Of a stretch of DNA of 31,993 nucleotides, positions 1 to 31,993 are shown in pieces. The notes beneath the pieces were generated by a model, which saw only the letters and a list, made by a program, of their open reading frames with translations, was not told where the DNA came from and made no database searches. Position numbers and translations under genes: made by a program. The DNA comes from a virus: the IMG/VR virus record IMGVR_UViG_3300017751_000108, positions 1-31,993 of that record; one strand, 5' to 3'. The stretch's first letter is position 1, and each line of letters opens with the position of its first letter.

Positions 1-1981
1 CAAGTACATTGCCAGTAACACCGCGTGCAACTGCATTAAGGCCACCTTGAATAGCTTGACCAATTCCAGGAGGGCCAGACACATCGAAAATATCTCTTTC
101 ATTGCGGGCCCGGAGCTGTTCCATAGGGTCCATTCCAGCGCCAAAGCCTCGTGTGACTAAGTTGCGGGCGTCAGACATATCATCTTTTCTTGAAGCTCTG
201 TCCATAATGCTTTCAGTAGATACTGTTGGGAAAGAGCCTTCACCAAGAGCGCCCAAATCAGATGTTGATGGTGCCCCAGGAATGTTTAAACCAGCCTCAT
301 CGTAGCCATTAGGAACGCCTATATTAACTCTACCTTGTTCAGGTGTCGCGCCAACCAGTTCCTCATAACCACCCTCAACAATATCATCAGCTATGACCGG
401 TTCTACAGAAAGCGCGCTCCTAGCATCTTGCGCGTATTTATCATCAGCCATTTGCGCTCTTCTATTGTAAGAATCCGCATAATCATCCATTATACGAGAA
501 CCCTGCGCCATATTATACTGGTCTTGGAAAGCGTCCATTACGGACTTACCCTGTGCAGAGGCCGCCATGTCACGAGCCATTACATCTACTGTAGGGAAGC
601 CCTGGTCAGAAGTGCCAGGTACATTAAAGCTCTGAGTAAAATCAGCGGTAGTAGCGTTAGGATAATCAGTAGCAATAATCTGACCTGTCTGAGGATTGAC
701 ATTTACAGTGCCGCCCTGACTAGTAATATCCTGCGCCAAGTTCTGAGCGTTAAGAAGGTCCATAATCTGACGGTCCGCGCCAGGCGTGTAAGAACCAGAA
801 ATCGCATCAATCTGTGGCTGCATAGCCGCACGGTCAGCCGCCGCTATTTGTGCAGTAGCCTGCTGACGCGCCGCATTCTGAGCAATCTGGTCAGCAAGTG
901 CGTCCGTAATACCGCCAGCGGCAGTTGGAGCATTTCCTAAATCATCGCCGTCACGACCAGAATTAGGGCCGGCAGCAGAACCGCTGCCAAAAAGACCCGC
1001 TATATAAGCAGACGCATCATCTAGCGCAGTAGGCCGCTGTTGTGCGGCGGCATTTCGTGCCATTGCAGATACTGTGTTAAACACTCCTTCATCACTACTA
1101 GGCATGTCGTAGCCGCCAGTGTCACTGTTAAAGGTACCATAACCGGAACCTTGGTACCCAACATCATCTCCAGCACCACCGAAGGCATCTAATGCACCAC
1201 CATCAGCAAAGCCAGGAACATTACCAACAGCGCCGCCAAGACTAGAAAAAGGCCTCGGAGTTGGCGTAGGCATCCCACCGCTAAACGCTGGGTGGTCAAA
1301 CATACTTCCTCTGTTGAAAGGGCTAGGCATCCCAGATTCATCTGGCATCGCACCGCCAAATCCGCCACCGCGTGGATAATCAGAGGCAAAACCGCCACCA
1401 CCTTGTGTAGTGATGCTTGAGGCATACAGGTCAGGGAACGCAAACTCTCCGCCTGCTGGCTGCATACTGCCAACAGCAGGTGCTGAAACAGGGGTGCCAC
1501 TCATGCCAGGGAACCCTGCAGCGCGTCCGTCTGCCGGTGAAACTTGAGTTGAAGAAGACGCAACAGGGGGGCCACTCATGCCATTACCCATACCGGGGTT
1601 AAATGCCATACCGGAGCCGCCAAGTGCGCCACCCATACCGGCCATGCCACTCAAGCCGGGCCCGCCGTTCACAACGCTTTGTAACTGCTGAGACATCGAC
1701 TGGCCCATTTGAGCCATGCTCTTCAATGCAGGAATAACGCCGCCTTGACGAAATCCCTGCGGGGCCGCAAAAATATCTACATTCGCCATCTGAGGCGGTA
1801 TCGCAGGAGCCATAGGCTGTTGAGGAGGCATCATCTGAGCAGGCTGTTTCGCCTGTATTCCCGACATGAAGCCCTTAAACTGAGAGCGTTGCATAGGGTC
1901 GCTCTGGAAATTCATCGCTTGTGGAGAACCAGGGGCGGGCGGTGGTGTCATGCCCGCACCCATCATGTAGTTTTGTGCCAT
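1..1981 (-). CDS. Large low-complexity phage protein, probable virion component (partial)
   Basis: The frame stays open from the ATG at 1981 to the window edge, so at least 660 residues are present and the C-terminus is missing. A GAGG ribosome site lies 7 nt before the ATG. The first 150 residues are rich in Met, Pro, Gln and Gly (start MAQNYMMGAGMTPPP) and include FRQGGVIPAL. Residues roughly 150-330 are Gly/Ala/Pro rich with GFADGGALDAFGGAG. The rest is Ala/Asp/Gln rich. Phrases like FADGG and FRQGG are common in internal or structural proteins of marine tailed phages, and similar glycine-rich tails occur in the gene at 25927. I recognise no catalytic motif. It follows the small regulatory cluster at 2033-2919 with only 51 bp between, so it may be cotranscribed with it or driven by a promoter I do not see. 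A virion role is inferred from composition only. Confidence 0.7.
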   Translation of the reverse strand, partial: MAQNYMMGAGMTPPPAPGSPQAMNFQSDPMQRSQFKGFMSGIQAKQPAQMMPPQQPMAPAIPPQMANVDIFAAPQGFRQGGVIPALKSMAQMGQSMSQQLQSVVNGGPGLSGMAGMGGALGGSGMAFNPGMGNGMSGPPVASSSTQVSPADGRAAGFPGMSGTPVSAPAVGSMQPAGGEFAFPDLYASSITTQGGGGFASDYPRGGGFGGAMPDESGMPSPFNRGSMFDHPAFSGGMPTPTPRPFSSLGGAVGNVPGFADGGALDAFGGAGDDVGYQGSGYGTFNSDTGGYDMPSSDEGVFNTVSAMARNAAAQQRPTALDDASAYIAGLFGSGSAAGPNSGRDGDDLGNAPTAAGGITDALADQIAQNAARQQATAQIAAADRAAMQPQIDAISGSYTPGADRQIMDLLNAQNLAQDITSQGGTVNVNPQTGQIIATDYPNATTADFTQSFNVPGTSDQGFPTVDVMARDMAASAQGKSVMDAFQDQYNMAQGSRIMDDYADSYNRRAQMADDKYAQDARSALSVEPVIADDIVEGGYEELVGATPEQGRVNIGVPNGYDEAGLNIPGAPSTSDLGALGEGSFPTVSTESIMDRASRKDDMSDARNLVTRGFGAGMDPMEQLRARNERDIFDVSGPPGIGQAIQGGLNAVARGVTGNVL

Positions 1982-2032
1982 GTGAATGCCTCAATGTAAA
2001 TTTACAAGGCAATCATATGCTAAATTTTCTAA

Positions 2033-2311
2033 TCAGGCAACCGCCGCAAGGAACGAAGTCGCGTCTCGCTCAACAATTGTAACATCAAACCCGTCTATTG
2101 TTGGGTTGTCAGACAAAAAATCATCAAAGTGGTCAGCGTATTTTTGTAAATCAGAAATCTGAACCAACTTTTCAGTGCTCCCAAAAGCAACCTCCTTACT
2201 GACTTGCGTGCAAAGGTCAGAGTCAAACGCAAAAGAAGCCGAGCCGTCTATGCGCTCAATCCTGCCAAGGTAAGCTTTTTCAAAATCAGACCATTTTAAC
2301 TTGTTAATCAT
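2033..2311 (-). CDS. Hypothetical protein, 92 aa
   Basis: A small acidic protein with no motif I recognise. It begins MINKLKWSDFEKAYLG and ends in a short hydrophobic ATSFLAAVA stretch. The start overlaps the stop of the HTH gene upstream by 8 nt (ATGATTAA), and AGGAG sits 6 nt before the ATG, so translation is probably coupled. It is the third gene of the transcript that starts at the promoter at 2944-2972. Position next to a DNA-binding protein suggests a regulatory partner, but nothing in the sequence proves this. Confidence 0.7.
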   Translation of the reverse strand: MINKLKWSDFEKAYLGRIERIDGSASFAFDSDLCTQVSKEVAFGSTEKLVQISDLQKYADHFDDFLSDNPTIDGFDVTIVERDATSFLAAVA

Positions 2312-2690
2312 TATTAGCTCCTAACATTTTAGTTAATACCGAAATCTCTTCAGCAGATTGTGATAAAATTTTTTGCGTCATCTCATTTAAATCATGACGG
2401 GGGTGGTTATGGATTGCGTTCAATAGACGAGATATTCGCTCTTTTTGAAAATCGGTCAGGGTACCTTGAGACTTTACATCCTCATCATCCTTGCCGCCAG
2501 CAATCCACCTGACCGCACACTGAAGCGTCTTGTCTATCTTCGTATGACCACTCTCGTAGTAAGCATACTGCCGCTCAGATACGCCAAGCTCTTCTGCTAA
2601 CGCCCTCTTGGTCATCTTTATCGCAGTTCTTTGCTCACGAAGGTCACTCGCACCCCAGTCAGAATAAGACTCATCACCCCTATACGGCAT
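2304..2690 (-). CDS. Helix-turn-helix (Cro/CI-like) DNA-binding protein
   Basis: Residues about 17-65 form an HTH of the lambda-repressor/XRE type: LREQRTAIKMTKRALAEELG then VSERQYAYYESGHTKID, with the usual pattern of two helices, a turn, and the YYESG segment. The rest (about 66-128) is charged and helical with no peptidase (LexA) residues, so it is not a self-cleaving repressor. GGAGG is 6 nt from the ATG. The gene overlaps its upstream neighbour by 11 nt and its downstream neighbour by 8 nt. It probably regulates phage transcription. The conserved promoter class at 2944, 5711 and 18088 or the GAACAATTGTTC palindromes are possible targets, but this is inference. No integrase is present, so there is no evidence of lysogeny. 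Confidence 0.85.
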   Translation of the reverse strand: MPYRGDESYSDWGASDLREQRTAIKMTKRALAEELGVSERQYAYYESGHTKIDKTLQCAVRWIAGGKDDEDVKSQGTLTDFQKERISRLLNAIHNHPRHDLNEMTQKILSQSAEEISVLTKMLGANND

Positions 2691-2919
2691 CAGTTACCTC
2701 CAAAACACCATGCTTAACAGCGTCAGTAATCAAATCACTGGCACTAGAGAAGCGCATAGGCTCACCAGTCCAGTCACACCAACCAGCTGCCATAATCCTC
2801 AACATCTTAGCGTCATCATCACTCGGCGTAGTGTGGTATTTTCGTAAGCCGTCAACAAAACTCTCGTCCGTGTCAGCGTCCCAAGTGTAATCATCAATCA
2901 AAATTTTATATTTTTTCAT
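2680..2919 (-). CDS. Hypothetical protein, 79 aa, first gene of regulatory transcript
   Basis: I chose the ATG at 2919 (MKKYKILIDDYTW) because GGAGG lies 5 nt upstream and a sigma70-like promoter sits at 2944-2972. A longer reading from 3018 would begin upstream of that promoter. The protein is short and acidic with aromatic residues and contains GWCDWTGEPMRF. I do not recognise a family. It overlaps the HTH gene by 11 nt, so the two are coupled. Confidence 0.75.
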   Translation of the reverse strand: MKKYKILIDDYTWDADTDESFVDGLRKYHTTPSDDDAKMLRIMAAGWCDWTGEPMRFSSASDLITDAVKHGVLEVTDAV

Positions 2920-2922
2920 AGA

Positions 2923-2943
2923 AACCTCCATATCTAGGAGGCT
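2923..2943 (-). promoter_or_regulatory. Inverted repeat over the P1 start site, possible operator
   Basis: Minus-strand AGCCTCC, 7 nt, then GGAGGTT: seven pairs with one G-T. The left arm lies directly after the -10 box, around the expected transcription start, and the right arm is the ribosome-binding site. Since much of one arm may not be transcribed, a DNA operator is more likely than an RNA hairpin. Confidence 0.35.
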
Positions 2944-2972
2944 AATATAGGAAATGTTTTGCATGTAGTCAA
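2944..2972 (-). promoter_or_regulatory. Sigma70-like promoter P1
   Basis: On the minus strand TTGACT (2972-2967), a 17-nt spacer, and TATATT (2949-2944). The spacer carries TGCAAAACATTTCC, shared in part with the promoters at 5711 and 18088. Transcription would start near 2937 and serve the 79-aa, HTH and 92-aa genes. Confidence 0.75.
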
Positions 2973-3112
2973 GCGTTAAAATAGTGTTGATTGTTTTTGT
3001 AAAACAGGGCGCAGCCATTTTTCCCCGTCAACCCCTAAAAGGGGGGGTAAGGCTATTTAATGCTATCCCGTTGAAAAACAAGGTTTTCCTCTAGGGTACC
3101 TTGGAACGGACA

Positions 3113-3139
3113 CAAAAAAAGAGACGCGCTAGCGTCTCT
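3113..3139 (-). terminator. Rho-independent terminator after the amidoligase gene
   Basis: Minus strand: AGAGACGC, a 4-nt loop, GCGTCTCT, then seven T residues (plus-strand A run at 3114-3120). It lies 24 nt past the stop codon at 3163 and ends that transcript. Confidence 0.9.
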
Positions 3140-3162
3140 TGTCTTGGTTATTTGCGCCTATA

Positions 3163-4350
3163 TCATAGGCGGGTTTGGGTGACTACGCCGCGCTGGAAGT
3201 AACGCGCTATAGAGTGTGAGACGCCAGCGTATATATCAGCGCTTCCTATTATATCGTTCGGCATTAAACATACACCAGATGAAGCTTGCGACGTCGTGCG
3301 CTCTACCTGTTCCAGCACTTCATATCCGCCTAGGTCATGCTGACCATTGGAAGAGCCGTAGTGATTGTTATACGATTGCTGGGTATGCATCACAATAACG
3401 TCGTCGCCATGAGCGGAGCGCATTTCAGAAAAACGCGCTCTTATGTTTTGAGGCGTCATGCCAGTGATATTTACAAGCTGACGGACAGACGCGCCACCAG
3501 AGATGCGACAAGCGGACCATAGCAGGCCAATATTGCTATTGCGTCTGTATGGCTGTACAGGTGAGGCGACGGTCTCTGTCACTTCCCTAGTCGCGCTTGG
3601 CGCGTAGTCTATGCGGTTTGCGTCGCTATCCTCAATGAGGCCTATCAGCAATGAAACCCAGTTCATCACCTTGCCAGACGATAACGTGGCTGGGTGTTGT
3701 CTGAACTCTATTGTGCCTCTGTCCCATGTCGCCACATTAACGGCGTTATACTTACCGCCAATAACTCTATCTAATTGTGAGACATTTTCTGTCTGCTCAA
3801 AGCTCGCTTCATTAACTCTTGTAAGATTAGAGATAGAACGAAGCATTCCGCGTGTTTGAGCGGCTCTAGATTGCGGCATGAATGCATCTATTACGTTTTG
3901 CTGGTCTGAATAACGTCTTACAACGTCTTTGAGTAATTCAAATTGCATAGGCTCATCACAGAAAAAGCTTGCGTCTGGCATTAAGAAATTTTGCCGTGCC
4001 CTTTCCTTCACATGCGCCATGTAAGAAGCGATAGGCGTCGCGGGCTTTAATCTCTTGATGCCTATGTGAACATGCAAGCCGCAATCGGTGCGATATTTAA
4101 GGCCAAGGTCCTTGCATATCTCCATAATGGTTGATAGGTCGCGTCTGAATTCTGGACAGTCGACCATGGGGGGAAAGACTATTTCAACGTCCACAGCCGC
4201 TGTTCCGTCTGTTTTAACGTCTAGCCAGTCAAAGCCAGCGTCATGTAAGGTACGTCTGCAATGTGCTACAGACTGGCAATTAGATGATGAAAAGTAATAT
4301 TCCAGCTCAATGCCAAAAGTGGGTTTTGTATATTCAAGATTCCAAGTCAT
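3163..4350 (-). CDS. Amidoligase family enzyme with C-terminal helix-turn-helix-like region
   Basis: The start at 4350 (MTWNLEYTKPTFGIELEYYF) gives 395 aa. An upstream Met at 4437 lies before the likely promoter and has no ribosome site. Residues 12-20 (FGIELEYYF), 88-97 (TDCGLHVHIG) and 212-222 (GTIEFRQHPAT) match the pattern of the amidoligase group (Amidoligase_2), relatives of glutamine synthetase and gamma-glutamylcysteine ligase. These enzymes join a carboxyl to an amino group with ATP. The substrate here is unknown. Members are known near gamma-glutamylcyclotransferase genes, and one is present at 7574. Residues about 270-325 (around SVRQLVNITGMTPQNIRARF) look like a winged-helix segment, an unusual addition. 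A single-gene transcript is likely: promoter near 4405-4433 and terminator at 3113-3139. Confidence 0.85.
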   Translation of the reverse strand: MTWNLEYTKPTFGIELEYYFSSSNCQSVAHCRRTLHDAGFDWLDVKTDGTAAVDVEIVFPPMVDCPEFRRDLSTIMEICKDLGLKYRTDCGLHVHIGIKRLKPATPIASYMAHVKERARQNFLMPDASFFCDEPMQFELLKDVVRRYSDQQNVIDAFMPQSRAAQTRGMLRSISNLTRVNEASFEQTENVSQLDRVIGGKYNAVNVATWDRGTIEFRQHPATLSSGKVMNWVSLLIGLIEDSDANRIDYAPSATREVTETVASPVQPYRRNSNIGLLWSACRISGGASVRQLVNITGMTPQNIRARFSEMRSAHGDDVIVMHTQQSYNNHYGSSNGQHDLGGYEVLEQVERTTSQASSGVCLMPNDIIGSADIYAGVSHSIARYFQRGVVTQTRL

Positions 4351-4404
4351 TGTTTTCTTTACCTTTTCTTGTTTCACAAGGACACGAAGCGCCCTCTGAA
4401 TATA

Positions 4405-4433
4405 GATTAACATGAAATAGATTGCAGGAACAA
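4405..4433 (-). promoter_or_regulatory. Probable promoter for the amidoligase gene
   Basis: Minus strand TTGTTC (4433-4428), spacer CTGCAATCTATTTCATG, then TTAATC (or TAATCT with an 18-nt spacer). The spacer is nearly identical (one mismatch in 17) to that at 4993-5009. The leader holds GTGAAACAA, also present in two other leaders. Confidence 0.5.
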
Positions 4434-4687
4434 GCAAAAAACGAACAATTGTGCGGGTTTATTTAATGAGCGAATAAATCGGAATAAATTGCCGGCAATT
4501 ATTTTGCGTGCTGGTGCTGCGCTGCTGCTTCTCATATACCTATACCGTAACTGAGTCTGCTGCATATACAGGGCAAGGTAGCAAAAAGCCCGATTCCCCG
4601 ATGCCCGAGCTGCCCGATTTCCTGGCTGCAAGCTGCCCGACGACCCGGCCTGGCTGCTGCTATTACGAACAATTGTTCGGCTGCCCT
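4434..4687. other. Non-coding G+C-rich word mosaic, island 1
   Basis: About 250 bp with no convincing gene. It is visibly richer in G+C than the genes around it. It is built from repeated short words: CGAACAATTG at 4442 and 4666, CTGC/GCTGC many times, CCCGA three to four times around 4589-4640, and CCTGG/CCAGG. The full palindrome CGAACAATTGTTCG is at 4666-4679. It ends at the terminator of the 72-aa gene. Long plus-strand reading frames here are most likely accidental. Confidence 0.6.
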
Positions 4688-4715
4688 GGAAAGAAAAGGC
4701 AGCGAGCCCGCTGCC
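4688..4715 (-). terminator. Rho-independent terminator after the 72-aa gene
   Basis: Minus strand GGCAGCG, loop GGCT, CGCTGCC, then TTTTCTTT. It lies about 20 nt past the stop at 4735. Confidence 0.85.
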
Positions 4716-4734
4716 GATTCAGATTTTCAGGAGT

Positions 4735-4953
4735 CTATTCTACCTCCTCAATCTTTACGAGTACGTACTCTTGTTCCTCTGTGAGTGCTCTGTCCTTGGC
4801 AGACACAGGGAAGGGTGAGTGCTCCACGATGTGGTCTACCCTTCTGCGTACCTCGTCACTCACAAAGTCTTCGGCTTCTCTAAACGTGTCGAACAGGTCG
4901 ATGTTTGGGTTGGTGTCCAGTGTATCAACGGCATATAAGACTTGGTAAGGCAT
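4735..4953 (-). CDS. Hypothetical protein, 72 aa
   Basis: The start MPYQVLYAVDTLDTNPN at 4953 has GAGGAG 7-8 nt upstream, so the 14 extra residues before it are not used. The C-terminal third is acidic (ALTEEQEYVLVKIEEVE). Its form, a short strand followed by a helix with EAEDFVSDEVRRRV, suggests a compact alpha/beta fold. I recognise no family. It is a one-gene unit with its own promoter (4987-5015) and terminator (4688-4715). Confidence 0.75.
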   Translation of the reverse strand: MPYQVLYAVDTLDTNPNIDLFDTFREAEDFVSDEVRRRVDHIVEHSPFPVSAKDRALTEEQEYVLVKIEEVE

Positions 4954-4986
4954 TTGGTTTCTCCTCTGGTTATCGTTCACCTTTAT

Positions 4987-5015
4987 ATTGTACATGAAAA
5001 AGATTGCAGTAACAA
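4987..5015 (-). promoter_or_regulatory. Sigma70-like promoter of the 72-aa gene
   Basis: Minus strand TTGTTA (5015-5010), 17-nt spacer CTGCAATCTTTTTCATG, TACAAT (4992-4987). The spacer repeats that of the amidoligase promoter. The leader has GGTGAACGATAACC, related to the GTGAAAC leaders elsewhere. Confidence 0.6.
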
Positions 5016-5016
5016 C

Positions 5017-5116
5017 AATAAAATGCAGATTCAGGAAAGTTTTTTAACCGTGCTCCCTGGGCTGTTACCTCCCAGGGGCGAACAATTGTTCTGAGTCGCA
5101 GCGCTACTTCCCAGGC
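5017..5116. other. Non-coding word mosaic, island 2
   Basis: 100 bp between the terminator at 5117 and the promoter at 4987. It contains CTCCCTGGGCTG, CTCCCAGGGG, the palindrome GAACAATTGTTC (5080-5091), GCAGCGCTAC and CCCAGG. No gene is seen. Confidence 0.5.
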
Positions 5117-5143
5117 AAAAAAAGGGCGACCCGAAAGCCGCCC
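5117..5143 (-). terminator. Rho-independent terminator after 5192-5682 operon
   Basis: Minus strand GGGCGGC, loop TTTCGG, GTCGCCC (one G-T pair), then seven T. It lies about 50 nt past the stop at 5192. The A run on the plus strand is embedded in CCAGGCAAAAAAAG, a word found again at the terminator at 6048. Confidence 0.85.
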
Positions 5144-5191
5144 CAGTTAGGGAGAAAACAGTTGGCTTAACGGGGCCAACACCCGAACAGT

Positions 5192-5347
5192 TTAGACGGC
5201 CCGAACCTCCACGCCCCAGGCTTCGTTATAATGAGGCTCGAAGTTCAGCGCTGTCAAGCGAGCGTTGTCCGGGGAGGACGCTACCACATAATAGCTTCTT
5301 CCGCCCTGGGCCAATGTAACTAGATACTCTTTGAAGCCATCAACCAT
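5192..5347 (-). CDS. Small conserved-looking protein, 51 aa
   Basis: This gene is shorter than usual length limits. It begins MVDGFKEYLVTLAQGGRSYY and ends EAWGVEVRAV. The start ATG overlaps the stop of the 111-aa gene upstream (TGATG), and AGGAGG lies 7 nt before it inside that gene's last codons. Both points strongly support real coupled translation. The pattern of alternating hydrophobic residues (YLVTLA, YYVVASSPDNA, WGVEVRAV) suggests a small beta-rich fold. The function is unknown. Confidence 0.75.
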   Translation of the reverse strand: MVDGFKEYLVTLAQGGRSYYVVASSPDNARLTALNFEPHYNEAWGVEVRAV

Positions 5348-5682
5348 CACGCGGCCTCCTGCTGTTGTACATATTCACCGGCAATCTCTTCACCAATGAT
5401 GTACGCGTACATATTCACAATCTTCTCAGGACTGGTCAGGTCTGTCGTACACTCACCGAAGTTATCCTGCTCGTACTCTTTGACGAAATTGATAATGTCA
5501 AATGCGTAACTTCCCATCCAATTAATAGCGCGTTCCGTACCAATGATGTAATAGTCAGTATTAAAGCAGTGGTGGTGTAAGTCGTCCAGATTATCTTTAA
5601 TCCATTCGTAGCCCTCGTGCTTCAGGGACTCTTCAAGCCACTCGTCAAAGTGCTCGGTAATCTCTTCTCTCTTGTAGTCCAT
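5347..5682 (-). CDS. Hypothetical acidic protein, 111 aa
   Basis: Starts MDYKREEITEHFDEWLEESL with GGAG 8 nt upstream. It is acidic and rich in Tyr, Trp, Glu and Asp, with a possible helical N-terminus, a central DLHHHCFNTDYYIIGTE segment, and EKIVNMYAYIIGEEIAGEY near the end. I recognise no family; small acidic early phage proteins are often host-takeover or DNA-mimic factors, but that is speculation. It is the first gene of a two-gene transcript from the promoter at 5711-5739, coupled to the 51-aa gene. Confidence 0.75.
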   Translation of the reverse strand: MDYKREEITEHFDEWLEESLKHEGYEWIKDNLDDLHHHCFNTDYYIIGTERAINWMGSYAFDIINFVKEYEQDNFGECTTDLTSPEKIVNMYAYIIGEEIAGEYVQQQEAA

Positions 5683-5710
5683 CTTACTTCTCCATTTGTT
5701 TCACCTCTAT

Positions 5711-5739
5711 ACTATAGGAAATACATTTCAGGGAGTCAA
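5711..5739 (-). promoter_or_regulatory. Sigma70-like promoter P2
   Basis: Minus strand TTGACT (5739-5734), 17-nt spacer ending ATTTCC, TATAGT (5716-5711). It serves the 111-aa and 51-aa genes. The leader has GAGGTGAAACAAATGGAG. Confidence 0.8.
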
Positions 5740-6047
5740 CAACTTTTTTTAAAAAAGATTCCCGCTGCGGTTTTTGCTGCGAGGCTTGCTGCCGGCTGCA
5801 TGGGAAGAACAATTGTTCTGGTTCCGCTGCACGAGCCCAGGGAAATCTGCTGCGAGCTGCCAGGGAAAAGCTGCGTGCCTGGGAGATTCGCTGCGCTGCC
5901 CGGGTGATTCACCGAACAATTGCTCGGAGCTGCTGCCTCCTGCAGCCTGGGACAGAGCCCGATACCCCGAACAATTCATCGGGTTTCCCCTGGACGGCAG
6001 CCAGGGCAGCCCGACCCCGAACCCGAACAATTCACGCGCAGCCAGGC
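5740..6047. other. Non-coding G+C-rich word mosaic, island 3
   Basis: About 310 bp with no supported gene. It starts with a T7A6 block (5744-5756). The remainder is made of GCTGC (about ten copies), CCAGGG/CCTGGG, and GAACAATT at 5807, 5914, 5969 and 6025, two of them within GAACAATTGTTC or GAACAATTGCTC. CCCGA and ACCCGA recur. Long open frames on both strands here reflect lack of stop codons in G+C-rich repeats and have no ribosome sites that I trust. Confidence 0.6.
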
Positions 6048-6080
6048 AAAAAAAGACCCCGAGCAGCAAAGCCCGAGGCC
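6048..6080 (-). terminator. Rho-independent terminator after terS
   Basis: Minus strand GGCCTCGGGC, loop TTTGCT, GCTCGGGGTC (10 pairs, three G-T), then seven T. It is about 75 nt past the terS stop, after three small hairpins. Confidence 0.75.
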
Positions 6081-6087
6081 AATATAC

Positions 6088-6142
6088 CCCGATAAACGGG
6101 AATCTGTGGGGATTTCCCCACCGCCTCACCGCGCACACGGTG
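6088..6142 (-). other. Three tandem hairpins in the terS 3' region
   Basis: In minus-strand order: CACCG/CGGTG with a 6-nt loop (6127-6142), GTGGGG/CCCCAC with loop AAAT (6106-6121), CCCG/CGGG with a 5-nt loop (6088-6100). All are perfect short stems, followed directly by the terminator at 6048-6080. The region would be the 3' untranslated part of the terS mRNA. Confidence 0.5.
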
Positions 6143-6153
6143 TTATATGGGGA

Positions 6154-6678
6154 TTATTCCGCTTCTTCGCTATCACTAGCTATTTCAACAACATCTTCGG
6201 ACGCTGGCGTTACGTCCTTCATCCTACGCTCTGCCATTCTAGAAAACTCTGCAAGCTTTTCAAGGACTTCCTCACGCCCCATGATGCTAACATCCTCATG
6301 CATGACATGGCTTTTATTAACAAGTAGCCCAGTGGCCTTTAAACGCAGTTCTTCAGCCCGAATAGCTTCTCCGTATTTACCGACCTGCCACGCCTCATCC
6401 CTAATCTTTTTTAAGTCCCTCACAGATTTGTCCACAGTGACCCCGTAGCGCGTTCTAGCCTCTAAACGCATCTCCTCTAGCCGCTCCTGTACGATTGGGT
6501 TCCTGAGAAGCCTCACAGCGGCTACAGTGGCATTTTTATACCCAGCCGCCCTAGCCGCTCCTGTCTGAGTTAAATCACCATTGAAGTATCCATCCAGAAA
6601 CTTCTGCTGTTGCGGCTTCAATCGCTCCATCCCAACAGACGTTTGTTCCTTCGTTAAACTCTCTCCGACTTTAGGCAT
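6154..6678 (-). CDS. Terminase small subunit
   Basis: The start at 6678 (MPKVGESLTKEQ) puts GGAG 8 nt upstream; the ATG at 6684 is only 2 nt from it. The product is 174 aa. Residues about 18-70 match Terminase_2: LKPQQQKFLDGYFNGDLTQT, GAARAAGYKNATVAAVRLLR, then NPIVQERLEEMRLEARTRYG. This N-terminal part is the helix-turn-helix DNA-binding domain that recognises the packaging site. The middle is helical (oligomerisation) and the tail is acidic (SEDVVEIASDSEEAE), as in the family where it contacts the large subunit. No large subunit lies beside it, which is unusual. The repeat-rich patch just upstream (6685-6931) could be its binding site or a replication origin. Confidence 0.85.
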   Translation of the reverse strand: MPKVGESLTKEQTSVGMERLKPQQQKFLDGYFNGDLTQTGAARAAGYKNATVAAVRLLRNPIVQERLEEMRLEARTRYGVTVDKSVRDLKKIRDEAWQVGKYGEAIRAEELRLKATGLLVNKSHVMHEDVSIMGREEVLEKLAEFSRMAERRMKDVTPASEDVVEIASDSEEAE

Positions 6679-6700
6679 TTTCATTACTCCTAATAATTAA

Positions 6701-6731
6701 TATACGGGGGGTTGGTTAGCACCCCCGTATA
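6701..6731. repeat. Perfect inverted repeat upstream of terS
   Basis: TATACGGGGG (6701-6710) and CCCCCGTATA (6722-6731), extended by one more A-T pair, with an 11-nt loop that contains one GGTTAGC. It could form a cruciform. It is not followed by a T run in either direction, so a simple terminator is unlikely. Confidence 0.8.
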
Positions 6732-6916
6732 TATATATATATACAAACCTTGCTAACCTTGCTAACCACAGGCCTTTTCAATGACTTAGCCTAGGTTAGG
6801 TGAGATTTTACTTTAAGACCTAACCTTGCTAACCTACCATGTTAAGTAATTGTTTTACAATAATAAAAAGGTTAGCACCCGATTTGGTTAGCTTGCTAAC
6901 CTCCTAACTGCTAACC
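6714..6916. repeat. GCTAACC iteron-like array, candidate replication origin or packaging site
   Basis: Eight exact copies of GCTAACC or its complement at 6714, 6752, 6761, 6828, 6870, 6886, 6895 and 6910. There are variants at 6794 (GGTTAGG), 6819 (CCTAACC) and 6903 (CCTAACT). Several pairs are spaced 9 bp start to start as TTGCTAACC units, and 6886-6901 is a perfect palindrome around TT. A (TA)8 tract lies at 6728-6743 and the rest is A+T rich. No gene is present from 6685 to 6931. Iterons, an unwinding-prone tract and a cruciform are the classic parts of a replication origin. Adjacent terS makes a packaging site an alternative. Confidence 0.6.
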
Positions 6917-6923
6917 AGAACAA

Positions 6924-6947
6924 AATAAGAACGGCCCCTAAAGGCCG
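6924..6947 (-). terminator. Weak terminator of the 6938-8014 operon
   Basis: Minus strand CGGCC, loop TTTAGG, GGCCG, then TTCTTATTTTG. The stem includes the stop codon at 6938-6940. It separates the operon from the iteron patch. Confidence 0.5.
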
Positions 6948-7153
6948 CCCCCACTTCCCTCTTCTTCAATGAATAATGCACCCCCTCCGTTGCCCTCAAA
7001 ATCCCGAGAAACAGTGACCCGAACAGGGTGGTCTATTGTTGGTATAAGGAGGTGAAAAACAGGAAAAGCGTCCCCGCCAAGTTCGTCCTCCTCCCACTCA
7101 AACCGAACAATTTTGCCCCCGATGAGCTGGCTATAATGTTTAGTTAAGTCCAT
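6938..7153 (-). CDS. Hypothetical protein, 71 aa
   Basis: The ATG at 7153 (MDLTKHYSQLIGGKIVRFEW) has AGGTGG 8 nt upstream; a GTG four codons earlier is less likely. It is rich in strands (KIVRFEW, VFHLLIPT, VRVTVSRDF) and ends GSGGGL. Small proteins of this form, about 70 aa with a conserved GxxIxxxEW pattern, occur in other phages, but I cannot name a family. It is the last gene of the operon from 8014, starting 5 nt past the stop of the membrane protein gene. Confidence 0.7.
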   Translation of the reverse strand: MDLTKHYSQLIGGKIVRFEWEEDELGGDAFPVFHLLIPTIDHPVRVTVSRDFEGNGGGALFIEEEGSGGGL

Positions 7154-7158
7154 TTTAA

Positions 7159-7344
7159 TCACCACCTATCGCCAAGTTGGAGAAAAACAATGCAACCAGC
7201 AACGGTTGATAAAGCGCCAATCATGCCAAGCGTAAGCATTGTAATGATGGCAATTGGGTCAAATAATGATGGCAGGGTTGCCATGCTCAATAAGAACATG
7301 ACAACACCACTCAAGACCATGACCAGTGATAAGGCCTTAATCAT
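7159..7344 (-). CDS. Small membrane protein with two transmembrane segments
   Basis: The ATG at 7344 overlaps the upstream stop (ATGA), so the start is MIKALSLVMVLSGVVMFLLS; longer readings need a TTG. The product is 61 aa. Two hydrophobic helices are clear: about residues 4-24 and 29-55, separated by LPSLFDP, with a short charged tail GDRW. Size and layout fit a class II holin, but also many inner-membrane phage proteins such as superinfection exclusion factors. The endolysin (19721) is far away. The nearest wall enzyme is the SleB-type gene at 8310 on the other strand. No lysis cassette proves a holin role. Confidence 0.65.
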   Translation of the reverse strand: MIKALSLVMVLSGVVMFLLSMATLPSLFDPIAIITMLTLGMIGALSTVAGCIVFLQLGDRW

Positions 7345-7574
7345 TTCAGCACCCAGTCTTTCCAATGGTTACGATGACCATCCTCGTCTTTTTGGTATGT
7401 AAATCCCAATTCATCAGACAATTTATTAAGAACGGTTTCCAATTTATCCACATCACTTAGATATAAATCGTGCATTTCATCAGCCCGTTGAGTGACTTGT
7501 CTCAAGATATTAAACTGTTCAAGGATACTTAAACGCATTTCCTTAGTCAGCTTTTGGTTTCCATGAATACTCAT
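7341..7574 (-). CDS. Hypothetical coiled-coil-like protein, 77 aa
   Basis: Starts MSIHGNQKLTKEMRLSILEQ directly on the stop of the cyclotransferase gene (TAATG) and overlaps the next start by 4 nt, so it is translationally coupled on both sides. Residues about 12-58 are amphipathic helix with Leu at regular spacing (ILEQFNILRQVTQRADEMHD then VDKLETVLNKLSDEL), suggesting a coiled coil or helical hairpin. I recognise no family. Confidence 0.7.
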   Translation of the reverse strand: MSIHGNQKLTKEMRLSILEQFNILRQVTQRADEMHDLYLSDVDKLETVLNKLSDELGFTYQKDEDGHRNHWKDWVLK

Positions 7575-8014
7575 TACGCAATCTCCAATCCTAATTCATT
7601 ATCAACCTTATTTTGCTCATATCCAGCCCATCCAGCCGCATCATATAACCAGCTAGTGTCTAGCCCGAAATCATTATAGCCCTCTAGGATGGTGTTAAAA
7701 TACGGTGTAGAGGGAGCGTAAATGCCATCGCTGTTCATGGTATATGTCATGATACCAGCAATTTTCTGCTTACCATATAAGCGCGGAAAGCCCTCATAAT
7801 GGTCTAGCGCAACCTCATCAGCGTCTTCGATTTCCCAGATACCAATAGGTAGCACCATATTAGCATCCTTGCTTTTCTGGATGTCAGCAACGCCGCGAAA
7901 CACCAGTTCCCAGCCGTAAAGCATTGCGCTGCCGACCGCTCTTGCAGTAGGGCAACGATACTTCATTTGGCCCTTATTAAGATTCGACCCGTAGGCCATA
8001 TACAATTTACTCAT
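7574..8014 (-). CDS. Gamma-glutamylcyclotransferase-like protein (AIG2/GGCT fold)
   Basis: The start at 8014 (MSKLYMAYGSNLNKGQM) is chosen because the promoter at 8056-8084 would initiate near 8050 and AAGGG lies about 9 nt upstream. The product is 146 aa, normal for the family. YMAYGSNL (5-12) is the substrate-loop signature, and ALDHYEGFPRLY carries the expected catalytic Glu in YEG. Known members release 5-oxoproline from gamma-glutamyl amines or peptides. The substrate here is unknown. Together with the amidoligase at 3163 it suggests making and breaking of isopeptide-type bonds. First gene of a four-gene operon, divergent from the SleB cassette. Confidence 0.88.
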   Translation of the reverse strand: MSKLYMAYGSNLNKGQMKYRCPTARAVGSAMLYGWELVFRGVADIQKSKDANMVLPIGIWEIEDADEVALDHYEGFPRLYGKQKIAGIMTYTMNSDGIYAPSTPYFNTILEGYNDFGLDTSWLYDAAGWAGYEQNKVDNELGLEIA

Positions 8015-8050
8015 AGTGAAGTCCCTTTCATGTTTCATTCACACTTTATG

Positions 8051-8084
8051 TTGACAAGATAGTAAATGATAGTATGGTTGTCAA
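8051..8084. promoter_or_regulatory. Interleaved divergent promoter pair
   Basis: Plus strand: TTGACA (8051-8056), 16 nt, TATGGT (8073-8078). Minus strand: TTGACA (complement of 8079-8084), 17 nt, TATCTT (complement of 8056-8061). Each -35 box abuts the other promoter's -10, so polymerase can sit on only one at a time. The plus one serves 8125-9510 and the minus one 6938-8014. Confidence 0.7.
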
Positions 8085-8124
8085 CAAGTAATGAAAACTT
8101 TTTCAGTATGGAGGTATATGAAAG

Positions 8125-8313
8125 ATGTTTAACAGAATTGATATTACTCATCCTTATAGGTGCGACGGAGTTTTAGAGTCAGACTTTGATGACGACAACT
8201 TCATGTTGTACTGCATTGATGTGAGTGAGCCTTATCAAGGTAATAAGTATAAGGACTTTGGTAATTACATTCCGGTTGGAAAAGATAAATATGAATATGA
8301 GGCAAAAAGATGA
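8125..8313 (+). CDS. Hypothetical protein, 62 aa
   Basis: Starts MFNRIDITHPYRCDGV with GGAGG 10 nt upstream; an earlier ATG opens only a four-codon frame. It is acidic and aromatic (FDDDNFMLYCIDV) and ends in EYEAKR. I recognise no family. The stop overlaps the start of the wall hydrolase gene (ATGA), so it is probably translated with it, first in the plus-strand cassette. Confidence 0.7.
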   Translation: MFNRIDITHPYRCDGVLESDFDDDNFMLYCIDVSEPYQGNKYKDFGNYIPVGKDKYEYEAKR

Positions 8314-8732
8314 TTGAAGCCGCATTAGTATGTCTTGCGCTTAATGGGTACCATGAAGCCCGAGACCAGCCGATTGTAGGGCAGATTGCTGTTGCTCAAG
8401 TTGTTATGAACAGGGTAGCGGACAGCAGATACCCCGATAATGCATGTGATGTTATTAAGCAGGGAGAGACTTATTCATGGACTAAGGACTTCCCTGTTCG
8501 CCATCGTTGTCAGTTTAGCTGGTACTGCGATGGTAAGTCCGACAAGCCTAAAGACCCCGATGCCTATAATAAAGCTATGATGGTAGCTCACGGCGTTTTT
8601 TACGGCAATGTTTCGGATGTGGTTGAGGGTGCCACCCACTATCACGCTCATTACGTTTTGCCCGATTGGGCAAAGACTAAAACAAGGACTGTCAGGATTG
8701 ATAGTCATATTTTCTATAGATGGGAGCGTTAA
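8310..8732 (+). CDS. SleB-type cell wall hydrolase
   Basis: The 140 residues match Hydrolase_2 (SleB/CwlJ): LALNGYHEARDQPIVGQIAV followed by AQVVMNRV, with the Glu of HEAR as the expected catalytic acid, then RHRCQFSWYCDG, and ATHYHAHYVLPDWAKTKTRT near the end. These enzymes cut the glycan strand of peptidoglycan. There is no signal peptide (start MIEAALVCLALNGYHE is the domain itself), so it acts inside virions or needs a holin. It is the second wall enzyme in the window, next to the GH24 endolysin at 19721. Coupled to its upstream neighbour by ATGA overlap and followed after 1 nt by the 258-aa gene. Confidence 0.9.
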   Translation: MIEAALVCLALNGYHEARDQPIVGQIAVAQVVMNRVADSRYPDNACDVIKQGETYSWTKDFPVRHRCQFSWYCDGKSDKPKDPDAYNKAMMVAHGVFYGNVSDVVEGATHYHAHYVLPDWAKTKTRTVRIDSHIFYRWER

Positions 8733-8733
8733 G

Positions 8734-9510
8734 ATGAATAATCTTGGATTTGAAGTATTGCAAAAACTAAAGGACAAGATGATTGACCCTATTCTAAAAA
8801 AGAGAAGGCATCTTGGTTGTGAGGAATGCGGGAAAACTTTCTATGGTCATTACCAAAATACAGGATACAACGCCGTTCCTAATGGAAAAGAATCACCGCA
8901 CCCAACAAAGAAGGGGTGGGTTGAGGTGCATACATATGATGGTATTTTCTACCCTGATTGCCCCGAATGTATTGTTTCGTTTTCTGTAAGAGACGCCAAA
9001 ACAGCCAAAATTATTTATGAAAAAGAAACGGAGAAAAACAGGAAAAAACAAGAACGCCGAAAAGCGCGTCAAGCCGATAAGGATGCACAACCTGTAAATA
9101 TTGGCAAGAAGCTGACCTACCTTAATAAAGAAGCTTATCACGATAGGATAGGTCATTTAGCCGCCGCCCCTGATAATATGACTAAATATGAAATGATGTC
9201 CTCATATTTCTTGGATAAGGTTTTCTGGGAAAGATTTGGCAAGGGTTGCCATACGTTAGAAGTAAGAAACTTCACAATCAAAAAGCAATTACATGATGGC
9301 ACATATATGAGCAATTCTGGAAAAACAAGGATGGGAAGGTTTATGCCGTATTTTGAAATCAAAAATGAATTGACGGGAAAGCAAAGGGAAGTTGGCGGGG
9401 AAGAGATAAAGCAATTTCTTGATTTAAGGGAAAGTCTAGGGACAGGGACAAACAGGCGAAACGACCCTGACAGGGCTTATGGACTTCCTAACAGTAGGGG
9501 ATATAGATAA
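8734..9510 (+). CDS. Unknown protein with zinc-finger-like CxxC pairs, 258 aa
   Basis: The start at 8734 (MNNLGFEVLQKLKD) is just past the hydrolase stop; a longer reading would overlap that gene by 120 nt. The N-terminal third has two CxxC pairs (C29/C32 in CEECGKTF and C76/C79 in CPEC), a likely zinc site. It is followed by a long basic helix, about 90-125, rich in Lys, Arg and Glu (KNRKKQERRKARQADKD), and a C-terminal region with KTRMGRFMPYFEIKNELTG. The basic helix and zinc site suggest nucleic acid binding. I know no homologous family. Last gene of the plus-strand cassette; codon and base use are more A-rich than the replication genes. Confidence 0.7.
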   Translation: MNNLGFEVLQKLKDKMIDPILKKRRHLGCEECGKTFYGHYQNTGYNAVPNGKESPHPTKKGWVEVHTYDGIFYPDCPECIVSFSVRDAKTAKIIYEKETEKNRKKQERRKARQADKDAQPVNIGKKLTYLNKEAYHDRIGHLAAAPDNMTKYEMMSSYFLDKVFWERFGKGCHTLEVRNFTIKKQLHDGTYMSNSGKTRMGRFMPYFEIKNELTGKQREVGGEEIKQFLDLRESLGTGTNRRNDPDRAYGLPNSRGYR

Positions 9511-9519
9511 AATAAAATA

Positions 9520-9547
9520 TTGACATTCTGTTTTTTTGTGGTAATCT
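9520..9547 (+). promoter_or_regulatory. Sigma70-like promoter with no ORF behind it
   Basis: TTGACA (9520-9525), 16-nt spacer, TAATCT (9542-9547). It begins 9 nt past the stop of the 258-aa gene and points at a 100-nt stretch without an ORF that ends in the hairpin at 9604-9652. Confidence 0.6.
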
Positions 9548-9552
9548 AATCG

Positions 9553-9652
9553 TCCACGGAAAACCAGTTAGTTACTTGTACACTTTTGTGGTGTTTGTGA
9601 ACTAGGCGTAAGGAAGAGGCAACGCTCACCGTCTCTAAACCTTACGCCTTTT
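9553..9652 (+). ncRNA. Candidate phage small RNA of about 100 nt
   Basis: The unit has a good promoter (9520-9547), no start codon followed by a usable frame, and a strong 3' hairpin with a short T run. The 5' half (about 9553-9600) has only weak pairing possibilities. The length and make-up fit an independent small regulatory RNA. It could instead be just the terminator region of the cassette at 8125-9510, with the promoter match accidental. No known RNA family is recognised. Confidence 0.4.
9604..9652 (+). terminator. Long hairpin terminator
   Basis: AGGCGTAAGG (9604-9613) pairs perfectly with CCTTACGCCT (9640-9649); a second inner stem AGAGGC/GTCTCT (9615-9620 with 9631-9636, including one G-T and the C-G at the tip) closes a 10-nt loop. 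TTTT follows on the plus strand. On the minus strand the following bases are not T rich, so it works mainly rightward. Confidence 0.7.
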
Positions 9653-9655
9653 CAC

Positions 9656-10372
9656 TTAGTATGATTTTCCTTCGACATCTTCTCTGCCGAATAGAAATGG
9701 GTCAGTATCAATTGGCTCTGGCGGTGACATGTCACTCATCTTAGAAATCATTAAAGACCCGTTAGATACCGTCTGAACAAGAGGGTCATCTAGCCGATGG
9801 TATCCATATAGCTTTTCTTCGTCTGGTACATTGCTGTCCATCAGAGGCGATGCTGGAGATACTTGTATCCTTATGCCTCTCGACATTGCAATGGCGCACC
9901 AGAACTCTACACAGGCGCGTCCAGCTTCTGCAAAGTGCAGATTGTGTTTATAACTGAAGTCGATGCCATAGAAGTTTATCTTGCCTACCTTTTCCTTAAT
10001 CGCAAAAGCCACGGCATATGCAACAGTGTTGTTGAAGTAGCTGAATGTTGTAGCAGCCACTACTTCCTCCAACGGATATTCAACAATTTCTGGGACTCTA
10101 TCATCCAGGCAGCAGGAATAAATCGAACCTTTGTTCGGGGTTTCCAGCAAAAACTCCTGGGCAATACCTGTTTGATTCCCGGCCTTTACGTCATCCAAAA
10201 ATCTTGCAGCCGGGTCCATCATAAATGTTCGGGTTACATGAATCACAGCGCCAACGGAATTGATGCCCCACACCTCGTCAAATTTTACGGAATTAAGGCG
10301 GGACATAAGATAGTCCGATAGCGAGCCACCTAGCCCGAGTATCGCAATTGTTTTACCTTCTAAGTTTTTCAT
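9656..10372 (-). CDS. Rossmann-like protein, unknown function
   Basis: The 238 residues begin MKNLEGKTIAILGLGGSLSD, a glycine-rich loop after a first strand, as in nucleotide- or sugar-nucleotide-binding Rossmann folds. The middle has KINFYGIDFSYKHNLHFAEA then GRACVEFWCAIAMSRGIRIQ, and ends with a loose acidic Pro-rich tail. The ...YGIDFSY...H...E pattern resembles phage relatives of the DUF115/MptE-like group, which includes transferases, but I cannot see residues that settle activity. It is the last gene of the replication block, starting 2 nt past the previous stop, and converges on the hairpin at 9604-9652. Confidence 0.65.
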   Translation of the reverse strand: MKNLEGKTIAILGLGGSLSDYLMSRLNSVKFDEVWGINSVGAVIHVTRTFMMDPAARFLDDVKAGNQTGIAQEFLLETPNKGSIYSCCLDDRVPEIVEYPLEEVVAATTFSYFNNTVAYAVAFAIKEKVGKINFYGIDFSYKHNLHFAEAGRACVEFWCAIAMSRGIRIQVSPASPLMDSNVPDEEKLYGYHRLDDPLVQTVSNGSLMISKMSDMSPPEPIDTDPFLFGREDVEGKSY

Positions 10373-10374
10373 AA

Positions 10375-10626
10375 CTAGCCCTTCTTTCTTTTCTTTTTTC
10401 GTTTCACATCCATTATTTCTACATCCCCAAGGTTATACCCTAGCCTGTCGAGAACGCCTCCGACTCTAGACCTTGCTCTGTTTTCCGCAAGCTCGGCAGC
10501 TTCTTCTTCGTCGCTTGCCAAAATATTAACAACTCTAGAGAACTCAGTAACCAAAGTAACTTCGTAAATTTCTGCGCCCGCCCTGCGAGATGTTTGAGTC
10601 TTTAGCCCATGCTTATTATACTTCAT
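10375..10626 (-). CDS. Small basic-tailed hypothetical protein, 83 aa
   Basis: Start MKYNKHGLKTQTSRRAGAEI at 10626 lies 4 nt past the previous gene's stop and has AAGGG 8 nt upstream; longer readings overlap that gene. The core has EIYEVTLVTEFSRVVNILAS and an Ala/Glu helix DEEEAAELAENRARSRV, and the tail is KRKKKRKKG, a strongly basic end that may bind nucleic acid. I recognise no family. Part of the leftward replication operon. Confidence 0.7.
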   Translation of the reverse strand: MKYNKHGLKTQTSRRAGAEIYEVTLVTEFSRVVNILASDEEEAAELAENRARSRVGGVLDRLGYNLGDVEIMDVKRKKKRKKG

Positions 10627-10630
10627 ATTA

Positions 10631-10861
10631 TTATCCCTTTCTTCTCTTATGCTCTTCGCACTGCCACGTTTCCCCAAAATCACTGCTGTGCCATGCCGTC
10701 TTGCTGCCACAATCCGAACAAATCTTTTCTTTTGCCTGGGGTTCAGGCTGCCTGGTCCCGAACAAATCTTCGGGTTTGTAGGTGCTTTTACCCTGGCGCT
10801 TCATTGATTCACGATAAAGTTCGAGCTGACGACGCTGCTTTTGCGTTAGCATCTTAGCCAT
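10631..10861 (-). CDS. Hypothetical protein with zinc-knuckle-like C-terminus, 76 aa
   Basis: MAKMLTQKQRRQLELYRESM starts inside the last codons of the upstream gene (8-nt overlap, ATGGCTAA). The first 25 residues are a basic amphipathic helix. The C-terminal part has CSDCGSKTAWHSSDFGETWQ followed by CEEH, a CxxC...CxxH set that can bind zinc. The function is unknown; a small RNA- or DNA-binding accessory is possible. Confidence 0.7.
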   Translation of the reverse strand: MAKMLTQKQRRQLELYRESMKRQGKSTYKPEDLFGTRQPEPQAKEKICSDCGSKTAWHSSDFGETWQCEEHKRRKG

Positions 10862-11156
10862 CGTTGCTTATCTCCCCGCCGAGAGCCGCATACCCGATGA
10901 TGTCAGTCCATGTATCATCAGAGTTCATATGAGATGTATTAGATAGCCGAGCCAGCTTAACACCAATCATACACGCCACAACCTGTTGCGCTGTTATCTC
11001 AATCCCGAGAACCACTGACCATATATCTGCGATGCGCTGGTGGTTTAGATGTGCGCTGCCATACTCTTTAGCCCTAGGGCCATTGATAAGCTCTTCTGCT
11101 GTGTCTAGAAACCACGCCCGATTTCTGTAATCATAATCTTCATCGTTAATCGTCAT
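10854..11156 (-). CDS. DUF6378-like phage protein
   Basis: 100 aa. The layout FLDTAEELINGPRAKEYGSA then HLNHQRIADIWSVVLG, KLARLSNTSHMNSDDTWTDI and IGYAALGGE matches a phage family I know as DUF6378, in which RxxxYG, N-H, and D-W-x-D-x-x-GY are conserved. Its activity is unknown; it is commonly found among phage nucleotide and replication genes. It overlaps the upstream gene by ATGA and the downstream gene by 8 nt. Confidence 0.8.
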   Translation of the reverse strand: MTINDEDYDYRNRAWFLDTAEELINGPRAKEYGSAHLNHQRIADIWSVVLGIEITAQQVVACMIGVKLARLSNTSHMNSDDTWTDIIGYAALGGEISNDG

Positions 11157-11338
11157 TTAACTTTCCTTTTTCCTAACCACAAGGCGTGCCTTGTTTGATA
11201 TGTACTTGCCCATCTACCTTTGTTGGATGGGACTACAGACAGCAACTCATCCCGCTTGACTTTAAGATACTCCTTAAATTCATTAGGGGTCATGTCTGCC
11301 GCTGTCTTAGATATTGTCTCTTGCCGTTCTTGCTTCAT
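11153..11338 (-). CDS. Hypothetical basic protein, 61 aa
   Basis: Starts MKQERQETISKTAADMTPNE within the end of the primase-helicase gene (32-nt overlap), with GAGGGG 3-6 nt upstream. It is basic and helical, with DMTPNEFKEYLKVKRDELLS and ALWLGKRKVK at the end. No family is recognised. ATGA overlap with the DUF6378-like gene supports that it is translated. Confidence 0.65.
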   Translation of the reverse strand: MKQERQETISKTAADMTPNEFKEYLKVKRDELLSVVPSNKGRWASTYQTRHALWLGKRKVK

Positions 11339-13514
11339 ATTCCCCTCTACTCATTACGCCGTCTATAGTTCCGAGCCACTTACGCCCGCCAGTTGTTGAG
11401 AACGAGAACTTCTCTATGCGGCGCTCCGCGATAAGTTCCCGAACAATTTGGTCTGCTGTATATTGGCTTATTCCAGCTAAAGAAGCTGGTGCCTCACTAT
11501 CTGTCAATCTTTCTAAAATACTATCTGCACCACCACGCTGGCAAAGAGCCCGACCATTACGCTCACATTCGGAAACCCAGTTTGCCATAGAATCTTTGCG
11601 TATCTGAGCCTGATTACTTTGCCCAAGGCTTAGAACTTGTTCGGTTCTGTCCTCTAGCAACCCAGTAAGCGTGTTACGAATGAAGTGCCGTATGTCACGA
11701 CTAGCAGGGCCGTTAGACTTAACCACGGCGCCGTCAAAGCAACGGTTGCGCTGGTAATCAATGCCTAAGTCATTACAACGACCCTTAGATGTTTTCTCTT
11801 CGACTTGCCACACAGCAAACGCTGAACGAACCCCATCGACCAGAGCAGATGTACCCCGAATCATATTACGCGCTTCTTCAGGCTTGGTTACAACCTTGTC
11901 GTCTTTTATCTTAGTCATATGGTGACAAACAAGAACTGCTGCACCAGTCTCAGTTGCAACCCGAGCCAGAAGGCCCGTAAGAGCCGCACCAGCCGCTGGG
12001 TCAGCATTTACATCTGCGTGTACGAATGATGCTAGTGGGTCAAACACAATGAGCTTCAGGTTGTCCATCTGAATCATTTGCTCGTAGATTTTTTTGAACT
12101 CGTCCGTTTCACTATATTCGCCCATTGATTCTCTGAGAATAGGGAAGACACCTCCCACGTTTGGTAACGGAACAACATGTAATTTGTTCGGGTACGAAAA
12201 CCTAAGTCCTTCCTCGTCCAGTCGTTCAATTCTTCTGTGCATTTCCGATTCATCATCTTCCGCAGTAAATAGAACAACATCACCAAACTCTCCTACAATA
12301 CCACCGAATGAATTTTGCATGGGACTACCAGACGCAACCTTCATAGCCAAGTCCAATGTCATCATGCCCTTGCCTGAATCACCTGCGGCAGCAAAGATGA
12401 TAGGAACCCCCAGAGGGAACGTACCATCAACCAAGAACTGCTGTTCAGGAGCAGAGCCGCTAAACCTAGATATAAGAAGGCTATCATTAAGAAGGTTAAT
12501 ACTACGATGCACAACACCTGCACCATCTTTAATGAATTGCTTCACATTGAAGCCTTCATCAATGGCGTCAGCCGCATCCCACTTGGACGGCTTGTCATGA
12601 GGTGGCTGTAGTATTGTTACTGAGTTCGCATCTGAGCCCATAGCAACTTCACGAACAATTTCTGCTAGGCGCTTGCCAGCATCGTCATTGTCAGGCCATA
12701 CGACTAAATCTTTGCCGCGCAAGGGAGTGAAGTCAAACTTCTCAGCGTTCTTGCGTGTAAGAGAACCAGCCCCGCCAAGCGTACAAGTAGCCGCCATTCC
12801 CTTGTCAACAAGAGCTTGAGCGCACTTCTCGCCCTCTACCCATATAACCTGCTGTTCGGATAAAATGTTCGGGATATTATATAGAGGCCTGATTTCAGGC
12901 GCTTTAGGATATGGCGAGCCGGGAACCCACGGACGGAACTCTTTCTTGCCGTCAATATCGTAGCGGCGCACGGTCACAAGAACCTCGCCGTCTCTGCTGA
13001 TATAATCCCATTGCCCGTTATGTGGCGTGTTCGCATCAATACGAACCCTTTCCACTGAGGGAGTAGCCTTTGGTGTACTGGTGCCCTCTTTTGGTACACC
13101 GTTGCCAGCAGGAACCTTGTTCAGGTTCATTCCGCCTTCAGTACGCCATTCAGGTGCTGGTGGACGTATCGAATTGCTTTCCGATAAATAAGACCCGAAC
13201 AACTCTTTTATGTCCGGCAGCCTCATGCCCCTAGCCTCCATCAATATCTTTACGATGCCGCCGATACCAACGCCACCGTTAAAGTCTTGACCACGCATAA
13301 AGTGAGGACTGTTGTGATTGATGTCAATCTTCATGCTTTCGCCAGCTTCGCCAGCGAGTGAGCCGATAAAGAAGTCATTGCCTCTGATAACGCCATTAGG
13401 GAACGTATCCGATAGAACATTCACCTGAACGGAGCGAGGAACCTCTTTGCTTATTCTTTCTACTAAATCATGGGCATCACCAGATTTAGTGTTGTCAAAT
13501 CGTATAACACTCAT
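11307..13514 (-). CDS. Primase-helicase (TOPRIM plus RepA-like AAA ATPase)
   Basis: 735 aa. Residues about 40-110 resemble the primase N-terminal module (NDFFIGSLAGEAGESMKIDI ... DFNGGVGIGGIVKIL) but have none of the zinc-binding cysteines. TOPRIM: VIWVEGEKCAQALV (E227, E229) and VVWPDNDDAG (D275-D278), the metal-binding acids. The helicase half has a Walker A-like AAAGDSGKGMM (about 375-385, with Gly where Ser/Thr is usual), VVLFTAEDDE, Walker B LIVFDPLASF, and VLVCHHMTK, as in RepA-like AAA_25 hexameric helicases. It should prime and unwind DNA at the phage fork. AGGA lies about 9 nt before the start. Terminator-like hairpin at 13568 just upstream may reduce read-through from the nuclease genes. 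Confidence 0.9.
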   Translation of the reverse strand: MSVIRFDNTKSGDAHDLVERISKEVPRSVQVNVLSDTFPNGVIRGNDFFIGSLAGEAGESMKIDINHNSPHFMRGQDFNGGVGIGGIVKILMEARGMRLPDIKELFGSYLSESNSIRPPAPEWRTEGGMNLNKVPAGNGVPKEGTSTPKATPSVERVRIDANTPHNGQWDYISRDGEVLVTVRRYDIDGKKEFRPWVPGSPYPKAPEIRPLYNIPNILSEQQVIWVEGEKCAQALVDKGMAATCTLGGAGSLTRKNAEKFDFTPLRGKDLVVWPDNDDAGKRLAEIVREVAMGSDANSVTILQPPHDKPSKWDAADAIDEGFNVKQFIKDGAGVVHRSINLLNDSLLISRFSGSAPEQQFLVDGTFPLGVPIIFAAAGDSGKGMMTLDLAMKVASGSPMQNSFGGIVGEFGDVVLFTAEDDESEMHRRIERLDEEGLRFSYPNKLHVVPLPNVGGVFPILRESMGEYSETDEFKKIYEQMIQMDNLKLIVFDPLASFVHADVNADPAAGAALTGLLARVATETGAAVLVCHHMTKIKDDKVVTKPEEARNMIRGTSALVDGVRSAFAVWQVEEKTSKGRCNDLGIDYQRNRCFDGAVVKSNGPASRDIRHFIRNTLTGLLEDRTEQVLSLGQSNQAQIRKDSMANWVSECERNGRALCQRGGADSILERLTDSEAPASLAGISQYTADQIVRELIAERRIEKFSFSTTGGRKWLGTIDGVMSRGEYEARTARDNI

Positions 13515-13567
13515 TATATTGTATCCTGAAGCTTGTTGTTCTTTTCCTACACGTTTCGTTTCACACT

Positions 13568-13593
13568 AAAGGGTCAGCTTCGGCTGGCCCTTT
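13568..13593. terminator. Hairpin terminator, both directions possible
   Basis: AAAGGGTCAGC, loop TTCG, GCTGGCCCTTT (8-bp G+C stem with one G-T, flanked by A-T pairs). It abuts the stop codon of the nuclease gene (13595). The T run is longer on the plus strand (TTTTT) than on the minus strand (TTT), so leftward termination may be partial. Confidence 0.65.
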
Positions 13594-13594
13594 T

Positions 13595-14383
13595 TCATTT
13601 CCAACAAGTCTGGCGAAAGTCGCAAAACTTGCAGGTAAAGTAATCCGAGTTAGACGCAACCCGAGGAAGCATCTCACTTGCTTTTGTGGCTTGTAGTATC
13701 TCTACGCCTCTGTCACTTGTCCGCTGTGCAAGCCCTTTATCAAACGGAACAAGTTCGTAGTAGATTTCACTTGTATCCTTATTCATGACCGTAAACAAGG
13801 CTGGATTTTCTGTCAGGTCCATGTACGCCTGATACAAAGCTATTTGTGCGGCATATACAGGGTTAGCTTCCGCAACACCTTTCCGAACAAATTCACTAAA
13901 CTTTTTGGTGTTCGCTGATTTGTTTTCCCAAAGGAATGGGTAGCCCATAGGAACTGGTCCCGAACAAATTACGCCGTCTATATGTCCCTTTATCTGCTCG
14001 TCCGCAACAGAGAAGCCAAACTGCTCACCATTCGAGTCGTGTGTCTTTAGCTCAAAGCCAGCATCAAGAAGGTACTTCGCAACCATGTCTTCAATCTGGT
14101 GCCCGAAGTCAAAGATACGCAACGTCCTAGCAGGGAACTGCTTAGATTCATCTACAGGTGTTTGCATATAACGGTACTGAACCATTCTAGCGCACGAGCT
14201 GCCGAGAGATGAGCCGCCTAGATATTTACGGCTTGGCTGTGCATCATTCTTCTCACATATGGCCTTATCAACATTAAAGCTAATTAGCTCTATTGCATCA
14301 GAATGGTATTTCGTCGTCCGGGAATTCGTCAGGACTGGAGACAACCTTTTCGAGTTCAAAAAGTCCTTGTTCTGTATAGTCAT
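13595..14383 (-). CDS. Cas4/RecB-like PD-(D/E)XK exonuclease with iron-sulfur-type cysteines
   Basis: Up to 262 aa. The nuclease core is GHIDGVI (Asp of motif II), PFLWENKSAN (E-x-K) and YAAQIALYQAYM (Q motif). One Cys sits before the core (LGSSCARMVQYRYM) and three after (FTCKFCDFRQTCW), the four-cysteine pattern of Cas4 and AddB type nucleases that hold a 4Fe-4S cluster. Likely role: 5'-3' end resection for recombination with the Sak4/SSB pair. The start is unclear: ATG 14383 has GAGGG 9 nt upstream, but the first 30 codons overlap the 79-aa gene in another frame and look unlike the rest, and no ATG, GTG or TTG exists between that gene's stop (14298) and the first Cys. A rare start near 14293 is possible. 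Confidence 0.85.
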   Translation of the reverse strand: MTIQNKDFLNSKRLSPVLTNSRTTKYHSDAIELISFNVDKAICEKNDAQPSRKYLGGSSLGSSCARMVQYRYMQTPVDESKQFPARTLRIFDFGHQIEDMVAKYLLDAGFELKTHDSNGEQFGFSVADEQIKGHIDGVICSGPVPMGYPFLWENKSANTKKFSEFVRKGVAEANPVYAAQIALYQAYMDLTENPALFTVMNKDTSEIYYELVPFDKGLAQRTSDRGVEILQATKASEMLPRVASNSDYFTCKFCDFRQTCWK

Positions 14384-14537
14384 CTGATAAATCCCTCACC
14401 TTTTGTATTACTGAAACAAGGCCCAACACCTCATCCTTTGAAAGGTCAGATAACTTCTTATCCCACCCTATTACTCCGAAACATTTAGCCACTTCTTTTA
14501 GTGTACTGTCATCTCGTCTGGAAATATTATGTTGCAT
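14298..14537 (-). CDS. 79-aa protein with SSB-like acidic C-terminal tip
   Basis: Starts MQHNISRRDDSTLKEVAKCF; GGAGG lies 13 nt upstream, rather far. The body is helical (KDEVLGLVSVIQKVRDLSDD) with no OB fold. The C-terminus is SSPDEFPDDEIPF, very like the acidic DDDIPF tip by which bacterial SSB recruits repair and replication proteins. It overlaps the upstream gene by 40 nt and the nuclease frame by 86 nt. A protein-binding mimic of the SSB tail, or an SSB-partner adaptor, would fit its place in a recombination operon. That is inference. Confidence 0.6.
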   Translation of the reverse strand: MQHNISRRDDSTLKEVAKCFGVIGWDKKLSDLSKDEVLGLVSVIQKVRDLSDDYTEQGLFELEKVVSSPDEFPDDEIPF

Positions 14538-14785
14538 AATCTTTTATCATCCTCCTTCTGTGGGTTAGCAAATGAGATATGGAAAAGCTCATCGTCTCCA
14601 ACGACCATGTTAGCCACCCCTGTGCTAAAGTCTTCCATGTATTCTTGCGTAATGTCTTCAACAAAATAGCCCATACTATCCATAATGTCGTCTTCATCTG
14701 CCGTTTCTGGAACGCTCAGAAATCCCTTAATCTCTTTCATTGGCTTGTCTGGAAAAAACAAGATAACATTTATTTCTATTCTCAT
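14498..14785 (-). CDS. Hypothetical acidic protein, 95 aa
   Basis: Starts MRIEINVILFFPDKPMKEIK directly on the upstream stop (TAAATG) with GGAGG 5 nt before the ATG. A beta-strand start is followed by an acidic helix (ADEDDIMDSMGYFVEDITQE). It is acidic overall. No family is recognised. Coupled in the replication operon. Confidence 0.7.
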   Translation of the reverse strand: MRIEINVILFFPDKPMKEIKGFLSVPETADEDDIMDSMGYFVEDITQEYMEDFSTGVANMVVGDDELFHISFANPQKEDDKRLCNIIFPDEMTVH

Positions 14786-14962
14786 TTATTCCTCCAAGGA
14801 ACTAGCTTCACTGGACGGTAAAATCTTTTTATCTACATGCTTACCAGTTATGTTTTCAGTGACGTTAGCATCTTGAAATCCATCATCTGGAAGGGATGCG
14901 GTAAACTCCTGCATCTTCCTTATCTGTTCAATTCTTTTTCTTTCGCGTTCTCTTTGAGACAT
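14786..14962 (-). CDS. Small charged protein, 58 aa
   Basis: Shorter than usual length cut-offs. It begins MSQRERERKRIEQIRKMQEF, a basic amphipathic helix, followed by a loose acidic tail ending SSEASSLEE. The ATG overlaps the previous stop (TAATG) and its own stop is immediately before the next ATG, with GGAGG in its last codons serving that gene. Gapless coupling on both sides supports it. The basic helix may bind nucleic acid or a partner protein. Confidence 0.65.
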   Translation of the reverse strand: MSQRERERKRIEQIRKMQEFTASLPDDGFQDANVTENITGKHVDKKILPSSEASSLEE

Positions 14963-15321
14963 TACAAAGCAACCTGTATTAAGTCTGTTAAGTTTATCAA
15001 GAACCCTTTAGAAGAGTTATTGTCTCCGCCTTTGAATACATGGCTGTTCTCATATGCTTTATTGCAAAGGGAGGTCAGCCTGTCCTTTGATACTATCAGG
15101 ATTGGGCCAGTTGTAAAAACAAAAGCCCAAAAATCTGCATTTGTTGTTGTGATGCCAGAAGGTTTGTTGCGGCACTCATACTCAATGAACACTCGTCCAG
15201 AGCGGTGCGCTATCTTATCGTGCTTTACTTCAATCTTTTTGTTCTGGAGCAAGTCGCCAAGAAATTGTTCGGCTACTTGGCCCACCAGAAGGTCATGCCC
15301 GAAGTCATTATTATAAAGCAT
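14962..15321 (-). CDS. PD-(D/E)XK-like small nuclease, putative
   Basis: 119 aa. GQVAEQFLGDLLQNKKIEVK then HD, VFIEYECRNKPSGITTTNAD and FWAF give the order seen in small phage proteins of the PD-(D/E)XK fold: helix with an acid, E-x-K strand (IEVKHD), a second strand FIEYE, and the KPSGI..T.AD.W loop. The residues are consistent with nuclease activity but not proof. It lies 2 nt after the methyltransferase stop, so a methyltransferase-linked restriction or a resolvase function are both possible. Confidence 0.6.
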   Translation of the reverse strand: MLYNNDFGHDLLVGQVAEQFLGDLLQNKKIEVKHDKIAHRSGRVFIEYECRNKPSGITTTNADFWAFVFTTGPILIVSKDRLTSLCNKAYENSHVFKGGDNNSSKGFLINLTDLIQVAL

Positions 15322-15323
15322 AT

Positions 15324-16061
15324 CTAAATCATTTCTTTTATGGTGAGGCCAATATTCATGGCAATTTGTGGAACGATTGCATTTCCTAATCCGGTGTTTC
15401 TGTCCACCCGATTGGGTATCCCATCAGCCACTCCATAAGGGCGGGATTCGATTTTCCGCCATTGCCCTGTGTCAAATTCCTGCGCTCCTCTTCGGTCAGA
15501 TGGCCTAGTTCTTTTAGCTTCGCCATCTTGTTGAAGTTTCCCGTCCCCCCGCAAAGTGCAGCGCCTGTCGTTGGCGTGGGCCACGATATAAATCCTGGCT
15601 CTTTCATGAATTGCGCCGACACTGTAAGCCGGTAGTAACATTGGGATTGCGGTGTAGTTTTCGGAGTGAAGGTCATTGATGACGGCATCAAGCCCGTTTG
15701 TGATATGTCCGCGAACATTCTCAAAAACGCACCAGTCAGGTCTTTTTGCGGAGATAATTTTTTTGATGTAGGGCCAGATATGTCGCTCGTCTTCTGTGCC
15801 TTTGCGGTTCTTAGATGCAAGGCTGAATGGCTGACAAGGGTATCCTGCGGAGAGGATTTGGCAATCGGGAACATTTCTTTCTGGGTCATCAGCTAAAGCC
15901 TTTACGTCCTCTGTTATGGGTACGTCAGGCCAATGCCTGGACAGAACCTTGCGTGACCAAGGCTCAATGTCACAGAACATGACAGGCTTTGACAGCCCAA
16001 TTGTTTGGAATGCTAAAGCGAAGCCGCCGACGCCACTACATAAATCAACATGTTTTAACAT
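15324..16061 (-). CDS. DNA cytosine-C5 methyltransferase
   Basis: 245 aa. Motif I DLCSGVGGF (6-14), motif IV GYPCQPFS with the catalytic Cys at 76, motif VI FENVRG, motif VIII ERARIYIV, and the C-terminal GLGNAIVPQIA (motif X) are all present in order, so the enzyme should be active. It transfers a methyl group from SAM to cytosine in double-stranded DNA. The target-recognition region between motifs VIII and IX is short (about 60 aa), typical of small phage enzymes with a short target. The likely role is protection of phage DNA from host restriction. A leader of about 100 nt with two hairpins (16085-16149) precedes it. GAGGG lies 4 nt from the ATG. Confidence 0.95.
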   Translation of the reverse strand: MLKHVDLCSGVGGFALAFQTIGLSKPVMFCDIEPWSRKVLSRHWPDVPITEDVKALADDPERNVPDCQILSAGYPCQPFSLASKNRKGTEDERHIWPYIKKIISAKRPDWCVFENVRGHITNGLDAVINDLHSENYTAIPMLLPAYSVGAIHERARIYIVAHANDRRCTLRGDGKLQQDGEAKRTRPSDRRGAQEFDTGQWRKIESRPYGVADGIPNRVDRNTGLGNAIVPQIAMNIGLTIKEMI

Positions 16062-16084
16062 CTGCCCTCGCTCCTAAATAGGGT

Positions 16085-16149
16085 GGGTGGCTTTACGGCA
16101 CTGGCGCCACCCAAACCAGCTAACGACCTTAACTCAGGTTTGCCGTTAG
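16085..16149 (-). promoter_or_regulatory. Two hairpins in the leader between SSB-like and methyltransferase genes
   Basis: Minus strand CTAACG/CGTTAG (16149-16144 with 16125-16120) and then GGGTGGC/GCCACCC (16112-16106 with 16091-16085). Neither is followed by a T run, so they may control translation, processing or mRNA stability of the methyltransferase message rather than end transcription. Confidence 0.4.
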
Positions 16150-16162
16150 TTCGCCTTTATTG

Positions 16163-16765
16163 TTATGCCTGTGCCCAAGCCGGAGCTACACCAGATGCAG
16201 GTGCAGTAGCTGGAGCCGCAGGTGCTAGTGACGCTGGGGCCATAGCAGGAGCATTGCCAGAAACGTAGTCGCTATTATCTGGCGTTAGAACAACAGTCAT
16301 TTTGTTCTTAGCTGGGTAGCCATTATTCTCTGGCTCGACACCTACCAAGAAAGAAAACTCACAACCCTGCATATCTTGAATGCCTGAGATGTTTCGCTTC
16401 TGTTGCGCCTCTGGAGACATGTCGTTTGCCTTCAGATTATGAATGCTATCAATCATGCGTCGAATTGTTTGCAAGCCGATGTTGCGAGCTACAGGTTGCC
16501 CGTTTTCATCCATCTTGTCGCCGTGAACAAAGAGCCTACTCCACACGCGGCGCTTGTCAAAAGACCCGCCGATAATGGTGAACTCCATGTCAGCCCAAAT
16601 TGCGCTTGTGGTAGCTGAGTTCTTAAACAGCTTGCCATGCCCGAAGTCAGACTTCTCTGTATCACCACCCGTAAAGTTGATGATAGCACGAACAGCAGTT
16701 TTGTCTGGAATGAGTTCCATAGTCTGGTTCTCAGTTCCTGTTGATACTTCATTTAGATTAAGCAT
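16163..16765 (-). CDS. Probable single-stranded DNA-binding protein (Sak4 partner)
   Basis: Start at 16765 (MLNLNEVSTGTENQTMELIP) with AAGGA about 10 nt upstream, overlapping the Sak4 gene stop by 8 nt. The 200 residues have a strand-rich core (AVRAIINFTG, SAIWADMEFTIIGGSFDKRR and VWSRLF, EFSFLVGVEPENNGYPAKNK) that fits an OB-like fold, and a disordered Ala/Pro tail of about 35 residues ending AWAQA, not the usual DDIPF tip. Phage SSB-like proteins of this type sit next to Sak4 ATPases. The acidic tip is instead found on the small protein at 14298. Confidence 0.7.
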   Translation of the reverse strand: MLNLNEVSTGTENQTMELIPDKTAVRAIINFTGGDTEKSDFGHGKLFKNSATTSAIWADMEFTIIGGSFDKRRVWSRLFVHGDKMDENGQPVARNIGLQTIRRMIDSIHNLKANDMSPEAQQKRNISGIQDMQGCEFSFLVGVEPENNGYPAKNKMTVVLTPDNSDYVSGNAPAMAPASLAPAAPATAPASGVAPAWAQA

Positions 16766-17624
16766 TTTCGGTATTTCCTTCCACCGCTTCACTAGGATTA
16801 ACAAATTCGAGTGTACGTTCAGACTGCATCTTTCCGCCACTCATCTTCTCTAGAAGCCTACCAAGATGTGGCTCTTCTAGAGTATCAAGTCTGCCTGACC
16901 TGTCCTTGGCAGGGTATCCCCACTGGTTCAGTGTCTGACAAACAAACGCACGATATGGGTTTCCATCTTCACTTGGCATAAGCGCCATAGTGATTACTTC
17001 GTCCACAATTCCAGGAAGTTCACGACCTGTCTTTGAGCCCTCAATTTGTAACTCATAAGTCTCGCGTCCATAGTCATCAACCTTCTGGTCAAGGATGCCA
17101 ACGAAGATTACGTTTTTATCCCTGATGTGCTGGAGATGGGACAACCATGCCATCATCTCCCTGCCCTGCAAACCATATGCTGAACGTGTGTCCAGCTTAC
17201 CAGTCCGCTCAGATTTACATTCGGGCTGGTTTTGGCAATGCTGAAAACAGAGCCTACCAGCAACCGTGATAGAGTCAACAAAGATTGTATCGTACTTAGA
17301 TAGAATAGCTGTTGGGTCTCCATAAGTCTGACACACATAATCATAGTGTGCCTGACTGTATGTAGCGTCTTCGCCCAAAGATGGGTTTGGCCCACCTAAG
17401 AATACGGCAAAATCGCGGCACTCTTGCCATGTGCGAGGACGGATAACATCAATGGCAACGCCTTCAATCGCCGCGTCACCCGCTTCCAAGTCCATGAACA
17501 AAGTCTTTGATGGGTCGAGTGTGCGAGCAAGAGATGTCTTGCCCACACCAGACTGACCACAGATAACAATCTTGTGGCCCTTCTTTTCTTGGAGCCGTTG
17601 CTCCGCTGTAATAATATTAAGCAT
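16758..17624 (-). CDS. Sak4-like RecA-fold recombination ATPase
   Basis: 288 aa from MLNIITAEQRLQEKKGHKIV; the start has AAGGA 7 nt upstream and overlaps the previous stop by 8 nt. Walker A is GQSGVGKTS (23-31). Walker B is YDTIFVDSIT, and a large insert holds several Cys (CFQHCQNQPEC). AAA_24/Sak4 proteins are short RecA-like single-strand annealing or strand-exchange ATPases used by phages. It lacks RecA's N- and C-terminal DNA-binding domains. With the SSB-like gene and the Cas4-like nuclease it forms a recombination module. Confidence 0.85.
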   Translation of the reverse strand: MLNIITAEQRLQEKKGHKIVICGQSGVGKTSLARTLDPSKTLFMDLEAGDAAIEGVAIDVIRPRTWQECRDFAVFLGGPNPSLGEDATYSQAHYDYVCQTYGDPTAILSKYDTIFVDSITVAGRLCFQHCQNQPECKSERTGKLDTRSAYGLQGREMMAWLSHLQHIRDKNVIFVGILDQKVDDYGRETYELQIEGSKTGRELPGIVDEVITMALMPSEDGNPYRAFVCQTLNQWGYPAKDRSGRLDTLEEPHLGRLLEKMSGGKMQSERTLEFVNPSEAVEGNTENA

Positions 17625-18054
17625 TATCCATTCCTTCAATGTCAACACTAACGCCCTGCAAGTATACAGTACGAGCCTCACTTAAAGCCGCTTTGACTTC
17701 TGGTGGCGCGTTATTGTACTTGGCTTCTGGGATTGTGTATTTGATTTGAGCGTAATGCCGAGCGGTATCTTCATCCATACTATTAAGGACTTTAAGAAGC
17801 ATACCTTCTTCCCATTCAACACGCCTACGGACATTAACCTTTAGCTTGTGCGCTCCATCCTCGATGGTGACACTACCAAAGTCTTTGCCCTGCTGCCGCA
17901 ATGTATCTTGAGCCCTCTCAAGATAGCGACCCTCAAGCTCACTTTTAATGAGTTTGACCTTTTCCTGCGCCTCTACAATAATCCTGTCTAGCTCATTTTT
18001 GTAAATAGCTAGTTCAGGTAGAGAAGCAGATGATACAGAAGATGAATCTGTCAT
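17617..18054 (-). CDS. Conserved hypothetical protein upstream of Sak4, 145 aa
   Basis: Starts MTDSSSVSSASLPELAIYKN with TAGGAG 6 nt upstream. Residues about 13-55 form a coiled coil (LDRIIVEAQEKVKLIKSELE). A second part has VTIEDGAHKLKVNVRRRVEW, then NNAPPEVKAALSEARTVYLQ. Proteins of this build are common companions of Sak4 in phage operons, but I cannot name the family. First gene of the transcript from the promoter at 18088. It ends in GAAGGAATGGATAATGCTTAA, overlapping the next start by 8 nt. Confidence 0.7.
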   Translation of the reverse strand: MTDSSSVSSASLPELAIYKNELDRIIVEAQEKVKLIKSELEGRYLERAQDTLRQQGKDFGSVTIEDGAHKLKVNVRRRVEWEEGMLLKVLNSMDEDTARHYAQIKYTIPEAKYNNAPPEVKAALSEARTVYLQGVSVDIEGMDNA

Positions 18055-18087
18055 CGGATACTCCTAAGTTAAGTTGTCGTTAAACCA

Positions 18088-18116
18088 AACATAGGAAGTC
18101 TTTTGCATAGTGTCAA
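18088..18116 (-). promoter_or_regulatory. Sigma70-like promoter P3 for the recombination operon
   Basis: Minus strand TTGACA (18116-18111), 17-nt spacer CTATGCAAAAGACTTCC, TATGTT (18093-18088). It lies between the stop of the DUF1064 gene and the 145-aa gene and shares spacer bases with P1 and P2. Confidence 0.75.
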
Positions 18117-18119
18117 CAA

Positions 18120-18476
18120 TTATTTTTTACTTATTCTGATGTCGATGCCGTTTGCCGCTAACATAAGTTTCTTTTTTAGCTTGAACTCTGGGGTTTCTAC
18201 GCCCTTGGCATCCTCAACAATATATTGCCTTTCACCGTTCTCATCTGTCTCGTAATAAGTATAGTCAGCAACATAGGCACAAATCTTTTGGTCATTAACA
18301 AGTATGTTAAATCTAATCTGCCTGTCTAATTCCTCAATCTCTCCACGCTCGAACTTTAGGTAAAGCTGACCATATCTTTCTGCTTCCCACTTGCTGTCAA
18401 ACTTCATGCCCATAAACTCTGTCTTTTTAGCGCCGAACTTGTTGCGCTTCCCATAGAAACCTTTATTATATGTCAT
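18120..18476 (-). CDS. DUF1064 PD-(D/E)XK nuclease, resolvase-like
   Basis: 118 aa. KFGAKKTEFMGMKFDSKWEA then ERYGQL, a beta region with VADYTYYETDENGERQYIVE and DAKG (D then E-D-x-K), and ETPEFKLKKKLMLA are the DUF1064 pattern, a small PD-(D/E)XK family in phages thought to act on branched DNA. GGG(C)AC lies before the ATG. It is a single gene between a divergent RHH gene and the P3 promoter. Confidence 0.88.
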   Translation of the reverse strand: MTYNKGFYGKRNKFGAKKTEFMGMKFDSKWEAERYGQLYLKFERGEIEELDRQIRFNILVNDQKICAYVADYTYYETDENGERQYIVEDAKGVETPEFKLKKKLMLAANGIDIRISKK

Positions 18477-18503
18477 AATGTGCCCTTACTTTTGGAGGTT
18501 AAA

Positions 18504-18704
18504 TTGACAGATACAGCTAAGTATAAATCAGTTGGTATTGATATTACTACATATAACAAGTTACGCAAGATTTGTGATGCTGAAGACCGTAATGTTAGAC
18601 AGCAAATATCTCGCATGGTAAATGAGAAGTGGAAGAGCGGCGAATATAAGAGTAGCGCAACTCCTTCAGGAATTGCATCAATCAGTCAGAAAAATACTGT
18701 CTAG
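18504..18704 (+). CDS. Ribbon-helix-helix-like small DNA-binding protein
   Basis: I start it at the TTG at 18504 because GGAGG lies 5 nt before it; 66 aa. SVGIDITTYNKLRKICDAED and RNVRQQISRMVNEKWKSGEY have one N-terminal strand and two helices as in Arc/MetJ-type ribbon-helix-helix proteins. It is divergent from the DUF1064 gene 28 nt away, so it may regulate that gene or itself. Its 3' end overlaps the convergent PD-(D/E)XK gene by 27 nt. Confidence 0.65.
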   Translation: MTDTAKYKSVGIDITTYNKLRKICDAEDRNVRQQISRMVNEKWKSGEYKSSATPSGIASISQKNTV

Positions 18705-19097
18705 ACAGTGTTGCCAAGAGCGCACCTCTAAGTCGTCTTTGTGAAACTTAGATGGGGTTATTCTTCTTGTTACTTGTTTTGTTAATGTGGTGACTGGTGA
18801 GAATATAACACGCTCATCATTAACAGCGACAAAGGCGATAACATCGCAATGCTCTTCTGTTAGCGGTTTTTTCTTGCCGCTATATGATGTGGCAAATTGA
18901 TAGCCTGGCCTTCCTTTACCAAATCCCTTTGTCTTCAGTATGCTGGACTTAACCTGCACTCTTATTATCGACTGGTTGTAATGAACAATTATGTCAATCG
19001 TCTCTAGATTGACTATTTCGCATGCAACGCCCATTTTCATGAGCCTTGTCATGCAGATATGCTCCCCTAACTTACCGGCCTCAAAGTTGTTAGCCAT
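18678..19097 (-). CDS. PD-(D/E)XK endonuclease-like protein, 139 aa
   Basis: GKLGEHICMTRLMKMGVACE then IVNLETIDIIVHYNQ and SIIRVQVKSSILKT give the fold order of the PDDEXK_5 type: conserved Glu in the first helix (GE), Asp in IDIIV, and Q-V-K. The rest (PGYQFATSYSGKKKPLTEEH, CDVIAFVAVNDERV) continues the expected strands. GAGGG precedes the ATG. Function may be DNA repair, mobile-element or resolvase activity; no partner gene is seen. Confidence 0.7.
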   Translation of the reverse strand: MANNFEAGKLGEHICMTRLMKMGVACEIVNLETIDIIVHYNQSIIRVQVKSSILKTKGFGKGRPGYQFATSYSGKKKPLTEEHCDVIAFVAVNDERVIFSPVTTLTKQVTRRITPSKFHKDDLEVRSWQHCLDSIFLTD

Positions 19098-19190
19098 TCA
19101 TCCCTCAAGTATATGCAAGTAATTTCTTGACGATACATAGTCATTGTGACCATATTATTAGAACAATGCAACAGCTAGGCGGAGATTCCC

Positions 19191-19376
19191 GTGTATGATG
19201 AGGGTGACGGAACTTTTCAAAAACGAATAGATAGCGGGCGCTGCCCAAAGTGCAGTACAAGCATGACGTTTAAGGACAATGACACAAAGCAAGACTATAT
19301 GTCTTGCAATGTATGTGGCCTTGTCATGCTAACGCCAAGGTCTGTTGAGTTAGATGTTGTTGTGGAGCTAGACTAA
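19191..19376 (+). CDS. Zinc-ribbon protein, 61 aa
   Basis: GTG start with GGAG 6 nt upstream; MYDEGDGTFQKRIDSGRCPK. CPKC then CNVC, 19 residues apart, form a classic zinc ribbon, possibly a nucleic-acid or protein-binding module. The tail VELDVVVELD is acidic. The stop overlaps the next ATG (TAATG). Plus-strand, opposite to the flanking operons. Confidence 0.65.
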   Translation: MYDEGDGTFQKRIDSGRCPKCSTSMTFKDNDTKQDYMSCNVCGLVMLTPRSVELDVVVELD

Positions 19377-19582
19377 TGTTCACTGTTGTTGTTCTAGCTT
19401 GTCACTTTCTATATGCGGATAGATGCATAGATATTATTGATACCCGCGGCCCTTATTTAAAAGAAGAGCAGTGTGACGCTAGAGCAAGAGTTATGATAAA
19501 GGATTCTAGAGATATGTTTAAAAGAAACAGAATGCCTTTTAACATTATTGGCTGGAAATGTGACAAGGAAAACACAGTTTAG
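19376..19582 (+). CDS. Hypothetical small protein with hydrophobic N-terminus, 68 aa
   Basis: MFTVVVLACHFLYADRCIDI has a 12-residue hydrophobic start like a short signal or anchor, then four Cys in all, and a basic/acidic helix DARARVMIKDSRDMFKRNRM. It may be exported and disulfide-bonded, but a short hydrophobic stretch alone is weak evidence. Coupled to the zinc-ribbon gene. Its last 4 nt overlap a convergent gene. Confidence 0.55.
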   Translation: MFTVVVLACHFLYADRCIDIIDTRGPYLKEEQCDARARVMIKDSRDMFKRNRMPFNIIGWKCDKENTV

Positions 19583-19734
19583 GACTCTTCTGTACAAGTC
19601 TCTCCCTGGCAACAGTCGTAAATTACCTGACTACAGGTAACACACTGCTCATGACCGTGTACAAACACAGTCTTTAGCTCTTCACCACAGCGGTCGCACC
19701 GCTTGCAGTGGCGCTTTATCTCAGGCTTCTCCAT
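19579..19734 (-). CDS. Cysteine-rich zinc-ribbon-like protein, 51 aa
   Basis: Too short for usual gene calls. It starts MEKPEIKRHCKRCDRCGEEL and ends GETCTEES. The eight cysteines lie in CxxC pairs (HCKRCDRC, CVTC, CC, C), likely two zinc sites. The ATG lies inside the end of the endolysin gene (14-nt overlap). The frame runs free of stops from 19734 to 19579 and its stop overlaps the convergent stop at 19582. Zinc-ribbon proteins of about 50 aa occur next to phage lysis and structural genes, function unknown. Confidence 0.7.
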   Translation of the reverse strand: MEKPEIKRHCKRCDRCGEELKTVFVHGHEQCVTCSQVIYDCCQGETCTEES

Positions 19735-20188
19735 CTGACAACGACCTCATCCGTGATACCAAACGTCTTGCGCGGTTCGGAACCTGAGTATACCAGCGGC
19801 TATCAACCATCTGGTCTGCCGCCTCGTTCCAATCACGAGCATCAACACCAGCCTTCATGCCCTTGAACTTGGACAGTCTAGGCCGACCCATGTTAAACAT
19901 CATGTTGGCAACAATCTTCTGGCACTCGTCTGGTAGGTTAGCGAAGTCAGAGTACAGAGTCATGCAGTCGTTAATCGTGACAGCCATGTCCAGGTTAAAT
20001 ACCTGCTGTACCCGCTCCTGTTCGATTACTGTACCGACAGGCTTGCCATGTTCCTTGTCTTCTTTAGTCACCAAGTGACCTATGCCGAATGTAGGTAGGC
20101 CCAGATGGTCCAAATATATTTCGTACTTGCAGCCCTCGTCTTCAGCAAGCTCCTGACGAAGCTCGTTAAGCACTGTTGATTTCATCAT
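19721..20188 (-). CDS. Endolysin, T4-type lysozyme (GH24)
   Basis: 155 aa. E18, D27 and T33 in EDEGCKYEIYLDHLGLPTF have the E-8aa-D-5aa-T spacing of GH24 lysozymes, followed by GIGHLVT. This enzyme cuts N-acetylmuramic acid-N-acetylglucosamine bonds. No signal peptide or membrane anchor, so it needs a holin. The start (ATGATG, 20188) overlaps the upstream stop. It sits at the end of the virion operon, so it is expressed late. The C-terminal RRLVSRMRSLSDGEA is short and basic. Confidence 0.92.
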   Translation of the reverse strand: MMKSTVLNELRQELAEDEGCKYEIYLDHLGLPTFGIGHLVTKEDKEHGKPVGTVIEQERVQQVFNLDMAVTINDCMTLYSDFANLPDECQKIVANMMFNMGRPRLSKFKGMKAGVDARDWNEAADQMVDSRWYTQVPNRARRLVSRMRSLSDGEA

Positions 20189-23151
20189 GGTTGTAGTAAT
20201 CCTGCTGTTGGTCCCCGGATACCGAGTGCCTGGGCAATGCCAGGGTTCTGCGCTGCCTGCTGACGCAAATTGTTCGGGCCAGGGGCTACTGGTGCAACTT
20301 GCTGCGGCATAGCCGGAGAATTGTTCGGGGTTGGCTGCTGAATCTGCTGACTCAAGTTAGATAGCTGCTGACTCAATCCTGAAGAGTCTGCAACTGCCCT
20401 GACTTGGTTTTCTACTTCTCTTTTACCTTCTTGTACGGACTGTCCAGTGCCTTGAGTAATAGACCTCATAGCATTAACCATAAGCTTTCCTAACATGCTT
20501 GCTCTTTGGTCTTGGTTAAGCCCAGTTTTCAACTTCTGGTAATCTTCCATTATGCTTTTGTAGTAAAATTTAGAGCTGAATATTCTTCCCATAATACTGA
20601 GGCGAACAATTTTCTCTAAATTCTGCAAAGGTCCAGCTGCTATGTTTGCTGCTATCAAGTCACCGCCTGTAGCGGTTTGAGAATTTACTTTAAGCATCTT
20701 AGCAAACTTTACTAAATCTTCTCCATCTGCGTCCCCAAAGATAGCCTTTAACTTGCCACCTTCATCAGCGTCAATAATCCTTTTAGCGAAAGCCGCTAAA
20801 GACTTACCGTCTGTTGTTACGCTGTCTCCAAAGTTAGAGATTAATCTCTCCATGTAATTACCGCGTATTTTGCTGATAGCTTCTTCATTGCCTTCAAAAA
20901 CATTCATTATTTGTTTAATGTCTTTAGGCTTTGTGGCAGCATCAGCAATTACATCAGCCGCTTCTTGTGGGCGAAGGCCGCTGGCCCCGCCTCTCTGAAG
21001 TTTAAGAAGTGCCTGGCTAAGATTTTGAGTATGTATTGCTGACTGTGTTTCTGCCAAAGCTGTTAATTTATCAACTAAAGGAGCGCCCTCTCCGAGGTCT
21101 TCAGAAAGCTTCTTTATCACACTTGAATCTAAATTAGAAACCGATGTCTTTTCTATTGTGTCGGCAAGTTTTCTAATTTTGGCGGCATCAGGCCCGAACA
21201 GAACATCTGCTGTTCTTCCAAGGTCACGAACAGACTTAGCAAAAGCCGCACCCTTAAATTTAGTTGGGTCAATGTTGTCGCCTGCTTTAAGACCTGAATT
21301 GGTAAGGGCATCATTAAGCCACTCACTGGCAACTTTTTGTCTGAATGCTTCTGATGACTGTATTTTTGCATCCTTAGATGCCCCATATTCAACAGCCTTT
21401 AACATTCTTTCTAGGACTAAAGGCTTGTCGTTCTTTATTATTTTGTCCAAGCGAATATCGTCAACGCCAGGGCTTTGACCGGTTCTTGCCTTGGCTCCAA
21501 TGCTTTTAATAATTCCAGAGGACTCAATATCTTCAAATATTGTAGCGCCTTCATTATAGACTTTTCTAGCATTGTCTAATGAGTCAGACGCTCTTAACAG
21601 AACTCTTTTGTCCAAGTCAGTCAATTCGTCAGACGCCTCAATCGCCTCTTTCACAAAGTTTGTGTTAAGCTTAACATCTACTTTTCTAAGCAAATCATTA
21701 ATTTCTTCACGCTCTGTTCTTTCGGTTGTTTTAGCTAATTTATCATTTAAAGTTTTTCTTAATTTGTATATTTGAATGTAAGAAGTCTTGTCTCCCTTCA
21801 AGGCATTAACAGCATCAAGAGCCTCTTTTAAAATAGGCAACGCTTTACCAGCTATACCAGTAACTTCATTATCCGCTATTTCTGCAGCTCTTGCTTTTAT
21901 ATTGCCTATCGGGATAATATTATATCCGCCACCAGAGCTTTCTAACGCATCGTCAATAGACTTAAAAGCAATAGATACTTCACTATCAAAAGCCTTTTGA
22001 GCATTGATTAGTATCTCAAATGTTTCTGTGTCGATGTCTACGTTCTTAGATGCAGCCGCGCCAAGGTCATCTCCTAAAGCTCTTGCTGTCTGAAGAACCG
22101 ATTGTTGGGCTTGTCTTTGTAACTCATCAAGTCTCTTGGCCTGCGCTCCTGTTGCCGACAGAAGCATCTGTCCGATTTCATCGTCATCGGCACCTGAGAA
22201 CTTTGACCTAAAGTTAATAAGTTTTTGCTGTAAAACTTCAAAATTCTTTTTTAGACGAGGGGAAGAGCCAAAAACCTTTTCACCAATGGCCTGCTGCCTT
22301 GATATTAGCTGGTTAGCTCCGATAGCAGACAAGCTAGGAGCCATGCCAAGTTCTTTAAGCTCTCCTGTTACAGGGTCTACTTTTGCTCCACCTTCGATAA
22401 GAGCATCACCAATCTCAAGAATCTCTTCATCTGTCTTGCCTTTGCCAGGTCTTAGGTAGTTGCGACCTGCCCTAATACCGAAGCCAAACGTACCCAAGGT
22501 AACATCTGACAAAAATCCAATTGCAAACTCTTTTCCTAAGTCACCTACGACCTCTTCGGCTGTTTGGTCTTGCACGCCGCCAATTGCTTCAACACCTTCT
22601 TCGACTGCTTGTCCTACAGCCGCTCCGGTACCAGCGCCAACTGCGCTACCAAGTAGCATACCTAATGGTCCAAACGGCGCTCCAGCGGCAAAACCTTTTG
22701 CTGCGCCCGCAACACCGCCCACTACTTCAGGGACAATGCCAGCTAAGTCAGCTAAGTCATAACGACTGAACCCGCCTTCATCAATTAGTGTAGCCTTAGA
22801 AAGGTCCAGTCCAAGTTTCTTGCCACCAGACGGTGTGATAGCCAAGCGACCTCGTGAGTCACGGTCATAATCCTGTTCTGTAAGTCCGTAAAGCTCCCGA
22901 AGCTGTAGCTCTTCCTCTGCTGGTGTTTCAGCAGCGGATAGCTTTGCACGAAGCCCGGCGTCCTGAATACCAGAAGTAGTGTCGAACAGTTGTTCGTCTT
23001 CAGACTGCTTGGCCGTCTTAGATGAACTAAGGCCTCTTTGCTTTTCTCTAATAACCTTGCCAATTTCAAACTTTTCTTTGGCTGTAGGCTGGTCTCCTGC
23101 AAACTCAAATCTAACTGTTTCATTAGGAAGTTCTAATAAAATCTGACCCAT
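20185..23151 (-). CDS. Large internal virion (ejection-type) protein, 988 aa
   Basis: Start MGQILLELPNETVRFEFAGD with TAGGAG 6 nt upstream. Residues about 138-185 hold a glycine-zipper segment (GIVPEVVGGVAGAAKGFAAG and further GAGTGAAVGQAVEEG), the kind of stretch by which internal phage proteins cross the host membrane. The rest is mostly charged helix with coiled-coil-like parts (EEINDLLRKVDVKLN). The C-terminus is Gln/Pro/Asn rich (QQLSNLSQQIQQPTPNNSPA). No transglycosylase motif is seen. By size, position after the smaller internal proteins, and zipper, I infer an ejected inner virion protein like the T7 gp15/gp16 class, without sequence similarity to them. Confidence 0.75.
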   Translation of the reverse strand: MGQILLELPNETVRFEFAGDQPTAKEKFEIGKVIREKQRGLSSSKTAKQSEDEQLFDTTSGIQDAGLRAKLSAAETPAEEELQLRELYGLTEQDYDRDSRGRLAITPSGGKKLGLDLSKATLIDEGGFSRYDLADLAGIVPEVVGGVAGAAKGFAAGAPFGPLGMLLGSAVGAGTGAAVGQAVEEGVEAIGGVQDQTAEEVVGDLGKEFAIGFLSDVTLGTFGFGIRAGRNYLRPGKGKTDEEILEIGDALIEGGAKVDPVTGELKELGMAPSLSAIGANQLISRQQAIGEKVFGSSPRLKKNFEVLQQKLINFRSKFSGADDDEIGQMLLSATGAQAKRLDELQRQAQQSVLQTARALGDDLGAAASKNVDIDTETFEILINAQKAFDSEVSIAFKSIDDALESSGGGYNIIPIGNIKARAAEIADNEVTGIAGKALPILKEALDAVNALKGDKTSYIQIYKLRKTLNDKLAKTTERTEREEINDLLRKVDVKLNTNFVKEAIEASDELTDLDKRVLLRASDSLDNARKVYNEGATIFEDIESSGIIKSIGAKARTGQSPGVDDIRLDKIIKNDKPLVLERMLKAVEYGASKDAKIQSSEAFRQKVASEWLNDALTNSGLKAGDNIDPTKFKGAAFAKSVRDLGRTADVLFGPDAAKIRKLADTIEKTSVSNLDSSVIKKLSEDLGEGAPLVDKLTALAETQSAIHTQNLSQALLKLQRGGASGLRPQEAADVIADAATKPKDIKQIMNVFEGNEEAISKIRGNYMERLISNFGDSVTTDGKSLAAFAKRIIDADEGGKLKAIFGDADGEDLVKFAKMLKVNSQTATGGDLIAANIAAGPLQNLEKIVRLSIMGRIFSSKFYYKSIMEDYQKLKTGLNQDQRASMLGKLMVNAMRSITQGTGQSVQEGKREVENQVRAVADSSGLSQQLSNLSQQIQQPTPNNSPAMPQQVAPVAPGPNNLRQQAAQNPGIAQALGIRGPTAGLLQP

Positions 23152-23160
23152 TTAAAACTC

Positions 23161-25017
23161 CTAAGAAAGCTTGATAACTGTAATACCGTCTTTTGTTTGA
23201 GAGGTTTTCAGAGAACCTTTTCCTACCCCGATGGAACTGAGGGCGCTCGAATTAATTTCAGCCTGAACCTTATCATAAAGATTTTCGTTTAGGTACATAG
23301 AACGGTCTTCAAACCTAACAAGTTGATTTTCTAAAGATTGGTTAGCTGACTCAAATATTTTTCTTGTTTCTGCCAACTGCTTTAAAGCCTGTTCTGGGTT
23401 TGTAAAGAAATCAATATTTCCAAGTGATTCAGCCAGTCTGTTTACATCACCCTCAGAAATACCGTTACCAGTTTCCTGCGTTAAGAACCTTTTATATTGA
23501 GCTATAACACGTTTTTTAATCGCGTCAGCTTCTGTCAATGGCCCAAGCTTTTCACCAGTTTGATAATTAGTGCCCATGTTTAGTCCAAGTGCGCTAAGTT
23601 TATTATCCCAAAATTCGTATAGTTTTTGTCCTGTAATACCCCCCGCTGAAAGTTTAGCGGCCTCACCTATTAAACCGGACATTTTATCAAGAGACGCTAT
23701 GCCGTCTAATGAGTCTGAATAACCTTTTGCCAACAAGCTTACATCGCTTAATGGTTTTGTAAAAACTTCTTGCCCATCACGCTTTCTATTAGCTATGTGA
23801 ACTTTTATGTTTTTCATAGAAACTAAGGGCTCGTAAACCTTTTCTCCAGTGAAATCATACGCATCTTTTCCTGCTTCTATACCAGCAACCTTTAAAGCCG
23901 CGATTGCTTTCATGCGCTCTTTTTCAATATCAAGATTGTGCTTATCTTGTTGAAGAACGCGCTTGCCAACATAGTCAAGCTGCTTAACATTAAGGTCTTG
24001 TAGTCTTTTTTGTGCCGCCGCAAGGGTTGCTGCCTGCGTAGCTGCTGCTGCCTTTCTTTCTTGAAGGCCGTACTTACCAGCCGCTATGCGATTAGCACGA
24101 GCAGTCTCTTTGGCTTTCTGGAATGCTGGAGCAGCCGCTGTACCTGCTTCACCTAGAGCGGAAAGAGCTTTAGATACATCAAAGCCTTTACCAGCCTTGT
24201 TCTGCATGAGAGCTAGACCAAACGCCATAAGAGCCTGAGACTTGTCAGCCTTACCATCAATGCTAACACCAGTAGCTTCAGCAAACTCCTTCATATAATC
24301 TTCTGTCTTTTTGGCGTCAGGGTCTCCGCCTTTAAGGGACTCAACATCCCTCATAGCCTTTTCAATTTCTTCACGATACGGGTCAAACGCCTCTTCTGAG
24401 TCGCCATCAAGGTCATCATTAATAGCGCGTCCAGCACCGCCAAAAGGCTCTAATGGGTCGTCTTTTGGAGGCTTATCACCTAATTCTGACAGGTCTCCTT
24501 CAAGGTTGTTTAGCGCATTCTGTGTGGCAAACCCTAAGTCGTCATCATAATCTTCCATTGATTCGGGAGTCGGCCCCTCTATAAACTGACCACTTCCACC
24601 GAAAGGCTCAAGACCAGTAACGTCACCACCGAACCCACCGAATCTACCAAGGTCCATTTCATTTTTCAGTCTGTTTGCCTGCATCTGATTGGCTGTCTTT
24701 TGGTGTCGGTTGTATATACCACCAAAGAAATCCATTACTTCACCCACTACAGGTGGGGTTGGCGCGTTGGGATTTGTTACCCTAGCCGAACTAACAAGAG
24801 AGTCTACTGTCGGCGTCCCAATGTCACCTTGAGGAGCCAGTCCCGCTGCCGCTCTATAAGCATCAAGGGGCTGGGGAAGCCCAAGGTAATTATCCATTCT
24901 TTCTTGTGCGCTTCTTCTTGCCACCGTGTTTACACCGGAATCGAGATTAGAGCGTGATTGACCGCCTCCAGGCTGAAGGTAGCTTGTTTGAAAGCCTTTA
25001 TTTATACCACTAGCCAT
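23161..25017 (-). CDS. Internal virion protein, 618 aa
   Basis: Starts MASGINKGFQTSYLQPGGGQ with GGGAG 6 nt upstream. The N-terminal third is Gly/Asp/Pro rich and disordered-looking. It repeats a short motif: LEPFGGSGQFIEG and LEPFGGAGRAIND. Residues about 260-400 are a long Ala-rich helix region (KAAAATQAATLAAAQKRLQD). Composition and place suggest a virion interior protein; no enzyme motif is seen. Gap of 9 nt to the next gene. Confidence 0.7.
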   Translation of the reverse strand: MASGINKGFQTSYLQPGGGQSRSNLDSGVNTVARRSAQERMDNYLGLPQPLDAYRAAAGLAPQGDIGTPTVDSLVSSARVTNPNAPTPPVVGEVMDFFGGIYNRHQKTANQMQANRLKNEMDLGRFGGFGGDVTGLEPFGGSGQFIEGPTPESMEDYDDDLGFATQNALNNLEGDLSELGDKPPKDDPLEPFGGAGRAINDDLDGDSEEAFDPYREEIEKAMRDVESLKGGDPDAKKTEDYMKEFAEATGVSIDGKADKSQALMAFGLALMQNKAGKGFDVSKALSALGEAGTAAAPAFQKAKETARANRIAAGKYGLQERKAAAATQAATLAAAQKRLQDLNVKQLDYVGKRVLQQDKHNLDIEKERMKAIAALKVAGIEAGKDAYDFTGEKVYEPLVSMKNIKVHIANRKRDGQEVFTKPLSDVSLLAKGYSDSLDGIASLDKMSGLIGEAAKLSAGGITGQKLYEFWDNKLSALGLNMGTNYQTGEKLGPLTEADAIKKRVIAQYKRFLTQETGNGISEGDVNRLAESLGNIDFFTNPEQALKQLAETRKIFESANQSLENQLVRFEDRSMYLNENLYDKVQAEINSSALSSIGVGKGSLKTSQTKDGITVIKLS

Positions 25018-25027
25018 TTATAACTCC

Positions 25028-25927
25028 CTATTTAGCTGTAGCGCCGCCCATGCCAGCACCCTGAAGCGCAGTGTACGCTCCAACGCCTTGCAAGAACGGG
25101 TTAGCTTCAGGCGTTGTTACGCCTTTAAAGGTGCTTGACAGGCTGCCTGATGGAGTGCCCTTCAATAGCTGGCTACCAAGCTCAAGGCGTGTGTATGGCT
25201 CTTGAATCTGTTGCATAAGGTTCTGGCGGTCAGCGTCATACTCAGCCTGAGTCTGCCCTTGCCCAAGACGACCAAGCTGTGAAAGTGATGCAATATCCGC
25301 TCTACCTAACTCTGAGCCAACTCTACCAATATCGGCAACATTAGCACCAACACCGCCAAACGCCTGGCCCAGTCCCCCGAGCAATTGTCCGGCTTGCTGC
25401 GAAGATGCGACTGCTGTATCAAATCCTTTTGACAAGAATTCTCCAACTTTACCAAGACGAGCACGTTCACCTTCTGCTGATTGAATAGCAGCACGGGAGC
25501 CTCCAAAAGCACCTTGCTGTACGGCCTGCCCTGCCAGTTTGTTTTGATTAATAGCCGACTGGCGGTTTATTTCATCAATTACTGCGCCTTGATACGGGTT
25601 CATAAACTGCTGTATACCCTGAGACGGGTCTAGCATAGCAACGCCTTGACCTAAAGCTCCAATACCGGCTTGTGCCGCCATTTGGCCTTGCTCTAGTGAG
25701 GGTTGATAAGAACCTACTTGCTCTTGCCCTAACTGCATTGCCTGCAATTGCAAAGGGTCCATGCCCGCAACCTGATACTCAGGGAGGTCAAGGGCAGTAT
25801 CTAATAATCCAGGACTGGTTTGGTTAGCTCCATTAAACTCACCGAATGCTGTACCAAGAACGCGCTTTTCTAAACCTTCTACATAGGGAGAAAGGCGTTG
25901 TATCTGTTCTATTGTTTGGGTAGCCAT
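25028..25927 (-). CDS. Internal/portal-proximal virion protein, 299 aa
   Basis: Start overlaps the previous stop (TAATG). MNPYQGAVIDEINRQ, then QQGAFGGSRAAIQSAEGERA, is a pattern common in marine phage structural proteins, near head-tail-connector genes. The rest is Gly/Gln/Leu rich and helical. Likely a DNA-ejection or head-interior protein. No better family call. Confidence 0.7.
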   Translation of the reverse strand: MATQTIEQIQRLSPYVEGLEKRVLGTAFGEFNGANQTSPGLLDTALDLPEYQVAGMDPLQLQAMQLGQEQVGSYQPSLEQGQMAAQAGIGALGQGVAMLDPSQGIQQFMNPYQGAVIDEINRQSAINQNKLAGQAVQQGAFGGSRAAIQSAEGERARLGKVGEFLSKGFDTAVASSQQAGQLLGGLGQAFGGVGANVADIGRVGSELGRADIASLSQLGRLGQGQTQAEYDADRQNLMQQIQEPYTRLELGSQLLKGTPSGSLSSTFKGVTTPEANPFLQGVGAYTALQGAGMGGATAK

Positions 25928-26793
25928 TATGCCATCCTCTCAAATTTATTCATTATTTCGTACATGCGCTTTGCTCCTTTATCATAGTCGCCGCCACCTG
26001 CACCTTTTACCGCGTCACGGGTGAATACAAACTCTTCATTTGAAACTCTAATTTCGTCCGTGGGGGTGCCATTCTGGTAGACCATTCCTGGGATGCTATC
26101 AGATGTTCCCGTGCCTGGGCCTTCTATCAACCCACCTGCACCAGGCATTGCGCCTCCAGCACGATAGCCTGGAATCATTCCACCGTACCTGTAATTTATA
26201 CCCCCTAATTTACCCCCTGGGCCACCTTCACCAAACGGACGAGAGCCTCCTGAACCTGTTGATTGCTCTTCTTCGTCAGCCAGAGCCTGTGCAATCAATC
26301 CTGCGGCTACGCCCTCTCCTAGTTGTGTGTTTAACAGCTTAAACAAAAGATTTCCATCATCCTTCCCAGCAAAACCTATACCCTTTAGAAGCTTTCCGCT
26401 CATTGTTTCAGCGTCCGCTCCAAGAGCCTTACCAGTAAAGCCTCCAAATCCTGTAGATAAAGGAGCAGTAGATTTCAGTGCATTGTTTTTCGCCAACTGC
26501 GCGGCTGTCATATTCGTGCCTCTGGCCTGATTGAGCGCACCCATTGCGCCAGAATCATAACCACTTGTCATCGCGCCTGTTCTGGGCGCAAAAGCGCTAC
26601 CTGCCGCGCCGCCCATAATACCAGCTAAAATAGCGTCTTTAGGCTTGTTACCCATTACAAGAGAACCAAGGCCAGAAGCTAGTGCGCCAGAAACAAACGG
26701 GCTCATGCCAGCGGTCATTGCAAATTGAGGGGCAAATGCACCGATTGCAATTGGTGCCGCTTTTTTAATTAAACCTTTTAGATTAAATCCCAT
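25927..26793 (-). CDS. Gly-rich virion protein with conserved C-terminal EEFVF motif, 288 aa
   Basis: The N-terminus MGFNLKGLIKKAAPIAIGAF and glycine-rich hydrophobic stretches resemble membrane-active inner proteins. The C-terminus has GLIEGPGTGTSDSIPGMVY, EIRVSNEEFVFTRDAVKGAG and GAKRMYEIMNKFERMA, a phrase repeated in many marine phage structural proteins. No known activity. Coupled TAATG on both sides. Confidence 0.75.
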   Translation of the reverse strand: MGFNLKGLIKKAAPIAIGAFAPQFAMTAGMSPFVSGALASGLGSLVMGNKPKDAILAGIMGGAAGSAFAPRTGAMTSGYDSGAMGALNQARGTNMTAAQLAKNNALKSTAPLSTGFGGFTGKALGADAETMSGKLLKGIGFAGKDDGNLLFKLLNTQLGEGVAAGLIAQALADEEEQSTGSGGSRPFGEGGPGGKLGGINYRYGGMIPGYRAGGAMPGAGGLIEGPGTGTSDSIPGMVYQNGTPTDEIRVSNEEFVFTRDAVKGAGGGDYDKGAKRMYEIMNKFERMA

Positions 26794-27026
26794 TAAGATG
26801 CTACCTTTACAGTCCCGCTATCATTATATAGTGCCCCTGCCTCAAGTCCAGTCGCAGATGTAGGCAAGTTGGTTAAAGTAATTTGCGTCCCCCTTAGTTC
26901 TCCGGGGTTACGCTCCTGGCTAATAAAAAGCTCTAATGCCCTTACTATATCAGACATATAGGCTCTTGAATACTGCTCTGGAGCTTCCGGCAGTCTTGGC
27001 GGTGGAATTTGATTATTTCCAGACAT
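26793..27026 (-). CDS. Small virion-associated protein, 77 aa
   Basis: MSGNNQIPPPRLPEAPEQYS then RAYMSDIVRALELFIS, ending TGLEAGALYNDSGTVKVAS. The pattern PPPRLP..P..Y....M..I.R.LE.F, and the LPTSATGLEAGALYNDSGTV ending are widespread in marine phage virion operons. Function unknown, possibly joining tail proteins. Confidence 0.75.
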   Translation of the reverse strand: MSGNNQIPPPRLPEAPEQYSRAYMSDIVRALELFISQERNPGELRGTQITLTNLPTSATGLEAGALYNDSGTVKVAS

Positions 27027-29158
27027 TAGCGCCTACCATCCTGCCTCAAGTCAACTCTTGGGCTTCCAAGTTTCCATTTTGAGCCCAGTGCCTCTGATTC
27101 GACACGAAGCGCGAAAGAACGTCCACGAACTCTAAGGTCAAGTTGATTGGTAAACTGCTCAACAGGGCTTACTGATGTGCGTATAGCATCCCCTGATTCT
27201 GTGCTGTTAAAGTTAGCGCCAGGGAAGTTGCGAGCTTTAAGGGTAAATGTAGCCTGCGGAGAGCTAAGAGCAGTAGAGCCAGTAAAAGTTAAGTCAGGAA
27301 TTAGTCTTCTGATATAGGTGAAGTGGTCTCCGTCCCCCATGTCCATTACAGCAGATTCAATGAACGAGTTCATAGGAGCGCCATCATCATCATATCCAAG
27401 CTCATGGTTATATAAATAATTGCCACCTGTCGCAAGAGGGAAGGCACGAGTTCCACGGTCCAACCACGCAGTTCTTTCAATCGTTCCGAAGGTCCAAACT
27501 TTTTCAAGGTAGTTGTATGTAACGTATCTGTCGTTTTCTTCTGAGTCAGCAGAAGGATAAAACCATGTTACTTCGCTAAATTCAGAGTTTACACCGGACG
27601 TTACTTTTTGAATCTGAGATATATTAAAGTCAGCAAATACCTTGTCCTTTACAGTGCATGGTAGCTGTGCAGTCTGACCCGCATAGATGAAGAATGAGTC
27701 AATACCCATCCAAAACACAAAGTCCTCAGAAGCCGCCGCCGCGTTAGCGCTGGCGATAGTAATACCAGAAGCAAGCTGTTGAATACCAAAGGTAAATGGA
27801 GGGCCAATAAAGCGCATACTGTGTAACGCAGTATCTGTCCATACTAGTATCTCACGTTTTGTTTCCACAGCCTGCATAAAGGTAGACCCTGCACCGAGAC
27901 GTAAATCACCCGCCGTGTTGTCCGATACAGGATACCAGTTTAGGGGGTCTTCTTGAGTAGAAAACCTAATAAGCAAAGGGTCTTGCAGCCCACTACCGTT
28001 CACATCACTGGACCCGCCTATGGCATCAGCACCAAACGCTATAACATGTCTATCTTGGTCTGACACCAAAACCTGTTTTGATATTGTAGGTATGCTTCTT
28101 TTCGTACCTGTTAAGGTATTAAGGGCCACTGCCCTTGCGCTTGTGCCGTTAGTTCTATCCCAGTAAAATAAGCCAGCGTCACGAGGATTGATAATTAAGT
28201 CTTCGCCAAAGTTATCTTGTGAGTAGGTTCTAAGTTCTACTTCTGTTGTCAGGCCGCCTGAAGCCGCTATGCCCCAACCGAAAAAGTCATTGCTTGCGTC
28301 AGCATTTCCAAGAACTAAAGTTACGATTGACCCGTTATCGTGTGCCGCAGCAGTGGTGCCCAGATGCCCTCTTGTACAGCCTGTTAAAGTATTTGTAGAC
28401 ACACCACCAACAAGAATAAGTTCTTCGTCAATAAGAATTACATCACTGGCAGATATACCTGTTCCGCTTGCTACATCTATTGCATCTTCTGAGTTATCTA
28501 TAGCTTCGGCAGCAGTTGTACTAAGAGCATCGCTTGTTGCCCCGCCCCATAAACCTGCACCCCAGCCTGTTCCTCCAACTGTGGTGTCTAAGCCGGTGTT
28601 GATTTGGTACTTGCCAACAACACTAGAACCCCCGTTACCGCTGTCAGAGCCATTGGCTGCCGCCGCCACAGTAATCTCGTATTGATTAGAACTAATAAGT
28701 TTTTGTATTTGGTACTCTTGATTTAAGACTTCCGCTGTTACAGTGCCACCTAAACTAGCCGCTCCACTAAAGGTTACAAAATCAAACTCGTTTGCTCCGT
28801 TAGCTGGGTCAGTAACAGTTATTGTTGTTGAGCCATTAGTTGCGGCAAAGGTTACATCACCTGCGGATGTTGTGGACCGAAGGGGAGTAATGTCGTTAAA
28901 AGACTGACCCTCTTCAATATAATATTTAAAGTTGGTGCCAATACCAAGATAGTTAGAGCCATCTAGTGCCACCCAGTTATGAAGAGCACGAGCAGAGCCA
29001 AGATATGTAGAGCTAGAATATTTTTCCCAACCACCTATCTTCTCAGGATACCCAAGACGAAAGCGCACCTTGTCACAATCGCGCCACCCACCTTCATTAG
29101 TATATGAGGTTAAGTCACGATTTATGCCCGGTCTAAACTGTAACTTAGTTAGCGGCAT
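27026..29158 (-). CDS. Tail/packaged DNA stabilisation-like protein, 710 aa
   Basis: Starts MPLTKLQFRPGINRDLTSYT, followed by NEGGWRDCDKVRFRLGYPEK, an opening typical of phage beta-propeller stabilisation proteins (P22 gp10-like) and tail-tube B-type proteins. A long beta-rich middle has Gly/Ser/Thr strands; an insert around 190-290 (SSVVGKYQINTGLDTTVGGT and LIDEELILVGGVSTNTLTGC) looks like an added domain. The end, about 560-700, again has KVWTFGTIERTAWLDRG and FPGANFNSTESGDAI. It likely caps the head-tail junction. One of the largest virion genes, coupled to its neighbours within 2 nt. Confidence 0.7.
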   Translation of the reverse strand: MPLTKLQFRPGINRDLTSYTNEGGWRDCDKVRFRLGYPEKIGGWEKYSSSTYLGSARALHNWVALDGSNYLGIGTNFKYYIEEGQSFNDITPLRSTTSAGDVTFAATNGSTTITVTDPANGANEFDFVTFSGAASLGGTVTAEVLNQEYQIQKLISSNQYEITVAAAANGSDSGNGGSSVVGKYQINTGLDTTVGGTGWGAGLWGGATSDALSTTAAEAIDNSEDAIDVASGTGISASDVILIDEELILVGGVSTNTLTGCTRGHLGTTAAAHDNGSIVTLVLGNADASNDFFGWGIAASGGLTTEVELRTYSQDNFGEDLIINPRDAGLFYWDRTNGTSARAVALNTLTGTKRSIPTISKQVLVSDQDRHVIAFGADAIGGSSDVNGSGLQDPLLIRFSTQEDPLNWYPVSDNTAGDLRLGAGSTFMQAVETKREILVWTDTALHSMRFIGPPFTFGIQQLASGITIASANAAAASEDFVFWMGIDSFFIYAGQTAQLPCTVKDKVFADFNISQIQKVTSGVNSEFSEVTWFYPSADSEENDRYVTYNYLEKVWTFGTIERTAWLDRGTRAFPLATGGNYLYNHELGYDDDGAPMNSFIESAVMDMGDGDHFTYIRRLIPDLTFTGSTALSSPQATFTLKARNFPGANFNSTESGDAIRTSVSPVEQFTNQLDLRVRGRSFALRVESEALGSKWKLGSPRVDLRQDGRR

Positions 29159-29160
29159 TT

Positions 29161-30525
29161 TTAGTAATACTCCTCAACGATAACAATCCCGGAACCACCG
29201 GAACCACCTGTTCTAGCTGTGTCATATCCAGTGGCTACCGCTGGGCCGCCGCCAGAACCACTGTTTGCTGGCCCACTTATGCCATTGCCGTTGCCTGTTC
29301 TGGCTCCCCTGTTGCCGCCAAATAAAGAAAAACCACTGGTTCCAGGGCCACCTACAGTTCCATTTATGTTAATCGTGCCACCAGAACCAGTGCCTCCGTC
29401 AGCACTTTGTTTTATATATGTAGCACCGCCACCTCCAGTACCGGCACCTCCACTACCGCCTGACGCGCTACAGAAAGAACCAAATGATGAAGTCCCACCA
29501 GATGAGCCAGCACTACCAATAGATGCGCCATTGCTACCCGACCCGCCGCTTCCACCAGCGCCTATTGTAACAGTAACAGAAGAGTCGCTTGTCACATCAA
29601 TATACTCAATCGCAGCACCACCGCCACCACCACCCTGCGTAGTGTAGTTACCACCTTGTGAATTAGCACCGCCAGCACCACCGCCACCAGCAACTACAGT
29701 TACCTTAACAGTTTTACAACCAGTCGGTCTGTTCCAAGTAGCTGTTCCAGAACTGGTAAATGTTTGTATTGTAGGAGGAGACGCTATTGAACTGGTATTT
29801 GTATAACTAAAACTTCCGTCTCCATCGCTGGTAACTATCTGACCAGCGGTGCCATTACCAGAAATGTTTATAGCGGCAGCGCCAACTGCATTATCAGCAA
29901 TCGCCGCCGCGCCAACTGCATCGTCAGCAATTAAAGCCGCAGTGATAGCGTCGTCTGCTATAGAAGCAGTTACAACAGCATCATCAGCTATAGCGGCGGT
30001 TACAACTGCGTCATCAGCAATCGCCGCTGTAACCACTGCGTCATCTGCTATCTTGGCAGCAGTAATGGCATCATCTGCAATGGATGCTGTACCAATGCTA
30101 CCAGCAGAAGCCACTGGCTTAATCTCGGCAACCGCCGCACCAGAACCTGCGCCATCTGCATAAATAATTGCCTGTGCGCCATTAGCAATAGTTACGTTAG
30201 CGCCGGAGCCTTGACTAAAAATAGCAGACTGACCAGAGCCATTAGAAACAAAGTAAAGCTTCTCTTGGTCATTCGGAGAAATAGTGATTGTGTTTGTGTC
30301 AGATGGAGAGCCTGCCAGTATAAGAACCTTGTTCATGCCGTCAGTTACTGTGCCATCGGTTGTAGTCAGAGTATGTGTTGTCCCTGACAACGTGATACTT
30401 ACTACTCCGTTTAAAGCTGTGTCAATAATATCAAAGTTACGATTGGAGGTCGTGCCCCAGGTGCCAGCCTGCTCGCCGGTTCCAATCTTCTCAATGCCCG
30501 TGTTGCCTGTATATGTACTAGCCAT
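29161..30525 (-). CDS. Tail fibre with 10-residue repeats and Gly-rich head
   Basis: 454 aa. The N-terminus MASTYTGNTGIEKIGTGEQA, then GTWGTTSNRNFDIIDTALNG, is the known attachment segment of marine phage fibres. About 150-220 holds seven IADDAxxxAA units, a likely trimeric shaft. From about 235 a strand start (IQTFTSSGTATWNRPTGCKT) opens a domain of about 190 residues with extreme glycine content ending GIVIVEEYY, as in phage adhesin glycine-rich domains that recognise cell-surface receptors. Glycine islands are broken by short variable segments such as GFSLFGGNRGARTGNG, which may hold the specificity. No lyase motif. Confidence 0.85.
   Translation of the reverse strand: MASTYTGNTGIEKIGTGEQAGTWGTTSNRNFDIIDTALNGVVSITLSGTTHTLTTTDGTVTDGMNKVLILAGSPSDTNTITISPNDQEKLYFVSNGSGQSAIFSQGSGANVTIANGAQAIIYADGAGSGAAVAEIKPVASAGSIGTASIADDAITAAKIADDAVVTAAIADDAVVTAAIADDAVVTASIADDAITAALIADDAVGAAAIADNAVGAAAINISGNGTAGQIVTSDGDGSFSYTNTSSIASPPTIQTFTSSGTATWNRPTGCKTVKVTVVAGGGGAGGANSQGGNYTTQGGGGGGAAIEYIDVTSDSSVTVTIGAGGSGGSGSNGASIGSAGSSGGTSSFGSFCSASGGSGGAGTGGGGATYIKQSADGGTGSGGTININGTVGGPGTSGFSLFGGNRGARTGNGNGISGPANSGSGGGPAVATGYDTARTGGSGGSGIVIVEEYY
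29872..30081 (-). repeat. Seven tandem 30-bp repeats inside the fibre gene
   Basis: Each unit codes for IADDAVVTAA or a variant (IADDAITAAK, IADDAVGAAA, IADNAVGAAA). The repeats vary mainly at silent sites. Unequal recombination between copies could change fibre length. Confidence 0.9.
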
Positions 30526-31302
30526 TTAAACTACCTTCTCTGTCCACTGCTCTATTGTACCACCAGCATCTATTTGTGTCCATGTATCACCAGTATGAAC
30601 TATCTGTGTCCAAGACTCTGGGTCGGCTCCTGCGTTTATAGGCTCCCACAACAATCCGCCAGCGGATGTTTGTGTAAAGCTAAAGGACATACTGGAGGCT
30701 CCTAAGAAACGAAGCCCACCAAGCGCCGACAATGTGAAGTCAGACAGCATATCAGATACACCGGATATAAGCAGGCCGCCGTTAGATGTTTGCGTGAAGC
30801 TAAAGTCCATTGTAACAGCTTCAGTTCGCACTCTTGTCTGAGCCGTTGTCTGCGTGAAACTAAAATCTTGAGTGGAGCCTGTTATCTGAACTCTTGTTCC
30901 TACGGAGTCTTGCGTAAAGTTGGCATCCTGAGTAGAGGTGCCAACAAAAATACCATTAGCCGCCGCTGTCTTAGTGAAGCTGAATACTTGAGTAGAGACC
31001 CCCTCAAAAATCTCAGTGCCCACAGTTGTCTGCGTGAAGTTCGCATCCATAGTTTGTGAGGCGGATAGAACTAGACTTGGCGTGGCTGTTTCAGTAAAGC
31101 TGGATATAATATCTGTAGCGCCTACAAGAACGCCTACACCGATAGAAGCTTTACTTGATGTTCCTATCATCTCGGCTTCACCAGAAGCTATGTAGATAGC
31201 AGGAGCTGTCTGCGTAAAGCTTGCGTCCATAGTCTGCGCGGCAGGAAGAACAATCCCTTGCGTAGCTATTGGCTGTTCAGATATGGACGAGACAGCAAAC
31301 AT
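30526..31302 (-). CDS. Structural protein of eleven 20-residue beta repeats, 258 aa
   Basis: From residue 6 to 225 the whole protein is one repeat of exactly 20 residues, eleven times, with the core FSFTQTSxGGLLxxGxSxM. The last 33 residues are different: SWTQIVHTGDTWTQIDAGGT, then IEQWTEKVV, a tryptophan-containing ending found in other phage structural proteins. The regular period suggests a beta-solenoid or a stack of hairpins, such as a tail spike or fibre support. Its stop abuts the fibre start with no gap, so the two are probably made in fixed ratio. Confidence 0.8.
   Translation of the reverse strand: MFAVSSISEQPIATQGIVLPAAQTMDASFTQTAPAIYIASGEAEMIGTSSKASIGVGVLVGATDIISSFTETATPSLVLSASQTMDANFTQTTVGTEIFEGVSTQVFSFTKTAAANGIFVGTSTQDANFTQDSVGTRVQITGSTQDFSFTQTTAQTRVRTEAVTMDFSFTQTSNGGLLISGVSDMLSDFTLSALGGLRFLGASSMSFSFTQTSAGGLLWEPINAGADPESWTQIVHTGDTWTQIDAGGTIEQWTEKVV
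30628..31287 (-). repeat. Eleven tandem 60-bp repeats (20-residue units)
   Basis: Protein units are exactly 20 residues long without insertion or deletion. DNA copies have diverged, so the repeat is ancient or held by selection on protein shape. Confidence 0.85.
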
Positions 31303-31502
31303 TAGTCAGCATCCGCAATCGTCAACGTGCCATCGTTTACTTGACGCATGATTTCTGCGTAATGTATGTTGGCTGGGTCCTTTGGCACGTTCATCATAAT
31401 ACCGTTAATCGTAGCATTAATGTTGTGCCTAGCGTCATCTATTGTTCCATCTGTGTTTTGTGATGCGTTATATTGCGCTGATGTAATTGTCATTTCGTTC
31501 AT
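31302..31502 (-). CDS. Small hypothetical virion-operon protein, 66 aa
   Basis: Start at 31502 (MNEMTITSAQYNASQNTDGT) because GGAG lies 8 nt upstream; earlier codons belong to the previous gene's region. The ending NIHYAEIMRQVNDGTLTIAD is common among small proteins next to fibre genes in marine phages. Function unknown. TAATG overlap with the repeat protein gene. Confidence 0.75.
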   Translation of the reverse strand: MNEMTITSAQYNASQNTDGTIDDARHNINATINGIMMNVPKDPANIHYAEIMRQVNDGTLTIADAD

Positions 31503-31504
31503 AC

Positions 31505-31993
31505 TTATAACTCCGCGCTTAAAGTCATTGTTAATAACCAAGAATAGTTGCTGTCACTACTACCACCTAAATTCATGTCTATTGAACTTTGTTCAGATGA
31601 AGGGTTTTCAAGGGCGGGCTTCCCACTCGCATAGCCACCGTGTGCGCCACCTGTAAATACTGCTGTAGGAGTTGCCCTCATAGGGACAGAATAAATAATA
31701 TGCTGTCGTCTGTTAGCTGTTGCGTTCCCAGCAAAATGATAGCAATACATAATGCCTCCACTCGGTATTACGTCATTGAAATAACGCTTGCACTTCTGCA
31801 AAGTAGCCGCATAGCTTTCGTGTTCAAACGGCGTGGCTACATCGCCTATTTCTAAGGAAACTCCTGTGACTTGCCACGTTGCATTTACCGTACCTGCAAC
31901 ATTGGTTGCGCCTGTGGTAAATGTTTTGGTGTTCCCACTTTGTGTACCCCAAGCATTAGCCGATACAACTCTATCTGACCCACCGCCTAAACC
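31505..31993 (-). CDS. C-terminal part of a tail fibre or baseplate-type protein (partial)
   Basis: The frame is open from the window edge to the stop at 31505. TWQVTGVSLEIGDVATPFEH then ESYAATLQKCKRYF is a very frequent C-terminal domain of phage fibre-type proteins (TWQVTGVQLE.G..ATPFE....  ...  L..C.RYF). It continues to MTLSAEL. The N-terminal part lies outside the window. Confidence 0.8.
   Translation of the reverse strand, partial: GLGGGSDRVVSANAWGTQSGNTKTFTTGATNVAGTVNATWQVTGVSLEIGDVATPFEHESYAATLQKCKRYFNDVIPSGGIMYCYHFAGNATANRRQHIIYSVPMRATPTAVFTGGAHGGYASGKPALENPSSEQSSIDMNLGGSSDSNYSWLLTMTLSAEL

Follow-up and report, generated by a model that had tools for sequence, protein, structure and literature searches.

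A candidate replication origin in an uncultured marine phage, with a repeated word that varies together with the predicted recognition helix of a primase-helicase

Described iteron origins and the locus

In the alpha protein of phage P4, primase, helicase and a C-terminal winged-helix origin-binding domain are combined in one polypeptide, which works with the iterons of ori and crr. In oriV of RSF1010, iterons, AT-rich DNA and hairpin primase sites are found together. The O proteins and ori iterons of lambdoid phages show type specificity. Lambda is arrested in cells with additional copies of its origin (PMC4488673), and plasmids that contain iterons inhibit phages whose replication module is the same (PMC3349717). 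For RepA and the iterons of the PLE satellite, an origin-directed nuclease (ICP1 Odn) has been proposed to select origin/initiator swaps (PMC8263062, eLife 68339).

We analysed 31,993 nucleotides of an IMG/VR virus record (IMGVR_UViG_3300017751_000108, positions 1 to 31,993), hereafter the window. A candidate replication-origin array (6690..6916, no strand assigned) contains about 11 sites of a 7-bp word, eight of them exact, a TA tract, a hairpin and a constant element. The proposed initiator is a primase-helicase of 735 aa (11307..13514, minus strand) with a DnaG-like Toprim primase, an RSF1010-RepA-like hexameric helicase and a C-terminal winged helix. Iteron origins as such are known; what is new is a putative initiator that fuses primase, helicase and word reader and often switches its specificity.

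Like P4 alpha, the enzyme is one polypeptide with a predicted winged-helix reader of short iterons. However, P4 alpha combines an SF3 helicase with a different type of primase, whereas here the helicase is RSF1010-RepA-like and the primase DnaG/Toprim-like. We know of no word switching to such an extent in P4. The RepA-type hexameric helicase and an origin with iterons, an AT-rich region and hairpins are shared with RSF1010 (IncQ), and RSF1010 oriV is the nearest working model for the array. On the other hand, the iteron binder RepC, the helicase and the primase of RSF1010 are separate and its iterons are about 20 bp long, whereas here a separate RepC and long iterons are lacking, the functions are fused, and a 7-bp word recurs with a period of 9 bp. 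The lambdoid O protein is likewise a phage initiator reading origin iterons. However, the iterons of lambda are inside gene O, whereas the array is about 4.4 kb from its putative reader; there are also many more words here, and changes in the reader can be confined to helix residues. As in PLE, origin iterons and the DNA-binding domain of the (here putative) initiator change together, but in PLE entire domains were exchanged at least twice and an iteron measures about 30 bp, whereas here recognition-helix residues have changed many times.

The array and its relatives

Exact copies of GCTAACC/GGTTAGC are found in the array at 6714, 6752, 6761, 6828, 6870, 6886, 6895 and 6910. Copies with one mismatch are at 6794 and 6819, and a degenerate CAAACC is at 6744. 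Four of the copies are TTGCTAACC 9-mers (6750, 6759, 6826, 6893). Outside the array, the remaining 32-kb window contains only seven copies. Shuffles of the whole window contained 3.8 copies on average (maximum 10), and thus about 0.02 copies are expected per 200-bp stretch.

Three tandem 9-bp direct repeats, GGTTAGCAA GGTTAGCAA GGTTTG (6744..6767, minus strand), have the same position and period as in close relatives with a TA tract. They abut the (TA)8 tract (6728..6743), a candidate melting region, and thus show the features of an iteron origin, short direct repeats of fixed period beside an AT-rich tract. In close relatives, the TA tract is kept between the direct repeats and the hairpin. 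The word scan also identified the pair CCTAACC/GCTAACC (6819..6834, plus strand) and a group of four sites in both orientations (6870-, 6886-, 6895+ and 6910+, spanning 6870..6916), which contains a palindromic word pair at 6886-6901.

The hairpin adjoining the (TA)8 tract (6700..6732) has an 11-bp stem with arms 6700-6710 and 6722-6732, complementary at all 11 positions, and the word GGTTAGC in its loop. All 22 distinct natural versions of the hairpin fold into the stem (mean z -5.35, from folding), and paired changes are observed among them: GGGGAC/GTCCCC, GGGCAC/GTGCCC and GGCTAC/GTAGCC. The array also contains the word-independent element CTAAGTCATTGAAAA (6775..6789, minus strand), not mentioned in the original prediction, whose pattern is shared with relatives. 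The pattern precedes terS in 92 of 219 loci, and the array of a Rhizobium phage contains it two times (L435:12984-13064). The element may serve as a second site, bound by a factor that does not vary.

All components reported in the original prediction were recovered: eight exact and three near copies in about 200 bp, 9-bp units, the palindromic pair, the hairpin with GGTTAGC in the loop, and the (TA)8 tract. The stretch was also described as gene-free, in agreement with the absence of ORFs of at least 60 aa within 6685-6937. The Rfam search gave no match above the gathering threshold, and the tRNA search of the window found none.

The small terminase gene terS (6154..6684, minus strand; PF03592, phrog_51) is downstream of the array. 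It is not followed by terL in the window; in a related 54-kb contig, terL (L110:538-2019) is about 7 kb downstream of terS. An amidoligase-like gene (3163-4437) and a gamma-glutamyl cyclotransferase-like gene (7574-8038) flank terS and the array and recur in relatives.

A search with TerS matched 68 IMG/VR loci, a large share of them of marine origin; the IMG/VR scans considered the best 80 loci each, and the contigs are metagenome fragments from mixed populations. No match to TerS was found in 50,697 phage records. The scaffold upstream of terS (9-bp direct repeats, TA tract, hairpin) is common to about 60 uncultured marine relatives. In close relatives the order is scattered word sites, three 9-bp direct repeats, TA tract, hairpin, and the ribosome-binding site of terS.

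GCTAACC is absent upstream of terS in most of these relatives, since the word has been replaced in concert at nearly all sites while the layout is kept. Lack of a conserved repeat in relatives had been named as a sign against a functional site. This sign turned out to be misleading: the exact word is indeed often absent, but the arrangement of sites is conserved. The words found across genomes are GGTTAGC, GGTTTGG, GGTTGCA, ACTTTGG, ACTTGCA, ACTTACA, ACTTACC, ACTTTCA, ACTGTCA, GGTGTCA and GGTATCA. Most arrays contain their own word 5-11 times and any other 0-2 times. Mixed arrays are found in L024, L007, L031 and L074, as expected of switches in progress. In L024 half of the sites are GGTTTGG and half GGTTAGC, and this contig may alternatively be a mixed assembly.

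Covariation of the word with the primase-helicase

When two GGTTAGC genomes were compared with the GGTTGCA genome L090 over all shared genes, a clear cluster of L090-specific residues was observed in the primase-helicase: A680N, I682L, Y685H, T686Q, A687M and Q689R. The primase-helicases of L091 (GGTTAGC) and L090 differ in 6 of 735 residues, all at 680-689. The DNA of these two genomes has 24-28 differences per 100 bp in the array and mostly 0-8 elsewhere over 9.6 kb.

In 19 genomes, residue 685 corresponds without error to the 3' triplet of the word (adjusted mutual information 1.000): Y pairs with AGC, W with TGG, H with GCA, P with ACA, and S with TCA. It is the sole perfect column among 2344 in the shared window genes; the next best reaches 0.80, with 9 genomes. 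Residues 687 (0.785) and 689 (0.564) of the primase-helicase also score high. Mutual-information scans with outer clades added were confounded by clade. Deep clade splits likewise dominated a sliding-window test by distance-based partial correlation, in which the helix window came only about 33rd of 2435.

The same correspondence is seen in the helix types. QY[TIV]ADQ pairs with GGTTAGC, QWT[VI]DQ with GGTTTGG and ACTTTGG, QHQMDR with GGTTGCA and ACTTGCA, QPQ[ML]DR with ACTTACA, ESSIGR with ACTTTCA, QSTIDR with ACTGTCA and GGTGTCA, and QATIDR with GGTATCA. A diverged clade has the helix TQR[TSM][IV]DG with ACTTACC. On a tree of primase residues 1-640 from 29 genomes, built by a quick method without bootstrap, the word changes at least 11 times; GGTTAGC needs four changes, ACTTTGG two and ACTTACA two, with the same helix type each time. 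Two contigs break the rule. L058 has ACTTGCA with a QYVADQ helix, and a chimeric junction near 4.2-4.5 kb is possible. L056 has ACTTGCA with SDNVIGR, the helix being within about 12 residues of the contig end.

In the window's species-level group there are three or more words, and one more helix, SQQQLDR, occurs in a primase-helicase 98% identical to that of the window (L133:4501-6702), with the array off the contig. We predict that L133 carries yet another word, ending in CA.

The covarying positions are in a predicted C-terminal winged-helix DNA-binding domain (residues ~636-720; 11355..11609, minus strand). The AlphaFold model of the full-length protein has low overall confidence (pTM 0.33), whereas the C-terminal domain alone gives pTM 0.75; its fold matches are winged-helix proteins, all weak (best E 0.04). 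The model places the recognition helix at residues 684-696 (11427-11465, minus strand), and the specificity residues 680-689 defined by covariation (11448..11477, minus strand) are at its start. Recognition helices of winged-helix proteins usually contact bases at the helix start, where residues 685-689 sit here. The helicase part matches RSF1010 RepA (1g8y) with a profile E=6.9e-9 and as fold match of rank 8. In Pfam it is assigned to AAA_25 and is not of the SF3 type found in the P4 alpha family; a C-terminal winged-helix domain like that of P4 alpha is present in the predicted structure, a likeness of architecture that does not imply homology.

Of the three binding candidates originally proposed, only the primase-helicase fits, as it covaries with the word; TerS and the HTH protein do not track it. 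TerS proteins 98-99% identical to each other occur with GGTTAGC (window, L017), GGTTGCA (L025) and GGTTTGG (L027), and thus TerS is not the reader. The HTH regulator (2304-2690, minus strand) was also rejected: L121 and L125, with GGTTAGC, have the same SYRMYCYYE helix as L048 and L100, whose word is ACTTTGG.

Another large family of uncultured marine phages (L265-L342 and L355-L433) has the same arrangement of array and terS. Its words are of ACGT type and others, and its hairpin is CCCCCC-TATA-GGGGGG. Helices T[IVL]K are found with ACGT-type words on widely diverged backbones, TINN with ACTTCAA, and DTFEKD with TACCGGA; one lineage with a TACGGTA-type word also has K at the helix position. 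In this more distant family, too, word and helix change together.

The concerted differences between words could in principle be artefacts of assembling or aligning mixed populations, as the contigs are metagenomic, L024 is half-and-half and L058 is perhaps chimeric. However, the words recur in independent samples, on backbones 65-99% identical and with the matching helix at a distance of 3-5 kb, the pattern is seen again in the second family, and a cultured phage has a comparable array (below). We therefore find this explanation hardly credible.

Origin, packaging site or operator

In the cultured Rhizobium phage RHph_Y3_1, whose enzyme is 38% identical, nine copies of GTTCCCA are found directly behind the primase-helicase gene (array at 12935-13125), together with the constant element, TAAG[TG]CATTGAAAA, in two copies and a hairpin; terS is about 2.5 kb away. 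On plasmid pSU2, the primase-helicase homologue is followed by GTTCCC in five copies and by a CCCCTCTATATAGAGGGG hairpin. In Azospirillum, the homologue is followed by GGGGAT repeats and a CTAAGTCGTTGA element, identified by eye. Since the arrays of RHph_Y3_1, pSU2 and Azospirillum are all behind the enzyme gene, the array travels with the primase-helicase rather than with terS. Related enzymes without an array of at least five copies were found in Wolbachia WO fragments and in Maricaulis and Rhodobacteraceae contigs.

These observations bear on the packaging-site reading, considered alongside an origin in the original prediction, in which TerS would bind the array as the site (pac or cos) where packaging starts. 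In both marine families the array immediately precedes terS, and many phages have a packaging site near terS. A pac or cos site would covary with TerS, but here TerS is nearly constant across three words, and in the inner-clade scan no TerS column tracks the word like residue 685. Moreover, the array of RHph_Y3_1 is away from terS, and that of pSU2 accompanies a homologue on a replicon for which the 49 kb of annotation examined list no phage structural or packaging genes. Packaging is thus highly improbable, and the array is very probably an origin.

The hairpin and repeats also abut the ribosome-binding site of terS, and initiators often autoregulate. The array might then be an operator through which the winged helix or a linked regulator controls terS or its neighbours, hence the covariation. 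However, direct repeats with a TA tract and a hairpin are the layout of an origin, and the repeats of RHph_Y3_1, pSU2 and Azospirillum come after the enzyme gene, on its 3' side. We consider a purely regulatory array very unlikely; it may have a dual role, as origin and operator.

The reading of the array as the phage replication origin is strongly supported by the conserved scaffold, the covariation of word and helix, and the position of the array in RHph_Y3_1; its word would be recognized by the C-terminal winged helix of the primase-helicase. From such comparative evidence we assign this explanation a probability of roughly 0.88. We infer the following sequence of events. The winged helix of the phage's own primase-helicase would bind the repeated 7-bp word, and occupancy of several copies would bring the hexameric RepA-type helicase to the (TA)8 tract. 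This tract would then melt, and the fused primase would synthesize primers on the strand so exposed, possibly at the hairpin beside the tract. GC skew has one sign throughout and does not switch at the array, and thus bidirectional replication from it is unsupported.

Why the words switch is a more tentative matter. Phages sharing a word may interfere with each other, or something else may target the origin; a new word with a matching helix would then be an escape. Interference within the same module and an origin-directed attack would each favour a rare word. Co-infecting, resident or origin-targeting elements would block the common word, and a species-level group would keep several origin alleles, here GGTTAGC, GGTTGCA, GGTTTGG and that of the SQQQLDR helix. 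The chances seem even that the origin word, with the helix that reads it, defines a type of compatibility or immunity. Selection would then keep switching two small sites several kilobases from each other in a phage that is otherwise nearly constant.

If the origin reading is true, the marine families provide many natural pairs of initiator and origin specificity, among them two enzymes differing only in the recognition helix, and thus a code of DNA recognition by winged helices could be read from nature. The set also allows a test of how initiator and origin can coevolve without passing through a non-functional intermediate, for which the mixed arrays suggest a route, and raises the question of origin specificity as a phage immunity type. 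The array, now with the packaging-site reading corrected, provides a sequence signature by which origins may be recognized in the genomes of uncultured phages.

Several minor observations concern the relatives. In L097:1-500 (contig of L019), TerS aligns over its first 43 residues only, with 62% identity, which suggests that the array and the gene start may have recombined onto a different terS. The GTTCCC repeats and hairpin of pSU2, a circular plasmid of Agarilytica rhodophyticola (L437:8098-8300), are possibly its replication origin. Related enzymes occur in contigs of alphaproteobacterial metagenome bins, a hint that the host may be alphaproteobacterial. A gene for a C5 cytosine DNA methyltransferase (PF00145; 15324-16061) is shared with some relatives only.
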